This document shows positions 1-64,000 of a DNA stretch of 64,000 nucleotides, piece by piece. Source of the stretch: Pseudomonadota bacterium. Lineage in GTDB: Bacteria > Pseudomonadota > Alphaproteobacteria > Micavibrionales > CSBR16-224. The stretch lies in NCBI GenBank assembly GCA_013285465.1, contig CP053449.1:1884735-1948734 (forward strand), read 5' to 3'. The notes beneath the pieces are model-generated. The model did not search any database. It had not been told where the DNA came from and worked only from the letters and a program-made list of their open reading frames with translations. The translations under genes and the position numbers were made by a program. Position 1 is the first letter of the stretch. Each line of letters begins with the position of its first letter.

Positions 1-1404
1 AAACTGAGCAGTCTGTTCCCGAATGTTCTGGCCTATTCCTTCGTGCATTTGAAGCCGCCCAAAAAGGCCAAAGTCAAAAGCAAACATAATTCCTATCTGA
101 TTGCCGCCCTGCCCTCGACGGAGCATATGCGCCGCCTTGAGGGTATTTTGAAGGAATCACGCGTCGATATTGCAGGTCTGGCCTTCCTGCCTGTTGAATC
201 CTCGCATTTTGCCGGAGCTTTCATTGATAAGCTGACAAAAAAATCGAGCAAGAAAAAAGACAAAGATGCGCCGACCTCGCGCTGGACGCTGATGATCAGT
301 CACCATGAAACGGGCGGTCTCAGGCAGATTTTCACCAAAGACGGAACGCTGGCTCTGACGCGTCTGACGCCGCTGGCCGATAACTCACCCGAAAACCCGA
401 ACTGGGTGGAGGAGCTGTATCACGAATTTACCGGTACGATGGGCTATATCTCGCGTTTCGGCTTCTCGACGGCGGACGGGCTGGATATCGTCATCATTTG
501 CAACGAGAACAATAAAAAAGAGCTGCAAGGCCGCGACTTCAAAGGCGCGAATTTACATCTTTATACCGTGGACGAAGCTGCAAAAGTCTTTGGTTTTTCC
601 ATTTCCAGCAAACGGAAAAACCCGAATGACCAATATGCGGATTTGTTGCATGCAGGTTGGCTGGCCCGCCAGCGCCGGCTGAAAATGCCGTTCAAAATCG
701 GCTGGATCGAAAAAATCGCCGTACCGCGTCAGGTTGCAAAATCAGCCTCCGGCGTTTTGGCGCTCGGGATGCTGGCACTCTCTTATCTGGCTTTTACAAC
801 CTGGCAGCAATATACGGATTTCCAGCAGGATATCGCCGACCGCGAGGGTAATAAGCGTATTTTGGAACAGGAATACGAGCAGGAAGCCAAGATCTTTGAT
901 GTGCTGCCTGTCCGTCCGAAAACCGTGCGCACCACACTGGAGATGAAAGACAAAATTGAGGATAGTACGCTTTATTCCTATTCCGTTTTAGAAAAAGTGA
1001 ATGGCGTCATCAAGGACCGGGCTACATTGCTGAGCCTGACCTATGACGACAAAAGAACGCCAGATGAAGAAATTGTCGATAAAAAGCCGCAAGCCAGAAC
1101 CGGACTTGCCGGATTGCGCAGCGATAATGAAAACCACTTCTCTGTTTTTGTCCGCTTCCGTTTGCCGGATAAAATGCCGATCGAAGAAAAAATCAAAACC
1201 GTTGATGCGGTCAAACTGTCTTTTGAACGCAGCTTTCCCGGTATGAAGGCCGAAGTCACAAAACAATACGGCAGCACTGCCGATCAGATGACTGACGGCG
1301 CTTTAAGCGGCAATTTTCAGGACAATGAAAAGAAAAACAAGCAGCAGAACATGCGCCCTGAAGAAAATTACGCTGAAATTATGCTGAAAGGTGCGCGCAT
1401 ATGA
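1..1404 (+). CDS. PilM/PilN-like pilus assembly protein, 5'-truncated
   Basis: The reading frame is open from base 1, so the gene starts outside the window; the first internal start candidate is GTG at 43. The visible part has a soluble region of about 240 residues, one membrane segment near bases 735-800 (GVLALGMLALSYLAF), then a charged helical region and a globular tail of about 180 residues. This bitopic layout and the position directly before a PilO-like gene match the inner-membrane alignment proteins of type IV pili and type II secretion (MshI, PilM+PilN, GspL). Sequence similarity is too low for me to assign a symbol. It overlaps the next gene by 4 bases (ATGA), implying translational coupling. 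A different bitopic scaffold cannot be excluded. Confidence 0.7.
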   Translation, partial: KLSSLFPNVLAYSFVHLKPPKKAKVKSKHNSYLIAALPSTEHMRRLEGILKESRVDIAGLAFLPVESSHFAGAFIDKLTKKSSKKKDKDAPTSRWTLMISHHETGGLRQIFTKDGTLALTRLTPLADNSPENPNWVEELYHEFTGTMGYISRFGFSTADGLDIVIICNENNKKELQGRDFKGANLHLYTVDEAAKVFGFSISSKRKNPNDQYADLLHAGWLARQRRLKMPFKIGWIEKIAVPRQVAKSASGVLALGMLALSYLAFTTWQQYTDFQQDIADREGNKRILEQEYEQEAKIFDVLPVRPKTVRTTLEMKDKIEDSTLYSYSVLEKVNGVIKDRATLLSLTYDDKRTPDEEIVDKKPQARTGLAGLRSDNENHFSVFVRFRLPDKMPIEEKIKTVDAVKLSFERSFPGMKAEVTKQYGSTADQMTDGALSGNFQDNEKKNKQQNMRPEENYAEIMLKGARI

Positions 1405-2075
1405 TGGACACCCTCCGCATTATCGGTCCCAGATTGCTGGCAACACTTGGTGTGCTGGTGGCCTTTAACCTCGCCTTATTTGCAACATGGTTTCTGTGGG
1501 CCACGCCAATGCGGACCGATGCGGAAAGAAACCTGCGCAAGCTTGACGGCGAAATCAAAAAATTGCGCAGCTCTATCGTGAATATCAAAGACGAAATGAT
1601 CTATTACAATGACAATATAGATAAATTTAATGCTTTGAAGGACAAGGGCTTCATTCTGTCCGGAGAGGAAGACAACACCCAGGCGCAGGTCTTTGACTTC
1701 ATCTCGGCACAGCGCACGGCAAACCGCATTATCAATATGCAGTATGAAATTACGGAACCGACCACCATTAAAAGCCGTGAAATTGAATTAACCAAGCATA
1801 TGCTGCAAAAGCGCCAGATTACGCTGTCCAATATTGCCGCCTTTTTTGATACGGATATCTTCCGTATGATACACCAGTTAAATACGCAGGCTGCCGGACA
1901 TACGCGCATTACCTCGGTTTCTTTGGTCAGACCCAACCCCGACAATTTCGAGAAATCTTTGGAACGTATTGCGCTTGGCACGCAAGAGGGGTTAATAACG
2001 GCAACGATCCTGCTGGACTGGTATAATATGGCACCATTGCCTGAGGAGAATTTGCCGACAACACCGCGCCGCTGA
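1401..2075 (+). CDS. PilO/MshJ-like inner-membrane pilus alignment protein
   Basis: The 224-residue protein has a short cytoplasmic start, one membrane segment at about residues 12-35 (LLATLGVLVAFNLALFATWF), a coiled-coil stretch (about 40-75) and a small periplasmic domain. That is the size and topology of PilO, which dimerises with PilN and links the inner membrane to the secretin through PilP. The start ATG overlaps the upstream stop as ATGA, so the two products are probably made in fixed ratio. Assignment rests on topology, size and neighbours rather than on a diagnostic motif. About 100 bases with no clear gene follow before the next start. Confidence 0.68.
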   Translation: MMDTLRIIGPRLLATLGVLVAFNLALFATWFLWATPMRTDAERNLRKLDGEIKKLRSSIVNIKDEMIYYNDNIDKFNALKDKGFILSGEEDNTQAQVFDFISAQRTANRIINMQYEITEPTTIKSREIELTKHMLQKRQITLSNIAAFFDTDIFRMIHQLNTQAAGHTRITSVSLVRPNPDNFEKSLERIALGTQEGLITATILLDWYNMAPLPEENLPTTPRR

Positions 2076-2174
2076 ACAAATGGCACGGAAACATTTTGGA
2101 AGAATTGCCGCGCGGAGCAAAAACCTCTATCTTAAAAAAGAAGTGTTTCGCGCATAACAGTATCTTAGGGATAT

Positions 2175-2702
2175 ATGAAAGAATATTTTGTACGGATTTT
2201 GTGTTTTGCCTGCCTCTGCGCATTTTTGATGGTGCCGCAGCAGGCTGTTTTTGCGCAAAATTCCGCCGCAGACGTTATCGGCGCCGTCAACGGCACGGCG
2301 GACACGCCGCAGAACGGAGCGGAACCCGCGCCCATAGATCCGAAAGCCGCACCTTACGGCAAAAGCCTGTTTTTTACGGATGAAGAAATTTCCGCTATTC
2401 AGCGTTCCTTGCTTGGCATCAGCCCGACAGGTGACACGCAATCCAACAAACCGAAAAAACCGCGTATTCTGAAATTATCCGGCGTTCTTTACAAATCGCC
2501 TGAGGATTGGGTCGTCTGGCTGAACGGCCAGCGCGTCACGCCGAAAAACATCCTGCCCGAGATTATCAATATCGAGGTTGAACCGACCAAAATCCATCTG
2601 AAATGGTTTGATTACGGCTTTAACGATGTTATTTTTATCACATTGCGCCCGAACCAGTTTTACGATATCGAGACGGGGCTTTTGCTACCCGGAAAAGGAT
2701 AA
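2175..2702 (+). CDS. PilP/MshK-like periplasmic pilus protein
   Basis: The 175-residue protein starts with a signal peptide (charged MKEYFVR, then a hydrophobic stretch ending AVFAQ, predicted cleavage near residue 28). A Pro/Ala-rich spacer follows, then a compact C-terminal domain that begins near residue 95 (ILKLSGVLYKSPEDWVVWLN) and is likely a small beta fold. Between a PilO-like gene and the other pilus genes, this is the expected place for PilP or MshK, which bridge the inner-membrane complex and the secretin. There is no lipobox, unlike typical PilP, so it resembles MshK more. An AGGG run 6 bases upstream supports the start. It ends two bases before the next ATG. Confidence 0.62.
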   Translation: MKEYFVRILCFACLCAFLMVPQQAVFAQNSAADVIGAVNGTADTPQNGAEPAPIDPKAAPYGKSLFFTDEEISAIQRSLLGISPTGDTQSNKPKKPRILKLSGVLYKSPEDWVVWLNGQRVTPKNILPEIINIEVEPTKIHLKWFDYGFNDVIFITLRPNQFYDIETGLLLPGKG

Positions 2703-2704
2703 GC

Positions 2705-3475
2705 ATGGCAACGAAAACTTCAAAAAAAACCGCAAAAAAAGCAGCCGCCATTTCCATGAAAGATGTCGCCGCCGATTACGGTAACGGCAATGTCGTGGAA
2801 CATGTGAGTTTTAATGTTCATACCGGAGAAACCTTCGGCATGATGGGACTGAACGGCGTCGGGAAAACCACCCTGATTAAAATCATGCTGGGATTGATGC
2901 CGGCCAGTGCGGGGGAAACAAAGATTTTCAACACCCAGATCCTTGACCGTAAAAGCAAGGAAAAGCTGGCCTATCTTCCCGAAAAATTTGAACCGCCCGC
3001 TTTTCTGACGGGGATGGAATTTATCAAATTTTCCCTGTCCATGTATAAAACCCCGTTTCATGAACTGACGGTGCTTGAGGCTGCCGAAAGACTGGCGCTC
3101 GACCCCGATGCGCTGTTCCGCCGTGTACACACCTATTCAAAAGGTATGAAGCAAAAAACCGGCCTGCTTGGCACAATCCTGACCGACTGTCCGCTGCTGA
3201 TACTGGATGAGCCGATGTCGGGTCTTGACCCTTTGGCGCGCGTATTGGTGAAAGACGAAATCGTCGCTTGCCGTGAAAAAGGCATGACGATTTTTCTGAG
3301 TTCGCACATCCTGGCTGATATGGATGAGATATGCGATCGCGTCACGATTGTCCATGACGGCGGTTTGCAATTCCTTGGAACTCCCAAAGAGCTGAAGAAG
3401 GAAACCAAGGAAGACTATTTAGAACGTGCCTTTTTGAAAAAAATCGGTACAGTAGATAAGAAAAAGGCTGCTTGA
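2705..3475 (+). CDS. ABC transporter ATPase, PilH-like
   Basis: The 256-residue ATP-binding subunit has Walker A GLNGVGKT, a signature loop YSKGMKQK typical of ABC-2 type exporters, Walker B LLILDEP with a following D-loop, and the H-loop SSH. A basic Ala/Lys N-terminal tail precedes the fold. It carries no membrane segment and must pair with a permease; the only one nearby is the ABC-2 protein at 11181-12017 at the far end of the same locus. In Myxococcus xanthus an ABC transporter (PilG, PilH, PilI) is required for type IV pili, and this gene matches PilH in kind and context. The substrate is unknown. AAGGA precedes the ATG by 6 bases. Confidence 0.82.
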   Translation: MATKTSKKTAKKAAAISMKDVAADYGNGNVVEHVSFNVHTGETFGMMGLNGVGKTTLIKIMLGLMPASAGETKIFNTQILDRKSKEKLAYLPEKFEPPAFLTGMEFIKFSLSMYKTPFHELTVLEAAERLALDPDALFRRVHTYSKGMKQKTGLLGTILTDCPLLILDEPMSGLDPLARVLVKDEIVACREKGMTIFLSSHILADMDEICDRVTIVHDGGLQFLGTPKELKKETKEDYLERAFLKKIGTVDKKKAA

Positions 3476-3509
3476 AGAACGACCTCTAATCCTTACTGGG
3501 AAGATAAAA

Positions 3510-5939
3510 ATGACCGACGAGACAAAACAGGAAAATCCGGAAATCACAGCACCCGAACAGGCTGGCGCCGAAACCGCACCGCCTGCAGCGGATGATGGGG
3601 CATCTTCTCTGTCGGATGGCGGCCTGACACTGGATGACAGCGAGCCTGAAATTCCGCAACCGACGGAAGCGCCAACGGAAAAGCCTGCGGATGATATCCC
3701 TGAAACCAGCCTTTCCCTTGAAATGGATGAGCCGGAACCCGTTGCGCCCGCCCCTGCGGAAGAAGCGCCCGCACCGGTAGAGACTGCCGCGGAGGTGCCG
3801 GTCACAGAAGCTCCCGCAATAGAAGACAACGCTGCGGCACCTGTTTTTGACGATAACGGCGCAACGCAGGAAACGGCACCGCCGGCCGAAGAGCCGGTCA
3901 TGACCTCCCCGATACAGGAAGAACCCTCTTTTGCTGAAAATCCGGCAATTGAGACGCCTGTTGCAGATGCTCCGGCGGAACCTGCCGCGATGACCGGTAC
4001 GGAAATGCCGCCTCCGCCGCCTATTGCCGAAGCCCCGCAAGATGATTTCGGTGATGATGCGGGTGGCGCATTTGATGAATTCCCCGGCGATGATACTGCC
4101 GCATTCGGCGGTGGTGATGACGGATTTGGCGGCGATGATTTCGGTGATGATGACGGTTTCCCGTCAGAAGACGGCATGATGCCGCCGCCGGAAAAATCCG
4201 GTTCAAAAAAGAAAATCCTGATGGCCGGTGGCGCATTAGCGCTGGCCGCCATTGTCGGCGGCGGCTATTTCGTTCTATCTTCCGCAGGCGAGGTTACCCC
4301 GCCGCCCAAACGCGTGGCGAAAGTCGCTCCGCAGGACCCCGGCCCCGCACCCAAAAATGATTTTGCCGCTGCAAATACGGGCAGTGATAGCAGCAGCGGA
4401 AGTGATGTGATCGGCATGGCGGCACCGCCGCAACCGACCCCCTTGACCAACACTGACAATCTGGATACCGGTTTTGGTGAAAAGACAGAGCTGGCGGCAG
4501 TTGCCGTTGAGAAAACCAGTGCCGTCCCCCCGACAGATTCATGGACGATGAGCGATGAAGGCAGCACCGATGATATGCCCGGCGATCTCGCGGCTTTCGG
4601 TGATGCTTCTGCAGATGATGCCCTCACAGGAGATGCTTTGGCAGACGGTGCCGAAGATACGGCAATAACTGCACAAACAGCGGATACCGGAACGGCATCC
4701 GATTACGACCCGTCGCGGGAAACCGTGACTGTGACTGGCCTTGATGACGGCGCATTGCCGCCGCCGCCCGTTGATACGGAAGCCGATGCCGCACCGCTGG
4801 ACTTCACCGGAACCGGGGACGATGCTGCGGCAGAAGCAAGCACGGAGACAACGGACGCAGAAAAAACATCTGCTGAAAGCGATATTGTTGCGGACACGGC
4901 TACGGATGATCCGCTGACAGCATTGGAAGCAGAGGATTCGCTGGCCGGAGAAAACGGTTTTACGGATTCCCCGCCTGTCGCCATTTCCGATCTGGAACCG
5001 CCCGGCATGATGGGTACGCAAACAAGCACAAGCACCGTAGAAACGCCGCAAATCGAGACAGCCACAATCAAGAAGGCTGTTGATCCGCTGGCGGAACCTG
5101 CCGTTAAAGCCGCTATTGCGCCGAAAGCGCATGATCCGTTAACTCCGGCGCCCGCCCCCGGTGAGCCGCCGCCGATTTTGTCCAGCACCACGCAGGTCAA
5201 AGACATGATGCCGCCGACAAAGCCGGAATTAACTCCTGCGGAACAGGCGCGTATCGAACAGGCACGCATGGCGATGTCGCAGGGACAGCTTGAAGGTGAT
5301 GCGATTGAAGAACATAAAAAGACTCTGCGTGAAGTGCCGGCGAAGGAGGCCATGATCCGCCCGCTGCCGAAATCCTATCTGATCATGAAACGCGCCGACG
5401 GTAAAGCCGGTCAAGCAATCGAGGCACCGCAGCCGCAAGCAGGGACGTCTTTGGCAAATATTTCCAGCAAGCCGGATTTAATGGGACAGGCCGTCGCCGA
5501 ACAACGTGCGGGGAATACCGCTGCCGCATTGCAGACATATGAGAAAATCCTCAGCGACAACCCGTCGGATCTGAATGCGCTGACAAACATGCTGGGTATT
5601 CTGCGCAAGCAGCATAGTACGCTGGCACTGGAAAAGCTGACCGAACTGCACAGCCTGTACCCCCGCCATCCGGGTGTTGCCGCGCAGCTGGCCGTCACCT
5701 ATGCCGATAAGAAAAGCTATCGGGAGGCGCTGCATTATTTCGATATTGCGGCTTCTTTGGATACGCCGAACGCCTATTACCCGTTCAGCAAAGGAGTTAT
5801 CCTTGACCGAATGGGGCGCAGAGGCGAGGCAAACAGCTATTATCAGGAAGCGCTCACGATGCTGGAACAGGGCAAAACAGGCCGCCAGCAGGTTCCGCTG
5901 AACGCCCTGCGCAGACGTCTCGGCATTCCCGCCTATTAA
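3510..5939 (+). CDS. Large acidic membrane-anchored TPR protein of the pilus locus
   Basis: The 809-residue protein has three parts. Residues 1-230 are a disordered, highly acidic Pro/Ala/Glu/Asp region with Gly-Asp runs near the end. A single membrane segment lies at about 232-258 (ILMAGGALALAAIVGGGYFV). A long low-complexity periplasmic stretch then leads to TPR repeats from about residue 650 (for example TAAALQTYEKILSDNPSDLN). TPR proteins with one membrane span accompany MSHA pili (MshN) and other type IV pilus loci, where they help secretin assembly, but this one is much longer. The low-complexity DNA produces long antisense frames that are not genes. GGGAAG lies just upstream of the start. 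Confidence 0.75.
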   Translation: MTDETKQENPEITAPEQAGAETAPPAADDGASSLSDGGLTLDDSEPEIPQPTEAPTEKPADDIPETSLSLEMDEPEPVAPAPAEEAPAPVETAAEVPVTEAPAIEDNAAAPVFDDNGATQETAPPAEEPVMTSPIQEEPSFAENPAIETPVADAPAEPAAMTGTEMPPPPPIAEAPQDDFGDDAGGAFDEFPGDDTAAFGGGDDGFGGDDFGDDDGFPSEDGMMPPPEKSGSKKKILMAGGALALAAIVGGGYFVLSSAGEVTPPPKRVAKVAPQDPGPAPKNDFAAANTGSDSSSGSDVIGMAAPPQPTPLTNTDNLDTGFGEKTELAAVAVEKTSAVPPTDSWTMSDEGSTDDMPGDLAAFGDASADDALTGDALADGAEDTAITAQTADTGTASDYDPSRETVTVTGLDDGALPPPPVDTEADAAPLDFTGTGDDAAAEASTETTDAEKTSAESDIVADTATDDPLTALEAEDSLAGENGFTDSPPVAISDLEPPGMMGTQTSTSTVETPQIETATIKKAVDPLAEPAVKAAIAPKAHDPLTPAPAPGEPPPILSSTTQVKDMMPPTKPELTPAEQARIEQARMAMSQGQLEGDAIEEHKKTLREVPAKEAMIRPLPKSYLIMKRADGKAGQAIEAPQPQAGTSLANISSKPDLMGQAVAEQRAGNTAAALQTYEKILSDNPSDLNALTNMLGILRKQHSTLALEKLTELHSLYPRHPGVAAQLAVTYADKKSYREALHYFDIAASLDTPNAYYPFSKGVILDRMGRRGEANSYYQEALTMLEQGKTGRQQVPLNALRRRLGIPAY

Positions 5940-5989
5940 GGGCTGATATGTGCCTGACCAATAGCTCTTCGCGAAAAGGATGATCATCC

Positions 5990-6832
5990 GTGCCGTCCCT
6001 TCCGATATCTTCGGCTTTGCCGCCATTTCCCTTCTGGCTTGTCACCGGCGGTGTTTTTGTGCTGGGGCTGTTTCTGGGCAGTTTTGTCAGCGCCTTGTCA
6101 TGGCGGATGCCGCGCGGCTATTCCATTTTAACGATTGAAGGCAGTCAACGCTCCATCTGTCCGCATTGCCGGACACCGCTGGGGGCAAAAGACCTTGTGC
6201 CGCTGTTTTCTTATCTTTTTTCCGGCGGCAAATGCCGTCACTGCCACAAAAAGATTAGTCGGCGCTACCCGCTCATCGAACTGATTACGGCCGTGTTTTG
6301 CACGGTTATTTTTGCCTTTACCGCATTTGCGCAGGCATCATTGCCCGGCTTTATCATTATGATGATGCTGGCGCTTGTCCTCTCGGCCATGTTTGCGATT
6401 GATCTGGAACATAAAATTATCCCGGACAGACTGAATATCGCCGTCGCCGTTTTGGGGATTGCCGCTCTTGTGCTGCCCTCTATAACGGCAGAGACGCCTT
6501 TGGCAACACTGGGGGATACACTGGTGACCGCCACTGTGGCCGCTGCCGTTTACGGCGTTCTTCCCATCGCAATTCGCTATATTTTTCTGCTGGTCATGAA
6601 AAAGGACGGGCTTGGTTTCGGCGATATAAAATTTTTTGCGGCAGCAGGTTTATGGCTCGGTCTGCCTGCCCTGCCGCTTTTTTTAATAATGTCCGGATTT
6701 GGCGGCGTTCTGCTTGGTCTTTTCTGGAAAAAAGCAACGGGAGAAGACGCATTTCCCTTCGGTCCGGCATTGATTATCGCTTTTACGGTCTGTTTATGCC
6801 TGCCGGAGAAAATTCTTTCTGCGTTTTTATAG
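5990..6832 (+). CDS. pilD: Prepilin peptidase / N-methyltransferase (PilD family)
   Basis: The 280-residue polytopic protein cleaves the leader of prepilins at Gly-Phe and methylates the new N-terminus. It shows the N-terminal zinc-binding region with paired cysteines (CPHCRTPLG and CRHCHKKIS). The two catalytic aspartates of the A24 aspartic protease family follow, in DLEHKIIPDRLN and in GFGDIKFF (the GxGD motif). About seven or eight hydrophobic segments are present and the length is normal for PilD. The start is GTG, with AAAAGGA about 9 bases upstream; the ATG at 5980 is in another frame. Its substrates are presumably the two prepilins at 14-16 kb. Confidence 0.93.
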   Translation: MPSLPISSALPPFPFWLVTGGVFVLGLFLGSFVSALSWRMPRGYSILTIEGSQRSICPHCRTPLGAKDLVPLFSYLFSGGKCRHCHKKISRRYPLIELITAVFCTVIFAFTAFAQASLPGFIIMMMLALVLSAMFAIDLEHKIIPDRLNIAVAVLGIAALVLPSITAETPLATLGDTLVTATVAAAVYGVLPIAIRYIFLLVMKKDGLGFGDIKFFAAAGLWLGLPALPLFLIMSGFGGVLLGLFWKKATGEDAFPFGPALIIAFTVCLCLPEKILSAFL

Positions 6833-6841
6833 TTTCTTAAC

Positions 6842-6866
6842 CTCCTACTGCGTAATCTAGTAGGAG
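6842..6866 (+). other. Inverted repeat upstream of pilT
   Basis: Perfect 8-base arms CTCCTACT (6842-6849) and AGTAGGAG (6859-6866) are separated by 9 bases, just after the prepilin peptidase stop. The right arm contains AGGAG, so the hairpin could hide a ribosome-binding sequence if translation began at ATG 6880. There is no following T tract, so it is a poor terminator. Confidence 0.5.
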
Positions 6867-6906
6867 ACGTTTCTGCCGAATGACAAAAAAAGGGGGGCAT
6901 ATAACG

Positions 6907-8064
6907 GTGGACATTACGGAACTTTTGGCTTTTACGCTTAAAAACGGCGCATCTGACCTTCATTTAAGCGGTACCAACTCACCCATCGTCCGCGTTGACG
7001 GGGAGCTGAGACGAATCAAGGCCGACCCGCTGACACATGACATGATTCAGGCCATGCTCTATTCCATCATGACGGAGGAGCAGCGCTCGGAATACGAACG
7101 CGATCTGGAAATCGATTTCGCCATTTCCTTTGGCGAAAGCGCCCGTTTCCGTGTCAACGCCTTTACCAACAGACACGGCTCTGCTGCCGTTTTTCGTATC
7201 ATTCCGCATGAAATGCCGACGCTGGAGGAATTGAACCTGCCGCCGATTATCCGCAGTCTTTCCCGCCTTGAAAAAGGCATCGTGCTGGTCACGGGGCCGA
7301 CAGGTAGCGGTAAATCAACAACACTGGCCGCCATGATTAACTATATCAACCGCCGTATGTCCAAACATATTCTGACGGTTGAGGATCCGGTGGAGTTTTT
7401 TCACTCCTCCATCAAATGTCTGGTGAACCACCGTGAGGTCGGCACCGATACCAAATCCTTTGCCCGGGCGCTGAAAAGTGCCCTGCGTGAGGATCCCGAC
7501 GTTATTCTGGTTGGTGAGATGCGTGACCATGAGACCATCGCCCTTGCCCTGACCGCAGCTGAAACGGGTCACCTTGTTTTCGGAACCCTGCACTCCAACT
7601 CTTGTGCCAAAACCATTGACCGTATCATCGACGTGTTTCCCGCAGCGGAAAAAGCGATGGTACGCGCGATGCTGGCCAGTTCCATTCAAGGCGTTGTGGC
7701 ACAGACACTACTGCGAAAAGCCGGCGGCGGCCGTTGTGCCGCACAGGAAATTATGGTGGGGACAAACGCCGTCCGTAACCTGATCCGCGAAAACCAGTTG
7801 GCGCAGATTTATTCCATGATTCAAACCGGTGCCCGTTACGGCATGCAGACCATGGAAGATGCTGTGACAGATCTTCTTGAAGGCGGTATGATCACGCCGG
7901 AAACGGCCAAGGAAGCTCTGGCGGAAGCCGGCGGCGAAGTCAGCGACTTTGACGATGAGGATGAAGCACCGCTGCCGGGCGGCGGCGCACCTGCCGGGCA
8001 AGCCCCTGCTCCCGGAGCACCTCCCGCAGGTGCGGAAGGTGATGAGGGAGGATATTCGTTTTGA
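6907..8064 (+). CDS. pilT: Type IV pilus retraction ATPase PilT
   Basis: This hexameric cytoplasmic ATPase of the GspE/PilT family powers pilus disassembly. From GTG 6907 the N-terminus reads MDITELLAFTLKNGASDLHL, the canonical PilT start, and GGGGGG lies about 10 bases upstream; ATG 6880 would add nine atypical residues. Visible motifs are Walker A GPTGSGKST (about residue 130), the Asp box, Walker B LVGEMRD (about 200) and the His box with GHLVFGTLHSNS. The C-terminal tail of about 40 residues is acidic, then Gly/Pro/Ala-rich, which is longer than usual. It ends with a 4-base overlap (TTGA) with the next ATPase gene, indicating coupled translation. Confidence 0.93.
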   Translation: MDITELLAFTLKNGASDLHLSGTNSPIVRVDGELRRIKADPLTHDMIQAMLYSIMTEEQRSEYERDLEIDFAISFGESARFRVNAFTNRHGSAAVFRIIPHEMPTLEELNLPPIIRSLSRLEKGIVLVTGPTGSGKSTTLAAMINYINRRMSKHILTVEDPVEFFHSSIKCLVNHREVGTDTKSFARALKSALREDPDVILVGEMRDHETIALALTAAETGHLVFGTLHSNSCAKTIDRIIDVFPAAEKAMVRAMLASSIQGVVAQTLLRKAGGGRCAAQEIMVGTNAVRNLIRENQLAQIYSMIQTGARYGMQTMEDAVTDLLEGGMITPETAKEALAEAGGEVSDFDDEDEAPLPGGGAPAGQAPAPGAPPAGAEGDEGGYSF

Positions 8065-9203
8065 GCGGCATTGTTATTTACAGCTATCTCGAAGAAATGG
8101 TCGAAAACAAGGCCAGCGATCTGTATATCACGGTCGGACTGCCGCCGACGATGCGTATCGAAAACGAGCTAAAAGCGCTTGATTCAAACCCGCTGGCTCC
8201 CGATACCGTGCAGGATATGCTGTCCAAGGTTTTAACCAGCCGCCAGCGCCGCGAATATGAAAGCACGATGGAGCTGAACCTTGCCCTTGATATGGGCGAT
8301 AGCGGCCGTTTCCGTGTCAATGTCCTGCGCCAGAAACAGTTCCCTGCTATGGTGATCCGGCGTATCACATCACAGATCCCCAGTTTCGAAGAACTGCATC
8401 TGCCTGATATTTTTCGGACGCTCGCGCTGAAAAAACGCGGATTGATCCTGATTTCCGGTGTTACCTCATCGGGTAAGTCGACCTCGCTTGCCTCGATGGT
8501 TGATTACCGCAATCAGAATATGGGCGGCCATATCATCACCATTGAAGATCCGATTGAATATGCGCATGACCATAAAAAAAGCATTATCACCCAGCGCGAA
8601 GTCGGGATTGACACCCAATCCTATCAGGTTGCGCTGAAAAACGCACTGCGGCAAAAACCCGATGCTATTCTGGTCGGCGAGATCCGTGATGCGGAGGTTA
8701 TGGAGATGGCTTTGAACGCTGCGGAAACCGGGCATCTGTGCCTGTCCACCATTCACACTAATAACGCCATTCAGGCCATTGAACGCATGATCAGCCTTTT
8801 CCCCGAAGAGAGGCATAATCAGGTGCGGATCGCTCTCTCCATGAATTTGAGCGCAATTGTCGGCCAGCGTCTTGTGAACAACAAATACGGCGGTCTGACC
8901 CCCGCCCTTGAGATTTTGCTGAATGAAGCCCTGATTAAGGATCATATTCTCAAAGGCGAAACCAGTAAAATCCGCGAAGTGATGGCCAATAACACCACAT
9001 CGGGCATGATGCTGTTCGATGACTGCCTGTTCAAACTGTTCCGCGAAGATTTCATCGACGAGAATACGGCTATTGCGGAATGCGACATCCCCAGCGACAT
9101 GAAGATGCGTATCCAGCAATACCGCATGTCAGGTGTCGTCAATGAAGGCGGAGAAAAATCAGGAGCCTTTGATCAGGTTGACACCTCCAAACTCTCTCTT
9201 TAA
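8061..9203 (+). CDS. Second PilT-family ATPase, PilU-like
   Basis: The 380-residue paralog of the preceding gene is again a GspE/PilT ATPase. It has Walker A GVTSSGKST (about 132), an Asp box ITIEDPIEY, Walker B LVGEIRD and the His-box segment GHLCLSTIHTNN. The GVTSSGKST variant is more like PilU than PilT, and PilU genes usually sit directly after pilT. PilU works with PilT in retraction under load. The start is TTG, which overlaps the pilT stop; GGGAGG lies 8 bases upstream. No extension ATPase (PilB) is encoded in the window. Confidence 0.9.
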   Translation: MSGIVIYSYLEEMVENKASDLYITVGLPPTMRIENELKALDSNPLAPDTVQDMLSKVLTSRQRREYESTMELNLALDMGDSGRFRVNVLRQKQFPAMVIRRITSQIPSFEELHLPDIFRTLALKKRGLILISGVTSSGKSTSLASMVDYRNQNMGGHIITIEDPIEYAHDHKKSIITQREVGIDTQSYQVALKNALRQKPDAILVGEIRDAEVMEMALNAAETGHLCLSTIHTNNAIQAIERMISLFPEERHNQVRIALSMNLSAIVGQRLVNNKYGGLTPALEILLNEALIKDHILKGETSKIREVMANNTTSGMMLFDDCLFKLFREDFIDENTAIAECDIPSDMKMRIQQYRMSGVVNEGGEKSGAFDQVDTSKLSL

Positions 9204-9342
9204 ATGCCGCTTTTACAGACAGTGCGGTTCCGCGACAAAATATACCGCCGGGAAAAGTGTTTTTCCCCTTCTCATGCCAGTTAAAAACCGCTAGAATTTT
9301 GCAAAGCGAGTTTATTTGCAAAAGAACAGGTTAATACACGCC

Positions 9343-11145
9343 ATGAAAAACGACCGCCTTTCCATTTTATCCGTTATTGCACTCTGTTGCGCCCTGATGT
9401 TCCTGACCAGTTGCGAAATGGCCAAGAACAGTATGCAGTTTGACCGCAGCGCCAACAAAGAGCAGCAGGATTACCGCCGCGCCCTTGCACCGCGCCCCCT
9501 GCCGAAAGAAGAAATGGCCGAGGATAATCTGCCGCTTGAATCCTATATCGCCACAGATGCTGTCGAAAAAACCGTTTTTCCGCTGGTTTCCGTTTCCGTC
9601 AACCAGACGGTTTCACTCCGCGATCTGCTGTTTGAACTCTCCGAACAGGCCGGTGTCGATCTGGAAATGGATCCGCAGATTCGCGGCACGTTGATTTTCA
9701 CCGTACGCAACCGTCCTTTTGATGAAGTGATCGAACGTATTACGGCGATGGCCGGTCTGCGCTATACGCTGGATCATAACCTGTTGCGCGTCGAGCTTGA
9801 CCGCCCTTACGTCAAGAATTATGAGCTGAATTATCTGAATGTCATCCGCAAGGTCAAAAGCAGTATTGACCTTGATGCCTCCGTTATTTCCGAGGATGAG
9901 GCAACTGTCGGTTCATCTTCCAGTATCGAGAGTGATCTGGAAACAGATTTCTGGACCAGTCTGGATGCAAATTTATCGCAAATCCTGACCTCCTCGGAGA
10001 ACCCGATCACGCTGGCAACACTGGCGGATCCTGCCGCCCAGCCCCGCGCCACCCCGCAGGCCGAAAGTGTCAGCATCACAGATATGTCACAATTGCCGCC
10101 GCCCATTCTTGATGTCCGTGCGCCGCCGACTGCAAGTGACCCGGCTTTACCGAACCCGGCATCTTCTTATTCCGTGAACCGTCAGGCCGGCATTATCACC
10201 GTCTTTACGACACAACGTCAGCACAAGCTGGTTGAAAAATATCTGGTGGATTTGAAGAAAAGCGCCACAACGCAAGTCTTGATCGAGGCGAAAATTCTGG
10301 AAGTCACACTGAATGACGAATTCAACACCGGTATTAACTGGGACGCCTTTTTCCGCCATGACCTCACAGGCCTGATTGATTTCGGTGCCAATTTCCCGCG
10401 CCCGGGTCTGTCGTCACAGCCTGCCGATGCCTTTAATATCGGTGTCAGACTGGGAAGCGATATTGCCGTTCTCGTTGATGCCATGAACCAGTTCGGTACG
10501 GTTCGCGCGCTTTCCAGCCCGCGCCTGACGGTCTTAAACAATCAAAGCGCCATTTTGAACGTCATTGAAAATGAAGTCTTCTTCGAGTTTGATTTTACGC
10601 GTGAAACCGACCCGAATACCGGTGCCGTGACAACAGATGTCAGCACGGAAATCCGCGCCGTTCCGATCGGTATCATGATGAATGTCAATCCGTCCGTTAA
10701 TTTCAAAACCGGCGAGATTACGATGATGCTGCGTCCAACGGCTGTCGCAAAATCCGGCCCCGGCGTTGTTGACCCCAGTATCCGTATTGCGCTGGCCGGT
10801 GCAGATGCCGCGACAATTCAAGCATTGGGCAATATTCCGGACAATTTGATTCCCGAATTATCAGTGCAGGAAGTCGATTCCGTTATCAAACTGCAATCCG
10901 GCGAAGTTGTCGTAATGGGCGGTTTGATGACCGATAAAAATGCCGTCACACGTACCGGCGTCCCGGTTCTCGGAAATATGCCGGTTGTCGGAAAGCTGTT
11001 TAGTTCCCAATCCGATCAGATCGAGAAAAACGAGCTGGTCATCTTTATCCGTGCCACCATTTTACCGGGCAGCGACAGCATCCACGACTATGATAAAGAG
11101 CTGTATAAAGAGTTCGGTCAGGACAGACGCCCTCTCAAAATGTAA
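9343..11145 (+). CDS. Type IV pilus secretin, lipoprotein (MshL/PilQ-like)
   Basis: From ATG 9343 the protein has 600 residues and a lipoprotein signal ending in the lipobox LTSC (Cys24); a TTG at 9316 would only lengthen the signal. An N-terminal secretin/TonB short domain (about 75-160: LRDLLFELSEQAGVDLEMD) is followed by a variable Pro/Ser linker (about 170-270). The secretin core comes next and ends with the conserved VVMGGLMTD, then GVPVLGNMPVVGKLF. Secretins form the outer-membrane pore for the pilus. A lipoprotein secretin of this length, without AMIN domains, is like MshL of MSHA pili. A 140-base gap upstream may hold a promoter, but I see no clear one. Confidence 0.9.
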   Translation: MKNDRLSILSVIALCCALMFLTSCEMAKNSMQFDRSANKEQQDYRRALAPRPLPKEEMAEDNLPLESYIATDAVEKTVFPLVSVSVNQTVSLRDLLFELSEQAGVDLEMDPQIRGTLIFTVRNRPFDEVIERITAMAGLRYTLDHNLLRVELDRPYVKNYELNYLNVIRKVKSSIDLDASVISEDEATVGSSSSIESDLETDFWTSLDANLSQILTSSENPITLATLADPAAQPRATPQAESVSITDMSQLPPPILDVRAPPTASDPALPNPASSYSVNRQAGIITVFTTQRQHKLVEKYLVDLKKSATTQVLIEAKILEVTLNDEFNTGINWDAFFRHDLTGLIDFGANFPRPGLSSQPADAFNIGVRLGSDIAVLVDAMNQFGTVRALSSPRLTVLNNQSAILNVIENEVFFEFDFTRETDPNTGAVTTDVSTEIRAVPIGIMMNVNPSVNFKTGEITMMLRPTAVAKSGPGVVDPSIRIALAGADAATIQALGNIPDNLIPELSVQEVDSVIKLQSGEVVVMGGLMTDKNAVTRTGVPVLGNMPVVGKLFSSQSDQIEKNELVIFIRATILPGSDSIHDYDKELYKEFGQDRRPLKM

Positions 11146-11180
11146 AGACTGTGCAATAACGGAAGAGAGACAAAGAAGAC

Positions 11181-12017
11181 ATGTCCATTCTATCCCTTCC
11201 TTTGGTTCGCTACGTCCTCACGGCGGCATTGCGTGACAAGATCGTTATTACAATTTTTCTGATGATCGCCGTCGGTGCCGGTACCGCCAGTTTTCTTGGC
11301 GCGGCCAGTGTTGCCGAGCAGCAGGAGCTGGCCGTTGTTTTCGGGGCGGGCGGATTGCGCTTTCTAGGGGCTCTGGGCACCATTCTCTTTTGCTGTTTCC
11401 ACATCCGCCGCAGTTTCGAACATAAAGAAGTTGAATTTTTGCTGTCGCGCCCGATTTCCCGTATCGGTTTCCTCATCAGCCACGCTGCGGCCTTTATGGT
11501 GATCGGAACCGCCATCGCGACTGTCATCAGTATTGCCGTCTTTCTGATAGGTGACGCGAATGTCGGCGGGTTGTTCCTTTGGGGCAGCAGTCTTGCCGTC
11601 GAATACATCATTATTGCGACCACGGCACTGTTCTTTTCCATGGTTATTTCCAGTGCCGCCGGTTCCGCCATGGCCTGTCTGGGCGTATATGTTCTGGCGC
11701 GACTTGTCGGTATGCTGCTGGGCATCACCTATGTGATGGATAATCCGCTGATGGTCTTTTTGGGATATATTATGGAGATGATCTCCATCATTATCCCCCG
11801 CCTTGACCTGATGGCGCAAACCAGCTGGCTGGTTTACGGCGTTGAGGGAATCGACAGCATCGAGTTTATGGGACAAGGCAGCGATATGAGCACTCCCTGG
11901 ACCGTCTGGCTGTTTGAACATTTGCGCATCGGCGGTTTTATCTTTGTACAGGGGCTGTTTTTTACGGCGCTTTTATTAGGAGCGGCTGTTCTGGATTTGC
12001 TCAAAAAACAATTTTAG
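11181..12017 (+). CDS. ABC-2 type permease, PilI-like
   Basis: The 278-residue integral membrane protein has about six hydrophobic segments, for example IVITIFLMIAVGAGTASFLG near the start and a final one before the Lys-rich end LLKKQF. Between segments 2 and 3 it carries the cytoplasmic helix HIRRSFEHKEVEFLLSRPIS, which is characteristic of ABC-2 permeases contacting their ATPase. The partner is probably the ATPase at 2705-3475, on the other side of the pilus core genes. Together with the next gene it recalls PilI and PilG of Myxococcus. The following start lies 16 bases downstream. The substrate is not known. Confidence 0.78.
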   Translation: MSILSLPLVRYVLTAALRDKIVITIFLMIAVGAGTASFLGAASVAEQQELAVVFGAGGLRFLGALGTILFCCFHIRRSFEHKEVEFLLSRPISRIGFLISHAAAFMVIGTAIATVISIAVFLIGDANVGGLFLWGSSLAVEYIIIATTALFFSMVISSAAGSAMACLGVYVLARLVGMLLGITYVMDNPLMVFLGYIMEMISIIIPRLDLMAQTSWLVYGVEGIDSIEFMGQGSDMSTPWTVWLFEHLRIGGFIFVQGLFFTALLLGAAVLDLLKKQF

Positions 12018-12033
12018 GGGCAAGCTTTTCGCA

Positions 12034-12780
12034 ATGGAACACAGCATTCTGCAAAGCCGCACGGCAAGCCTGCTTTTTCTGATTCTTGCGCTGAATTTCC
12101 TGTTATGGTCGGCCTCGCATAATGTCCGCGCGCGCTGGACAGGTATCCCCCCCGCCCCGTCGGAAAATACCGCGGCAGGAATTACATTGGGTGACCGCCA
12201 ATTTGCCTATCGCAGCGGCGCCTTGACCCTGCAAAATCTTGGCGACACCGGCGGACGAACGATTGCCTTAAAAGACCTTGACTACAATAAGCTTGGGAAG
12301 TGGTTTCACCTTCTCAACAGCCTTGATCCTGTTTCCAACCATGTTCCTCTGATTGCCGCCTATTACTTCGGCGGTATTCAGGCATCGGAGCAAACTTCAG
12401 ATAAAATACGAATCGTGATTGATTATCTGGCCGGTATCGGCAACTCGCTGGAGCACAATAAATGGCGCTGGCTGGCACATGCCGCCTTTTTGGCGCGGCA
12501 TAAAACAGAAGATCTTGATTATGCGCTGGAACTGGCCAACAAGCTGGCCTCCATGGACCCCGGCGGCAAGATTCTGCCGCTCTGGGCACGGCATATGCCC
12601 GCCTTTATCCTGACCGCGCTGGATCAGAAATCTGCTGCACGTGCCCTGCTGGAGGCCGTGCTGCTGACCGACCCCGACCTTCCGCCTGCGGAAATAAACT
12701 TTCTACGCTCCTATCTGATTGAACAACTTGGCGTTCCGGAGGATGAAATCGGCAATTCTTTGGTGACTGTCCCGCAATAA
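12034..12780 (+). CDS. Membrane-anchored helical protein, possible PilG-like partner of the ABC permease
   Basis: The 248-residue protein has one N-terminal membrane segment (ASLLFLILALNFLLWS), a short beta-rich part, and a helical C-terminal half. That half has TPR-like spacing (KWFHLLNSLDPVSNHVPLIA, later ALELANKLASMDPGGKILPL). It follows the ABC permease by 16 bases and is probably cotranscribed. In Myxococcus the third protein of the PilGHI transporter is an anchored accessory protein, so position and topology fit PilG, though no motif proves it. AGGGG upstream of the ATG serves as ribosome site. Confidence 0.6.
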   Translation: MEHSILQSRTASLLFLILALNFLLWSASHNVRARWTGIPPAPSENTAAGITLGDRQFAYRSGALTLQNLGDTGGRTIALKDLDYNKLGKWFHLLNSLDPVSNHVPLIAAYYFGGIQASEQTSDKIRIVIDYLAGIGNSLEHNKWRWLAHAAFLARHKTEDLDYALELANKLASMDPGGKILPLWARHMPAFILTALDQKSAARALLEAVLLTDPDLPPAEINFLRSYLIEQLGVPEDEIGNSLVTVPQ

Positions 12781-12839
12781 GCGGTTACACTTTACATGAA
12801 GTATGTCGCTCCGTTCCGTTTCCCCTCTGACGAAAACCC

Positions 12840-13934
12840 ATGTCGATTTTTTTTAACATCTCTTTTGTCTTGATTGAATGGCTGGCCATTACCGGGCTTG
12901 CGCAATGTGTCCTGATTATCGTCTATATGCTTCTGCGTCTTTATAACTGGCGTCAGGCGGTAATCCCCGTGCTTTACTTTCTGGCGCTGGCCTGGGTTTT
13001 CTGTATGCAGTTTTCTTTCCGGCTGGAATATGTCGAGAATCTGATAAGGCTCTCTCTTTGGAGCGGCTGGGCTCTTATACCGCCCTTGAACTATCTTTTG
13101 ATTTTGCAGATAGCCTCCGGTCAACCTCCGAAATTCCGTTATTCCTGGATCATATTATTGCCCATGATTGCGGGTTTTGTGGTTTTCGCCGCCAACAGGG
13201 CGGGCTATGTCTGTGAAAACGGCCAATCCGTCTGCGGCACCTTTTTTGAATTTCTGTATCTCGGCAACGGTATTATCGGCGCCATCAGCCTGCTGTTCCT
13301 GTTCGGGCACAGCCATTTATTTGAAGATATTAAAGGCAAGGCGCAGGGCGGGCATGAACGATACTGGCTGGTGATCAGTCTTATCCTGACCAATCTTGCT
13401 GCGATCGGCATTAATATCTACCGTGCCGCCCAGCCGGATTTGAGTACGCAAACAGCCGATGCCCTCCTGATTATCATTGCGCTGGGCTTCACCTATCTGG
13501 CGACCACAATGTTTTTCCGCATTTACCCGCCCGCCATTGATCTGCGTGCAGTGGAAGAAAAAAAGAAAAAACCGGCCAATACCGGACAATTAAGCGATGC
13601 CGAATACGCGCTGGCTGAAAAAATCCACGACCTGATGGAGCTGGACAAGCTCTACCATGAACAGAGTTTCAGCCGTGCCGATCTCGCGCGGGAGCTAAAC
13701 ATCTCCGAAAATGCCCTTTCCGCCATCATTAATACCGCCTTCGGTAAAAGTTTTCCGCAGCTTTTGAACGAGCACCGCGTCGAAGATGCCAAACGCATGC
13801 TGGAAAATCCCGAAATTCCGATCCAGACGGTTGCTTTCGAGGTCGGTTTTAACTCCCTGCCCTCTTTCAACCGCGTTTTCAAACAAATGGTCGGTCAATC
13901 GCCTTCCGCCTTCCGGAATGACAGTCTCGGGTGA
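12840..13934 (+). CDS. Membrane-embedded AraC-family transcription regulator
   Basis: The 364-residue protein has an N-terminal half of seven hydrophobic segments (about residues 5-225), a Lys-rich linker, and an AraC-type double helix-turn-helix at about 270-360. Visible landmarks are FSRADLARELNISENALSAI, then IQTVAFEVGFNSLPSFNRVF and the final helix GQSPSAFRND. Membrane-bound AraC regulators sense signals through the 7TM domain and act on DNA near the membrane. It sits between the pilus assembly genes and the prepilins, and candidate binding repeats are present right after it and before the second prepilin, so it plausibly controls prepilin expression. Start choice is weakly supported because no clear ribosome site is visible. 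Confidence 0.87.
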   Translation: MSIFFNISFVLIEWLAITGLAQCVLIIVYMLLRLYNWRQAVIPVLYFLALAWVFCMQFSFRLEYVENLIRLSLWSGWALIPPLNYLLILQIASGQPPKFRYSWIILLPMIAGFVVFAANRAGYVCENGQSVCGTFFEFLYLGNGIIGAISLLFLFGHSHLFEDIKGKAQGGHERYWLVISLILTNLAAIGINIYRAAQPDLSTQTADALLIIIALGFTYLATTMFFRIYPPAIDLRAVEEKKKKPANTGQLSDAEYALAEKIHDLMELDKLYHEQSFSRADLARELNISENALSAIINTAFGKSFPQLLNEHRVEDAKRMLENPEIPIQTVAFEVGFNSLPSFNRVFKQMVGQSPSAFRNDSLG

Positions 13935-13941
13935 CCGTTCC

Positions 13942-13962
13942 CCTCATTTCATCAAAATGAGG
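13942..13962. promoter_or_regulatory. Palindrome CCTCATTT-N5-AAATGAGG between regulator and first prepilin
   Basis: Perfect 8-base arms sit 8 bases after the AraC-type gene stop and 48 bases before the first prepilin. The right arm contains CAAAATGAG, the same box repeated four times before the second prepilin. It may be an operator in dyad form, or a weak hairpin ending the regulator transcript; no T tract follows, which favours the first reading. Confidence 0.5.
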
Positions 13963-14009
13963 ATGAATTATCCCGCAAAACAATATTTTCTTCACCTTTT
14001 TCAGGAATA

Positions 14010-14932
14010 ATGGGAAAAGGCATAAAAACAGCACAAAAAAAAGCCATGTTCCAAACAAAGACGCAACATATTTCCGGTTTTACCCTTGTCGAACTTTCCA
14101 TCGTCATGGCGATTATCGGTATTTTGATCGGCGGCGTACTGAAAGGCCGCGAAATGATGATCAATGGTAAGATAACAGCGACTGTCGTACAGATACATGC
14201 TGTCGAGGCAGCTGTCACAACATTCCGTGACACATACAACCAGATTCCCGGCGACATGCTAAATGCCGCCGCCCGCATTCCGCATTGCACAGCCCTGTGC
14301 AATCCCGACATTGCCACGGCAAGCAACGGTGTCCTTGGCGGTACAGACAGCGCTTTATTAAATAACAGCATGACAGCGACACTGCCTCTGCCGGGCGGTG
14401 AAGCCAATGAAACGACATTATTTTGGGCGCATCTGGCCTTGACGGGATTACTTGGCGGTATAACCGATTCCGTCATTCGCGGAGAAAATGTTGCAGAATG
14501 GGGAAAAACCCATCCGGCGACAAAAATAGGGGGCGGCTTTTTTGCGGGCATCTTGGCGGATCGCCCGTAACCGTCGCCGGCGCCGGCGGAGGTGGCGGAG
14601 GCGGAGGCGGCGGACCACCACCGCCGATGGCACTTGTTCCCGGACGTCCCGCCACGGCTACAGGGCTGTTGCCTTTGGGGCTGGTGATGGTTCTGCGCCA
14701 TACGATTGAAGGGGATGTGACAGCCGATCCCGGCGTACAACCGCTATCTCCTCACCGCGCTGCACAGCTTGACCGCAAAATGGATGATGGCAATCCGGCG
14801 ACCGGTATCGTGCAAAGCTATGGCGTCAGCACAAGCTGTTACCGCGATCTGGACGGTACAGGCGTCCATTTCGACTATACGGAGAATCTGTCAAATAATG
14901 ATTGCGGCTTAATCATACAGATCCAAGGCTGA
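14010..14932 (+). pseudogene. Type IV prepilin, frameshifted at a T6 tract
   Basis: The N-terminal 186 residues read as a class III-signal prepilin: a basic leader, then G-FTLVELSIVMAIIGILIGG. The frame stops at 14568. The remaining part continues in another frame to 14932 and matches the C-terminal half of the intact paralog at 15555, including TSCY near the end and the final IQIQG. Aligning the two places the break in TTTTTT at 14538-14543. One extra T would give GGGFFCGHLGG, matching GGGFVVGHSGG in the paralog, and a full product of 307 residues. It differs from the paralog by a Gly-rich run followed by prolines. It may be a true pseudogene, a phase-variable gene, or a homopolymer sequencing error. 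Confidence 0.8.
14583..14626 (+). repeat. GGN microsatellite within the frameshifted prepilin
   Basis: A run of GGN triplets followed by CCA/CCG triplets would code, in the restored frame, for about nine glycines and four prolines. The intact paralog has no such run. Trinucleotide slippage would alter loop length without changing frame. Confidence 0.6.
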
Positions 14933-15554
14933 AAATTCCCAAATGATTCTGATAAATCTTCTGATATCCGGCCACTATCCGGCCGCAATGCCTTGATTAA
15001 ACTGCATACAATGTCATGCATACTGCGGAATCGGCTTATTTGACGAAAACACGTAATAAAATTACAAAAAAATGCAAAATGAGCAGTCGGGGGCCGATTT
15101 TTCATCAAAAATGTGCAAAATGAGAAGAAATGCCTATTCATTCCCCCCGCTATTTTACGAAATGATAAGTCGTCCACCTCAATTTTACAAAATGAGGTGT
15201 CATAGCACGTACGGCTTAATTCTTATATTACAATAACTTATGTGAATTTTCACACTCAATTCGCCAAAATGAGGGACAAGGTACGCTTTTGGTAACATTT
15301 TGTTCATTTTTTTATTGAAAGATGGAGAATATAGGTTCCAAAATAGTAATAAGGCTTTTGCTATTTGCAATCGCTTGATACTGGGACGGTAGCTTGTAAA
15401 GCTTGACGTTAAAATTTGTCAGAGGACTTCAAAGACCGAATGTGCCGCTTAAGATTTTTTTAAAATGGCCTATTCCAGAACACCGACAAATGAAGACGAG
15501 CAATGAAAGTAAATTTTTAAGCAACCTGTTAATCTTGAGTAAGGAGTGAAGTAA
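14933..15554 (+). promoter_or_regulatory. 620-base regulatory gap before the intact prepilin, with CAAAATGAG boxes
   Basis: No coding potential is visible. The box CAAAATGAG occurs at 15075, 15116, 15188 and 15265, all in the same orientation, with a weaker copy at 15158 (CGAAATGAT). Distances are about 41, 42, 30 and 77 bases. A fifth exact copy lies within the palindrome after the AraC-type gene. Such arrays fit a cooperative activator. I see no unambiguous sigma70 promoter; TTGATA at 15375 followed by TAAAGC at 15397 is weak. The last bases before the ATG hold a good ribosome site (AAGGAG). Confidence 0.55.
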
Positions 15555-16385
15555 ATGAAAACACGAACCAACGAAAAAGGCTTTACCCTTGTGGAGCTTG
15601 CCATCGTGATGGCCATTATCGGCCTTCTCATTGGCGGTATTCTTAAAGGGCAAGAGCTCATGGAAAATGCCCGTGTCGCATCCACTGTGACACAGGTAAA
15701 AGCAATTGAAGCGGCAATGACCACATTCCGCGATACCTTCAACGCCATTCCGGGCGATATGGCACGTGCTGATGTCCGTCTTCCGGCTTGTAATGCAAAC
15801 TGCCTTTCCGGCGGTGCGAATGTCGGTGACGGTACGGTCGGTATCCCGCTTGCCGCAGGTCGAGAGCAAGGCGTCACAACAGGTACGGCACTGCCGGGCG
15901 GTGACGGCGATGAAACAACCCTGTTTTGGGTACATATGCTGGTTGCCGATCTGCTTGGCGGTCTGACGGATGTTGCCATTCAGGACGGAAGCTTCATCGG
16001 ATGGGGTGACACGCACCCGGCCGCGAAAATCGGCGGCGGCTTTGTCGTCGGACATTCCGGTGGTTTGAACACGACACAACTTACAGGACTTCCGGGGCGC
16101 CCTGCAGGTGCTCCTGACAATATTCCTGTTGGAACGGTTCTGGTGTTGAAATCTGCCGTTGCCGGCGACTTTGACAACACGGCCGGTGTTCAAGCCGTAT
16201 CACCGCTGCGTGCCGCACAGATTGACCGCCGCATTGATGACGGTCAAGCAGCAAGCGGAACCGTACAATCTTACGGTGATGCCACCAGCTGCTATTTCGA
16301 TATCAATGCTGATGGTAGCCAATACGTCTACGCTGAAACGGTCAAAGCCAAAGACTGCGGCATGATGTTGCAGATCCAAGGTTAA
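15555..16385 (+). CDS. Type IV prepilin (major or pseudopilin-like), intact
   Basis: The 276-residue prepilin has a nine-residue leader MKTRTNEKG, cleaved before FTLVELAIVMAIIGLLIGGI. This is the hydrophobic N-terminal helix that anchors the subunit and packs in the pilus; Glu at mature position 5 is present. The globular part has conserved cysteines in ACNANC and again in TSCY and DCG near the end, consistent with two disulfides, and all four are kept in the frameshifted paralog upstream. AAGGAG lies 8 bases before the start and a strong terminator follows, so it is likely a single-gene, strongly expressed unit. Size is above that of usual major pilins (150-200), so a minor or adhesive role is possible. 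Confidence 0.9.
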   Translation: MKTRTNEKGFTLVELAIVMAIIGLLIGGILKGQELMENARVASTVTQVKAIEAAMTTFRDTFNAIPGDMARADVRLPACNANCLSGGANVGDGTVGIPLAAGREQGVTTGTALPGGDGDETTLFWVHMLVADLLGGLTDVAIQDGSFIGWGDTHPAAKIGGGFVVGHSGGLNTTQLTGLPGRPAGAPDNIPVGTVLVLKSAVAGDFDNTAGVQAVSPLRAAQIDRRIDDGQAASGTVQSYGDATSCYFDINADGSQYVYAETVKAKDCGMMLQIQG

Positions 16386-16416
16386 GCCTGACAATCAGCT
16401 TAGCTGAAGACAAAAG

Positions 16417-16450
16417 ACACCCCGTCCAGAAATGGCCGGGGTGTTCTTTT
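16417..16450 (+). terminator. Rho-independent terminator after the prepilin
   Basis: Stem ACACCCCG (16417-16424) pairs with CGGGGTGT (16437-16444), with a 12-base loop, followed by TCTTTT. The other strand also has a short T run, so it may serve the convergent dctM gene too. Confidence 0.85.
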
Positions 16451-16465
16451 ATGTGTGTTTTTTTA

Positions 16466-17839
16466 TTAATTCAAAACGGATGGCAGCCATGTTACCAGCT
16501 GTGGAAAAACGGCCAGCAATACCAGCATGGCTATCTGCATGATAACGAAGGGCAAAACGCCCATATAGATTGTTTTGGTCGATATCTCCGGCGGTGCAAT
16601 ACCCCGCAGGTAAAACAGTGCAAAGCCGAAAGGCGGCGTCAGAAAGCTGGTTTGCAGATTGACGGCGATCATCACACCGATCCAGACCGGATCAAGCCCC
16701 ATCACCAGCAAGACCGGCGCGACCACGGGAACGACAACGAAGGTAATCTCGATAAAATCAAGAAAGAACCCCATTACAAACATCAGCAGCATCACCGCCA
16801 GCATCGCCCCCATCGCGCCGCCCGGCACAGCAGATAGCCAGTTTTCGACCAATATGTCCCCGTCCAATCCACGGAAGACCAGCGAGAAAATAGACGCCCC
16901 CATCAAAATCAGAAAAACCATTGCGGAAATATGCACGGTTTCGCGCATCGCATCCTGCAAAACCTCTCCCGTCAGGCTTTTATAGAAGAGCCCCAGTAGC
17001 AGGGCGCCTGCCGCACCGATCGCGGCAGCCTCGGTCGGGGTTGCAACACCCGCCAGAATGGAGCCCAGCACCGCAGTCATCAGCAAAAGCGGCGGTAACA
17101 GGGTTTTCATGCTTTTTTTCCACAAATCCCCGCCTGTTGCCGCATTTTTTTGTACCGGCACAGCCTGTGGACGAAAAACTGACAAAATCAGCACCCAGAG
17201 CATATAGAACCCGACCAGCATTAAGCCCGGCACAAAGGCTCCGGCAAATAAATCAATGACGGAAACGGGCTGCACATCCCACATCCCTGATTCGCGCTGT
17301 GCAGCCGCGTGAGCGCCCTGTAAAACGTCTCCGAGCAGTACAAGCACGATAGAGGGCGGAATAATCTGCCCCAGCGTCCCTGAGGCGCAAATCAGCCCTG
17401 TCGCCAGTTTCGGATCATATCCTGCGCGGATCATCGGCATCAGGCTTAAAAGCCCCATTGTCACGACCGTGGCACCGACAATGCCGGTCGATGCCGCCAG
17501 CAGCATGCCGACAAACACCACGGACAGCCCCAGCCCGCCGCGCAGCCGCCCGAAACAGGCCGCCATCGTATTCAGGAGATTTTCAGCGATTTTTGCCTTT
17601 TCCAGCAATAATCCCATGAAAACAAACAGCGGCACAGCCACCAGAACCTCGTTGGTCATGATGCCGAAATAGCGCGAGGGTAGCGCATTCAGTAAAGCGG
17701 GACGAAAATCACCCGTAACGATACCGATTCCCGCGAAAATCAGCGCGACACCGCCCAGTGTGAAGGCCACGGGAAAGCCCAGCATCAGCACGCCGCAGGT
17801 CGCGGCAAACATGACCACCGCGAGAATCTCAGCTTCCAC
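16466..17839 (-). CDS. TRAP transporter large permease subunit (DctM family)
   Basis: The 457-residue protein has about 12 hydrophobic segments and belongs to the DctM/ion-transporter superfamily. Landmarks are LMLGFPVAFTLGGVALIF near the start, ICASGTLGQIIPPSIVLVLL in the middle, and QTSFLTPPFGFALFYLRG near the end. With the small subunit it imports an organic acid using a sodium gradient and a periplasmic binding protein. The start codon is GTG and overlaps the dctQ stop by 11 bases. No DctP solute-binding protein gene lies in the neighbourhood, so the substrate cannot be inferred. Confidence 0.92.
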   Translation of the reverse strand: MEAEILAVVMFAATCGVLMLGFPVAFTLGGVALIFAGIGIVTGDFRPALLNALPSRYFGIMTNEVLVAVPLFVFMGLLLEKAKIAENLLNTMAACFGRLRGGLGLSVVFVGMLLAASTGIVGATVVTMGLLSLMPMIRAGYDPKLATGLICASGTLGQIIPPSIVLVLLGDVLQGAHAAAQRESGMWDVQPVSVIDLFAGAFVPGLMLVGFYMLWVLILSVFRPQAVPVQKNAATGGDLWKKSMKTLLPPLLLMTAVLGSILAGVATPTEAAAIGAAGALLLGLFYKSLTGEVLQDAMRETVHISAMVFLILMGASIFSLVFRGLDGDILVENWLSAVPGGAMGAMLAVMLLMFVMGFFLDFIEITFVVVPVVAPVLLVMGLDPVWIGVMIAVNLQTSFLTPPFGFALFYLRGIAPPEISTKTIYMGVLPFVIMQIAMLVLLAVFPQLVTWLPSVLN

Positions 17840-18332
17840 GCCGGACCTCCCGGATGTTTTGCAACAGCAGCGCCAGCGCCTGCAGGCCCAGAAACAGGCA
17901 AAACAGCAGTAACGCCGTTTTCAAAAGGAACAGCCCCTTCATCCCGCCGGCCTGATAGGAGGTTTCAAAACGCTGCCAGCTATCGAGAACATAGGGAAAA
18001 CTTGTCCGGATAATCACCGCAATCATCGGAAACAGCAGGAATAACGTGCCGCATAGATTAACCCATGCCTTGCGGCGCGGCGACATATCCGCATAGAAAA
18101 TATCGACGCGGACATGACGGTCATGCCGCAGCGCATAGCCTGCCCCCAGCGTAAATAACAGCCCGTGCATCCAGACATAAAGCTCCTGCATCCAGACAAA
18201 GCCCGTATCAAAGCCGTAACGCAGCACAACCACCCCGACGGCGGTCAGCGTCATCAACAGCACCAATATGGCCGTACAGCGTCCGATCTGCTCGTTCACG
18301 GCATCAATGGCTTTTATGATTTTATCCATCAA
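17829..18332 (-). CDS. TRAP transporter small permease subunit (DctQ family)
   Basis: The 167-residue protein has four membrane segments, as usual for DctQ (for example TAILVLLMTLTAVGVVVLRY near the start). The conserved middle part reads WMQELYVWMHGLLFTLGAGY, then DRHVRVDIFY. It is the first gene of a two-gene unit with dctM. DctQ supports DctM and the capture of the binding protein. A promoter should lie in the 18333-18458 region, shared divergently with the ankyrin gene, but I see no clear consensus there. Confidence 0.9.
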   Translation of the reverse strand: MMDKIIKAIDAVNEQIGRCTAILVLLMTLTAVGVVVLRYGFDTGFVWMQELYVWMHGLLFTLGAGYALRHDRHVRVDIFYADMSPRRKAWVNLCGTLFLLFPMIAVIIRTSFPYVLDSWQRFETSYQAGGMKGLFLLKTALLLFCLFLGLQALALLLQNIREVRRGS

Positions 18333-18494
18333 GGGCGGTCCGTAATGTCTTTAAGGTTGGAATAGGACTTTTTTATCTATCATATTTTCAAGGCAATATC
18401 CATCCGCACCGCGGCATTCCCCCGTTTACGCTTTATTTACACTTTTGCTTTACAAATAATGTGGAGACAAGAACCAACGGAGGCATTTCGCATC

Positions 18495-19001
18495 ATGAAA
18501 ACGGCAGATGACAAATTGCTCGAAGCCATTGCTGATAACGATCTGAACGGCGTCAAAGCCGCGATCGGTGCCGGTGCCAATGTCAATGAGATCGGTTATT
18601 TTGATGAAACGCCGCTGATTTACGCCGCCCGTTGTCACATTATTGACCCTGAAATTATTTCGCTGCTGCTTGATTGCGGCGCTTTCCCGAACCATCGCGA
18701 ATATTGCGGCTTTACAGCACTGATGCTGGCCGTCACACGCCGTTCGACGGAGGTCGTCGGCATGCTGCTGAAAGCCGGCGCAGACCCTTATATGACACTG
18801 CAAGGCAAGAATATCATCTGGTATGCCCTGCAATCGCCCAATGAAGATATGGTTGATTTTCTGGTATCCTGCGGATTTGATCCCGATATGGTTGATCCCG
18901 AAAGCGGATACAGCGCATTGGATTGGGCGCATTACCACAAAATTCCGGGCTATGTCAGCAAGCTGACAGCTGTCCAGCATACGGCTTGCCGTACGCATTA
19001 A
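18495..19001 (+). CDS. Ankyrin-repeat protein
   Basis: The 168-residue soluble protein has about four ankyrin repeats. Examples are DLNGVKAAIGAGANVNEIGY, ETPLIYAARC, FTALMLAVTRRSTEVVGMLL, and a last unit YSALDWAHYH. No signal peptide or membrane segment is seen, so it probably acts in the cytoplasm by binding a protein partner. ATG 18495 is chosen because GGAGG lies 11 bases upstream; an ATG at 18459 lacks a ribosome site. The gene stands alone, between the divergent TRAP genes and a terminator. The partner is unknown. Confidence 0.85.
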   Translation: MKTADDKLLEAIADNDLNGVKAAIGAGANVNEIGYFDETPLIYAARCHIIDPEIISLLLDCGAFPNHREYCGFTALMLAVTRRSTEVVGMLLKAGADPYMTLQGKNIIWYALQSPNEDMVDFLVSCGFDPDMVDPESGYSALDWAHYHKIPGYVSKLTAVQHTACRTH

Positions 19002-19029
19002 ACGTGCCTCCCTCTTCTGAAATTCTTAA

Positions 19030-19061
19030 CCCGTAACCGCTTGCGTTGCGGGCTTTTTTTT
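19030..19061 (+). terminator. Terminator after the ankyrin gene
   Basis: CCCGTAACCGC (19030-19040) pairs with GCGTTGCGGG (19043-19052) with one bulge, and is followed by an eight-T tract. Confidence 0.8.
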
Positions 19062-19070
19062 GCTTTTTTC

Positions 19071-19099
19071 TTGTATTATACATAAAAATTTGCTATAAG
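19071..19099 (+). promoter_or_regulatory. Sigma70-type promoter
   Basis: TTGTAT (19071-19076), a 17-base spacer and TATAAG (19094-19099) lie between the preceding terminator and the gene at 19142. Predicted transcription start is near 19106. Confidence 0.6.
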
Positions 19100-19141
19100 A
19101 ATGAATCGCACACAAGATTTTGAAACAGGCATAAAATTGTC

Positions 19142-19492
19142 ATGGTTTGGCTAACACTCAGAAATTCAGAGAAAAAAGATTGTCTGATACAAACAGACAA
19201 TATTACCAAAATCGTCCCCTTTGGCGGCGGGAAAAGCGGCAGCACGCCGGGTGTCACGATTTATTTCGGAACCGAGCGCTCGCTAACGACTTATACAAAA
19301 CGGGAAGATCTTCTGGTGCAGATCAAGGCTGCGGAAAAAGAGGAACGGCTTGAAAAACTCGCCGAACAACAAGTGCTGGTCACGGCTTTTGCCGAGGCAC
19401 TGGCCGAAAAGCTGAAAGAACCGCGCCGCTATACGGCGCATGACAAAAAAACACCCCCTAACAACCGGACAAATGCAGGGAAACGTCAATGA
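19142..19492 (+). CDS. Hypothetical protein, first of a coupled pair
   Basis: I do not recognise a family for this 116-residue protein. The N-terminal 60 residues look like a small beta-rich domain (MVWLTLRNSEKKDCLIQTDN, then GVTIYFGTERS). A charged helix follows at about 62-92 (many Glu/Lys/Leu, coiled-coil-like) with a basic polar tail. No signal peptide is present. The last four bases overlap the start of the next gene (ATGA), so the two products are probably made together and may interact. A promoter lies about 40 bases upstream. No clear ribosome site is visible before the ATG. Confidence 0.65.
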   Translation: MVWLTLRNSEKKDCLIQTDNITKIVPFGGGKSGSTPGVTIYFGTERSLTTYTKREDLLVQIKAAEKEERLEKLAEQQVLVTAFAEALAEKLKEPRRYTAHDKKTPPNNRTNAGKRQ

Positions 19493-20304
19493 ATGAAAAA
19501 CTGATACAACTGGCGCATAAAGCCGCGCTGTTATCCACGCAAATTCAGGTCGCAGGGCTTGTCGAGGAAGGATTCGTTCCGCCGGAATATGCGGCGGAGG
19601 AATGCCTGCATATTATGGAGACCGGGCCGCTGGCCAAAGTTGAAACAGCGCATAATCTTCTCGGTAACCGGCTGACGGACACGCTGATGACGGGGTTGCT
19701 GCTGCAGGATGCCCTGCACGCCATTGTCGAGGAAGAGATTGCCGCCGAAAGTGATGATGACGAGGCCGAACCGCTACCCGACCATATGGAAGAAATGCTG
19801 GATGGTTTAAAACAAATGATTGAAGGTGTGAAATCCCTGTCTTCCGATGTGGCTGACCTGTTTGAGGAAATTGAAGAAACCCACCGCCGCGATGAGAATT
19901 ACAGCGATCCCGCCTATGATGATTTCGATTTTGAGGATGCTCTTTCCAAATGCTCGGAAACCTACCGGCAGATGCATATCCTCGGCTATATTGATGATCT
20001 GACCAAGGCGCAGAATGCCGCGACCGGTATTGACATCAACGAATACAGCAATATCCCGATGGATGATATGAGCCTTGAGCTTTATTTCGAGGAGTTTGAA
20101 GCCGCACAGCCGCTGCCTGCGGAAATGAATAGCAGTTTTGCCCGCGCCTTCAATGCCGTGGCGCAAAGCCATGATTTCGGACGCTGCATTATGCCGACAG
20201 CGGATGGCAAACACACGCTGGGGCTGATTGCGGCCACAGGAGGCAGCGAGAAATATAACTGGACGCGCCGTCCTTCGCGCGGCGGCGGCGGATTCGGGAT
20301 GTAA
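19489..20304 (+). CDS. Hypothetical acidic protein, second of a coupled pair
   Basis: The 271-residue soluble protein is strongly acidic and mostly helical. An Asp/Glu run lies near residue 85-95 (AAESDDDEAEPLPDHMEEML), and a heptad-like segment follows (DGLKQMIEGVKSLSSDVADL). The end is basic and Gly-rich (RRPSRGGGGFGM). I know no family for it. It is translationally coupled to the 116-residue gene upstream and closed by a strong terminator, so the pair is a self-contained operon. The Gly/Phe tail resembles the ends of two other charged proteins in this window (25648-26484 and 54622-56076). Confidence 0.72.
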   Translation: MNEKLIQLAHKAALLSTQIQVAGLVEEGFVPPEYAAEECLHIMETGPLAKVETAHNLLGNRLTDTLMTGLLLQDALHAIVEEEIAAESDDDEAEPLPDHMEEMLDGLKQMIEGVKSLSSDVADLFEEIEETHRRDENYSDPAYDDFDFEDALSKCSETYRQMHILGYIDDLTKAQNAATGIDINEYSNIPMDDMSLELYFEEFEAAQPLPAEMNSSFARAFNAVAQSHDFGRCIMPTADGKHTLGLIAATGGSEKYNWTRRPSRGGGGFGM

Positions 20305-20321
20305 CAACCCGCCATAAAACA

Positions 20322-20350
20322 AAACCCTGCAGAAAAATCTGCAGGGTTTA
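20322..20350. terminator. Bidirectional terminator between convergent genes
   Basis: A perfect 12-base stem, AAACCCTGCAGA (20322-20333) with TCTGCAGGGTTT (20338-20349), surrounds a four-A loop. A-rich and T-rich flanks on both sides suit both the plus-strand gene before it and the minus-strand gene after it. Confidence 0.85.
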
Positions 20351-20380
20351 TGTGGTTTCTTCATAACGGAAACCGGAAAC

Positions 20381-20557
20381 TTATTTACCGGTGCCTTTTT
20401 TCAAAACGACATCGTTAAAGCAAGCCGCTTGCGTGCTTTGCTCATCATCAAACCAGACGCACCAAAAGCTGCGTGGGTTGTTCTCATCCGGACGGCTGAC
20501 CGTCATTTTCGGGCCACCGCTTTTCAATTGCACAACATCTCCTACATTAAAAGCCAT
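20381..20557 (-). CDS. DUF2158 (YodC-like) small protein
   Basis: The 58-residue protein starts MAFNVGDVVQLKSGGPKMTV and ends in CVWFDDEQSTQAACFNDVVL, the pattern of the DUF2158/YodC family: a small beta-barrel with a GDVV-LKSGGP-MTV signature and a Cys-x-Trp-Phe motif. The biological role of the family is not established. AGGAG lies 9 bases before ATG 20557, so the longer frame beginning at 20617 is rejected. It is a single gene facing the bidirectional terminator. Confidence 0.88.
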   Translation of the reverse strand: MAFNVGDVVQLKSGGPKMTVSRPDENNPRSFWCVWFDDEQSTQAACFNDVVLKKGTGK

Positions 20558-20682
20558 TCGTCTACACTCCTGATCAAAATTATAAAAAAGGCGTCCCACA
20601 ATATAAGTGTGACACACGTTTATAAGATTAGCCTTATAAAGGTTAACAAAAAGTTACCACGAAAAGATTAAAGATGGAGCGG

Positions 20683-21504
20683 TCAGGACCGGAAGCGCTT
20701 ATTCCGGTTTTGCGGCTTGCGCGCTTTGTCCTTGTTATCCTGTTCAGGCGTTATTTTCCAGACAAATTCCGGCACATGTTTTTCATTGCAGAATTCCTCT
20801 GCCTGCGCGATCTTGCGCGTTTGCCCCTGCTTATCCGCCTGATAATAAACGCTGTTTGTAATATCATAAGCCGTCAGCCAGCCGCCTTCGATCGTATCGA
20901 CACAGGTAATATTGCCTTTCGCGGCAGGATGGCCGTTTTGCATGGCGGAATGGCCGCAGATAATCTCTTTGCCGAATGCCGGATCGGGGGTAGCCTCGGA
21001 CAGGAAGCGGTAACGCAGGGTACGCCGCTCTTGTTCGTCCATGGTCTTATCGCTGTCCCAGCCGGCATGTACGAAAACATGGCTCTCGGTTTCATAGGCC
21101 GTGACCGTGTTCTCCAAAAATTGGCGATGGCTGTCGGGAATGTTTTCGCGGAATGTCGCGCAATCCTCGGCGCCATAGGATGACAGCGTTTTTCCGCCGC
21201 CATGTTTCACCCAGAAATATTCCAGCTTTTCACTTTCGGCCTGGTCTTTCGGCGTATCCAGCCCGTAAAGCATCCATTCTTCATGATTGCCGCGGATAAA
21301 AACGCAGTCATGTTTCTTTTCAAGATCGATCAGATAATCCAGTACGCCTTTTGAATCCGGGCCTTTATCAACAAAATCGCCCAGAAATACCAGACGGTCA
21401 TCCTCTTGCAAATCAAGGGAGTCGATTAATGCGGTCAGGGCGTCAAGATGCCCGTGAATATCGCCGATGGCAAAAGTTCTCGCTGTCATGATAGAGGAAA
21501 CCAT
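20683..21504 (-). CDS. Metallophosphoesterase (PPP-type serine/threonine phosphatase-like)
   Basis: The calcineurin-like fold is clear from the ordered metal-binding motifs GDIHG, GDFVDKGPDS, GNHE, HAGWD and GHSAMQNG. These bind a two-metal centre that hydrolyses phosphoesters. The order and spacing resemble bacterial PrpA/PrpE-type phosphatases and diadenosine tetraphosphatase relatives, so the substrate may be phosphoprotein or a nucleotide. The C-terminal 30 residues are basic (DKARKPQNRNKRFRS) and could bind nucleic acid or membrane. Start choice is uncertain among 21528, 21504 and 21489; 21504 has the best purine-rich upstream sequence. Confidence 0.88.
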   Translation of the reverse strand: MVSSIMTARTFAIGDIHGHLDALTALIDSLDLQEDDRLVFLGDFVDKGPDSKGVLDYLIDLEKKHDCVFIRGNHEEWMLYGLDTPKDQAESEKLEYFWVKHGGGKTLSSYGAEDCATFRENIPDSHRQFLENTVTAYETESHVFVHAGWDSDKTMDEQERRTLRYRFLSEATPDPAFGKEIICGHSAMQNGHPAAKGNITCVDTIEGGWLTAYDITNSVYYQADKQGQTRKIAQAEEFCNEKHVPEFVWKITPEQDNKDKARKPQNRNKRFRS

Positions 21505-21633
21505 AAACTCTTTTCCCTGTACTGGCAAGATATCAGGCCGTCTTTTGCCAAGAAACGGCGATAAAAATAATCTGAAAGGGTAAAAATGAAATATACTAAA
21601 TCATTGAAATAATAGCAATTTACACGCCATATA

Positions 21634-21662
21634 TTGACATAATACTACTTTACCCTTATAGT
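21634..21662 (+). promoter_or_regulatory. Strong sigma70-type promoter of the outer-membrane protein gene
   Basis: TTGACA (21634-21639), a 17-base spacer and TATAGT (21657-21662) give a predicted start near 21669. The spacer carries TTTACCCTT (21649-21657), whose exact inverted copy AAGGGTAAA lies at 21576-21584, suggesting a looping operator. Confidence 0.75.
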
Positions 21663-21706
21663 GTCTGATACTTTATTTTCTAAATAGACAGATTTATGAG
21701 GCGCAT

Positions 21707-22675
21707 ATGACGGCATCACATGCTGTAAACCCGTTAAAAGCCAGTTTTACCTCTCTCCTGCTTGGCGGCTGCGCCCTTGTTTCCAATACGGCTTTTGCGG
21801 AGGATAATCCGCAAGAAAGCGGCACATTGCCCGATACGGTTCCGTCGCTACAAGGCGGGTATGAGGATGAGACATCCCCTTATAACAATATTCTGCGCGA
21901 CCATCGTAGCCGTACGCATAATATGGAAGATAACGTCAATGACTTTTTCCAGCGCAAGCCGAAAGTGCGCGTCACCCGCGAAAGCCTGTTTATCGGCCCC
22001 GCGACACGTTACGATATCCCGCTTCTGCCGGTTGATTCCGGCTTTATGACCGTCACCCGCCAATATATCGAGCTGAAACCGCTGCGCAAAGAATGGTACG
22101 GACATGTCAGCGGCATTGAATACGGTTTCCGCGCAGATCTTGGCAAAAGCAGTTACAGCCTTGGCGGCGCGGATTGGAATTTCAGCACCGGCGCAACAAT
22201 CGGTTATTACGACAGCATCCGCCATGATTATCAGGGCGAAGAAGAGGATGCCCCCGGCAGCTATACCCGCGACAATAACCAGGGCAATAACCGCGCCTTT
22301 GCCTTTATTGAAGGGCAAAGCGATTTATATATCGGTAACCTTGCCGCAAATGTGATCGTCGGAACCAGTTTTAACCGTGTTTCCGGCCCCGATATCGGGC
22401 ATGCCAATGATGCGCGTCTTTATACGCGGATTGAATTTCCGTCATTGTTCGGCGGTGAAAACCAAGGCCATAGCGGTCTGCCCGGCAAGTTCTCCGGCAT
22501 GGTTTCGGCTTATGGCGGAACGGAAAGTTACGGTGCTCGTCTGGGCATCTATTTCAATGACCTGAAAGCTGAAGGTAAAGGCATCAATTACAGTTTCGGG
22601 CCGGAGGTTCGTTATGATAATGAAAACGGCGCGTCCGTAAGGTTGCGCGTCCGCATCGCGCCGAAATTCTGGTAA
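21707..22675 (+). CDS. Outer-membrane beta-barrel protein
   Basis: The 322-residue protein starts with a signal peptide (hydrophobic SLLLGGCALV, then NTAFA-ED as likely cleavage site). The GGC could also be read as a lipobox, so a lipoprotein is possible. After a polar region of about 70 residues, the rest alternates polar and aromatic residues as in transmembrane strands (for example SLGGADWNFSTGATIGYYDS). It ends in a terminal Trp after APKFW, the aromatic end recognised by the BAM machinery. Most strands fall at about 100-322, which fits 8-12 strands. No ligand can be inferred. A strong promoter lies upstream. Confidence 0.72.
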   Translation: MTASHAVNPLKASFTSLLLGGCALVSNTAFAEDNPQESGTLPDTVPSLQGGYEDETSPYNNILRDHRSRTHNMEDNVNDFFQRKPKVRVTRESLFIGPATRYDIPLLPVDSGFMTVTRQYIELKPLRKEWYGHVSGIEYGFRADLGKSSYSLGGADWNFSTGATIGYYDSIRHDYQGEEEDAPGSYTRDNNQGNNRAFAFIEGQSDLYIGNLAANVIVGTSFNRVSGPDIGHANDARLYTRIEFPSLFGGENQGHSGLPGKFSGMVSAYGGTESYGARLGIYFNDLKAEGKGINYSFGPEVRYDNENGASVRLRVRIAPKFW

Positions 22676-22714
22676 GAAAAATCGCTACATTTCCAATAAT
22701 ATATAAAAATAAAA

Positions 22715-22743
22715 TTGACAAGTGCCGCAAAACTGGTGATTAT
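22715..22743 (+). promoter_or_regulatory. Sigma70-type promoter of the SDF-like gene
   Basis: TTGACA (22715-22720), a 17-base spacer and GATTAT (22738-22743) give a predicted start near 22750, about 53 bases before the ATG. Confidence 0.55.
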
Positions 22744-22802
22744 ACGGAAAGTATTTTTTCCGGGTGCGGCAACGCGTAAGATAAGATACCAAAGAGTTAC
22801 GA

Positions 22803-24722
22803 ATGAGCGTGTGTTCACTATTATCCAGTACCGTCTTCAAACCCGCCGCTTTTAACGGCGAGGTTCTTGATGCGCTGTCCGGGCAAAAACGTGCCCAGCG
22901 CGCCACGGTTCTGGAAGCGCTGGATGCCGCAGAAGGCCCCGTTCCCCTTAATTACACCGAAATGAAAAACCGCTGGGCGGATTTTCGTGAACGTCAAAAA
23001 ACCGCATTATCTTTGGATGATGTGCAAACAACCATGTGGGCACTGGATAAGGCGGGACAAACACCGCATTTACAGACGATCAGCAGCAAGAAATACGAAA
23101 GCCCGCTGTCACAGCTGGAATTTTACGAAGCCGTGCAAAAAGGCGTCACCGATGCCGAGAAACTGAAACAGCAATTGCAGAAACTGCGTGACGAAGCAAA
23201 GCAGGAGCGCGGCTATCTGCAAAAAGCTTTCAGCATTTTCTCGAAAGAAAAGCCGCTGGACGAGGTTCTGGGCGATGTTGCCGATTTCGAGATGTATTGC
23301 CGCCGCAACCATATTAAATTCGACACCGTCGATAAACAGCTGAAAAAAGGTGCGCGCCATAATACGGCTTGCGAAAAAATCAAGGAATTCCGCTTTTTGG
23401 CCGCCGCGACAGGCGGTCTGGCGCTTGGCGCTGCCGGCGTAAATGCCGCAACTGCTTTGCCGTTTCTGGCAGCCGTTCCCGGATTGTTCTTCGGTGCCCT
23501 GCCCTATGTCGCCGTCCCGTTCATCTGCCTGAATATCTATAAAGCCTTTTCGCAGAAAAGCATCATCGAAGAAGCCGGAACTTTCGGGCGTTTTGCCGGA
23601 ACCATGACAGCGGGATTTCTGATCAGTCTGGGCGTCACGACCATGATGTCAGGCATGCTGAATCCTGTCGATATTGCAGGTGTTGACGCACTTGCCCCCA
23701 GCGCCAGTGAAGCCGCTGCCGCAGGCGAGAAATCATTCAGCCCCGCACAATATATTCTGCACGGCATTGTCGGCTCTGCCGCTTTTGCCTCAATCTACCG
23801 TTCCGCCAAAAGCGGCAAGGACAAACTGATGAATGGCGACGGCAAATTGTCGAAACTGTTTAACGGCGCGCATGATCTGGTCATCAACCGTTACACCCGC
23901 CCCGCCATCAATGCGACCGGTAATGTCGCCAACAAGGCCGCAAACGGTATGGACAAGTTTTTTGGCCATTATATGAATTATCTCGGTATTCCCGCGATTT
24001 TTACAATGATGTCCTCCACCTTTGCCGCAGGCGGCATCGGACAGCTGGCCGGCTATGCGGGATATTACCTGACCGTCTTTACGGGTTTCGGCGCGGCGGC
24101 GGTTGCGCTGGGCGCGGCCTCCTATCTTTACGGCTGCCGCAAACAGCAGCTGAAATCCATGTTTAAAACCGTTGCCACGGCTTTCAGTATTTCCTCCAGC
24201 GCAGCGACCATGCCGGTAACCAAGGAAAGCCTAAAGGAAATCGGCGTTTCCGAAAAGACCCGCAACTCCGTCGTGCCGCTGGGAGCAAATTTCAACATGA
24301 TGGGAACGGCGCTGTATCTGGGCACAACGGCGGCCTGTGCATCCGTTATGTTCGGTATTCCGCTGGGCGTGATGGGAACAGTCGCCGTATTGGGAACGGT
24401 TCTGGCGACGGCTTTCGGTGCACCGGGCGCACCGTCTTCAAATCTGATCCTGCTGGATCCGGTGCTGAACAAACTCGGCATGATGCCTGCACAAATACAG
24501 AAAATGTATTCCATTGTTCTGCCGGTCGACCGTATTTTTGACATGTGCCAGACCTCGCTGAATGTCTGGGGCGATATGATCGTCGCCATCGGCAAAGATA
24601 AGCGCGAAAAGAAAAAGCAGGCGGCCATCGCTTCGGGAGCCACTCATCACAAAATCATTGAGAAACGCGCACAATCCATTCTGAAAACATCGTCCAAAGC
24701 ACTCAAAAGCCGCACGATCTAA
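22803..24722 (+). CDS. Divergent SDF-family (glutamate transporter fold) membrane protein with cytoplasmic N-terminal extension
   Basis: The 639-residue protein has a soluble, charged N-terminal part of about 200 residues with coiled-coil character, followed by a hydrophobic core. The C-terminal half carries the marks of the dicarboxylate/amino acid:cation symporter family. These are an HP1-like SISSSAATMPVT (about 460-472), a TM7-like PLGANFNMMGTALY (about 492-505), an HP2-like AFGAPGAPSSN, and a TM8-like DRIFDMCQTSLNVWGD (576-591). Against the family consensus, NMDGT reads NMMGT and the substrate-binding DMxRT reads DMCQT. The changes suggest altered ion coupling and ligand. It is a single gene with its own promoter. 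Function is unknown. Confidence 0.72.
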   Translation: MSVCSLLSSTVFKPAAFNGEVLDALSGQKRAQRATVLEALDAAEGPVPLNYTEMKNRWADFRERQKTALSLDDVQTTMWALDKAGQTPHLQTISSKKYESPLSQLEFYEAVQKGVTDAEKLKQQLQKLRDEAKQERGYLQKAFSIFSKEKPLDEVLGDVADFEMYCRRNHIKFDTVDKQLKKGARHNTACEKIKEFRFLAAATGGLALGAAGVNAATALPFLAAVPGLFFGALPYVAVPFICLNIYKAFSQKSIIEEAGTFGRFAGTMTAGFLISLGVTTMMSGMLNPVDIAGVDALAPSASEAAAAGEKSFSPAQYILHGIVGSAAFASIYRSAKSGKDKLMNGDGKLSKLFNGAHDLVINRYTRPAINATGNVANKAANGMDKFFGHYMNYLGIPAIFTMMSSTFAAGGIGQLAGYAGYYLTVFTGFGAAAVALGAASYLYGCRKQQLKSMFKTVATAFSISSSAATMPVTKESLKEIGVSEKTRNSVVPLGANFNMMGTALYLGTTAACASVMFGIPLGVMGTVAVLGTVLATAFGAPGAPSSNLILLDPVLNKLGMMPAQIQKMYSIVLPVDRIFDMCQTSLNVWGDMIVAIGKDKREKKKQAAIASGATHHKIIEKRAQSILKTSSKALKSRTI

Positions 24723-24759
24723 AGCGGCGGCTTGTCTGAAAATCATATAAAAGAAAGAT

Positions 24760-25131
24760 TTATTCTTCGGAAGGTTTTCCGTTTTTTACAACGCTCATTT
24801 GTCCGACTTGCGGCGCTGTCTGGCGGTATCCGCCGCCGCTATTATAGGGTGCGGCATTTCCGCCGTTCCCCATCATTCCGCCGCCACCCATACCGCCGGG
24901 GCCTTGCATACGCGGTGCCATCATCAGATTTTGCTGAAGACTGGGCTGCGGTTGTTTCGGGGCAATGCTCCAATTATGCAGAATCTGCTTGGCGACCGGA
25001 CCGACAAAGCTGATATCGCTTCCTTCCACAAGCGCCACATCCGTTACACGGAAACCGCCCGGATGCGCGTTCTTACCAGCGCCGCCGCTTTCCTCTTCGG
25101 ATTTATTTAGATCTTCTGCAAAATTTTGCAC
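24760..25131 (-). CDS. Hypothetical Gly/Met-rich protein
   Basis: The 123-residue protein has no recognised family. Residues 1-55 are polar with a possible small folded part (FRVTDVALVEGSDISFVGPV). The rest is low complexity, rich in Gly, Met, Pro, Gln and Asn (QGPGGMGGGGMMGNGG). No signal peptide is seen. GTG is the start, with AAAGGA about 9 bases upstream. It is the last gene of a four-gene minus-strand group in which two members are CxxC paralogs; the gaps of 37-130 bases allow cotranscription. The disordered tail suggests an adaptor or assembly-prone protein, but this is only inference. Confidence 0.6.
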   Translation of the reverse strand: MQNFAEDLNKSEEESGGAGKNAHPGGFRVTDVALVEGSDISFVGPVAKQILHNWSIAPKQPQPSLQQNLMMAPRMQGPGGMGGGGMMGNGGNAAPYNSGGGYRQTAPQVGQMSVVKNGKPSEE

Positions 25132-25167
25132 CGGAATAATCCTTTTATTTTAAAGTCGCTGTCGCAA

Positions 25168-25518
25168 TCAGCGTCTTTCGTCAATAAACACGACAGGAAG
25201 TTCTAGAATATTTGATACCTCGCCGTCAAGAATATAAGCGAAATAGGTCTGCCCCTGCCGTTTCCATAGTTCGACTATATCATATTGCAGTGGATATGAC
25301 AAGTCTTTTCCATAAACATTTTCCTCGTCATATATGAGGCGTACCGTCGCATCTTCGGTATAAAAGCCGATCATAATCGGCTGCACGGGAAGCTCGCGGT
25401 CACATAAAAGACAGGTTTTGCCGTCATCGGTTCTGGCCACGGCAATATTGATACCCTCATGGTGTATCTCCATCTGCTGTTCGATGGTCAATTTTTTGAA
25501 ATTAATGTCTTTCATCAT
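25168..25518 (-). CDS. Hypothetical CxxC protein, paralog A
   Basis: This protein of about 116 residues is clearly related to the one at 26531-26899. Shared landmarks are INIAVARTDDGKTCLLCD against LNIAIAETEDGRTCIYCD, then YPLQYD and YPLDYD, WKRQGQTYFA and WKREGMTYFA, and an end in VFID or VFVD. The C-x-x-C in a turn after a charged strand may bind zinc or be redox active. The fold looks all-beta and soluble. Two adjacent ATGs (25518, 25515) are the likely start; a longer frame from 25566 lacks support. I know no named family. Confidence 0.7.
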   Translation of the reverse strand: MMKDINFKKLTIEQQMEIHHEGINIAVARTDDGKTCLLCDRELPVQPIMIGFYTEDATVRLIYDEENVYGKDLSYPLQYDIVELWKRQGQTYFAYILDGEVSNILELPVVFIDERR

Positions 25519-25647
25519 TGCTTTGCGGCCTTCTGTTTCCGGGGCATGATGCCATGCCCAAGGCAAGAACTCAAGAAAACAGACTGAAAAATAAACGGAA
25601 TCTGTGCATTCCGCACAGATTCCGCAAAACTGTTATCGTCGGTTTAA

Positions 25648-26484
25648 TCAGCCGAAGGATTTGCCTTTCGGCTTACGCGGCTGTTTTTGTTTCGGCGCTT
25701 CCGAATCTTTTTTCTGAGCCCGATCCACAAGGGTTTTTACCCCATCGACGACACCGTTGCCGAATTTACTTTTTGCAACAGGGCTTTCATCTTTTTTCGG
25801 GCTATCCGGCTTTTTGTCCTGATCTTTTTTCTGCTCCGGATCTTTTTTCGCGGCGCCGTCTTGAGACTGGCTAACGCCGGCCTGTTCCATGACTGTTTTC
25901 GAATCTCCACTTAGACCGGCAGCAGAGCCTTGTACAGGTGTTACACCGGCTTCGGCTTTTTTGAGCGTTGCCGCCCATTTCATACCTTTGAAAGCCATTT
26001 CAACCGCACGTACGAGACCGTAGGAAACTTTATAGCCAAATTCATAACCGGCACGGAACTCTGCCGTACGGTTTGAGTAAGCTTTCATATCCTGATCCAA
26101 CTGTTTCATCAGCGGATGACGGTTATCTTCCGGATTCACCCCGTCACGGATCTGTTTGAGCAAATTTTTGGTCTCATCATCATTATCGTTTTTCTGAGAC
26201 TTTTCCCCGCTCTTATCGCCATCATCATTATCATCTTTTTTCGGCGGTTTCGGGCCTTCGTTTTTCGGCTCGTCCTTTTTGGGTTCATCCGGTTTTTTAG
26301 CGTCTGCCTCCGGCTTTTTATCTTCAGATTCCGGCTTTGTCGGCTCATCATCCGCCATTTTCGGAGTCGCGGGCGCCTCCGTCACAGTGACGTCCTGATC
26401 CTTTTTGCTACCCGCATCATGCGTTTCCACATCGGGTGTCGCACCAAATTTTGTGCCTTTAGAAGCCTGTTCGTCCAACGCCAT
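25648..26484 (-). CDS. Hypothetical, highly charged protein between the CxxC paralogs
   Basis: The 278-residue protein is dominated by Lys, Asp, Glu and Pro. Residues 1-105 and 190-278 are low complexity and probably disordered (PKKDEPKNEGPKPPKKDDND). A folded middle part of about 80 residues remains (NRTAEFRAGYEFGYKVSYGL, then VEMAFKGMKWAATLKKAEAG), helical with Gly-containing turns. The end is basic (PRKPKGKSFG). No signal sequence is found. AAGGAGTAAC precedes the ATG, a strong site nearly identical to the one before the AAA+ gene at 56076. Its position between two paralogs suggests a common function, unknown to me. Confidence 0.68.
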   Translation of the reverse strand: MALDEQASKGTKFGATPDVETHDAGSKKDQDVTVTEAPATPKMADDEPTKPESEDKKPEADAKKPDEPKKDEPKNEGPKPPKKDDNDDGDKSGEKSQKNDNDDETKNLLKQIRDGVNPEDNRHPLMKQLDQDMKAYSNRTAEFRAGYEFGYKVSYGLVRAVEMAFKGMKWAATLKKAEAGVTPVQGSAAGLSGDSKTVMEQAGVSQSQDGAAKKDPEQKKDQDKKPDSPKKDESPVAKSKFGNGVVDGVKTLVDRAQKKDSEAPKQKQPRKPKGKSFG

Positions 26485-26530
26485 TGCCGTTACTCCTTAA
26501 AAAAAACCCTTTATTTGACCTGTGTCCGCA

Positions 26531-26899
26531 TTACATATCGACAAATATCACATCGATCTCGTAAATATCGGAAATACCGTCCTTGCTGACCACAGCAAAA
26601 TAGGTCATACCCTCACGTTTCCATATATTGATTTTATCATAATCCAACGGATATTGCAAGCGGAAGCCCTCCGTTCCAAAGTCACCGCCGATCAGATGAA
26701 TGGCGGCCGTATTATTGTCCAGTACGACCACGCTCGGCAGATGTTCCAAAGGATAGTCGCAATAAATACATGTGCGGCCGTCTTCCGTTTCGGCAATCGC
26801 GATATTCAGATCTTCGGCCTTTACCTGACATTCGACAAAGGGGATTTCGATGATTTTTTTCTCGCCATCTTCGGGAGGGGTAAAGCGGCTGCTACTCAT
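26531..26899 (-). CDS. Hypothetical CxxC protein, paralog B
   Basis: The 122-residue protein is the first gene of the four-gene minus-strand group. It is homologous over about 90 residues to the protein at 25168-25518, including the C-x-x-C in GRTCIYCDYPL and the aromatic WKREGMTYFAVV near the end. The N-terminal 30 residues are unrelated to the paralog. GAGG about 8 bases before the ATG supports the start. It has no signal peptide or membrane segment. The family is unrecognised; a zinc-knuckle or small regulatory fold is possible. The duplication with different N-termini hints at two partners. Confidence 0.72.
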   Translation of the reverse strand: MSSSRFTPPEDGEKKIIEIPFVECQVKAEDLNIAIAETEDGRTCIYCDYPLEHLPSVVVLDNNTAAIHLIGGDFGTEGFRLQYPLDYDKINIWKREGMTYFAVVSKDGISDIYEIDVIFVDM

Positions 26900-27146
26900 C
26901 TGATATACCTCGCAATTTCAACATTTTCCTTTTAACAGGACTCCACGGGCGGAGCCGCAATCTCTGTCAAAACCGTAAAATTATACATTTTCCGGACCCG
27001 TCTTTTTCGTCAGTCCATTCTATATTGTCATACTTAGCATATCGTTAACGCAAGACAAATCTTTCTTTCCCGCAGTCTTGCAAAATCCCGCATCTTCTCT
27101 ATGCTTGAGGGCGGTTCATCACGATATATTATAGAGGAGAATGATC

Positions 27147-27767
27147 ATGACACTTGCAACCGCCCAAGATAAAGCCGGAGATGTTTTCACACTGCCGGAA
27201 CTGCCCTTCGCCAAAAATGCGCTGGAGCCGCATATGTCCGCAGAGACATTCGATTACCATCACGGCAAGCACCACAATGCCTATGTCGTTAAAGCCAATG
27301 AGTTGATTCAAGGCACCGGTCTTGAAGACCTGCCGCTGGAAGAGATTGTCCGTCAGGCAAAAGCCAAAGGTCTGGGCCCGCTGTTCAACAATGTCGGACA
27401 GCATTTCAACCACAGCTTCTTCTGGCAATGCATGAAGCCGCAAGGCGGCGGAGAGCCGACAGGCGCGCTGCTGGAAAAAATCAATGCCTCATTCGGCAGC
27501 TTTGACAAATTCAAGGAAGACTTCGTCAATGGCGGCATCGGCCAGTTCGGCAGCGGCTGGGTCTGGCTGGTGGAAAACGGCGGTAAACTGGAAATCGTCA
27601 AAACGGCCAATGCCGAAACACCGCTGACCGAAGGTAAAAAACCGCTGCTGGTTTGTGATGTCTGGGAACACGCCTATTACATCGACTTCCAGAACCGCCG
27701 CCCGGATTTCCTGAAGTCATTCCTGGAAAATCTGGTCAACTGGGATTTCGTCGCAAGCAATCTTTAA
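27147..27767 (+). CDS. sodB: Superoxide dismutase, Fe type
   Basis: This 206-residue SodB converts superoxide to hydrogen peroxide and oxygen in the cytoplasm. The metal ligands and signature are visible: the first His in DYHHGKHHNAYV, the second in GQHFNHSFFW, and Asp plus the last His in VCDVWEHAYYIDF. The Gln preceding the NH motif (GQHFNHSFFW) and FGSGWVWLV point to the iron rather than the manganese form. ATG 27147 is preferred, since GAGGAG lies 7 bases upstream; ATG 27141 would abut the ribosome site. It is a single gene followed by a strong terminator. Confidence 0.95.
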   Translation: MTLATAQDKAGDVFTLPELPFAKNALEPHMSAETFDYHHGKHHNAYVVKANELIQGTGLEDLPLEEIVRQAKAKGLGPLFNNVGQHFNHSFFWQCMKPQGGGEPTGALLEKINASFGSFDKFKEDFVNGGIGQFGSGWVWLVENGGKLEIVKTANAETPLTEGKKPLLVCDVWEHAYYIDFQNRRPDFLKSFLENLVNWDFVASNL

Positions 27768-27792
27768 CGCGGCTGAAAAGAACTTTTAAAAG

Positions 27793-27826
27793 CGTCGCAG
27801 CCTTAACGGTTGCGGCGTTTTTTTTT
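27793..27826 (+). terminator. Terminator after sodB
   Basis: CGTCGCAGCC (27793-27802) pairs with GGTTGCGGCG (27808-27817) around a short loop and is followed by nine T. Confidence 0.87.
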
Positions 27827-27838
27827 GCACTTGATATA

Positions 27839-27866
27839 TTGACATATCACAATACATATATATTAT
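27839..27866 (+). promoter_or_regulatory. Sigma70-type promoter overlapping a possible start codon
   Basis: TTGACA (27839-27844), a 16-base AT-rich spacer and TATTAT (27861-27866). The predicted start at about 27873 coincides with ATG 27874, suggesting a leaderless message and arguing against ATG 27865. Confidence 0.55.
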
Positions 27867-27873
27867 GTATATT

Positions 27874-28503
27874 ATGAGCAATATAACCGCATTGGACATT
27901 ACGGAGATCGAGCAGCAGCAGCGCCGCGTTATGACGGGGCTGGACCGCCTGCGTGATGACGACGAGGTGGAAAGCCACCGCAAAACATTTCTGCGCATCG
28001 CCACGCCGTCACGCACACATCTTGATTCCGGCGATATCGGCTTTTTTCATGCCCGCATCAAAGACGCGGACAAGGTTGATGAAATACGCGATGTGCTGTC
28101 AATTTACTTCAACCGCTTGATCAATGACGAAAAACATCTGCGCAAAGACAACAACCAGCTGCTCAATGTCGTGGATTACAGCTCGGGCACCAGTTGGGAC
28201 GGCACACATTTCCGCGAGATCAGCGTCGAGATCATTTCAGGAAACCGTATCCGCGTCAGCAATTCCTATGAAAGCCATGTGGTGGATACGGAGCTGGAAC
28301 CGCAGGAATTTCTCCGCCTTTGTCAGGACAATGCCCTGCCCTATGCCAGCTATTACAAGGATTTTGTCACCGCCGCGCAAGCCATCCCCGAAACAGCCGC
28401 CCTACTGAAACAGGTAGAGGATCAGAAAAGCCGCCCCGCGCGCGATGCCGCGCGCATCAGCAAACAGCAGGCGCTGCGCAATCACCTGCGCCGCCGCCGC
28501 TAA
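27874..28503 (+). CDS. Hypothetical protein
   Basis: This 209-residue soluble protein belongs to no family I recognise. The N-terminal half is charged and helical (EIEQQQRRVMTGLDRLRDDD). The middle has alternating strands (REISVEIISGNRIRVSNSYE) and the C-terminal 40 residues are basic and Arg-rich (SRPARDAARISKQQALRNHL, then RRRR). The basic tail could contact nucleic acid. The message may be leaderless because the -10 box lies only 8 bases before ATG 27874; ATG 27865 would add three residues. It faces the SIMPL-domain gene, only 6 bases away. Confidence 0.7.
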   Translation: MSNITALDITEIEQQQRRVMTGLDRLRDDDEVESHRKTFLRIATPSRTHLDSGDIGFFHARIKDADKVDEIRDVLSIYFNRLINDEKHLRKDNNQLLNVVDYSSGTSWDGTHFREISVEIISGNRIRVSNSYESHVVDTELEPQEFLRLCQDNALPYASYYKDFVTAAQAIPETAALLKQVEDQKSRPARDAARISKQQALRNHLRRRR

Positions 28504-28509
28504 TTCCCG

Positions 28510-29334
28510 TTATTCTATTTCAAAGACCGCACGGATATTCGCCGTCACATTGATCTGCCCCGGCGCAAAACCCGCCGATTGCAGCGGATCGGCACCGCCT
28601 GCGCTGAAATTCTGGATCACATTCTGCGACATCTGCGCATGACCGCCGCGATGGCGGTTATAAGAGCCGTTGCCGTAAGAGCCGTAATAATACCAGTTTG
28701 CCTGTTCGACATTGATCGTCAGCGGACGCAGAACTTTTGCCCCCATCGCCGCTGCAACGGCATCCGCCTTTTCACGCGCCGCTTTTGCCGCCAGTTCACG
28801 CGCATGGTCGCGGTGTTCGCGCAGCTGATTGGTCAGGAAAGTAACATCGACAATCTGCACCGTGACGCCTTCACGATTGCCGCGCGCCACCAGAGCCGTC
28901 ATCAAAGCTTCGAACAGGGACAGGTCCTGCAAACGGATCACCAGCCCCTTGGTCGCCGTGATGAAATCAACGCGGGTATTGTCGCAATCGGGATGTCGCC
29001 TGTAGTCGCAATCGACATAGGTCGGTGCCAGCGCCATATGATCGGTATGGATGTAATCACGCTTGACGGCAAATTCCTGCTGCACCGCCTGCACCATGGA
29101 CAGAACGGTTTCATCAACGCTTTGCTGTGCTTTGACCAGATCACGGTCGCGCCCGATGATATCCAGAACAATGCGTACTTCATCCGGGGCAACGCGAATC
29201 ATCGCATCACCCGCAACGGAAATTGTCCGCGGCATCTGCCCTTCTTTCGTCACCGAAACCAGCTGTGCCTGTGCCGGCGATACCATCATCATCAAAGCCG
29301 CCGCGACTGTCAAAATCTTTAAAAACCGCATCAT
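28510..29334 (-). CDS. SIMPL-domain (DUF541) periplasmic protein
   Basis: The 274-residue protein has a signal peptide (MMRFLKILTVAAALMMMVSP, cleavage after AQA). The SIMPL/DUF541 fold follows, recognisable by ISVAGDAMIRVAPDEVRIVL, the long middle helix, and the conserved HRDHARELAAKAAREKADAV with LRPLTINVE. Family members (BP26/OMP28 of Brucella, YggE) form ring assemblies and protect against oxidative stress. A Tyr/Gly/Asn-rich insert lies near residues 213-232. No transcriptional partner is evident. It converges on the hypothetical gene at 27874. Confidence 0.88.
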   Translation of the reverse strand: MMRFLKILTVAAALMMMVSPAQAQLVSVTKEGQMPRTISVAGDAMIRVAPDEVRIVLDIIGRDRDLVKAQQSVDETVLSMVQAVQQEFAVKRDYIHTDHMALAPTYVDCDYRRHPDCDNTRVDFITATKGLVIRLQDLSLFEALMTALVARGNREGVTVQIVDVTFLTNQLREHRDHARELAAKAAREKADAVAAAMGAKVLRPLTINVEQANWYYYGSYGNGSYNRHRGGHAQMSQNVIQNFSAGGADPLQSAGFAPGQINVTANIRAVFEIE

Positions 29335-29495
29335 TCCACCCTTTCCTGTCTTACAGATAAACCTTGGTCATTCTACACGGGGGCAAAAAAATCGCCAATT
29401 CAAAATATCCTTTTCCATAAATTAATACTTTTTTCATAATTTAACTTTATTCTATATGTATCTTGAATATGTCAATAATTGGAGCAAGCAAAAAA

Positions 29496-29876
29496 ATGAC
29501 AAATAATACCTCCAAATATTCCGGCGAATACAAGGCAGCCAGCGCCAAGCCGAAAATGACCCTTGAAGGCGTCGACTGGAAACAGGCTGATGAAAAATAC
29601 GGCCTGATCGAATTTTGTAACGGCAGAGATCAGAACGGGCGCCTTTACTGGGCGTATCTGACCCTGTTCCCCAGCAAATACCGTGAATTCAAAGCACGCG
29701 CCGCAGCAGGCGAGAGCTTTCACCTGCTGGATTACGGCGAAGAGCTGGCATCGGGCTGGGGCAAACATCCGCCGGAACATGTGAAAAAAGAGCTGGAAGA
29801 AAAATACGGGCTGAACCACAAGACCAGCCTGGAGGATGACGTCAGAAAACAACTGGAAAAAACACAAACGGGATAA
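29496..29876 (+). CDS. Hypothetical small soluble protein
   Basis: This 126-residue protein has no family I know. It has a central sequence with aromatic strands (GRLYWAYLTLFPSKYREFKA) and a polar helix-rich end (HVKKELEEKYGLNHKTSLED). No signal peptide. ATG 29496 is selected because GGAG lies 11 bases upstream, rather than the ATG at 29463. The following small membrane protein starts 27 bases downstream and is probably cotranscribed. Confidence 0.68.
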   Translation: MTNNTSKYSGEYKAASAKPKMTLEGVDWKQADEKYGLIEFCNGRDQNGRLYWAYLTLFPSKYREFKARAAAGESFHLLDYGEELASGWGKHPPEHVKKELEEKYGLNHKTSLEDDVRKQLEKTQTG

Positions 29877-29903
29877 TAACAAGAAAATCTGAAGGAGACG
29901 ACA

Positions 29904-30224
29904 ATGACAACCGTGGATAAACCCAATCTTTCGGAAGGCGTATTCGATATTGATGTGCATGTGACGCTTGATGCCATGGACAAAAAAGAAGAACGCGCCA
30001 TGAAACGCGGTGAATTTCTCAAAGACTTCACCGCTGTCCTGGCGGCAACGGGGCTGGGCTTTCTGGAAGCCAACGCACCGGGGGCTGCGATTGCCTTTAT
30101 TTTCGGCGCCATCGGCCTATTCGCGAAATATTCCGGTATTTTCGGCGGCAATGATGCCGAAAAAGACTGCAAAAGCGAACGCAACATGCCGCTGCGCCCC
30201 GCAATGGCCACCGTTCCGGCTTAA
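29904..30224 (+). CDS. Hypothetical small membrane protein
   Basis: The 106-residue protein has a charged N-terminal 45 residues, one long hydrophobic region that could form a hairpin in the membrane (AAIAFIFGAIGLFAKYSGIF), and a polar Cys-containing tail. It is preceded by GAAGGAG 6 bases before the ATG, a strong ribosome site. It probably forms an operon with the preceding small gene. The family is unrecognised. Confidence 0.65.
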   Translation: MTTVDKPNLSEGVFDIDVHVTLDAMDKKEERAMKRGEFLKDFTAVLAATGLGFLEANAPGAAIAFIFGAIGLFAKYSGIFGGNDAEKDCKSERNMPLRPAMATVPA

Positions 30225-30317
30225 AGAAATACTTACGGGCAGGTAATTGACTTTTACCGCCGGCAGGAGGATGATTTTTCTTAAAGAAACATCCCAAGAA
30301 ACTATCGGCGGCTTTTT

Positions 30318-31985
30318 ATGACATCAAAAAAATCGACTCTTTTCTCCGCGGGAATTTTTTCCAATATCCGCGGAGATATTTATGGCGGCATTACGGTCGC
30401 CGTTGTTGCTTTACCATTGGCGCTCGCTTTTGGAACGGCTTCGGGGCTGGGGCCTGTCTCCGGACTTTACAGCGCCATTGCGCTCGGCTTTTTTGCCGCG
30501 CTGTTCGGCGGCACGAAATGCCAGATATCCGGCCCCACAGGCCCGATTACCGTCATTATGGCCGCTATTGTTGTACAATATCAGCATGATCCGGCCATGG
30601 TTTTCACCATCGTCATGCTGGCGGGGCTGTTTCAAATTCTGTTCGGTGCCATCAAGATCGGGCGTTATATCACCTATATCCCCTACCCCGTTATCAGCGG
30701 ATTTATGAGCGGTATCGGATTGATTATCATTATCCTGCAGCTCGGCGTCCTTGCCGGATATAAAGCCCCCGATCAGGTGATGGCCGTCTTGCCGAAACTG
30801 CCGGAATTCTGGGCGCATCCATATTGGCCTGCCGTCAGCGTCGGCCTCACGGCGCTTGGCATCATGATTTTTATGCCGAAATCATGGCGCAACATTCTGC
30901 CGCCGCCGCTGGCCGCACTGGCAGCCGCCACATTGTTATCGCTTTTTGTGATACAGGGAGCGCCTGTACTTGGCGAAGTCCCGAAAGGCCTGCCCGATAT
31001 CCATCTGCCGAAATTTACGCTGGATGCCCTGCCGAACATGCTGGGTTCCGCCCTGATTATCGCTTTGCTGGGAACCATCGACAGTATTCTGACCTCATTG
31101 GTTGCCGATACTTTTACCCATACCCAGCATAATTCCGACCGCGAACTGATCGGACAGGGAATCGGCAATATGGCCGCAGGACTGCTCGGCGGCATTGCCG
31201 GTTCGGGTGCGACCATGCGGACCGTCACCAATATCCGTGCGGGCGGACGCACCCCCTTATCAGGCATGTTCCATGCGCTGCTGCTGCTGGCGTTTCTGGT
31301 CGGGCTGGGTTTTGTTATTGCCGATATTCCGCGCGCCGCGCTGGCCGGTGTGCTGATTAAAATCGGCTGGGACATTATTGACTGGCGTTTCCTGCGGCAA
31401 TTGAAAATGGCGGGTATGCGCGGCGTGGAATATCACCCTGTTGTCATCATGCTGGTCGTTGCCGGACTGACCGTTTTTGTCGATCTGATTATGGCGGTTT
31501 TTCTCGGTATTCTCATGCAAAGCCTGATTACCGCCGACAGCCTTGCCAAACACCAGATCGAGGAGGTCGAGTTTGCCTCGAAGGGAACGCTGAAGGGCAA
31601 AAAGAAAAAACTGCGCACGAAAGAAAAGAAACTGCTGCAACAGGCCGGTGAACGCCTGCTGCTGCTGCGCTTTGCGGGACCGCTTAGCTTCGGCACGGCA
31701 CGCGACCTTGCCGCGCGGCTGCATCTGGTCAGCCGTTTTGACAGTATCGTCATTGACTTCAGCGACTGCAAAATGATGGATGTCTCCATCATGATGACGA
31801 TTTCCGACATGATTACGGAGCTGACGCAGGATTGCAAAACCCTGTTTTTATGCGGCACGGAGAATGAAATTTACGCCCGTTTGCAGAAATACGGCATTTT
31901 GTCACCCGTGCCGGAAAACCAGATTTTCACGACGCGGCTCGAGGCTTTGCAGGCCGCTGTTGCGCAACTGGAAAACAATATTTGA
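30318..31985 (+). CDS. SulP family anion transporter with C-terminal STAS domain
   Basis: The 555-residue transporter has a hydrophobic core of 10-14 segments including the SulP signatures GLGPVSGLYSAIA and KCQISGPTGPITVIMAAIV. A cytoplasmic basic linker (GTLKGKKKKLRTKEKKLLQ) is followed by a STAS domain at about 430-550 (RFDSIVIDFSDCKMMDVSIM). SulP proteins carry sulfate, bicarbonate or other anions; substrate cannot be fixed from sequence, but the family type often acts in bicarbonate or sulfate uptake. The STAS domain regulates transport. A promoter for the next unit overlaps its stop codon. Confidence 0.92.
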   Translation: MTSKKSTLFSAGIFSNIRGDIYGGITVAVVALPLALAFGTASGLGPVSGLYSAIALGFFAALFGGTKCQISGPTGPITVIMAAIVVQYQHDPAMVFTIVMLAGLFQILFGAIKIGRYITYIPYPVISGFMSGIGLIIIILQLGVLAGYKAPDQVMAVLPKLPEFWAHPYWPAVSVGLTALGIMIFMPKSWRNILPPPLAALAAATLLSLFVIQGAPVLGEVPKGLPDIHLPKFTLDALPNMLGSALIIALLGTIDSILTSLVADTFTHTQHNSDRELIGQGIGNMAAGLLGGIAGSGATMRTVTNIRAGGRTPLSGMFHALLLLAFLVGLGFVIADIPRAALAGVLIKIGWDIIDWRFLRQLKMAGMRGVEYHPVVIMLVVAGLTVFVDLIMAVFLGILMQSLITADSLAKHQIEEVEFASKGTLKGKKKKLRTKEKKLLQQAGERLLLLRFAGPLSFGTARDLAARLHLVSRFDSIVIDFSDCKMMDVSIMMTISDMITELTQDCKTLFLCGTENEIYARLQKYGILSPVPENQIFTTRLEALQAAVAQLENNI

Positions 31986-32010
31986 CAAAACGGCACAGAA
32001 TCACATATAA
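31982..32010 (+). promoter_or_regulatory. Promoter of the GNAT leader transcript
   Basis: TTGACA (31982-31987), a 17-base spacer and ATATAA (32005-32010), or 18 and TATAAA. It overlaps the SulP stop codon. The predicted start is near 32017, immediately at the first ATG of the upstream ORF. An AT-rich dyad CACATA...TATGTG (32002-32022) covers the -10 region. Confidence 0.6.
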
Positions 32011-32017
32011 ATATATT

Positions 32018-32119
32018 ATGTGTAAAGAAATGAACGCAGAATCCTGTCTTGATATCACCGAAAGCGCCCTGCTTTCCGGTTCTGTTTTCTTTTGCCCGCC
32101 GCGACGACGTACTCGCTGA
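32018..32119 (+). CDS. Leader peptide ORF before the GNAT gene
   Basis: This is a 33-codon frame, MCKEMNAESCLDITESALLS, continuing to FFCPPRRRTR and stop. It begins within one base of the predicted transcription start. The Cys-Pro-Pro-Arg-Arg-Arg end before a stem-loop suggests a ribosome-arrest peptide. A second ATG at 32030 is in frame. Expression is not shown; the DNA may be conserved as RNA structure instead. Confidence 0.45.
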   Translation: MCKEMNAESCLDITESALLSGSVFFCPPRRRTR

Positions 32120-32256
32120 CCGCCCCATCAGGGCACAGGTCTTGCAAGAGACACGTTGCACATCACACAACTAAATCTTCAAAGTCTTAAATCCTGATAC
32201 TAGGCGGTTCTAACAAGAACAGTTTTCCCAATTTTTTTGTATCGGATATTAAGACA
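32018..32256 (+). promoter_or_regulatory. Structured mRNA leader, candidate speF-type riboswitch
   Basis: Between promoter and GNAT gene lie 240 bases with strong secondary structure. Hairpin 1: ACCGAAAGC (32057-32065) with GCTTT-C-CGGT (32071-32080), loop GCCCT. Hairpin 2: GACCGCCC (32118-32125) with GGGC-ACA-GGTC (32131-32141), starting at the leader-peptide stop. GCCCTG at 32066-32071 is complementary to CAGGGC at 32129-32134, allowing a loop contact or a switch. The speF element regulates polyamine genes in Alphaproteobacteria and resembles this in size and context; the match is from memory and is not verified. Confidence 0.5.
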
Positions 32257-32994
32257 ATGACAAAGAGTAACAACAAGAATGACATTTTAAATATGGGCAC
32301 GCTTTGCAAAAGCGGGCAGAGCTATACCGTCAAGCTGCTGGACGCGGATTGCCTTGATGAAATTCTGGGCTTGCAGCAGAAAATCATCGACTCCCTCCCT
32401 GACGACCAGAAATCCTTCATCCTTCCCAAATCCAAAACCTTTTTCGAAAACCATTTTAAACGCGGCGCCAATACCATGATCGGCATTTATTGCGAGGGCG
32501 AGCTGATTGCGCAATCCATCGTGCTGAACCCGAATGCCGCGCATCCCGAAACAGGTATGGTCGATATGGAGCTTGTGGATACGCCCGAAACGCTGTCTAT
32601 TATCGAGGGCGTGCTGGTTGACCCCGCCTATCGGGGCAACAGGCTGATGGAGGAAATGGTCGGGCATTGGATTGACTATGCCGAACAGATCGGCCGGAAA
32701 CATGTGATTGCCGAGATCGCCATTGATAATCCCTATAGCTGGGGCGTGTTTCTGGATAAAGGCTTAACGCTGCATTCCACCGGCACCGACCCCGATGACG
32801 GCACAGAGCTTTACAACGCCCATGAAAGCATCGCCAATATCCGGTCAAAACAGCTTTCGGGCGTGTTTAACCATTATGCGGAAAAGAAACATTGTGATGC
32901 GCATGATCTCGACACGCAGAAAGAACTTCTGAATCAGGGTTTCAAAGGCGTAGCCTATGACCGGAAAAGCAAAAAGCTGACCATGGCAAAATAG
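32257..32994 (+). CDS. GNAT family N-acetyltransferase
   Basis: The 245-residue protein has a GNAT core. The acetyl-CoA binding strand and loop are seen in IIEGVLVDPAYRGNRLMEEM (motif A, RGNRLM as the pyrophosphate loop), and further on GRKHVIAEIAIDNPYSWGVF. It transfers an acetyl group to an amine; the target is not known. In Alphaproteobacteria, GNAT genes of this kind may accompany ornithine decarboxylase, and the upstream leader hints at a polyamine-linked role, but no decarboxylase is present in this window. A long leader precedes the ATG; no strong ribosome site is seen. Confidence 0.85.
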   Translation: MTKSNNKNDILNMGTLCKSGQSYTVKLLDADCLDEILGLQQKIIDSLPDDQKSFILPKSKTFFENHFKRGANTMIGIYCEGELIAQSIVLNPNAAHPETGMVDMELVDTPETLSIIEGVLVDPAYRGNRLMEEMVGHWIDYAEQIGRKHVIAEIAIDNPYSWGVFLDKGLTLHSTGTDPDDGTELYNAHESIANIRSKQLSGVFNHYAEKKHCDAHDLDTQKELLNQGFKGVAYDRKSKKLTMAK

Positions 32995-33051
32995 CCCTGC
33001 CGCCCCTCTTTCCCTCAAAACCATGCTATAATGGAAAAAGGGGGAACATTG

Positions 33052-33561
33052 ATGGAAAAAAGCCAGTCGTCGCAAATGGCGATTCTTATCTGTGCCACTT
33101 TTACAATGGTGATCGTACTACTGCTTGCCGCAGCCGGGTGGTACAGTCACGGCCTGCGCACCACATATTACACACACAGGCATCATTTTGATGAAATTGC
33201 CGTCTTCATATTCATGAGTGCGATCATCTGTCACATCTTGTTTTATACAATGGTTTTTGAAATCCCTTATAAAAAACATGCTGCTTCTTTGCTGTCTTTT
33301 ATCAGTATTTTATGGCTTGAGGGAGAAGCGCTGAGCTACAGTCATTTCTGGATCAAGAGTTTCTATTTATTACTGGCCGCTTACAGCTTCTATATTCTCT
33401 GGCAACTGCGCTGGAACGCAACCGCTATAAATAAAACAACATTTCTTTTTGCACTGATGATCGCTTGTACTGCGGCTTTCATCCCTTATACATGGCTTGA
33501 ATTCAAACCTCCTGTATCGCATATGCCCATATGCAGTATAGGGAATATCACATATCCATAG
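33052..33561 (+). CDS. Hypothetical four- or five-pass membrane protein
   Basis: The 169-residue protein is hydrophobic over most of its length, with about five segments (for example AILICATFTMVIVLLLAAAG, and later IKSFYLLLAAYSFYILWQLR). His and Tyr residues cluster between segments 1 and 2 (HGLRTTYYTHRHHFDE). ATG 33052 is preferred since GGGGGAAC lies 6-10 bases upstream; ATG 33031 is less likely. No family is recognised. Base use is more AT-rich than its neighbours, which may indicate a recent acquisition. Confidence 0.68.
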   Translation: MEKSQSSQMAILICATFTMVIVLLLAAAGWYSHGLRTTYYTHRHHFDEIAVFIFMSAIICHILFYTMVFEIPYKKHAASLLSFISILWLEGEALSYSHFWIKSFYLLLAAYSFYILWQLRWNATAINKTTFLFALMIACTAAFIPYTWLEFKPPVSHMPICSIGNITYP

Positions 33562-33594
33562 CAATCATTCCGAAAAGCGCAAAACGGCAGGAAT

Positions 33595-34512
33595 TTATAA
33601 ATTTTGAGAGGGTGGAGGTGGTGATTTCGGTTGCGGATTATTTTCCAGCGCGGCGGCGGGCTTCTCATTATCATTCGCGGTTTTTTCGGCCTGTTTTTCG
33701 GCGGCGATTTTGGCGATTTCCTTGCGCGTTTCGGTCAGCGTGGCGCGCGCGGTGGATAGCGGATCACTTTGACCGGGCAGGTGCAGATAATTCACATCCG
33801 ACAAACCGCCAATTCTTTCGACCCAGTCATTTTCCAGCGCGCCTGCGGATAAGCCATGTTCCTTGCTTTTCGCGCAGAGATTTTCGATGATTTTTTCATG
33901 CAGGTTTTCCGTGTCATGGTCGTAATGCGCCACGCGGGAGGGTTTGGTAAACCATGCATCAAAAGCCGCACGTTTGGCGCGGCCATCGTAAATTGATTGC
34001 GGATCGGCTTCATAAGCGGCTTCATAGGCACGGCACATCTCCTCGTAACCGACCGCCGCCGTTTTTTCGTAGGGGCCGGCATCGCCCGCCAGCTTTAACT
34101 TGAACGTCACATCAATCGCCGCCGCTTGCGCATCGGCCTCCTGCACAGCGCGGAACAGCTGATGATCCTCCAGCGACAGCAGCATATCGGGATTGCCCAG
34201 ATCATTCATATGATGGCGCATATGCTGCGCCTCATGCACCAGCGCCTGTGCAATATTGTCGTCATGCAGGGATTCATTCAGGATAATCTTGGTGCCGACA
34301 TAGATATATTTGCCGTTTTCAATACGGTCGATGGTCAGGGATGAGGCGGCCTCGAATAAAGCATCTTTTTCAAAGCAGATCTCGATCTTGTGATCATTCA
34401 GGAAGGTGACCATATCATAGCCTTCGGACACAGCGGCCAGACGTGCGAGAATATCGTCGCAACGGGCGGCATGCTGTTTTTTCAGCCGTTTCTCGCGTTT
34501 TTTCGCGGTCAT
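33595..34512 (-). CDS. Putative metallopeptidase-like protein (DUF6782-like, HExxH)
   Basis: The 305-residue protein has the sequence ALVHEAQHMRHHMNDLG near residue 90, a zinc-binding HExxH (HEAQH) of the gluzincin/metzincin kind. A further EAD segment follows (VQEADAQAAAIDV) that could supply the third ligand. N-terminal residues are strongly basic (TAKKREKRLKKQHAARCDD) and the C-terminal 50 residues are disordered with prolines. No signal peptide is present, so it should be cytoplasmic. I recall DUF6782 as a family with this motif but cannot verify membership. AGGGA precedes the ATG by about 10 bases. Confidence 0.72.
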   Translation of the reverse strand: MTAKKREKRLKKQHAARCDDILARLAAVSEGYDMVTFLNDHKIEICFEKDALFEAASSLTIDRIENGKYIYVGTKIILNESLHDDNIAQALVHEAQHMRHHMNDLGNPDMLLSLEDHQLFRAVQEADAQAAAIDVTFKLKLAGDAGPYEKTAAVGYEEMCRAYEAAYEADPQSIYDGRAKRAAFDAWFTKPSRVAHYDHDTENLHEKIIENLCAKSKEHGLSAGALENDWVERIGGLSDVNYLHLPGQSDPLSTARATLTETRKEIAKIAAEKQAEKTANDNEKPAAALENNPQPKSPPPPSQNL

Positions 34513-34665
34513 ATATGTCGTTTCCCTGTCCTGTAAGACAAGATACTATACGAAACTGTGCAAAATACGACAATATATTTCAAAAACCGCCGTGTTTTTA
34601 CATGCCTAGTTGCCTTCAACCCTGTTTCAGCCTAACATCAGGAGATATTAGAGGATATTGATGTT

Positions 34666-35658
34666 ATGACTGAAAACCTGCATCCCGTGCTTTTATTTTT
34701 CTTTTCGCTGAACGAAACCATGCAATCGCTTTTGCTGGGCAGTTTGATTGTTGTCGGCATTTTGCTGATTGCGCTGATCCCCGCCCGCGCGGCCAAGAAA
34801 TTTCCCGTCATGCATCTGGCGCTGGCGCTCGGCCTTGTGCTGGCCTTCCTGCTGCCGCAGAAAATTACCCGCAATCTTGAAACCCGTTACGGCCATCACT
34901 TTGTCGTCACATCGACATTGCAACAATCGCCTGCGCTGGGGGATTTGTTTGCCGCCCATCCCGATGCTGCCGAAAACTTCCGGCAATATGCGCAAGACGC
35001 GATTGCACAGGGTTTGACGCGGGAGGCGCTCTCCGCACAAATTGCCGCCGAAGTCTCGCATATCATCAGCAAATACACCGAAACCTATATGCCTTTTGCC
35101 ACGGATGAGGCTGTTTACAATAATTTGAAATTCTCGGCTGAAACGCTGACAAAGCTGAAAGAAAATCCCGCTTTATGCCTGATCTATACCGATAACATGA
35201 TGCGCGAAAAAGAGCTGGATATGCTGAAAGAGGCACTAGGCGATGATATTCTGACCCGCGCGCAAAGTTTTAAATATGCGATTATCGAGAGCGGGCTTGC
35301 CAATACCGCAAAAACCAAAGAAAAGCCGATGGCGCTTGAAACGCTGCTGGACAAGCTGAAAGCCGGATATGCCGCAGCCGGCTTTAATATGGCGGAGCTG
35401 GCGGCTCTGGACGGCAGCGGCAATTTCTCGGCCGCCGAAAGCTGCAATGCGCAGGCCAATTTCCTGACCGTTCTTTCCGCAATGTCTCCGGAAGACGGCG
35501 CGCATATTTTCCGCAGCATTGTCGAAATGTCGTCTTTAAGCCAGCCGCCGGAAATACCTGCCGCCGCGCCGCCTGAAGAAATGCCCGAAAAAGCCGCCGT
35601 TGAAGCGGCACCTGTTCAGGACGAGACAGCCCCTGCTCCGGAAGCACCCGCAGAGTAA
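34666..35658 (+). CDS. Hypothetical membrane-anchored protein
   Basis: The 330-residue protein has two N-terminal membrane segments (SLLLGSLIVVGILLIALIPA and FPVMHLALALGLVLAFLLPQ). A helical, mainly periplasmic or cytoplasmic domain of about 210 residues follows, then a Pro/Ala/Glu-rich tail (PAAAPPEEMPEKAAVEAAPV). Two Cys residues (ALCLIY and ESCNAQ) could pair. GAGGATATTGATGTT gives a usable ribosome site. No family is recognised. It ends 37 bases before a convergent HAD gene. Confidence 0.7.
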   Translation: MTENLHPVLLFFFSLNETMQSLLLGSLIVVGILLIALIPARAAKKFPVMHLALALGLVLAFLLPQKITRNLETRYGHHFVVTSTLQQSPALGDLFAAHPDAAENFRQYAQDAIAQGLTREALSAQIAAEVSHIISKYTETYMPFATDEAVYNNLKFSAETLTKLKENPALCLIYTDNMMREKELDMLKEALGDDILTRAQSFKYAIIESGLANTAKTKEKPMALETLLDKLKAGYAAAGFNMAELAALDGSGNFSAAESCNAQANFLTVLSAMSPEDGAHIFRSIVEMSSLSQPPEIPAAAPPEEMPEKAAVEAAPVQDETAPAPEAPAE

Positions 35659-35695
35659 TTCTTATCATCAGTCGTGAAATAATTTTTAAACGCCG

Positions 35696-36475
35696 TCAGG
35701 GTTGCGGGGGATGTTTTTTTTTGACCTTGGTATAATTCTGACGCTCCTCCGCAGGAACAGCTCCCGTCGCGCCTTTGATCAATAGCGGCAGATCTTCAAA
35801 ATCCGTCATCAGGAATTTAACGCCGGAATTTTGCAGTTTTTCTTTTTTGCGCTCGCTAGCGGCAAAACCGATAAACAGATAGCCCTGATCAGCGGCAGCC
35901 TCCGCATCGGAAGCGGAATCGCCGATCACCAATACGGGCGCATTATCATCGCCGCAATCCTTGCGGTATTGCGCAACAATCGATTCCAGCTGTGCCGCTT
36001 TTAAGGTCCGGCTGTCCAGCCCCGCATCGCGGGTATTATCTTTGCCCCGGATATAATCCTGCTGAAACAGCGGTTTGATGCCGTGATAAGTGATCTGATC
36101 TTCCAGCGCATCTTCGCGTGTGCCGGTATAGATGCCGAGTTTATAGCCCTCTGCCGCCAAATCTTCCAGCGTTTCGCGCACATGCGGGAACAGCGTTTCC
36201 TGCCAATCATCACGGAACAGCATGGCATCACATTCCTTGTTACAGCTGTTCATAAACTTGCCCTGCAACCCGGTATCGATATCGCCGAGGAAATGCTGCG
36301 TAATCTCTTTCAGGTTTTTATTGCCGAGCATTTCCATGACCTCATCTTCATCCGGTTTCGGATAACCGAAGCGTTCGCACATATCGGAAAAGGCACGCAC
36401 ATAGCGCGGCCCCGCATCGGTCAATGTTGCGACCAGATCAAAAACGATCAGAAGATTTTTGCCTTGTTCTGCCAT
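35696..36475 (-). CDS. HAD-superfamily hydrolase with an altered catalytic motif
   Basis: The 259-residue protein has the HAD fold with a cap domain inserted after motif I. Motif I reads FDLVATLTD where DLDGTLTD is usual: the nucleophile Asp13 is kept but the second Asp (acid/base) is Val15. Motif II is LGIYTGTRED, motif III Lys is in the IRGKDNTRDAG region, and motif IV is VLVIGDSASDAEAA. Size and order fit phosphoglycolate-phosphatase or phosphonatase relatives. Loss of the second Asp is seen in phosphonatases and in non-phosphatase members, so activity may differ. It lies 11 bases downstream of trxB and is probably cotranscribed. Confidence 0.85.
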   Translation of the reverse strand: MAEQGKNLLIVFDLVATLTDAGPRYVRAFSDMCERFGYPKPDEDEVMEMLGNKNLKEITQHFLGDIDTGLQGKFMNSCNKECDAMLFRDDWQETLFPHVRETLEDLAAEGYKLGIYTGTREDALEDQITYHGIKPLFQQDYIRGKDNTRDAGLDSRTLKAAQLESIVAQYRKDCGDDNAPVLVIGDSASDAEAAADQGYLFIGFAASERKKEKLQNSGVKFLMTDFEDLPLLIKGATGAVPAEERQNYTKVKKKHPPQP

Positions 36476-36486
36476 ATTCTTCTCTC

Positions 36487-37539
36487 TTAACGTCCCGGCC
36501 CTTTTGCGGCAGGCTTGCGTTGCGCGGTGTTTTTATTGGCCGCATCCGGCTTCGGTTTTGCCGCCAGCGTTGCGAGATATTGATCCGCTTCCAGCGCTGC
36601 CATACAGCCCATACCTGCCGCCGTCACCGCCTGTTTGAATTTGCGGTCTTTCACATCACCTGCGGCAAAGACGCCCGGTACATTGGTTTCGGTACTGTCG
36701 GGTTTGGTTTTGACATAGCCGTCCTTATCCAGATCAATATGACCGTCAAAGACTTTGGTGGCAGGCGCATGGCCGATGGCGATAAACACACCTGCGACTT
36801 TTTTCTCTTCTACCGCGCCGGTTTTGTTATTGCGCAATTTCACGCCCGTGACACCGATAGAGGCCATATCGGCGCCCGGCGTTCCCGGAGGCGTGCCCAG
36901 CACTTCATCCAGTTCGGTATTCCACATCACATCGATTTTATCGTTATCAAACAGACGGTCCTGCATGATTTTTTCCGCCCGCAGGCTGTCACCGCGGTGG
37001 ATCAAGGTGACTTTATCAACGAATTGCGTCAGGAACAGCGCTTCTTCCACAGCGGTATTGCCGCCACCGACGATCACGACTTCCTTGCCTTTATAAAAGA
37101 ATCCGTCACAGGTCGCGCAGGCGGAGACGCCGTAGCCTTTGAATTTTTCTTCGCTTTCCGTGCCCAGCCATTTCGCCTGCGCACCGGTTGCGATGATAAC
37201 GGCATCCGCCGTGTAAGTATCGCCGGAGGTTCCCGTCAGTTTTTTGATATCACCGCTGAAATCAACATCGGTAATCGTGTCATTGATCATTTCCGTGCCG
37301 AAATTTTCAGCCTGTTTTTTCATCTGATCCATCAGCCACGGCCCTTGCACGGGATTCTCAAAGCCGGGATAATTTTCAACATCGGTGGTGGTGGTCATCT
37401 GCCCGCCCGGCTCCATCCCTGCCACGATCACGGGCTCCAGCCCTGCGCGCGCCGCGTAAACCGCCGCCGTATAACCGGCAGGGCCCGAACCGATAATCAA
37501 AAGCTTTGTATGTTTTGTTTTTGCCGCTTTTTCCGTCAT
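36487..37539 (-). CDS. trxB: Thioredoxin reductase
   Basis: The 350-residue NADPH-dependent flavoenzyme that reduces thioredoxin. It has the FAD dinucleotide motif GSGPAGYTAAVYAARAG, the redox pair CATC in SACATCDGFFYKG, the NADPH motif VVIVGGGNTAVEEALF, and the C-terminal FAD motif PGVFAAGDVKD. The start is ATG 37539 with AGGAGG 6 bases upstream; the longer frame from 37599 is unsupported. About 30 extra C-terminal residues (basic, Pro/Ala-rich) extend beyond the usual end. The HAD gene follows 11 bases after the stop. Confidence 0.95.
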   Translation of the reverse strand: MTEKAAKTKHTKLLIIGSGPAGYTAAVYAARAGLEPVIVAGMEPGGQMTTTTDVENYPGFENPVQGPWLMDQMKKQAENFGTEMINDTITDVDFSGDIKKLTGTSGDTYTADAVIIATGAQAKWLGTESEEKFKGYGVSACATCDGFFYKGKEVVIVGGGNTAVEEALFLTQFVDKVTLIHRGDSLRAEKIMQDRLFDNDKIDVMWNTELDEVLGTPPGTPGADMASIGVTGVKLRNNKTGAVEEKKVAGVFIAIGHAPATKVFDGHIDLDKDGYVKTKPDSTETNVPGVFAAGDVKDRKFKQAVTAAGMGCMAALEADQYLATLAAKPKPDAANKNTAQRKPAAKGPGR

Positions 37540-37631
37540 GGCGCGCCTCCTGCTTTTATAGAAAATATATGATATCCGATGCGCAGGATAGCACCGCACA
37601 GGCCGTTATGGCAAGCGTTTCCGCAATATAG

Positions 37632-37665
37632 AAAAGCCGCCGCATATGGTGGTGCGGCGGCTTTT
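37632..37665 (-). terminator. Terminator of the EF-hand gene
   Basis: On the minus strand AAAAGCCGCCGCA pairs with TGCGGCGGCTTTT around an 8-base loop, with the T end directly in the stem. It lies 19 bases after the EF-hand gene stop and before trxB, so the latter needs its own promoter. Confidence 0.8.
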
Positions 37666-37683
37666 GCAATCATGCCTGTTCGC

Positions 37684-38019
37684 TTATTGAGCCGCGCCGC
37701 CCTGCTGATGAGCTGCGTCTCTCTCTTTCATCATCTTTTCCTGCATTGCAGTGTGATGCGCCAGAACTTCCTCTGTTGTGACACGGCCATTCGCATCCTG
37801 ATCCATTTCAGCAAAGCGTTTTTCCATGACTTCCATAAACTCGGCCTTTGAAACCGCCTGATCGCCATCGGTATCATAGAATTTGAAAAAATGTTCGATG
37901 GATTTTTTTCTGAGTTCCTCGAGTTTCACATCCGGAATTTTTGCGCCTTGCGCATAACCCGTACCGGAAGACATCATCACGCCGGTCGCGATTGCCGCCG
38001 CCATCAGTAGTTTTTTCAT
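37684..38019 (-). CDS. Exported EF-hand protein
   Basis: The 111-residue protein has a signal peptide (MKKLLMAAAIATGVMMSSGT, cleavage after GYA). Two EF-hand loops follow: DTDGDQAVSKAEF (about residues 49-61) and DQDANGRVTTEEV (about 73-85), with Ca-ligand spacing D-x-D-x-D. It is therefore a small periplasmic or secreted calcium-binding protein. The C-terminus is rich in Met, Glu and His. AAGGAG lies 9 bases before the ATG. It is a single gene. Possible roles are calcium buffering or sensing; no partner is visible. Confidence 0.88.
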   Translation of the reverse strand: MKKLLMAAAIATGVMMSSGTGYAQGAKIPDVKLEELRKKSIEHFFKFYDTDGDQAVSKAEFMEVMEKRFAEMDQDANGRVTTEEVLAHHTAMQEKMMKERDAAHQQGGAAQ

Positions 38020-38171
38020 GCTCTAATCTCCTTTGCAGATATTTGTTATCCTGCCCATCCTAAAACCGTGAAGAATAACAGTCCAGAGCTTTCTGGTTTA
38101 AGGCTTTGTTAAAGCAAAGAAAGTATAATATGAACAGGGTAAAATTCCTGTAACGAGTAAAGGAAAACGTC

Positions 38172-38633
38172 ATGTCCCAGGATGAAACACATGGCAAAGC
38201 AAAACGCGGCGACCATGAAAGCTTTGGCACCACCTCCGGAAAAAGCCTGCTATATTCCGATGAAGCACAGGCAACCGCAAATAAACTGATTGGCGGCACC
38301 CATTTCAGCATGGAGGGGGAAAAACCCGCCCAGCCGTCCATGGAAGAGCAAATAAAGCAAAAGCTCCTACTTGCCGGCCTGAAAGATGAACAGGCGCAAG
38401 CTGTTGCCAGCGGTATCCGCGAATGTATAGACGGCATTCGCCAACAGGGCGGTGACAACACAAAAGCCGTGCGCACTGTGCAAGTCTTTCTGGATGGAAC
38501 AGGTGTGGATAAAAAAGTGGAACAAGCCGTATGCATGACCTGTCTGGATGCGTTAAAGCCGCAAAAATCCGCGCCGAAAAACAACACAACGACAACGCCA
38601 CGCAGAGATCCCCCTTCTCGCGGCATGAAGTAA
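38172..38633 (+). CDS. Hypothetical polar protein
   Basis: The 153-residue soluble protein has no recognised family. It has disordered ends and a central helical domain (MEEQIKQKLLLAGLKDEQAQ through VEQAVCMTCLDALKPQ) with a C-x-x-C. AAAGGA lies 9 bases before the ATG. The opposite strand is also open over this range but lacks a ribosome site, so the plus strand is preferred. It precedes the membrane protease-like gene by 13 bases and may share its transcript. Confidence 0.62.
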   Translation: MSQDETHGKAKRGDHESFGTTSGKSLLYSDEAQATANKLIGGTHFSMEGEKPAQPSMEEQIKQKLLLAGLKDEQAQAVASGIRECIDGIRQQGGDNTKAVRTVQVFLDGTGVDKKVEQAVCMTCLDALKPQKSAPKNNTTTTPRRDPPSRGMK

Positions 38634-38646
38634 AGCCCTGTTATCA

Positions 38647-39411
38647 ATGGACAATAGCTGGAAATTTATGGGCGCAGGCTTTTTGATCGCCGTTTTCTTA
38701 AACCTGCCGCTGTATCATTATATTCACGACATGGACTGGTTCTGGACGGAGAATTTTGTCATGTCCGCATCGGCGCTTTGTCTGGAATATATGGCAACGT
38801 TTTTTCATGAGCTCGGCCATACGCTGTTTGCATGGCTGTATGGCTATCCGACCATTCCGGTTTTTGATTTTGCCCATGGCGGCGGGCTTGCCATTTCTGT
38901 GACAGGGCAGAGTTATCTTGTCAGAGGGGCGGCGCTGGCGGTCATCGGCTATGGTGCTTATCTGCTGCGCGACTTTACGCCCTTTATGATCGGGCTGGCT
39001 GTACTGGGCGTATTTATCCTCGCCACCGGCTTTAGCGAAGACATACATATGAGCATGGTGGATTTCATGGGTCCCGGTGCCGAGGCATTGGTTGCGGGGT
39101 TTTTGCTAACGCGGGCGCTGCTGGATATTTCTCCCGGCGGGGTGACGGAACGGTTGCTGAACGCCGTTTTCGGTTTCGGAATTCTGTTCCAAGTTTTCAT
39201 TAAAGGCTTTGCCCTGCTGCGCAATGATGCCTATCGCCTTGTTTATTTCGAGCAAAAAGGCACGCACGGTTTTGGCGATTTCGATAAAATTGCCGAGCGT
39301 TTTCTTCCGCTCGGCTTTGACGGTGTCGTCACCATCTGGCTGGTACTGGCCTGCCTGTGTCTAAGTGTTCCGTTCTTTCTTTATTGGCAAGACCGCAGAG
39401 CCGAAGGTTAG
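38647..39411 (+). CDS. Membrane protein with HELGH motif, possible M50-type protease or relative
   Basis: The 254-residue protein has about eight hydrophobic segments. The second contains FFHELGHTLFAWLYG, an HExxH zinc motif embedded in the membrane as in the site-2 protease (M50) family. A second ligand could be in DFMGPGAEAL or in SEDIHMSMVD, but the usual NPDG/LDG motif is not obvious, so it may be a distant member or a pseudoenzyme. The C-terminal part is in the cytoplasm. It follows a polar protein gene by 13 bases. No PDZ domain is present. Confidence 0.75.
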   Translation: MDNSWKFMGAGFLIAVFLNLPLYHYIHDMDWFWTENFVMSASALCLEYMATFFHELGHTLFAWLYGYPTIPVFDFAHGGGLAISVTGQSYLVRGAALAVIGYGAYLLRDFTPFMIGLAVLGVFILATGFSEDIHMSMVDFMGPGAEALVAGFLLTRALLDISPGGVTERLLNAVFGFGILFQVFIKGFALLRNDAYRLVYFEQKGTHGFGDFDKIAERFLPLGFDGVVTIWLVLACLCLSVPFFLYWQDRRAEG

Positions 39412-39490
39412 CCTGCCGTTAACTCTTTACACGGTACAATAAATGAGTTGGCAGGTTTACCCCTGCGCTCAATGAACAGGTGGGTGTGTC

Positions 39491-41770
39491 TTGCTGCGCA
39501 TTGTGTTGTATATACAAAATTTTATCACCGCCTATTTCGCGGTGTTCCTTCTTATGCAATCGGATCGAGGCTCACTCTATAGCGGCGTTACGCTTGCCGT
39601 AGCGGTTTTGCTGAATATTTATATACTCCTCTCCAGAACATCCATCGCGACGGATGAACCCTCCTTTCTAAAAAGTATGAGCGTATTTTTAAACCTGTCC
39701 AGCTTTGCCATTCTGGCCGCTGCCGTCACACCGGAACAGCTTGACCACAATACCTGGTTTCTTTTCTGGATCGGATACGGCATATGGTTTTTTATTAAAT
39801 CTCCCTATGCCCTCAACAAGCACAAGAACCGTGTGGAATATTTTTATAATCTGCTTGAATCCGGTATCGACAGCGCCGATCTGATGCAGCAAATTCCGCC
39901 AAATGTCCAGAATGCACAAACCCGCGCCGATTTACGTGAACAAATTTTCCAGCATAAACGTACCGCGCATGAGGCACTGGAAAATTACCGCTGGCATTTT
40001 CGTACCGCCTTGATAGCGCAGCCCGGCATAACGGAACAATATGCCGATGCCTATCTGGAATATAACCGCGACACGCTTGCCCTGATGCATTTGCGCGGCG
40101 TAACGCCGGAGAAAGCCGCCCGTCTGATTTTTGATGATTTGCAGGCACGCGGCGTGCGCACCGATATCACCACAGCGCCGTCGGTTGCGCAAACCGCTGC
40201 CGCGACAGCAACAAATAATACACCCCCTTTGCCGGTCATCGCCGCGCCGACACAAAGCGAAATTGATGTCCTCAATGATATTCTGATGCGTCCAACGGCT
40301 GCACAATCCGAACAGATGCGTCATATTCAAGCCTATATGACGCTGCCCTCCAATCATGACAAGCTGGGGCCCGCAAAAATATTTCTGGATAATCTTGTCC
40401 GAAAAGGCATTGTGCAGGATGAAAACAATCCGGTGCATCGTGACCTCTATGATTTGCAAAGGATTGTGACACTGGGCGATGACGGGCGTTACCATTTGAC
40501 GGGTATTGCCGCCGCAGCAGCCCCGCAGCCGCAAAAAACCATACCGATTCCCCAGACAATCCAAACGGCGCGCAAGCAGGCGCAGCCGCAAAAACTGGGA
40601 TGGCGCGGACAGGCTGTCGTTTATAGCCTGTTGGGGCTGTTTCTCTACAGCTGTGTGCCGGCCTTCAACGTCTCCGCTGAAGTCTTCGTGCCAAGTGATA
40701 CATGGCGCTATATCGGGCACAGCATTGCCCTGCCTGTTAGCCTGTTTACCGCCATATGGGTTTACCCCCGCGCCTTTGCTGAGAAATTCTTTCCGCAGGC
40801 CTGGGGCGTTTTCTCGTTTTTCCTGCTTTATTTCATGTTCTGGTCTGCGCTGGTTTCAGGAGGCGGAGAAGTTTTCACGGAACTGACAGCCCCAAAAGAA
40901 CTTTCGATTATGACTGTCAGCAAAGACCTTGAGACAAACAAGCGTGTCGGGCGACACGGCAGGACAACCGCCTATTGTGTGCAAAATCATGTTTTTAAAA
41001 AAACAATGGTGCAAAAGAGTTTCTGCCGCATCAGACAAGAAAATTATGATGTCATGCCGGATGACGGCGATTTTCCATTGGGGATGGGAATAAAAAAATC
41101 CCCACTGGGGACGGTTTATACAGACTATATGTGGCCGCAAAAAGCAGAGCTGACAAAGGAGAATTTTCGCACAATTATGAATGTGACCATCGCTGTATTC
41201 TATATACAAGACAAGCTGTTACCGCGCGATCCGGAAAAAGCTGCCTTTCACTTGCAGACCGCCGCAGAAGATAACAATGCCGATGCACAATTCCTGCTGG
41301 GAGCACTTTATCTGCAGGAGGGTACACCCTTGCATGATGAACAGGCTGCGCGTCAATGGATGTTGCGTGCTGCGGAACAGAAACATCCCGAAGCGATGTC
41401 AAATCTCGGCCTGCTCTATTTCTACGGCCAACACGGTTTTGAAAAAGACATGCGGAAAGCTTTCGAATGGACTCTGCCGGCAGCACAGGCAGGCGAGTCC
41501 CGTGCACAAGTTTTGCTGTCCATCTTCTATAGCACCGGTAAGGGCGAGGTTAAACAAAACATTGTGGAAAGCGTTAAATGGGCCATGATTGCGGAAATGC
41601 GTGGCAATGGAAAAGCCACCGATCTTCTTGCCACCCTAAAGCCCAGTTTGGTCACAATCGCAGGACAGGAAAAAACAGATAAAATATTTGAAGCAGCTGC
41701 CGGTCTTGCCGCCGTCTATCAGCAACAACACACGGATGCGGCAGATGAAACGGCAGCTGCCGCGGATTAA
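39491..41770 (+). CDS. Multi-pass membrane protein with C-terminal Sel1-like repeats
   Basis: The 759-residue protein has an N-terminal membrane region of about four segments (for example LSSFAILAAAVTPEQLDHNT), and a cytoplasmic region with a Pro/Ala/Gln-rich linker at about 240-360. A second membrane region follows at 370-455 (QAVVYSLLGLFLYSCVPAFN). The C-terminal Sel1 repeats (about 590-720) include AFHLQTAAEDNNADAQFLLG, then ARQWMLRAAEQKHPEAMSNL and AFEWTLPAAQAGESRAQVLL. Sel1 repeats mediate protein contact. The start is TTG 39491 with GGTGG 8-10 bases upstream, not certain. Its end overlaps the convergent gene by 4 bases. Function unknown. Confidence 0.75.
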   Translation: MLRIVLYIQNFITAYFAVFLLMQSDRGSLYSGVTLAVAVLLNIYILLSRTSIATDEPSFLKSMSVFLNLSSFAILAAAVTPEQLDHNTWFLFWIGYGIWFFIKSPYALNKHKNRVEYFYNLLESGIDSADLMQQIPPNVQNAQTRADLREQIFQHKRTAHEALENYRWHFRTALIAQPGITEQYADAYLEYNRDTLALMHLRGVTPEKAARLIFDDLQARGVRTDITTAPSVAQTAAATATNNTPPLPVIAAPTQSEIDVLNDILMRPTAAQSEQMRHIQAYMTLPSNHDKLGPAKIFLDNLVRKGIVQDENNPVHRDLYDLQRIVTLGDDGRYHLTGIAAAAAPQPQKTIPIPQTIQTARKQAQPQKLGWRGQAVVYSLLGLFLYSCVPAFNVSAEVFVPSDTWRYIGHSIALPVSLFTAIWVYPRAFAEKFFPQAWGVFSFFLLYFMFWSALVSGGGEVFTELTAPKELSIMTVSKDLETNKRVGRHGRTTAYCVQNHVFKKTMVQKSFCRIRQENYDVMPDDGDFPLGMGIKKSPLGTVYTDYMWPQKAELTKENFRTIMNVTIAVFYIQDKLLPRDPEKAAFHLQTAAEDNNADAQFLLGALYLQEGTPLHDEQAARQWMLRAAEQKHPEAMSNLGLLYFYGQHGFEKDMRKAFEWTLPAAQAGESRAQVLLSIFYSTGKGEVKQNIVESVKWAMIAEMRGNGKATDLLATLKPSLVTIAGQEKTDKIFEAAAGLAAVYQQQHTDAADETAAAAD

Positions 41771-43500
41771 AGATTCAGCTGCTGTGCGATATATTTGAGG
41801 GCGACATCGGTTTTGCTGGCACCTTTCAGCCCCTCGGCAATGGTGAGTTTCTCGCCTTGATTGCCGATCGCCCTAATCTCGTAGGACATGGTAATCTTTG
41901 TCCCCTGCTGCGATTGAAAGCTGGAATGTTTGATGATGTTTTCAATCAAATCTATGCGCAGCTGGCGGCGTTTCACCGGAATGCCGAAAACGCGCCGCAC
42001 GGTTTTTAAGTAAACGCCATCCGTTGTCACCAGCAGGGAATTCCCAAAGGTGTAAAGACCGCCGATCACAATCAAACTGCCGACCAGCATAAAAATTCCG
42101 CTCAGGAAATATGATCCGGCATGTATCAATGCGAACACGCCGCCGCCTGCAAAAATCGCACCGATACAAATCAGGGAAAAGCCGAGTCCGATATTGCGTC
42201 CGGCGGGATAGAACAGCTCCGCCCCTGATGCGCCGAAACGCAGCGGAATCGTTTCCTTGACGGCAGCGTCCAGAATTTCAGCATTTTTGTTCTGCATCAT
42301 GCCCAGCTCCCGCTCCGGCAGGCTGCGCGATGTTTTGTGTTCCGTATCATAAACCGGAATATCATATTGGCGTATAAAATCAGCACCCGGCAGATCGGCA
42401 TGCAGCCCCAGCCGCCAGATATGGCGCTCCTCATGCATTGAGGTCAGGCTTTCGGCATCGGATTCATTCATGCCTTCGGGAATTTTGAACTGGAAGAAAA
42501 CACGCGTACCCTCCGGCCCGGCTTCCGTATGCGCGTAAAGACTATCCTGCCATTTTGCTTTTTCACGGTAACGTCTTTCACTGCCCGAGCGGCTGTAGCT
42601 GCCGGCAATATTCGTCAGGGTGATTTCAAAACGCATGGACGGATCATAGGGAAGTTTCACATCGACATAGCCGCCAGCATGGCCACCGATGGCGCCCGGA
42701 AACGGATCCAGCGTCAAAGGTGCCGTGCCGAAACGCCGCCATTCCCGCGTTGCCTTGATAGCGGCATAAATCAAGCCTAGTCCGACAATATTAAAAATCA
42801 GGGCAATCACTGCCACATTATTGTGTTTTTCAACAACCTCCTGATAGGCGATAAACGGCAGATAGCACGTCATCGCATTCCAGATGACGGCAAAAACCCA
42901 CATCATCTTCATGCCGAATTTTGCATCCGACAATATTGTCGGCGATTGCCATTTCGCATTGGCAAGCCATGGCTTATCCTGCAAAACCGGATCACCCTCC
43001 TGCGCTCTTTTGCCGCTGCTGCCGCGCCAGACAAAATAGATAAAGCCGCCGCCTGCGCCGCAGAACACGACACCGAAAATAGACACAAAACCCAGCATGC
43101 CCCAGCGCATGTCGCGGTTCAATACGGCCTCGCCCGGATCCGACGGATTCACATAGACGGGAACGGCTTTGTTCTTTTTATAGGCGCGCTCCAATTTCCT
43201 GCCGAGATCCTCCTGAAAAGAGCCGATATTATCCGACATATCAAAAACGGCCACGCGGTCGCCCGAATAGCGCCGCCCGCCATATTCATACTGATATTCC
43301 GCTTTTGCACGATATGTTGTGCCGCCGTCACTGTCCGTTGAAGACGAGAGTTCCGCCGATACAAGATGGGCCGTTGTCTCATCCCAATTTTTCATGCCCT
43401 GCCATTCAATGGCCGGTCTGGCACCCATCCAGATGAAGATACCGAAACCTGCGGCAAAAAAGATCATACCGAAAACTGTGGGAAAAAGTTTCTTTTTCAT
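41767..43500 (-). CDS. DUF3592-type membrane protein
   Basis: The 577-residue protein has about five membrane segments. The first lies near the N-terminus (FPTVFGMIFFAAGFGIFIWM), followed by the DUF3592 periplasmic part (YEYGGRRYSGDRVAVFDMSD, VYVNPSDPGEAVLNRDM) and a second segment. A large beta-rich domain at about 260-440 precedes two final segments and a C-terminal PH-like part (GVYLKTVRRVFGIPVKRRQL). DUF3592 occurs in many bacterial membrane proteins of unknown role. ATG 43500 is preferred, since AAGG lies 7 bases upstream; an in-frame TTG lies at 43518. Confidence 0.82.
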   Translation of the reverse strand: MKKKLFPTVFGMIFFAAGFGIFIWMGARPAIEWQGMKNWDETTAHLVSAELSSSTDSDGGTTYRAKAEYQYEYGGRRYSGDRVAVFDMSDNIGSFQEDLGRKLERAYKKNKAVPVYVNPSDPGEAVLNRDMRWGMLGFVSIFGVVFCGAGGGFIYFVWRGSSGKRAQEGDPVLQDKPWLANAKWQSPTILSDAKFGMKMMWVFAVIWNAMTCYLPFIAYQEVVEKHNNVAVIALIFNIVGLGLIYAAIKATREWRRFGTAPLTLDPFPGAIGGHAGGYVDVKLPYDPSMRFEITLTNIAGSYSRSGSERRYREKAKWQDSLYAHTEAGPEGTRVFFQFKIPEGMNESDAESLTSMHEERHIWRLGLHADLPGADFIRQYDIPVYDTEHKTSRSLPERELGMMQNKNAEILDAAVKETIPLRFGASGAELFYPAGRNIGLGFSLICIGAIFAGGGVFALIHAGSYFLSGIFMLVGSLIVIGGLYTFGNSLLVTTDGVYLKTVRRVFGIPVKRRQLRIDLIENIIKHSSFQSQQGTKITMSYEIRAIGNQGEKLTIAEGLKGASKTDVALKYIAQQLNL

Positions 43501-43608
43501 GGCGGCCTTATATTTCAATGTTCCAAAAAAAGACGCGAAGAAATGCGCGCCTGCCTAAAGTCTATTGGAAACGCTTTGGGTTGTCACCTTTGTATAAGGA
43601 AATAAAAA

Positions 43609-44121
43609 TCAGCGGCGGAAATGCTTTGCCTTGCGCGGACGTTTGCGCGGCTTGGGCTTTTTCTGCAGATGTTTGGCGGCCTCGCGGTTAAATGCCTCCA
43701 TATTTTCCGACATTTTTGCATCAATTTTGTCGCGAATGGCTTTATAGACTTTGTTTTCGCGCGTGACATGGCCGCCTGCGATAACTTTCAATTCGCTGAC
43801 CGCACCATATTCAATGGTTTTGATGAAGGATGCCGCCTCGGGACGTGCCAGAAACATATCGACAACATTTTCTTTGCCCGCGCGGGCGGATTCTTCAAAG
43901 ACTTTACGCGCCGCAAATGTTTCGAGCTTCGCACCTTTATCCAGCAAAAATTCGACAAAATCCTCACCGCCGCGCAGATGGGCGTAATACAGCATAATGC
44001 CGTCGCAGGCATTAACGTCAATCGGCACACCGCCCTGATCGGCTTGATTGATGACGGCTTTGGCCGCATCGAATTCTTCGGCTTTGATCAGGTTCAGAAC
44101 GATTTGTTCTTCGCTGCGCAT
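43609..44121 (-). CDS. Ankyrin-like protein with basic tail
   Basis: The 170-residue soluble protein has weak ankyrin-like helix pairs (IVLNLIKAEEFDAAKAVINQ, YYAHLRGGEDFVEFLLDKGA, SARAGKENVVDMFLARPEAA). The C-terminus of about 25 residues is very basic (KKPKPRKRPRKAKHFRR), a possible nucleic-acid-binding or membrane-contact tail. AGGAG lies 6 bases before the ATG. It follows the next gene (44145-44855) on the same strand by 23 bases and is likely cotranscribed with it. A second ankyrin protein occurs at 18495, but the two are not close relatives by eye. Confidence 0.75.
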   Translation of the reverse strand: MRSEEQIVLNLIKAEEFDAAKAVINQADQGGVPIDVNACDGIMLYYAHLRGGEDFVEFLLDKGAKLETFAARKVFEESARAGKENVVDMFLARPEAASFIKTIEYGAVSELKVIAGGHVTRENKVYKAIRDKIDAKMSENMEAFNREAAKHLQKKPKPRKRPRKAKHFRR

Positions 44122-44144
44122 GTCTCTACTCCTAATTTAATGAT

Positions 44145-44855
44145 TTAATGCTTTGGTTTAACACGGCGTTCCGGTTTTTGTCGAGCCAAATCACGCAGGC
44201 TCCGGCTATCGCCCATAAACATCGGCAACAACACAAACAACATCCCAAACATTGCAAAGGGCAATACGCGCTCTTTATCATTGGCATCGCTTGCAACGGA
44301 ATAATGAATATCGCTCATGATTGAGGTCAGGCTCTTGTTTTCCTTACTTGCTTCCGCGCGCGCTTCGCGCAGGAAACCGTAATCTTCGATCTCGAAATAG
44401 GGATGCACATCCTCTGCCGGGATCGTGTGTTTCTCGAATTCCGTCATCAATTCCTCTGCCTGCGTTTCCGACAGAGCCGGATTAAGCAGAATTTCCGCCA
44501 ATACCGGATTAGCGGCTTCTTTAAAGCTTTCCAAAGCGCTGTAACGCTGATTGTTCAAATCCTGAATACTGCTGCCTTTAAAATCACCGCTTTCGATGCG
44601 TGCGGTCAGCGCCTGCACGGTCTTATACTGTTCTTCCAGCTGATCGATATTGCCGGCATATTGCGCATAGGCCGCTTCGGTAAACTCCGTCGTCCGGTTA
44701 TCCGTCATTTCATCGGCAATCATATAGCTGCCGCCGCCAATCGCCCCAACACCCAAAACAGCGGACAGAATCATCGCCGTGCCGGTTTTATTTACCATTA
44801 AATCGGCAAATTTATGACGCAGGCTGCGCAAGGGATAGGACGGGTCTTCAAACAT
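44145..44855 (-). CDS. Hypothetical two-segment membrane protein
   Basis: The 236-residue protein has one membrane segment near residue 27-47 (GTAMILSAVLGVGAIGGGSY) and a second near 200-220 (VLPFAMFGMLFVLLPMFMGD). Between them lie about 150 helical, mainly acidic residues (EEQYKTVQALTARIESGDFK). The ends are basic, so both termini probably lie in the cytoplasm and the middle in the periplasm. No family recognised. A strong promoter lies just upstream and the ankyrin-like gene follows. Confidence 0.7.
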   Translation of the reverse strand: MFEDPSYPLRSLRHKFADLMVNKTGTAMILSAVLGVGAIGGGSYMIADEMTDNRTTEFTEAAYAQYAGNIDQLEEQYKTVQALTARIESGDFKGSSIQDLNNQRYSALESFKEAANPVLAEILLNPALSETQAEELMTEFEKHTIPAEDVHPYFEIEDYGFLREARAEASKENKSLTSIMSDIHYSVASDANDKERVLPFAMFGMLFVLLPMFMGDSRSLRDLARQKPERRVKPKH

Positions 44856-44899
44856 TTGTACAGTATCTTTCGCCGCTTTATTTGGAATTCAGGCGTTAT

Positions 44900-44928
44900 T
44901 TATAACATGATTTATTGTTATATGTCAA
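44900..44928 (-). promoter_or_regulatory. Strong minus-strand promoter with a dyad
   Basis: On the minus strand TTGACA (44928-44923), 17-base spacer, TTATAA (44905-44900). The dyad ATAACA/TGTTAT (44902-44921) spans spacer and -10, a suitable repressor site. Confidence 0.72.
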
Positions 44929-45006
44929 ATAATTTTACGGCCTTTGCAGTACTGCCTGCCGCGTCTATACTGATGCTGCTGACATATAACATCGAGGAAA
45001 TGCAAC

Positions 45007-45390
45007 ATGACGGAAAAAATTATTATTTCAACGAAACACGCCCCCGCCGCGATCGGCCCTTATTCACAAGCCATCAATGAAAACGGCACGGTTTACCTGT
45101 CGGGGCAAATCCCGCTGGACCCGCATAGCGGTGAACTGGTATCGGGCGGTTTCGAAGCTGCGGCCGTGCAGGTTTTTGAAAATCTGTCCGCCGTCGCCAC
45201 AGCCGCCGGCGGTTCCATGTCGGATTTTGTCAAACTGACGATCTATCTGACGGATTTTGACAATTTTCCGGTTGTGAATAATGTCATGCAGCGTTATTTC
45301 CGCGAACCCTATCCCGCCCGCGCCACTATTGCCGTAAAAGCCTTGCCGCTGGGTGCCGCGATTGAAATCGACGGTATTATGGTGCTGTAG
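45007..45390 (+). CDS. ridA: RidA family enamine/imine deaminase
   Basis: The 127-residue RidA (YjgF/YER057c/UK114) protein hydrolyses reactive enamines such as 2-aminoacrylate produced by PLP enzymes. Signature segments are [31 protein letters not shown], and the end [20 protein letters not shown] with the active-site Arg. It forms a trimer. GAGG lies 10 bases before the ATG. The dehydrogenase gene follows 1 base after the stop, indicating one transcript. Confidence 0.94.
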
Positions 45391-45391
45391 A

Positions 45392-46465
45392 ATGAGCAAA
45401 GAGGACTACCCCGTCATGACCGCAGAGGCCTTGCGGGATTTCGCCGCAAAAATTCTGGAAGGCGGCGGCTTTACCCGTGAGGAATCCGTTATCACCGCAA
45501 AAAGCCTCGTGCTTGCCAATCTGATGGGGCATGATTCCCACGGCGTCATCCGTGTGATGGAATATACCTCATTTCTGCATAAGGGTTTGGTCAAAAGCGG
45601 CATTGATTTGAAGATTCTGAAAGACAGCGCAGGCAGCTGTGTGGCCGATGCCGGTCTGGGTCTAGGGCAAGTTCAAATGCCGCGCTTCCTTGATATTCTG
45701 TTGCCGAAAGCATCGGAAAACGGCGTTGCAAGCGGTGCCTTGTACCATACCGGTCATACCGGACGGTTGGGCGAATGGGCGGAATATGCCGCCGAAAAAG
45801 GCTATGCGTTTTTTATGTCCGTCAATGATAACGGCGCACTCGGCTGTGTTGCACCGCCGGGCGGAAAAACCGCCTTTAGCAGTACCAATCCTCTGGCTTT
45901 CGGCATTCCGCTGAAAGACGGAGAAAGCTTTACCATTGATATGGCCACCAGCGCCGCCGCCATCGGCAAAATCCGTCTTGCCTATCTGTCGGGCGAAACG
46001 GTTGGTGACAATTTGATACAGGATGCGGACGGACGGCCAAGCAACGACCCCGCCGTGCTGTTTGAAGAACCGCAAGGCAGCCTGCTGACGGCAGGCGGGC
46101 ATAAAGGATTTGCCCTGTCGCTGATGATGGATTGCCTCGCCGCCGGATTATCGGGCGGCAATATGCCCCCTGCCCCTGACGGTGCGCCGCTGGTGAATAA
46201 TGCCGCCGTCACGATCTGGGACCCGCAGCATTTTGCCGGACTGAACCATATGCAGAATGAAGCGGAAAAATATCTGGATTTCGTGCGCGCCATCCCGCCG
46301 CGTGATCCGGCCAATCCCGTGCGTATTCCGGGTGACCGTGCCAAAACAAGCTATGCCGACCGTCTGCAAAACGGTATTCCTTTAAGCCGCGGTACTGTCG
46401 ATGAACTGATCCGGCGCGCGGAAAAATTCGGCATCACTCTGCCGCCGGAAATCCAGCATTCTTAA
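45392..46465 (+). CDS. Ldh/malate dehydrogenase family (LDH2/MDH2) oxidoreductase
   Basis: The 357-residue NAD(P)-dependent enzyme is of the type II malate/L-lactate dehydrogenase family. Signature parts are ANLMGHDSHGVIRVMEY (the catalytic region with DSHG), YHTGHTGRLGEWAEYAAEKG, FSSTNPLAFGIPLKDG and GHKGFALSLMMDCLA. Such enzymes reduce 2-oxoacids, ureidoglycolate or delta-1-pyrroline-2-carboxylate relatives; the substrate is not fixed by sequence. Start at ATG 45392, one base after the ridA stop; upstream frame 45353 would overlap ridA and is rejected. Pairing with RidA suggests amino-acid or imino-acid metabolism. Confidence 0.92.
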   Translation: MSKEDYPVMTAEALRDFAAKILEGGGFTREESVITAKSLVLANLMGHDSHGVIRVMEYTSFLHKGLVKSGIDLKILKDSAGSCVADAGLGLGQVQMPRFLDILLPKASENGVASGALYHTGHTGRLGEWAEYAAEKGYAFFMSVNDNGALGCVAPPGGKTAFSSTNPLAFGIPLKDGESFTIDMATSAAAIGKIRLAYLSGETVGDNLIQDADGRPSNDPAVLFEEPQGSLLTAGGHKGFALSLMMDCLAAGLSGGNMPPAPDGAPLVNNAAVTIWDPQHFAGLNHMQNEAEKYLDFVRAIPPRDPANPVRIPGDRAKTSYADRLQNGIPLSRGTVDELIRRAEKFGITLPPEIQHS

Positions 46466-46542
46466 AGTGTCCTATTGACATATTCCGAAAACAGCAGTAA
46501 ACATAATCATTAATTTGATATGAATGTTAAAGGATGTGTATA

Positions 46543-47544
46543 ATGGATGCAAAAGAGATTCAATATCTACAAAGACGCTGGAAGCAGGTCAAAGCCCATC
46601 AACCCACCGGCGCCAACCAGCATGGTTTTGAATGCCAGAGTATATTGTATGATCTGGACAAAATGGGGCTAGACACCTCCCAAAACGAAACTTATGAAAT
46701 CCTGGAAGACGGGCTGACAAAGCAGGATTTTGACCGGATGTATTGCCACGCATGGATAACGCAAGTACTGGATTCTTATCATCAGGCGCAGTCTCTTAGC
46801 ACCCAGCGCTTTGCAGGAGAGCAACCGCCGCAGCAATATTACGGGCTACAACAACTTTCAGAAAAATTTATGCCGAAGCTGGAAGAACTGATTGCCGAAA
46901 ACGGCCTGCCTGACGATCTGCCCGAATTACGTCTTGCCGAGCTTGATCTGTTGCGGAACATGCATCAGAACGGCGGTCTGGAACGTGCTGTCAAACTATC
47001 CGCCAATAATGCGGCGATTGAATATACCCGCCGCGCCTATACCTATATGGAAAAAGCAAAAACCAAACAGGCTGATGGCACACATTTACAGGAATGTCGT
47101 GAAGGACTTTCTTATGCTGACGGCGCTTTGGAAGCAATAGATGCCGCGCAGGAATTTTATACACCGAAAGACATTCCGATAAGATATGACGGCTGGGGCG
47201 GCTGGAAAGATGACAAAGGCCCTTATAACCGCGAAATACTGGCGGAAATGAAGGAATATTTCCTGCTGCAGGAAAGCGCGATTGAATTCCATCAGGCTTA
47301 TAAATTTCATCAGGAAGGGCATTACGTACTGGATGCTTCGGGCAGCGGTCACGGTATGATGCGGATGCCGATGCAGCATATTGCCGAGAAACTGAAGGAA
47401 CAGGGTTACGACATCCGCGACCCGGAACTGTTTGAACAGATGGGAACGGATATCGACACATTCTGGAACGCCTATGACACCGAGCGACAGAATGTTATCA
47501 AAGACGACAAATACAAGCTGGTCAAACCGCAATTAAAACGCTGA
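46543..47544 (+). CDS. Hypothetical soluble protein
   Basis: The 333-residue cytoplasmic protein has no family I recognise. It is helical, with many Tyr, Gln and Glu residues. Parts include AKEIQYLQRRWKQVKAHQPT, a stretch YTRRAYTYMEKAKTKQADGT, and a His/Gly turn GHYVLDASGSGHGMMRMPMQ. No signal peptide or membrane segment. ATG 46543 is preferred because AAAGG lies 9 bases upstream. TTGACA (46475-46480) with TAAACA (46498-46503) is a possible promoter. It converges on the alternative oxidase gene with an 8-base gap. Confidence 0.7.
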   Translation: MDAKEIQYLQRRWKQVKAHQPTGANQHGFECQSILYDLDKMGLDTSQNETYEILEDGLTKQDFDRMYCHAWITQVLDSYHQAQSLSTQRFAGEQPPQQYYGLQQLSEKFMPKLEELIAENGLPDDLPELRLAELDLLRNMHQNGGLERAVKLSANNAAIEYTRRAYTYMEKAKTKQADGTHLQECREGLSYADGALEAIDAAQEFYTPKDIPIRYDGWGGWKDDKGPYNREILAEMKEYFLLQESAIEFHQAYKFHQEGHYVLDASGSGHGMMRMPMQHIAEKLKEQGYDIRDPELFEQMGTDIDTFWNAYDTERQNVIKDDKYKLVKPQLKR

Positions 47545-47551
47545 ACAATCT

Positions 47552-48415
47552 TTAAGGTTTCGGTCCGATTTTAGCGGCGCGGCGCAATGTTGCCTGCGCC
47601 GCTTTTTCGACCTTTTCATAGCCGGGAACAGGCTTCTTGGCCTGTTGCGCAATTTTGCGCTGGCGCTTTTCTTCACGGCGCTGTGCAATCACCTGATCCA
47701 GCTTATCGGCGCAGCCGTGATTGACATCACGGTGTTCGGCTTCATCGGCGCGCACAGCCAGCACCACATCGCGCAGTTTGGCATCATCTTTCAGCTTCCA
47801 GTATTCTTTGGCGATTTGCGGCGCATCGACATTTTCGACCTTACCGGCATCTATCGCATCCAGATAATGGGTATAACTGCGCACGGCTTCTTCTTCCAGC
47901 AAGCCGATAAAACGGTGCGCGGTGCGTTTATTGAAGGTATAAGCCAATGAGAAAAATCCCAGAAAGGCGACTTGCGTTGCCGTGATCATCATGCGTTCCA
48001 GCAATGTCGGTTTGCCGACTTCGACAAAGGTCATCAGATGCATACGCTCATTCTCGGCCTCGTCCATCAACATGCGGACAAGCCCGTTATCATGTTTCAT
48101 GCGGCGCAGTGACAAAAGATGATTATGCATCGAGCCGACCATGCCCGGTACCGCCGCAACGGTTTCCAGCACAATCGCGCGGCTGGCGTAACGTTCGCCG
48201 AAAAACTTGTCACCGACAAAGCGCAGGGTTTTCACCGCCGCGGCCGCGAAGTGATCAGACAGCGTTTTGTTCTCGTGATGCCAATGCATGTCGTTTTTAA
48301 TATCCGGGTCTTTGCGCGGCGGAATATATGAAGGAAGACCCTTGCCATCGGCGGCAAGTGCGGCGGGCGTCTTTTCGGCAGATTTATCCGCTTGCGGTTT
48401 ATGGGGCGAGCTCAC
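47552..48415 (-). CDS. Alternative oxidase (AOX), ubiquinol:oxygen oxidoreductase
   Basis: The 287-residue protein is a di-iron membrane-associated AOX. Iron-ligand motifs occur in order: LET (IVLETVAAVPGM), NERMH (DEAENERMHLMTF), LEEE (IGLLEEEAVRSYTHYLD) and RADEAEHRDVNH. Two amphipathic/hydrophobic helices dip into the membrane (MITATQVAFLGFFSLAYTFN). AOX passes electrons from ubiquinol to oxygen without pumping protons, giving resistance to cyanide and nitric oxide. It occurs in some Alphaproteobacteria. The start is GTG 48415 with AAAAGGA 9 bases upstream. About 55 polar N-terminal residues precede the core. It is a single gene. Confidence 0.93.
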   Translation of the reverse strand: MSSPHKPQADKSAEKTPAALAADGKGLPSYIPPRKDPDIKNDMHWHHENKTLSDHFAAAAVKTLRFVGDKFFGERYASRAIVLETVAAVPGMVGSMHNHLLSLRRMKHDNGLVRMLMDEAENERMHLMTFVEVGKPTLLERMMITATQVAFLGFFSLAYTFNKRTAHRFIGLLEEEAVRSYTHYLDAIDAGKVENVDAPQIAKEYWKLKDDAKLRDVVLAVRADEAEHRDVNHGCADKLDQVIAQRREEKRQRKIAQQAKKPVPGYEKVEKAAQATLRRAAKIGPKP

Positions 48416-48496
48416 GGGCGTTCCTTTTCAAAAATAAACATAAATCAATAAAATATTCCGGTTACAGGAATATTAGAGCAAAGGAAGCCTGCGCGG

Positions 48497-48874
48497 TCAA
48501 GCGGTTCCCTTTGTAGAGGCCTCAGGCAGAAAACGCAACAGAAGCGCCTGCAGAATAATCGTCAGGAAAGCGACCGACGCCGCGCCAAGAACGGCATCCA
48601 GCCGTAACAGCGCAACTTGCACTCCGTACTGCCCCGCCAAAACCGCCCATATATAGACGGCATAACACAAACCCGCCGCAATCGCGTAAAGGACAGCACG
48701 ATGCAGAGATGCCGAGGCACAAAAACCGCAGACAAGAAACAGCAGCGGCGCGGCAATCAGATGTGCGAAATAAACAATCAGCGGAATGCGCCCCAGCCCG
48801 CATAGGCCGGAAATTTTATAGACCAGAAAAATCGATAGCCCCCAGAAAACGGGAACGGATAATTTTCGCAACAT
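48497..48874 (-). CDS. Hypothetical small multi-pass membrane protein
   Basis: The 125-residue protein has four hydrophobic segments (MLRKLSVPVFWGLSIFLVYK, then IVYFAHLIAAPLLFLVCGFC, AVLYAIAAGLCYAVYIWAVL, and ASVAFLTIILQALLLRFLPE). ATG 48874 is used, with AGAGG 8 bases upstream; the longer frame from 49111 would read through the start region of the divergent signal-peptide gene and is unlikely. No family recognised. It lies divergent to the exported protein at 48967. Confidence 0.65.
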   Translation of the reverse strand: MLRKLSVPVFWGLSIFLVYKISGLCGLGRIPLIVYFAHLIAAPLLFLVCGFCASASLHRAVLYAIAAGLCYAVYIWAVLAGQYGVQVALLRLDAVLGAASVAFLTIILQALLLRFLPEASTKGTA

Positions 48875-48966
48875 GCGCAAAACCTCTTTGAAAACTATCG
48901 TAACAAGACGCGGTGCAAATAAATATGATATAATAAATATTGATTGAGCATTTCCGGAGACTTCCC

Positions 48967-49419
48967 ATGTTGCAAAAATTTTCCCTGATGTTACTGACTG
49001 TTTTTTGTCTGTCTGTCTGCGCTGATGCAGCGGGAAGTGCGGCTTGGGCCGGTGACCGTTCACCGGGGCAGTACCAGTCTCCCGGCTGGTCGGAGGGAGA
49101 GTACCGCACATTGAACCGCTCGCCCTATCTGCCGCGGACGCAAAGCCGCGAAAGATACCAGTATCAGCCGCATCCGATTACAAATTCCGGCGAATCATGG
49201 GAAGATAAGAACAATTATTACCTGAGCCGCGAGGACGAGCGTTATCTGGACAGCTTCATGAAAACGAAGCCGCAAGTGCCGACCGTTAAACTGCCCAGCG
49301 GGCTGGCGGTGCAGCTTGTTCTTGTCAGAACGCCGTCAGGCGCAACCTGCCCTATTACGCATAAGCCGCTTTACAACACGCGCTATATGCCTGCAAAGAA
49401 TCTGGTCATTCTGCCTTAA
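48967..49419 (+). CDS. Hypothetical exported protein
   Basis: The 150-residue protein has a signal peptide (MLQKFSLMLLTVFCLSVCAD, probably cleaved after AWA). A Tyr/Ser/Pro/Arg-rich region follows (GQYQSPGWSEGEYRTLNRSP), then a short conserved-looking domain with two ends of extended strand (LAVQLVLVRTPSGATCPITH). It should be periplasmic or secreted. GGAGAC lies 8 bases before ATG 48967. No family is recognised. A short frame of uncertain status follows. Confidence 0.68.
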   Translation: MLQKFSLMLLTVFCLSVCADAAGSAAWAGDRSPGQYQSPGWSEGEYRTLNRSPYLPRTQSRERYQYQPHPITNSGESWEDKNNYYLSREDERYLDSFMKTKPQVPTVKLPSGLAVQLVLVRTPSGATCPITHKPLYNTRYMPAKNLVILP

Positions 49420-49468
49420 GTCAAAAAACGCAAAAGCCGCATATGACTTTCCATTCGTCATTAACCCG

Positions 49469-49621
49469 GTGACGATTGATTTTGACGCGATGCTTTCAAA
49501 ACTGCCGAAAGAAGTGCGCGGCATTGCCAAAGCATGGGTGCATACGGGGCTGCTTAACAAGAAGAAAAAATCGAAACCTGCTTTTGAGGTTTGGAGAAGC
49601 TATCTCGGCAAACAGCAATAA
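49469..49621 (+). CDS. Short hypothetical ORF, doubtful
   Basis: This 50-residue frame begins at GTG (VTIDFDAMLSKLPKEVRGIA) and ends in AFEVWRSYLGKQQ. The amino-acid composition looks like a real soluble protein, and the frame is open from at least 49316. It could be the end of a longer gene that overlaps the exported protein, or the rest of a gene broken by a frameshift. There is no ribosome site, and a terminator follows directly. Confidence 0.35.
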   Translation: MTIDFDAMLSKLPKEVRGIAKAWVHTGLLNKKKKSKPAFEVWRSYLGKQQ

Positions 49622-49650
49622 AAAAAAGCCCCCGTGAAGGGGGCTGTTTT
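49622..49650. terminator. Terminator, duplicate of the tRNA-Arg terminator
   Basis: Stem AGCCCCC (49627-49633), loop GTGA, AGGGGGCT (49638-49645). It is A-rich on one side and T-rich on the other, so it can work on both strands. A similar hairpin lies at 49773-49806. Confidence 0.75.
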
Positions 49651-49671
49651 AATGGCGCGCCCGGAAGGATT
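49651..49671 (-). repeat. Second copy of the tRNA-Arg 3' end
   Basis: The 21 bases at 49651-49671 are identical to 49807-49827, the CCA end, acceptor and part of the T arm of tRNA-Arg plus two downstream bases. The preceding terminator is duplicated as well. The copies are 156 bases apart in direct orientation. Confidence 0.85.
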
Positions 49672-49772
49672 GACGGCGGGGCGTACCGCCCCTTCGCCGC
49701 GTCTGCGGTTTTGCCGCCGCAAAACCTTGCCGTCGAACAAGTTTCGCAACCCATATTACGAGACACAGCCAT

Positions 49773-49806
49773 TAAAAAAGCCCCCTTAAAATAAGGGGAC
49801 TTTTTT
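49773..49806 (-). terminator. Terminator of tRNA-Arg
   Basis: On the minus strand AGTCCCCTTA pairs with TAAGGGGGCT (one mismatch) and is followed by a six-T tract, immediately after the CCA end. Confidence 0.75.
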
Positions 49807-49808
49807 AA

Positions 49809-49885
49809 TGGCGCGCCCGGAAGGATTCGAACCTCCGACCTCATGGTTCGTAGCCATGCGCTCTATCCAACTGAGCTACGGGCGC
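49809..49885 (-). tRNA. tRNA-Arg (anticodon ACG)
   Basis: The minus strand folds as a standard cloverleaf. The acceptor stem is GCGCCCG/CGGGCGC, the D arm contains AGCTCAGTTGGATAGAGC, the anticodon stem is CATGG/CCATG with loop CTACGAA (anticodon ACG, read as inosine at the wobble position), and the T arm is GGAGGTTCGAATCCTTC. The 3' CCA is encoded. This tRNA reads CGU, CGC and CGA. The 3' half is repeated downstream. Confidence 0.96.
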
Positions 49886-49924
49886 GTTGTCATCCACGGA
49901 AAGTACAGAAACTGAACGAATAAT

Positions 49925-50551
49925 TCAAGTGTTTTTTGCAGATTCCGCATCACGCTGTGCGCGGATCTCCGTTGCCGAGAGCGGATGCAGCGGAATATGC
50001 AGGATTGTCCAGCAGGGCGGGCGGGTTTCCGCCAAATCCGGTGCACGGTTTTCCGGCATCTTCATCTTGGCAAATTGTTCCGAAGCCGGACAGGGTGTCT
50101 CCGACTGCCCGGCGGGCGGGCGGTCCATCACCGCAATCGGCAGTGTTTCAAAAATACTGCGCCAGTTTTCCCATTTATGGATTTGCAGCAGATTATCCGC
50201 CCCCATCAGCCAGACGAATTTTGTGTCGGGCAGAGCTTCGCACAATATCCGCAATGTTTCTGACGTATAGCGGGTATTGATCTGCCGTTCGATGGTAACA
50301 GGAACAATTTGCGGATGGTCGCGCGTGATCTCCCGCGCGGAATTCAGCCGTTCTTCAAACGGTGCCATCCCCGCTTCGGATTTCAGCGGATTCTGCGGGC
50401 TGACCATCCACCAGACGGCATCCAGCTTCAGACGGTCCAGCGCCTCGCGACTGATATGCAGATGGCCGTCATGCGCGGGGTTGAAAGATCCGCCGAGAAT
50501 GCCGACTTTGCGTCCGCGCCACTCCCCGCTATATTGTTCCAAACCGTTCAT
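49925..50551 (-). CDS. nadD: Nicotinate-nucleotide adenylyltransferase
   Basis: The 208-residue enzyme joins ATP and nicotinate mononucleotide to deamido-NAD. The nucleotidyltransferase signature GGSFNPAHDGHLHIS is present with the (H/T)xGH motif. Further family parts are WWMVSPQNPLK, the segment TRYTSETLRIL and WLMGADNLLQIHKWENWRSI; the end PLSATEIRAQR is a variant of the ISSTxIR motif. The gene starts 2 bases after putA stops, so both are on one transcript. NAD synthesis is represented again by nadA and nadB at the end of the window. Confidence 0.94.
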   Translation of the reverse strand: MNGLEQYSGEWRGRKVGILGGSFNPAHDGHLHISREALDRLKLDAVWWMVSPQNPLKSEAGMAPFEERLNSAREITRDHPQIVPVTIERQINTRYTSETLRILCEALPDTKFVWLMGADNLLQIHKWENWRSIFETLPIAVMDRPPAGQSETPCPASEQFAKMKMPENRAPDLAETRPPCWTILHIPLHPLSATEIRAQRDAESAKNT

Positions 50552-50553
50552 GA

Positions 50554-53500
50554 TTATCCTGCATCATCTTCCGACAGCGAGACCAGCGTCGTATTACCGC
50601 CCGATGCCGTGGTATCAACCGTCAGCGTTTTTTCCGTCGCAAAGCGCAGCATGTAATGCGGGCCGCCCGCCTTCGGACCGGTGCCGGAAAGCCCCTGCCC
50701 GCCGAATGGCTGCACTCCGACCACCGCACCGATCATCGAGCGGTTAACGTAACAGTTCCCGACATTGGCCCGCGCCGCAATTTTGCGCATCGTATGTTCG
50801 ACCCGTGTATGCACGCCTAGCGTCAGGCCAAAGCCCGTATCATTGATGGCATCAATCACTTTATTCAGGTCGCGGCTTTTATAACGGATGACATGCAGAA
50901 TGCAGCCGAAATGTTCCTCCGTCAGTTGCGACAGGCTGTCGATTTCGAACGCACAAGGCGCAAGGAAACTGCCCTGTTTTGCCAGTTCGGGCGAGAGCTG
51001 CGCCCGTGTCAGCAGTTTTGCGCTTTGCTCCATTTCGTCAATATGCGCCTGCAAACCGGCACGTGCCGCATCATCAATGACAGGGCCGATATCGGTGGAG
51101 AGCAGCGCGGGATCACCCAGCACCAGCTCCTGCACCGCGCCATCCAGCATTTTGATGACTTTATCGGCGATTTCCTCCTGCAAAAACAACACGCGCAAAG
51201 CCGAGCAACGCTGCCCCGCCGATTGGAAGGCACTGATAATCACATCATCCACCACCTGTTCGGGCAGCGCACTGGAATCAACAATCATCGCATTCTGACC
51301 GCCGGTTTCCGCAATCAGCGGCACAATCGCCGCGCGCCGCGCCGCCAGTGTCTGATTAATCACCCAGCCTGTTTCCGTTGAGCCGGTCATTGCCACACCG
51401 CCGATTTCCGGCGATGCGACCAGTATCTCGCCCATCAGACGACCGGAACCCGGCACAAAAGCCAGTGCCTGTTTCGGAATACCGGCTTCATACAAAAGCT
51501 CCACCGCACGCAGCGCGATCAGCGGCGTTTGTCCCGCCGGTTTGGCAATGACGCAATTACCCGCGCCCAGTGCCGCCGTCACCTGTCCGAGGAAAATCGC
51601 CAGCGGGAAGTTCCACGGGCTGATGCACAGAAACACGCCGCGCCCCTGTAATTGTAATTGATTGCGCTCCCCCGTCGGGCCGGGCATTTCCAGCGGCGTG
51701 GAAAAATTCTTTTCCGCCTCTGCCGCATAATAACGGCAAAAATCAACGGCTTCGCGGATTTCGGCAATGCCGTCCGGCAGGGTTTTTCCGCCTTCGCGGC
51801 AGCACAGCGCCATGAATTCATCACGGTGACGTTCCAGCAGATCCCCCATCCGCGACAGGCAGGCGGCACGTTCCGCCGCAGGCGTATCGCGCCATTCAGG
51901 GAAATAAGCCTTACAAGAGGCCAGCGCATCTTTCATATCCTGTTCCGTCGCCTCACTCAGGCGTCCGATAATATTGGCGTTATTGGACGGGTCAATGACA
52001 TCGCGGGCGCGTTTTTTATCAAAGCGCAGCTTGCCGTCAATGATCGGCCCTGCCGTATAGGACATTTTTTTGCTGTGTTTGGCGATACCGGCCAAGAGCG
52101 CATCCGCTATCACGGGATCGGCCAGTTCAACCCCTGCGGAATTTTGCCGCGATGCGCCATACATATTGGCAGGGAACGGAATTTTCGGGTGCGGCATAAA
52201 ATCAACATTCTGCATATAGGTCAGCGGATCGCGCACAATATCCACCACCGGTACGGAATCATCCTGCAAACGGTTTACGAATGAGCTGTTCGCACCGTTT
52301 TCCAGCAAACGGCGCACCAGATAGGGCAGCAAATCCTCATGCACGCCGACAGGGGCGTAAATACGGACGGGATATTTGCCCTCCTCACCGGCAAGGCCGA
52401 CGATCTGGTGATAAAGCGGCTCCCCCATGCCGTGCAGGCGCTGGAACTCAAAGCCGCCCTGATCATCACCCGTCATTTCCAGCACAGATGCCAGCGTATG
52501 GGCGTTATGGGTGGCAAATTGCGGATAAAACAAATCGCGGTTTTTCATCAGCTTTTCCGCACAGGCAAGATAGGACACATCGGTGGCATGTTTACGCGTA
52601 AAGACCGGATAGCCGGGCAGGCCGAATTCCTGCGCATGTTTGATCTCGCTGTCCCAGTAAGCGCCTTTGACAAGGCGTACCATAACCGGACGCGTATTGC
52701 CGAGTATGGCCTGCCCTTCATGCACCAGCTCGCCGAGCCAGTCGATGACGGCGGCGGCGCGTTTCTGATAGGCTTGAACTGCCAGCCCCAGACCTGTCCA
52801 GCCGGTTTGCGCAATCTCCGGATCAAGATAAACACGGGCGAAGATTTGCAGCGAGATTTCAAGACGGTCAGCCTCTTCCGCATCAACGGTCAGGCCGATT
52901 TTGTATTTGGCCGCAACCAGTGCCAGCTGTTTCAGGCTTTCCGCCAGTTCCGGCACGCAAATATCGCGCTGTGCATAGCTGTAACGCGGATGCAGCGCAG
53001 AGAGCTTGACGGAAATACCTGGCGTGGTCACAGGCGAGGCACCGTCACGGCCTTTAACCGACGCGCCGATCCCCTCAATCGCCTTTTTATAGGTCTCGAA
53101 ATAGCGTGATGCATCTGCGCGGGTACGTGCGCCTTCGCCCAGCATGTCATAGGAATAGCGGTATCCCAGCGCCTCTTCCTTGCGGGCGCGTTTGATCGCT
53201 TCTTCAATCGTGCGCCCCATGACAAACTGGCGTCCCAGAATTTTCATCGCATGCAGCATCGCCTGCCGCACGACCGGCTCGCCCAGACGCGAGACCATAT
53301 TGCCGACCAGATCAGCGGCCGCAGGCGGATTATCCCTGCCGCTGTCATCCGTATCAAAATTGCCGATCACCTTTCCCGTCAGCATCAGCGCCCATGTCGA
53401 GGCATTGACGAAAATATCGTCGCCTGTGCCGACATGCTTATTCCAATCGGCCTTTCCCATCTTATCACGGATCAGATTATCCGCCGTATCACTGTCGGGA

Positions 53501-53808
53501 ATACGCAGCAGTGCCTCTGCCAGACACATCAGTGCAATCCCTTCCTGCGTGTTCAGTCCGAATTGCTGCAAAAAGCTGTCCAAGCCGCCGAAACGCTTGC
53601 GGTTTGCGCGCACATTATGCACCAGATCGGCGGCACGGCTTTTGACGCGCTCCCGCTTCTCTTCCGCAAGATCAAGTCCCGCAGCCAATTGCTGCAGCGT
53701 TTCCGTTTCATCCGCATGGTAGACCGCCCGCATCCCGTCCATCGCTTCTGTCAGGATTTTGCTCAGATCCGGCATCATCGTCCCGTCCGTTTTGCGTTGT
53801 GTCTGCAT
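50554..53808 (-). CDS. putA: Bifunctional proline dehydrogenase / P5C dehydrogenase (PutA)
   Basis: The 1084-residue protein oxidises proline to glutamate. The N-terminal 130 residues are helical, without the ribbon-helix-helix DNA-binding domain of long PutAs, so it is not an autoregulator. The FAD-dependent proline dehydrogenase barrel spans about 150-480, with the typical segment MVRLVKGAYWDSEIKHAQE. The aldehyde dehydrogenase domain spans about 550-1040, with ETGGQNAMIV and the catalytic Cys in SAGQRCSALRVLF. ATG 53808 with AGGAGG 7 bases upstream is chosen over the longer frame from 53859. nadD follows on the same transcript. Confidence 0.95.
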   Translation of the reverse strand: MQTQRKTDGTMMPDLSKILTEAMDGMRAVYHADETETLQQLAAGLDLAEEKRERVKSRAADLVHNVRANRKRFGGLDSFLQQFGLNTQEGIALMCLAEALLRIPDSDTADNLIRDKMGKADWNKHVGTGDDIFVNASTWALMLTGKVIGNFDTDDSGRDNPPAAADLVGNMVSRLGEPVVRQAMLHAMKILGRQFVMGRTIEEAIKRARKEEALGYRYSYDMLGEGARTRADASRYFETYKKAIEGIGASVKGRDGASPVTTPGISVKLSALHPRYSYAQRDICVPELAESLKQLALVAAKYKIGLTVDAEEADRLEISLQIFARVYLDPEIAQTGWTGLGLAVQAYQKRAAAVIDWLGELVHEGQAILGNTRPVMVRLVKGAYWDSEIKHAQEFGLPGYPVFTRKHATDVSYLACAEKLMKNRDLFYPQFATHNAHTLASVLEMTGDDQGGFEFQRLHGMGEPLYHQIVGLAGEEGKYPVRIYAPVGVHEDLLPYLVRRLLENGANSSFVNRLQDDSVPVVDIVRDPLTYMQNVDFMPHPKIPFPANMYGASRQNSAGVELADPVIADALLAGIAKHSKKMSYTAGPIIDGKLRFDKKRARDVIDPSNNANIIGRLSEATEQDMKDALASCKAYFPEWRDTPAAERAACLSRMGDLLERHRDEFMALCCREGGKTLPDGIAEIREAVDFCRYYAAEAEKNFSTPLEMPGPTGERNQLQLQGRGVFLCISPWNFPLAIFLGQVTAALGAGNCVIAKPAGQTPLIALRAVELLYEAGIPKQALAFVPGSGRLMGEILVASPEIGGVAMTGSTETGWVINQTLAARRAAIVPLIAETGGQNAMIVDSSALPEQVVDDVIISAFQSAGQRCSALRVLFLQEEIADKVIKMLDGAVQELVLGDPALLSTDIGPVIDDAARAGLQAHIDEMEQSAKLLTRAQLSPELAKQGSFLAPCAFEIDSLSQLTEEHFGCILHVIRYKSRDLNKVIDAINDTGFGLTLGVHTRVEHTMRKIAARANVGNCYVNRSMIGAVVGVQPFGGQGLSGTGPKAGGPHYMLRFATEKTLTVDTTASGGNTTLVSLSEDDAG

Positions 53809-53918
53809 GGGATACCTCCTGTTGATAGGGCTCGTGAAGATTTGCCACGAATATATCACCGCGCTGCCTAGCGGGCAAAAGAAAAAGCCATGCCAGACAG
53901 CCTATTCAACAGGGAAAC

Positions 53919-54473
53919 TTAGGATAAGGCAGCATGTTTCGGTATAATAGATCGGGAGGATTGTTGCGGAATATATTTTGGCGTGAAATATTCCGTCAAT
54001 TTCGGATATTGGGAATAGAAATCTTTCATTTCGCTTTCCTGACCAGAGAAAATTATCACGGGATCATTATCGACCGTGCCAAGAATCTCCAGCACGGCCG
54101 AATTAAGGGCATATCGCCCATACTGATCTTCCGCTAATTTATAAGCGTCCTTTATGAACAATACCCCTCCCTTGGCCGACTCTACTTTATGCCGCGCTTT
54201 CAATACGGTATGGTCGGTATATTTTGCTGTCAGATCTTCTTTTCCGAGCACAGTAAGTTTGGGCGTTTTTACAACTCCATCACGGTAAAGCTGTGCCGTA
54301 TATTCCTGTGCAGTTGCTATCGCTGTTTCTTCATCCTGCGTAGCAAAAGTCATATGACTGCACCGTCTTACAGCAGATGCGCGTACCTCGTCAGGCCATT
54401 TATCAAAATCCTGCCCAGCTTCCTCCGCACTCGCAGAACGAAACACAGACAGTAAACGTGACATAAATTTCAT
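53919..54473 (-). CDS. Degenerate AAA+ paralog (pseudo-ATPase)
   Basis: The 184-residue protein aligns without gaps to the core of the neighbouring AAA+ protein (54622-56076) from the Walker A region on. At Walker A, GNPGTGKT is replaced by TQDEETAI (45-52). At Walker B, GGILFVDEAYAL is replaced by GGVLFIKDAYKL, so the Asp-Glu pair is Lys-Asp. The fold around them is kept: EYTAQLYRDGVVKTPKL against EYAKVLHALGFIKKPKV. It therefore cannot bind and hydrolyse ATP as usual and may act as a non-catalytic partner or regulator. AAGGA lies 7-10 bases before ATG. A terminator separates it from the intact gene. Confidence 0.78.
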   Translation of the reverse strand: MKFMSRLLSVFRSASAEEAGQDFDKWPDEVRASAVRRCSHMTFATQDEETAIATAQEYTAQLYRDGVVKTPKLTVLGKEDLTAKYTDHTVLKARHKVESAKGGVLFIKDAYKLAEDQYGRYALNSAVLEILGTVDNDPVIIFSGQESEMKDFYSQYPKLTEYFTPKYIPQQSSRSIIPKHAALS

Positions 54474-54559
54474 TATCTTTTCCTTACACGACGATCATAT
54501 CTAAAATAATAATTTACATATTACTTTACAGCTACCTATCTGTCAAGAAGTAGACAAAG

Positions 54560-54594
54560 AAAAAGGCTGCCCGGTTTCCCGAAAGCAGCCTTCC
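54560..54594 (-). terminator. Terminator of the AAA+ gene
   Basis: On the minus strand AAGGCTGC pairs with GCAGCCTT, with an inner stem of CGG/CCG type, and TTTTTCTTT follows. It lies 28 bases after the AAA+ stop. Confidence 0.85.
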
Positions 54595-54621
54595 ATTCTT
54601 TAAAACGATCCGGCGTTCAAA

Positions 54622-56076
54622 TTAACGGCCAAAACCTTTATGTGAGCGCGGCTGGAAGCCACCTGTTTTTAAAGTGTCACCCTCCGGAACAATCGGTGCC
54701 GGCGGCGTGCTTTTGTTGTCATTGGCTTTTTTGGCTTTCTCTTTATCGTCTTCTTCCATGAAGCCGATAACGCCTTTGCTGATTTTTGAGTCAACACCCG
54801 AGAGCTTGATCGATTTCACATCTTCCAATGTGATGGTCGTCAGAGCTTTTTTCAGCTCGTCCTCGGGCAGAGCGCCTTTTTTCAGCATGCCGGTTTGATC
54901 CAGGCGGAACGCCATGTGTTTTTCAGCTTTATCAACAAGGTTACGTACCTCGCGACCGTTACCGAAATGTTCTTTGGCATTGCCCATTTCACTTTTGATG
55001 ATCGAAACAGCGTGTTTTTTCGCATCATCTTCCATCGTGTAGCCGCGTGTTTCCAGCATGAAGTCCATGATCTGGGACAGCTCGTCGATATTGTAATCAT
55101 CAAATGTCAGATAGGTCTGGAAGCGTGATTTCAGGCCTTCATTGGCATCGATGAATTTTTTCATCGGCTCGGGATAACCGGCAACGATCACAACCAGATC
55201 ATCACGCATGTTTTCCATTGCGGCAACCAGCTCGGCAATTGCTTCTTTACCGAAATCGTTACCGGCGTTGCTGATCGTCAGGGCGTATGCCTCGTCAACG
55301 AACAGAATGCCGCCTTTTGCTTTGTCGATTTGCTCACGCGTTTTCAGCGCGGTCTGGCCGACATAACCTGCAACGAGGTCGCGACGTGTCACTTCGTGAA
55401 CTTTCGGCTTTTTAATGAAGCCCAGCGCGTGCAGAACTTTTGCGTATTCGCGCGCAACCGTCGTTTTACCCGTACCGGGGTTACCGGTGAAGACCAGGTG
55501 CAGGGACGGTCCGGTGTTCTCGCTGCCTTTGGCTTCCAGAACTTCGGATTTTGCGCGGATGAAACGTGCCATCGCGATATTCTGTTTCAGATCTTTCTTG
55601 ACGTTATCAAGACCGACCAGCTCCAGAATGTTTTTCATGGCTGCGTTCAGCGCTTCTTCATTTTCGTGATCTTTCTCTACAGCGGATTTCAAAGAATCCG
55701 GCCACGCAGCCAGTCCTGCTTTGACCAGATTGGCCGGCAGCGACTTCACGCCGACATGCGGCAATTGGCCTGCTTCGACTTCTTCCTTATCCGGGAAGAC
55801 GATTGTGTAAAGATTTCTGTCCTCGGAACCTGCCAGATCAACCGCGTAAACGGTTTTGCCGTAAGGCAGTTCATCTTCATCGGGCGCGCCGGGCATACCG
55901 GGCGGCATTCCGGGACCTTTCTGTTTCGGAGGAAGTCCGAAAATAGTAGGAAGATCGCGGTCAAATTTCTGCATACCGAAGACGGTGCCGTCTTCTTTCA
56001 GGGCAAGGCCATATACGGCGCCCGAGTCAATATCCATAACGACATGCCGTTTTACATCTTCTTTCTTGTCTACCAT
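54622..56076 (-). CDS. AAA+ ATPase, CbbX/EccA/SpoVK type
   Basis: The 484-residue protein has an N-terminal beta-rich part (about 1-120) with a Gly/Met/Pro loop (KGPGMPPGMPGAP), then a CbbX-like AAA+ module. Walker A is TGNPGTGKTTVA, the pore-proximal part is LVAGYVGQTALKTREQIDKA, Walker B is GGILFVDEAYAL, then a sensor segment VVIVAGYPEPM and an arginine finger region NEGLKSRFQ. The lid domain is helical, followed by a disordered tail ending in SHKGFGR. CbbX relatives remodel Rubisco, and EccA acts in type VII secretion; no Rubisco or ESX genes lie here, so the client is unknown. AAGGAGTAAC supports the ATG. Confidence 0.88.
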   Translation of the reverse strand: MVDKKEDVKRHVVMDIDSGAVYGLALKEDGTVFGMQKFDRDLPTIFGLPPKQKGPGMPPGMPGAPDEDELPYGKTVYAVDLAGSEDRNLYTIVFPDKEEVEAGQLPHVGVKSLPANLVKAGLAAWPDSLKSAVEKDHENEEALNAAMKNILELVGLDNVKKDLKQNIAMARFIRAKSEVLEAKGSENTGPSLHLVFTGNPGTGKTTVAREYAKVLHALGFIKKPKVHEVTRRDLVAGYVGQTALKTREQIDKAKGGILFVDEAYALTISNAGNDFGKEAIAELVAAMENMRDDLVVIVAGYPEPMKKFIDANEGLKSRFQTYLTFDDYNIDELSQIMDFMLETRGYTMEDDAKKHAVSIIKSEMGNAKEHFGNGREVRNLVDKAEKHMAFRLDQTGMLKKGALPEDELKKALTTITLEDVKSIKLSGVDSKISKGVIGFMEEDDKEKAKKANDNKSTPPAPIVPEGDTLKTGGFQPRSHKGFGR

Positions 56077-56554
56077 GACGGAGTTACTCCTTACTTTATT
56101 TGTTATTTATTAATCAGAGTAGAAACAACCTTCTTAGTGGCAGTGGCTCTCCGTTAAACTTATCAGTGTAAACTTGTCAGTTAACGTCGGGCGCAACACA
56201 AAAACCTGTTTTGTCTGCATGGTCTCGGTTGCCACATAGAGGGAATCGCCGTTACCAAAAGTTTTGTTTCTGTCATTTTACTCAAGGTTATTTTAGGTTC
56301 GATTCGCCCGAATGCAAGCTAATCAGAAATAAAAAGTTATTTTTTCGTTAATTTTGTAATTAAATTACAAAAATGTTAAAGGAATATGTCATATATAACC
56401 GCATTATGGAAATATATAAAAATCGGTATTATGTTTTCTATTTGATTCTCTCAAAACCCCTGTTTCGAAACAAAACCCTATCCGGCGAGAGAATTGTAGA
56501 ATTTTCTTTCGCTTTTTTTCAGAAACAGATTATAAAGTTACTTTTTTACGGAAA
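56077..56554. other. 478-base intergenic region with repeats upstream of the AAA+ gene
   Basis: No convincing gene is found; the plus-strand 61-codon frame at 56373 is AT-rich and has no ribosome site. The region holds a tandem direct repeat of 14 bases, AAACTTATCAGTGT and AAACTTGTCAGTTA (56156-56183), and a perfect inverted repeat TTTTGTAAT-TAA-ATTACAAAA (56352-56372). Both look like regulator sites. AAA+ transcription must begin here on the minus strand. Confidence 0.5.
56352..56372. promoter_or_regulatory. Perfect inverted repeat TTTTGTAAT-N3-ATTACAAAA
   Basis: Nine-base arms at 56352-56360 and 56364-56372 with a TAA spacer, in an AT-rich stretch. A dimeric regulator operator of 21 bases is the simplest reading. 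It lies about 275 bases upstream of the AAA+ start and 183 bases after the end of the SpoU gene. Confidence 0.45.
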
Positions 56555-57100
56555 CTAGCCTGATGGCTTTTCTTTACCTGAACGGATAACCTGCCCACCC
56601 TGCACATGCTCCGGCAAAAACTCCGAAGGCCCGCCTGCCTTGACTCCGCGGGCAGGAAACCGGCCAAGACTAATCAAGCGGTCATACATGACGATGGCAC
56701 CGGCCACGCCGACATTGACACAGAACTTCATCGGGATCTTTATAATATGGTCGCATTTCTCCACAACCGCCTCTGACAAACTGCCCCGTTCCGGCCCCAA
56801 TATATATGCCGCCCTGAGCGGATGGCGGAAACTGGGCAGCTCCACAGAATCTTCCATCAGCTCAATTCCGACCAGCGCACATTTACGCGGCAGCTTCAAA
56901 TCATTGATACTTTCGAAATTATAAAAGGGCAGATGGTCAAAAGCATCCGAGGTATCCGTCTGGCGAACGCTGCGGACATCAACCACCGGTGCCACCGTAA
57001 AGAAAAAACTGGCACCGAAAGAATGCGACGACCGCACCAGATTTCCGAGATTATGAGGTTTGCTGCTGCCCTCAACCCCCATGGCGAAATATCCGCGCAT
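56555..57100 (-). CDS. SpoU/TrmH family RNA 2'-O-methyltransferase
   Basis: The 181-residue SPOUT methyltransferase uses SAM to methylate ribose in tRNA or rRNA. Family motifs are NLGNLVRSSHSFGASFFF (motif 1), AYILGPERGSLSEAVVEKCD (motif 2, SAM knot) and NVGVAGAIVMYDRL (motif 3). There is no N-terminal RNA-binding extension, so it resembles short TrmH-like proteins. The RNA target cannot be told from sequence. It starts MRGYFAMGVEGSSKPHNLG, normal for the group. A single gene in a low-density region. Confidence 0.92.
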   Translation of the reverse strand: MRGYFAMGVEGSSKPHNLGNLVRSSHSFGASFFFTVAPVVDVRSVRQTDTSDAFDHLPFYNFESINDLKLPRKCALVGIELMEDSVELPSFRHPLRAAYILGPERGSLSEAVVEKCDHIIKIPMKFCVNVGVAGAIVMYDRLISLGRFPARGVKAGGPSEFLPEHVQGGQVIRSGKEKPSG

Positions 57101-57275
57101 TCGTCCTTTCCTTCCGGCATTTATCTACTGTTGCTTTGCCCGATAATTTGAAATACCCCGGCGCGTTTGTCAAGGCGGCACGATTGCAGAGAAGACTTGT
57201 ATCCCGTCTTCCTCTTCCTATAAAATAAAAGACGCTATCAACTCTGCGGCAAAAAACCTTCTAAGGATTAAGTCC

Positions 57276-57512
57276 ATGCTTTTACTTGCGTCATTCAGCA
57301 TCCTGATCTTGCTTTCCACAACCGGCCCCGCCCACGCCTATCTTGATCCGGGAACGGGCAGCCTGATCCTGCAGGCTTTGATCGCGGGCGTTGCCGCCGC
57401 GCTGGCTGCGGTAAAAATCTTCTGGCTGAAGATCACGATTTTCTTCGGCAAAATCAAAAACTCTTTCGGCGGCGCTGACAGTCCGCAGGATAACGGCGAT
57501 GGCGACACGTGA
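57276..57512 (+). CDS. Small membrane protein with YLDPGTGS motif
   Basis: The 78-residue protein has an N-terminal signal-like segment (LLASFSILILLSTTGPAHA), the motif YLDPGTGSLILQ, a second hydrophobic segment (ALIAGVAAALAAVKIFWLKI), and a polar tail. Small DPGTGS proteins accompany envelope polysaccharide or sulfatase-like genes in several proteobacteria; their role is not established. AAGGATTAAGTCC gives a good ribosome site. Its end overlaps the methyltransferase gene by 14 bases, indicating coupling. Confidence 0.82.
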   Translation: MLLLASFSILILLSTTGPAHAYLDPGTGSLILQALIAGVAAALAAVKIFWLKITIFFGKIKNSFGGADSPQDNGDGDT

Positions 57513-58887
57513 CGGCGCGTCTTTCCGCGACCCCGCCGGACGGGTCTTCACGCAGGACGGACGAATTTTCAGAACAGTCACCGCCTATGGCGCGGCACAT
57601 TATGATGCCGCACAGGCCACCGGCCTGCCGGAAAAATGGATGGCCGCGGGCAAGCTGGTACGGACATCCGCCGCCCCTGCCGGAACCTCCCCCGACCCTG
57701 AGGCCGTTTACTGCCTTGAACATGAGCCTGTTCCCTTTATTTCCTATCCTTATGAATGGTGCTTTCACCAGTTAAAAAAGGCGGCGGTGTTTCACCTCGA
57801 CCTTCAGATCGAGGCGCTGGAACATGATCTGGTCTTTTCCGATGCCAGCGCTTATAACGTACAATTCATCGGTCACAATCCTGTCTTTATTGATATTCTG
57901 TCCCTGCGTTCCTATCAGGAGGGCGAATTCTGGACAGGACATCAGCAGTTCTGCGAACAGTTCTTAAACCCGCTTTTACTGCGCCATCTGTTCGGAACGG
58001 CGCATAACGCATGGTATCGCGGCAATATGGACGGTATTCCGACACAGGAATTTTCAAAATTGCTGAAATTCCGCCATTGTCTGTCATGGAATATTCTGAC
58101 CAATGTTAAGATGCTGGCTTCTCTGCAGCAATCCTCGCTGGAAAAACAGACCGACGAGCTGAAAACGCTGAACACGCGCAAGCTGAGCAAGAACGGTTAT
58201 AAAAGCATTCTCGGTAATCTGCGTGACTGGATCAAAAAACTGGAACCGCGCGGAGAACGCAAAACCACATGGTCGGATTATGCGGAAGATAACAGTTATT
58301 CCTCTGACGAAGCCGCAAAGAAAACCGGTTTTATCGCCCGCTTTGCAGGAGAAGTAAAACCCGCTCTGCTGGTGGATATGGGCTGTAATACCGGCGCATT
58401 TTCAAAAGCGGCGCTGGAAAACGGCGCCGGACATGTTATCGGTTTTGATTTTGATACGCTGGCGGTCGAAGCCGCCTATCTGCGCGCCCGCGACAACAAA
58501 CTGCCGCTGCTGCCCCTGCAGATGGATGCCGTAAATCCGTCACCCGCACAGGGCTGGCTGCTGAAAGAACGGCAAAATCTGGAAACACGATTAAAGGCCG
58601 ATGCGCTGATCGGGCTGGCTTTCCTGCATCATCTGGTCATCGGAAAAAACATTCCTTTAGATGAGGCCGTATATTGGCTGACGGCTTTCGCACCGCAGGG
58701 CGTAATCGAATTCGTGCCGAAAAGCGACCCGATGATCACGCGCATGCTGGCACTGCGGGAAGATATTTTTCCGGATTATACGATCGAAAACTTTCGTAAG
58801 ATTCTGGAAGCGCAAGGCCGTATTGTCCGTGAGGAAACCGTCTCCGCCTCGGGCCGCACGCTATTCCACTATGTCCGGAACAGTTGA
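57499..58887 (+). CDS. Class I SAM-dependent methyltransferase
   Basis: The 462-residue protein has an N-terminal region of about 250 residues, typical of large envelope-linked methyltransferases (YPYEWCFHQLKKAAVFHLDL). A Rossmann methyltransferase domain starts near 285, with the SAM motif LLVDMGCNTGAFSKAALENG followed by an acidic end of strand 2 (VIGFDFDTLAVEAAYL). The end contains a strand VIEFVPKSDPM. AGGATAAC lies 4-10 bases before the ATG. Translation is coupled to the small DPGTGS protein. The last 27 bases overlap the convergent sulfatase-fold gene. Confidence 0.88.
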   Translation: MATRDGASFRDPAGRVFTQDGRIFRTVTAYGAAHYDAAQATGLPEKWMAAGKLVRTSAAPAGTSPDPEAVYCLEHEPVPFISYPYEWCFHQLKKAAVFHLDLQIEALEHDLVFSDASAYNVQFIGHNPVFIDILSLRSYQEGEFWTGHQQFCEQFLNPLLLRHLFGTAHNAWYRGNMDGIPTQEFSKLLKFRHCLSWNILTNVKMLASLQQSSLEKQTDELKTLNTRKLSKNGYKSILGNLRDWIKKLEPRGERKTTWSDYAEDNSYSSDEAAKKTGFIARFAGEVKPALLVDMGCNTGAFSKAALENGAGHVIGFDFDTLAVEAAYLRARDNKLPLLPLQMDAVNPSPAQGWLLKERQNLETRLKADALIGLAFLHHLVIGKNIPLDEAVYWLTAFAPQGVIEFVPKSDPMITRMLALREDIFPDYTIENFRKILEAQGRIVREETVSASGRTLFHYVRNS

Positions 58888-60474
58888 AGCCGCTTCCTCT
58901 TTCAATTCTTCCAATGTAATGATTTCCCCGTAATAGGGTGTGTCGGGCACATAGCTTGAATAATAGCTTTTATCTTCCAGATAATCCGGCGCGGTGTCCG
59001 TCAGACAGGCAAAGACAAAGCGCATGATATTCACATTGCTCATGCCGTCGTAAAGATGCTGTTGGCAAGCCTCCGGCGCACGGATGGCAACCAGCGTTGA
59101 AAATCTTTCCCGGATATTGCGGTCATTCCATGTACTGCTCTGCCAATCCATCGTGAAATGGCTGCCGTGATCGCTGAACAGAACAACAATCGCTTCGGGA
59201 TCGTTTTTCGTCACATATTCCGCAAATTCCAGCCCCTGTTTATTCGCACAAATGATATTATCAAGATAACCCTGAAAAAAGGCAGGCCCCTGACCGGATA
59301 ACGCCTCCGCATAGCCGTGATCGAATTGCGCTTTCACGCTGCAATCACGGTTATAGGCATAGGGCGCGTGCGGCGGCACGGTATGGGCAAACAGGAAAAA
59401 CGGCTGCACCGGTTTCTTCGCCGACAGATGGGTGCGTAATTTACCAAGATTTGCCCCTGTTTCGGTCAGATAGACTTTGATGGGCAGCAACCGCTTTAGA
59501 AACGCCCAAGGTGTTTGCCGCAATAAGGCATATTCATGTTCCGACAGCGAAAATTGCGGCGATGACAAACACATATCTTCCAGGCCGACGCATTTCGTCA
59601 AGGCATAGATCCCCGATTCCATCAGGGCAAAAGCATAGCCCTGATCCTTAAAATAGCGGACGGACGCATTCTCGCCCGTGACGATCGCATGCCATTTTGC
59701 ACTGAATAACGGATTGCTGTTCCTATCCAGATAGGCGGCTTGCAGGGTAGAGGCCATGGAAAGATGCGTATTGGGATAATTGGCCTGCGCCTTTTTCAGC
59801 ACATGGAAACCGTAGCCTTCCAATTGATTCAGGAAGACATCATTATCGTAATCAAAGACATCCTTGATCACATCGCCGCGCGGATAGCCGTCCATCGCAA
59901 TCAGATAGACATTCGGCTTTTTCACAAAATCCTTATCCGTGGCAAAGGCCACCTGCACATTGTCATTATCGCCCTGATGCAATAATTTACCCGCAATGCC
60001 TGATGCGGGCAGCACAGCCAGTGCCAAAGCCAGCACCAAGGCCAGTTGATGACTGTCTTTCACGCGACTGAGCCTGAAGGCCCCCAGCCCCGCCAACAGA
60101 AACAAAAAACCGTAAACGGCATCAACGGCATGGTTGACGTTATAGCGCTCCGAGCCGTTATATTCATAACCGGCATAGGCCTGCAACAGCGGATCCAGCC
60201 GGGAGAACAGCACCCCGTATAAAAACACCGTCGGCACCAGAACACAGAAGACAAAGCACCAGCGCGCAAAACCGATTTTATAGAAGATTCCGCCCAGCAA
60301 AGCGGCCAGCAAAAAACAGACGGCAAACACCGTATGACCATAACCCAGAATGCGTCCGGTCATCACACCCCAGTTATGATCCATGAAATTCAGGAATGGC
60401 CATAAAGACACGATATATAAGGCCGACACATTCACAATCGTCCGGCGGCGGTTATTTTCCGGCTTGTCTTGCAT
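58861..60474 (-). CDS. Sulfatase/alkaline-phosphatase fold membrane protein
   Basis: The 537-residue protein has about five N-terminal membrane segments (for example HTVFAVCFLLAALLGGIFYK and ALVLALALAVLPASGIAGKL). A periplasmic domain of the alkaline phosphatase superfamily starts near residue 190. Parts are NVYLIAMDGYPRGDVIKDVF, NYPNTHLSMASTL (candidate nucleophile Thr or Ser), FAHTVPPHAPYAYNRDC and LFSDHGSHF. This layout recalls lipid A phosphoethanolamine transferases and LtaS-like enzymes. The metal ligands D and H are present in the two last motifs. It converges on the methyltransferase gene; the acetoacetate-CoA ligase gene lies 12 bases upstream. Confidence 0.85.
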   Translation of the reverse strand: MQDKPENNRRRTIVNVSALYIVSLWPFLNFMDHNWGVMTGRILGYGHTVFAVCFLLAALLGGIFYKIGFARWCFVFCVLVPTVFLYGVLFSRLDPLLQAYAGYEYNGSERYNVNHAVDAVYGFLFLLAGLGAFRLSRVKDSHQLALVLALALAVLPASGIAGKLLHQGDNDNVQVAFATDKDFVKKPNVYLIAMDGYPRGDVIKDVFDYDNDVFLNQLEGYGFHVLKKAQANYPNTHLSMASTLQAAYLDRNSNPLFSAKWHAIVTGENASVRYFKDQGYAFALMESGIYALTKCVGLEDMCLSSPQFSLSEHEYALLRQTPWAFLKRLLPIKVYLTETGANLGKLRTHLSAKKPVQPFFLFAHTVPPHAPYAYNRDCSVKAQFDHGYAEALSGQGPAFFQGYLDNIICANKQGLEFAEYVTKNDPEAIVVLFSDHGSHFTMDWQSSTWNDRNIRERFSTLVAIRAPEACQQHLYDGMSNVNIMRFVFACLTDTAPDYLEDKSYYSSYVPDTPYYGEIITLEELKEEAASTVPDIVE

Positions 60475-60486
60475 GGATGCGGTTCC

Positions 60487-62466
60487 TTATTCTTGCAGTT
60501 CCGGCATGTCCTGATAGATATCCAGCGCTGCAGGATTGGCCAGCGCCTCGATATTTTTCAGCGGCCGGCCGTGGATCACGTCGCGCACGGCGAGCTCGGT
60601 AATTTTGCCGCTTTTGGTGCGCGGAATATCAGCGACTTCGATAATTTTTGCCGGAACATGACGCGGCGATGCGCCTGTGCGGATGGCGGTACGGATACGG
60701 GATTTCAGATCATCATCCAGCTTCGCCCCTTCCGCCATTACCACAAACAGCACGACACGGACATCATCATCCCAGTCCTGTCCGACGGCGATGCTTTCTT
60801 TAATCTCCGGCAATTGTTCGACCTGACGGTAAATCTCCGCCGTGCCGATGCGGACACCGCCGGGATTAAGCGTTGCGTCCGAGCGTCCGTAAATAATCAG
60901 CCCGCCATGCTCCGTCCATTGCGACCAATCGCCGTGACACCAGATATTGTCAAAGCGTGCGAAATAGGCGTCGTGATATTTCTCGCCTGTTTCGTCATTC
61001 CAGAACATCACCGGCATGGACGGGAAGGCTGTTTTGCAGACCAGTTCCCCTGCCAGTTCGCGCACCGGTTCGCCGTTTTCATCAAAAATATCGACATCCA
61101 TGCCCAGACCCGGTCCCTGAATTTCGCCGCGCCAAACAGCAGAGAGCGGATTGCCCAGCACAAAGCAGGAGACAATATCCGTGCCGCCGGAAATCGAGGC
61201 GATATGAATATCCTCTTTAATATGGTCATAAATATAGTCAAAGCCTTCATGCACCAGCGGCGAGCCTGTCGAGGTGATCATCCGTACCGTGGACAGATCG
61301 TGCTTGTCTTTCGGTGACAAATCGCCCTTGCGCAGCGCATCAATGAATTTTGCCGATGTGCCGAAAATATTGCAGCCGTATTTTTCCGCAAAACCGAACA
61401 GCGCATTGCCGTCGGGGTAGAAAGGAGAGCCGTCATACAGCATTAGTGTCGCATTCGCGGACAGACCGGAGACCAGCCATTGCCACATCATCCAACCGCA
61501 AGTGGTGAAATAGAACAGTTTTTCATCTTCGCGCAGATCGCAATGCAGGCGATGTTCCTTTAAATGCTGCAGCAATGTGCCTCCTGCGCCGTGTACAATA
61601 CATTTCGGCTTTCCCGTCGTGCCGGAGGAGAACATAATATAAAGCGGGTGATTGAAAGGCAGTTGCGCAAAGGCGATCTCGCCTGCCTCAAAAGGTGCAA
61701 CAAAATCCGTGTAACGAACTTCCTTCTCGACAGCGATATCCTTGCCCTTGATATAATCGACCAACACCACATGTTTTAATGTCGGCAGCTTACTGACGAT
61801 TTCCGCCAGTTTTTCGCGGCAATCAATGTCCTTGCCGTTATAGCTGTAGCCATCGACAGCGAACAGGACTTTCGGATCAACCTGACCGAAACGGTCAAAC
61901 ACGCCCTGTACCCCGAAATCGGGCGAAGCCGAGACCCAGATTGCGCCAAGGCTGGACGCCGCCAGCATCGCAATAATGGTTTCCGGCATATTGGGCATAT
62001 AGCCTGCAACGCGGTCGCCTTCACCGATCCCTGCCTGTTTCAAAGCCTGCGCCGTGCGGCTGACCGCATCATAAAGCTCTTTAAAACTGACAGTTTTTTC
62101 GACGCACTCTTCGCCGCGGAAGATCAACGCCGCGCCGTTATCGCGGCGGCGCAGAAGATTTTGCGCAAAATTCAGACGGGCATCGGGGAAGAATTCCGCC
62201 TCCTGCAAATTTGCGCCGGACACAAAAGCCTCATCGCCTTTCTTTTCGGCAATGACCTCACAAAAATCCCAGACTTCCGACCAGAAAGCGCCGGTATTTT
62301 TCACCGACCAGCGCCACAGCGCCTCGTAATCAGGCAGCGTGACATTATAGTTTTTTTCGATCATGACGCGGAAGATATTCATCTGCGAGGCTGCGCTCCA
62401 CTCCACATCAGGCGTCCAGAACATTTGCGGTTTTTCGCTTTCCAAAACTTTCTCCGTATTCATCAT
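60487..62466 (-). CDS. aacS: Acetoacetate-CoA ligase
   Basis: The 659-residue enzyme of the acyl-adenylate family activates acetoacetate to acetoacetyl-CoA. Motifs are the P-loop [17 protein letters not shown], the A5-like segment [37 protein letters not shown], and the catalytic Lys near the end ([17 protein letters not shown]). The N-terminal ACAS extension (about 35-95) is present, and the length is typical of AacS. It salvages ketone bodies for lipid or PHB metabolism. Two adjacent ATGs form the start, with GGGG 7-9 bases upstream. The sulfatase-fold gene follows 12 bases later and may be cotranscribed. Confidence 0.94.
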
Positions 62467-62585
62467 CGTCAGCCCCTTGAAAATATCTCACATGAATGTG
62501 GCTCAAGCTACTTCAGAACCGTCAAGAAATCAAGCCATCCGCAGGGGCGGAGAAAAAAGTGAAAAAACTGCTTGCAATTTATTTC

Positions 62586-62633
62586 TTGATATTATACTCA
62601 ATTGGAGTATATAATATACTCATATGGAGAATA
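62586..62633 (+). promoter_or_regulatory. nadA promoter with two tandem palindromic operators
   Basis: Promoter: TTGATA (62586-62591), 18-base spacer, TATAAT (62610-62615). Operator 1: TATACTC-N5-GAGTATA (62593-62611), perfect, inside the spacer. Operator 2: TATACTC-N5-GAGAATA (62615-62633), one mismatch, ending just before the ATG. The two centres are 22 bases apart, on the same helix face. Repression of nadA and nadB is expected; NadQ is the known NAD repressor type in Alphaproteobacteria, but its motif is not verified here. Confidence 0.72.
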
Positions 62634-62634
62634 A

Positions 62635-63744
62635 ATGAGTGATTCGCCCACGGCACTGCAAAAGATAAAGGAGAGGGCCATGCTGACGACCAAAGACGCG
62701 CTGAAAAAGAAAGACAATTGCACCATTCCCGCAAAAGCGGAAACCGAAACGGCACTGGCCTATACGGAAGAGGTTGCGCGCGAAACCGAGGCGCTGTATG
62801 AGCGCGTTGCAAAAGTTATCACCCGCGCCGAATGGCCTGCCTTTGCGCCCTATATCTATGAAATCAACAAACTGAAGAAAGAAAAAAATGCGGTTATTCT
62901 GGCGCATAACTATATGACGCCGGAGATTTTCCACTGCATTTCCGATTTCGCAGGCGACTCTCTGCAACTGGCGCAGCAGGCCGCAAAAACCGATGCGCAG
63001 GTTATTATTCAGGCCGGTGTCCATTTCATGGCCGAGACCTCGAAAATCCTCAGCCCCGAGAAAACCGTGCTGATCCCCGATATGGAGGCAGGCTGCTCAC
63101 TGGCGGCATCCATTACGGCGGCGGATGTTGAGCTCTTGCGCGAAAAATATCCCGGTGTACCGATTGTCACCTATGTCAACACCTCTGCCGAGGTGAAGGC
63201 GGCATCCGATATTTGCTGCACCTCCTCCAATGCTTTGGCGGTTGTGGAATCTTTTGACAGTGATGAAATCCTGATGATCCCCGACCAGTATCTGGCACGG
63301 AATATCGCCAAACAGACAAAAAAGAAAATCCATACCTATGCCGGAAGCTGTGAAGTGCATGAACGCTTTACGCCCGACAGCATCCGCCAGTTCCGCAAGG
63401 CCTGGCCCGATGCCGTTATTCTGGCGCATCCGGAATGCCCGCCCGAAGTTGTCGAACTTTGCGATTTCGCAGGCTCAACCAAAGCGATGAGCGATTACGT
63501 GACCGACAAACAGCCCGGTCGCGTGGTGATGATTACCGAATGTTCGATGTCCGACAATGTCGCCGTCAACAATCCCGGTGTGGAATTTGTCCGCCCCTGC
63601 AATATGTGTCCGCATATGAAACGGATTACGCTGCCGAAAATCCTCGATTGCCTGAAAAACATGTCGGGCGAGGTGACGGTTGACCCTGCCGTTGCGGCAC
63701 GTGCCAAGCTTTCCGTTGAACGGATGCTGGCTGTAACGGCTTAA
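62635..63744 (+). CDS. nadA: Quinolinate synthase
   Basis: The 369-residue enzyme condenses iminoaspartate and dihydroxyacetone phosphate to quinolinate using a 4Fe-4S cluster. Visible parts are [68 protein letters not shown], a cluster Cys region in HPECPPEV and the C-terminal CNMCPHMK. The last Cys in CNMCPHMK is a known cluster ligand type. ATG 62635 lies 4-8 bases after GGAGA; an in-frame ATG at 62680 with GGAG upstream is an alternative that would shorten the protein by 15 residues. nadB follows by 23 bases. Confidence 0.95.
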
Positions 63745-63767
63745 ACTTTAAAGATGGTGAGGACACC

Positions 63768-64000
63768 ATGGTAAAAAACAGCAAAATACAAATTGAAGAA
63801 AGCTCAGGAACCGTCATCGTTGGTGCGGGCGCGGCAGGATTATTCGCCGCATTGACGCTGGCCAAAGCCGGACGCAAGGTCACAGTATTAAGTGAAGCGG
63901 AACTGAACGGCATTTGTGCCAGTTGCTGGGCACAGGGCGGGATTGCCGCCGCTGTTGCCAAGGAAGACAGCGCCGCCGCCCATACGCGCGACACGCTGAA
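63768..64000 (+). CDS. nadB: L-aspartate oxidase, 3'-truncated by window edge
   Basis: The first 77 codons are present and the frame remains open at the edge. The FAD-binding motif reads TVIVGAGAAGLFAALTLAKA, and SCWAQGGIAAAV is the L-aspartate oxidase segment that follows. NadB oxidises aspartate to iminoaspartate, the substrate of NadA. GGTGAGG lies 5-11 bases before ATG 63768. It is the second gene of the nadA transcript and is presumably controlled by the tandem operators. nadC may follow outside the window. Confidence 0.92.
   Translation, partial: MVKNSKIQIEESSGTVIVGAGAAGLFAALTLAKAGRKVTVLSEAELNGICASCWAQGGIAAAVAKEDSAAAHTRDTL

Follow-up and report, generated by a model that had tools for sequence, protein, structure and literature searches.

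A GNAT-family acetyltransferase gene from an alphaproteobacterium of the order Micavibrionales is preceded by an element that we read, with a probability of about 0.8, as a ribosome-mediated arginine attenuator that is ON in arginine hunger. The element lies in a stretch of 64,000 nucleotides, hereafter the window, belonging to a genome of 2.67 Mb. The element itself, its codon bias, its place before arginine genes and its competing helices come from comparison and computation. A promoter-proximal short open reading frame (ORF) carries a run of codons for a single amino acid; in relatives, the regulated genes belong to the metabolism of that same amino acid, by way of arg operons; and helices that exclude each other according to the position of the ribosome are obtained by computation. 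That a family of such arginine-codon attenuators is real appears very probable. The evidence points to an arginine attenuator that extends across an order including predatory bacteria, is probably leaderless and uses codons nearly all of one tRNA. It also makes an arginine regulon readable from sequence, and names the GNAT gene and a P-loop gene as arginine-linked.

Promoter and leader ORF

The strong promoter and the 33-codon ORF ending in CPPRRRTR ahead of a GNAT gene, both described in an earlier sequence-only reading of the window, are present (Table 1). A generic promoter scan had passed over this promoter only because it demanded that the −10 box end in T. With the ATG of the ORF beginning 6 nt past the −10 box, transcription probably starts at the A of this codon (32018). 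Judged by this sequence arrangement, the ORF is probably leaderless, with transcription starting at or next to its ATG. Upstream, the −35 box overlaps the stop codon of a SulP/STAS-type transporter gene (30318-31985).

Table 1. Features of the window leader and gene arrangements found behind the same leader in Micavibrionales relatives.
Feature	Position or locus	Strand	Remarks
Promoter	31982-32011	+	−35 TTGACA 31982-31987, 18-nt spacer, −10 TATAAA 32006-32011; 11 of 12 consensus positions match
Leader ORF	32018-32119	+	33 codons and TGA; peptide MCKEMNAESCLDITESALLSGSVFFCPPRRRTR, ending CPPRRRTR before the stop
Regulatory codons	32102-32116	+	CGA CGA CGT ACT CGC, immediately 5' of the stop codon
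Local hairpin H1	32118-32141	+	GACCGCCC 32118-32125 with GGGC-ACA-GGTC 32131-32141; in the minimum-energy fold
Long-range helix H2	32118-32209	+	32118-32143 with 32182-32209; 20 pairs in three blocks
Helix H3	32184-32255	+	32184-32200 with 32239-32255; covers the stretch directly before the GNAT ATG
Regulated gene, GNAT-family acetyltransferase	32257-32994	+	245 aa; PF00583, E 7.6e-7
Leader + GNAT-argC-argB-argD-argF	L206, L207		
Leader + GNAT-argD-argF	L204, L205		
Leader + GNAT-argF-argG-argH	L154		
Leader + argC-argB-argD-argF	L213, L222, L243, others		
Leader + argF-argG	L159		
Leader + argG	L165		
Leader + argF	L225, L188		
Leader + P-loop gene before argC	L228, L230, L235, L240, others		

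The leader before arginine genes

Micavibrionales relatives that have kept arginine synthesis carry the same leader in front of arginine genes with no homology to the GNAT gene (Table 1). The peptides of these arg leaders mostly end in RRRxR at the stop codon (RRRPR, RRRTR, RRRSR), as does that of the window (RRRTR), and the 15 bases 5' of the stop codon of the window ORF (CGACGACGTACTCGC) recur exactly in the argC leader L243. Outside Micavibrionales, about 40 alphaproteobacterial argC upstream regions with a placeable start yielded no credible leader. Apparent upstream ORFs before argD (L160) and argG (L173) lie inside upstream genes and were set aside as chance.

Arginine is written with a restricted set of codons in the arg-operon leaders: CGA accounts for 50%, CGC for 38% and CGT for 12%, and CGG, AGA and AGG do not occur. 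In the long ORFs of the window, CGA makes up 4.6% of the arginine codons. Under standard decoding, the four arginine codons of the window leader (CGA, CGA, CGT and CGC) are all read by the inosine tRNA-Arg.

This codon choice also bears on the first of three other explanations, in which the stall is not about arginine: CGA-CGN would be slow or inhibitory to decode and the leader would sense general translation stress, such as an antibiotic or tRNA damage. The first codon is indeed CGA in 18 of the 23 arg-operon leaders, and a CGA bias could serve slow decoding instead of arginine sensing. Moreover, leader ORFs that sense ribosome-targeting drugs occur before other genes, as in E. coli topAI-yjhQ (PMC12121999). 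However, some arg leaders have CGC or CGT in the first positions, and the same leaders precede arginine biosynthesis operons, whereas a plain stall would not be expected to follow one pathway. We consider the general-stress explanation unlikely, though it is the best placed of the three.

The leader among GNAT relatives

Relatives of the GNAT were found in 56 of 142 Micavibrionales genomes and in 8 of 385 genomes sampled from the class, the genome of the window being included in both counts. In 66 non-redundant upstream regions of these genes, CGACG occurs in 41 and its reverse complement in 2. In 35 regions it is in frame in a short ORF that begins with ATG; the runner-up among in-frame words reaches 19. 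Many of the 31 regions devoid of such an ORF are inside operons. Likewise, the GNAT genes that lack CGACG are partly operon-internal, downstream of an amidohydrolase or ABC transporter gene. Most GNAT genes that apparently start a transcription unit have a short ORF upstream in which Arg-Arg is written CGA-CGN and the remainder is free to vary. Four loci devoid of CGACG (L093, L095, L088 and L090) share another motif upstream of the GNAT gene, ATAAAAGnnATGCn...AACGCATA...GTGGCG, and perhaps have a different type of leader.

The geometry seen in the window recurs in the family. A promoter score of at least 9 was obtained for 21 of 42 leaders vs. 1.6% of the other ATGs in the same sequences, and in 18 of these 21 leaders the distance from the −10 box to the ATG is 6-7 nt. 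Therefore, the ORF is probably leaderless in the family as well. Over 1.17 Mb of fetched sequence, in-frame CGACG was counted 30 times in leaderless short ORFs with a promoter score of at least 9; in the same count, eight of nine control words gave 2-8 occurrences and AAAAA gave 18. By our own reading, 29 of the 30 CGACG ORFs precede GNAT or arg genes, a proportion that is biased because the fetched loci were mostly chosen around such genes. A pattern search of the window's own genome returned no further convincing leader, with a pattern (exact TTGAC, ORF bodies of at most 73 nt) that would miss the window's own leader.

Conservation of this kind could also arise from a protein- or sRNA-binding RNA motif, made up of CGACG and a hairpin, that falls in a reading frame by chance. 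Bases are conserved around CGACG...GACCGCC and a hairpin signal is present. Nevertheless, the frame is conserved from a promoter-proximal ATG with the geometry of a leaderless start, diverged leaders retain RRRxR endings, and CGG, AGA and AGG are avoided, so that such a motif is improbable as the explanation.

RNA structures

Of 200 dinucleotide shuffles of the 244-nt window leader, 199 fold less well than the leader itself (z −3.15). Hairpin H1, already proposed from the sequence, belongs to the minimum-energy fold of the leader. H2 has an energy of −23.9 kcal/mol, a value equally low in 2 of 1000 shuffles. The free fold gives H3 an expected 15.75 pairs and leaves positions 32239-32259 with a mean unpaired probability of 0.16. 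H2 excludes both H1 and H3, and shares the 5' arm of H3. A two-state RNA, as the sequence-only reading had postulated, is thus recovered in the computed H2 and H3. The pairing on which that reading had relied, GCCCTG (32066-32071) with CAGGGC (32129-32134), is a real complementarity, but H2 is the better supported alternative.

The position of the ribosome was then introduced in the computation, with assumed footprint lengths. With RNA up to 32215 and the A site at CGA 32102, 19.1 of the 20 H2 pairs form; with the same RNA and the ribosome at the stop codon, only 0.6 of 20 do. In the full RNA, a ribosome placed at the stop codon leaves H3 completely paired. Because the full-length RNA is most stable with H3, H2 has to arise while transcription is still under way. 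The energies of the two states hardly differ when the ribosome is at the first CGA (−57.2 vs. −56.9 kcal/mol), and forcing H2 raises the openness of the GNAT start region from 0.16 to just 0.37.

Structure is also visible across the family. In 60-nt windows over 42 leaders, the mean fold z is −1.25 at the end of CGACGN and −1.49 at 6 nt before it, a modest, position-specific signal that fades to 0 by +20 past CGACGN. For long-range helices that join the region of the stop codon to a segment about 40-90 nt downstream, the mean z is −2.06 in arg leaders and −1.23 in GNAT leaders; such a helix lies at or below the 5% shuffle level in 13 of 22 arg leaders and 10 of 35 GNAT leaders. The paired arms change between leaders while pairing seems to be kept, for example TTAAGCG/CGCTTAA, TTCAGAGCG/CGTTCTGAA and TGACCGCC/GGCGGTT.

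Proposed mechanism

Transcription would start at or beside the ATG of the leader ORF, and the ribosome would read the ORF as far as CGA CGA CGT ACT CGC. If charged tRNA-Arg is scarce, the ribosome would wait at the first CGA, about 15 nt 5' of the stop codon. Its front edge would then end just short of the stop codon, leaving 32118-32143 free to pair with 32182-32209 in H2. By taking the 5' arm of H3, H2 would block H3, the GNAT start would stay open and the GNAT would be translated. If arginine is sufficient, the ribosome would reach the stop codon and cover 32118-32129; H2 could not form, H3 would do so, and the GNAT start would be shut.

In this scheme, we infer the start-site use, the stalling, the ON/OFF direction and a control that is translational and not transcriptional in this species. 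The ON direction in hunger is likely, because biosynthetic genes carry the same leader. The output may be either an intrinsic terminator or a masked start. A terminator-like hairpin with a U-run is found between the ORF and the gene in 40% of the leaders vs. 7% of shuffles, and several relatives have an intrinsic terminator at the place equivalent to the masking of the GNAT start in the window. This enrichment means that some relatives probably control transcription. A scan of the window leader gave no clear intrinsic terminator, and there H3 lies over the GNAT start; on balance, we favor start-site masking as the output in the window.

The acetyltransferase gene and its genome

The structural model of the GNAT has a pLDDT of 87.9, and its nearest PDB folds are assorted GNATs with 7-18% identity. 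These are generic matches and point to no particular substrate. Searches of the genome of the window for ArgC, ArgF and ArgG found all three absent. Therefore, the standard route to arginine is closed to this bacterium, its GNAT stands outside any working arginine pathway, and a role as N-acetylglutamate synthase of its own genome is ruled out. Micavibrio aeruginosavorus ARL-13 has also been reported to lack arginine synthesis (PMC3189940). For relatives, the position of the gene in GNAT-argC-B-D-F (genomes G440 and G475) makes an N-acetylglutamate synthase role possible.

A tree of 67 GNATs places the window protein in a clade of 25 rows, none of which is in an arg operon; all arg-operon members are in the sister clade, and the leader occurs in both. 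The window GNAT is thus an orphan acetyltransferase under a probable arginine switch. A frameshift fusion of leader and GNAT was ruled out, the frames not being consistently open. A gene for a DUF6782 putative metallopeptidase (33595-34512, −; E 9e-26) is situated downstream of the GNAT gene and runs in the opposite direction.

The question is then raised of why an arginine auxotroph retains an arginine-hunger switch on an acetyltransferase. A tentative answer, to which we give clearly less than even odds, is that in these bacteria, which belong to a predatory order and have lost arginine synthesis, the switch of the lost pathway was retained or relocated and now drives an acetyltransferase that is an orphan. 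If so, arginine hunger, for instance through lack of prey, would turn on a non-biosynthetic response.

Relation to known leaders

Classical amino-acid leader-peptide attenuators are of the trpL, hisL and ilvBN type, and trpL of Sinorhizobium is leaderless. The window leader resembles them in its promoter-proximal ORF, its run of regulatory codons and its mutually exclusive helices, and part of its family has terminators. In contrast, the amino acid is here arginine, the window leader seems to end in a masked start region, and what it precedes is an orphan acetyltransferase gene of an arginine auxotroph. To our knowledge, the arg operons of proteobacteria have no known arginine-specific leader-peptide attenuator, and a search of the open-access literature revealed none. 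In Pseudomonas aeruginosa, carA, a gene of the arginine/pyrimidine pathway, is likewise preceded by a leader peptide; a paper that cites this peptide describes arginine control there as transcriptional and attenuation as possibly serving pyrimidines (PMC4997734).

The nearest parallel in logic is the Salmonella speF leader orf34, in which two consecutive arginine codons mediate the response to arginine and a CGACGA substitute still works; as proposed for the window, a ribosome that pauses at arginine codons of a short leader ORF and one that gets as far as its stop codon produce opposite structures (PMC6386406). The window ORF has consecutive arginine codons too, which would mediate a response to arginine. 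However, the window peptide lacks the DUF2618 core HIRRTxHIMM, its arginine codons are directly before the stop, the ORF is probably leaderless, and both gene and taxon differ, no ornithine decarboxylase being involved. The alphaproteobacterial speF element of Rfam (RF00518) is likewise a 5' leader with a conserved start-proximal sequence and extended pairing, but it was found before ornithine decarboxylases (PMC1273637), and its covariance model does not match the window.

From its layout, the sequence-only reading had proposed a candidate speF-type element or a polyamine-sensing arrest peptide. The layout and the arginine-codon logic of the Salmonella leader are indeed similar, but this explanation is now very improbable. 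RF00518 has no match in the window, none even at E ≤ 10 over 31900-32400, and a single chance-level match elsewhere in the genome (9.2 bits vs. a gathering cut-off of 37). Six leader peptides including that of the window matched no Pfam family at E ≤ 10, and thus not DUF2618 (PF10940), short peptides limiting the sensitivity of this search. The gene downstream of the window leader encodes the GNAT and not an ornithine decarboxylase; two decarboxylase-family genes are located elsewhere in the genome. Polyamine sensing is further disfavored by the presence of the same leader before arginine biosynthesis genes in relatives. As for the Arg/Pro end, the importance of its arginine part is better supported than the sequence-only reading had claimed. 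The arginine codons (CGA-CGN) are conserved; elsewhere the peptide is free to change, and even between near relatives three of four codon differences alter the residue. Conservation of the arginine codons only, in an otherwise variable peptide, favors sensing at the codon level, through charged tRNA-Arg, over an arrest peptide.

Other genes near arg operons

In leader-argC-argB-argD-argF operons, the opening gene, at the position that the GNAT gene occupies in other species, encodes a member of a P-loop family of about 350 aa (TGTSMDSGKTT) that matches nothing in Pfam or NCBIfam (L230:526-1575, +; L237:4017-5084, −; L241, L228, L240 and L235). This P-loop protein is a candidate for an unrecognized arginine-pathway protein. 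In several arg operons, a protein of about 360 aa is encoded between argD and argF (L157:2659-3743, −; L156, L158, L231 and L232). At L155, an M20 amidohydrolase gene (7988-9719, −) and a GNAT gene (7104-7976, +) adjoin argB and argC-D-F-G-H. M20 and GNAT genes are neighbors again in L154, L204 and L206, and these pairs suggest an acetylation/deacetylation couple.
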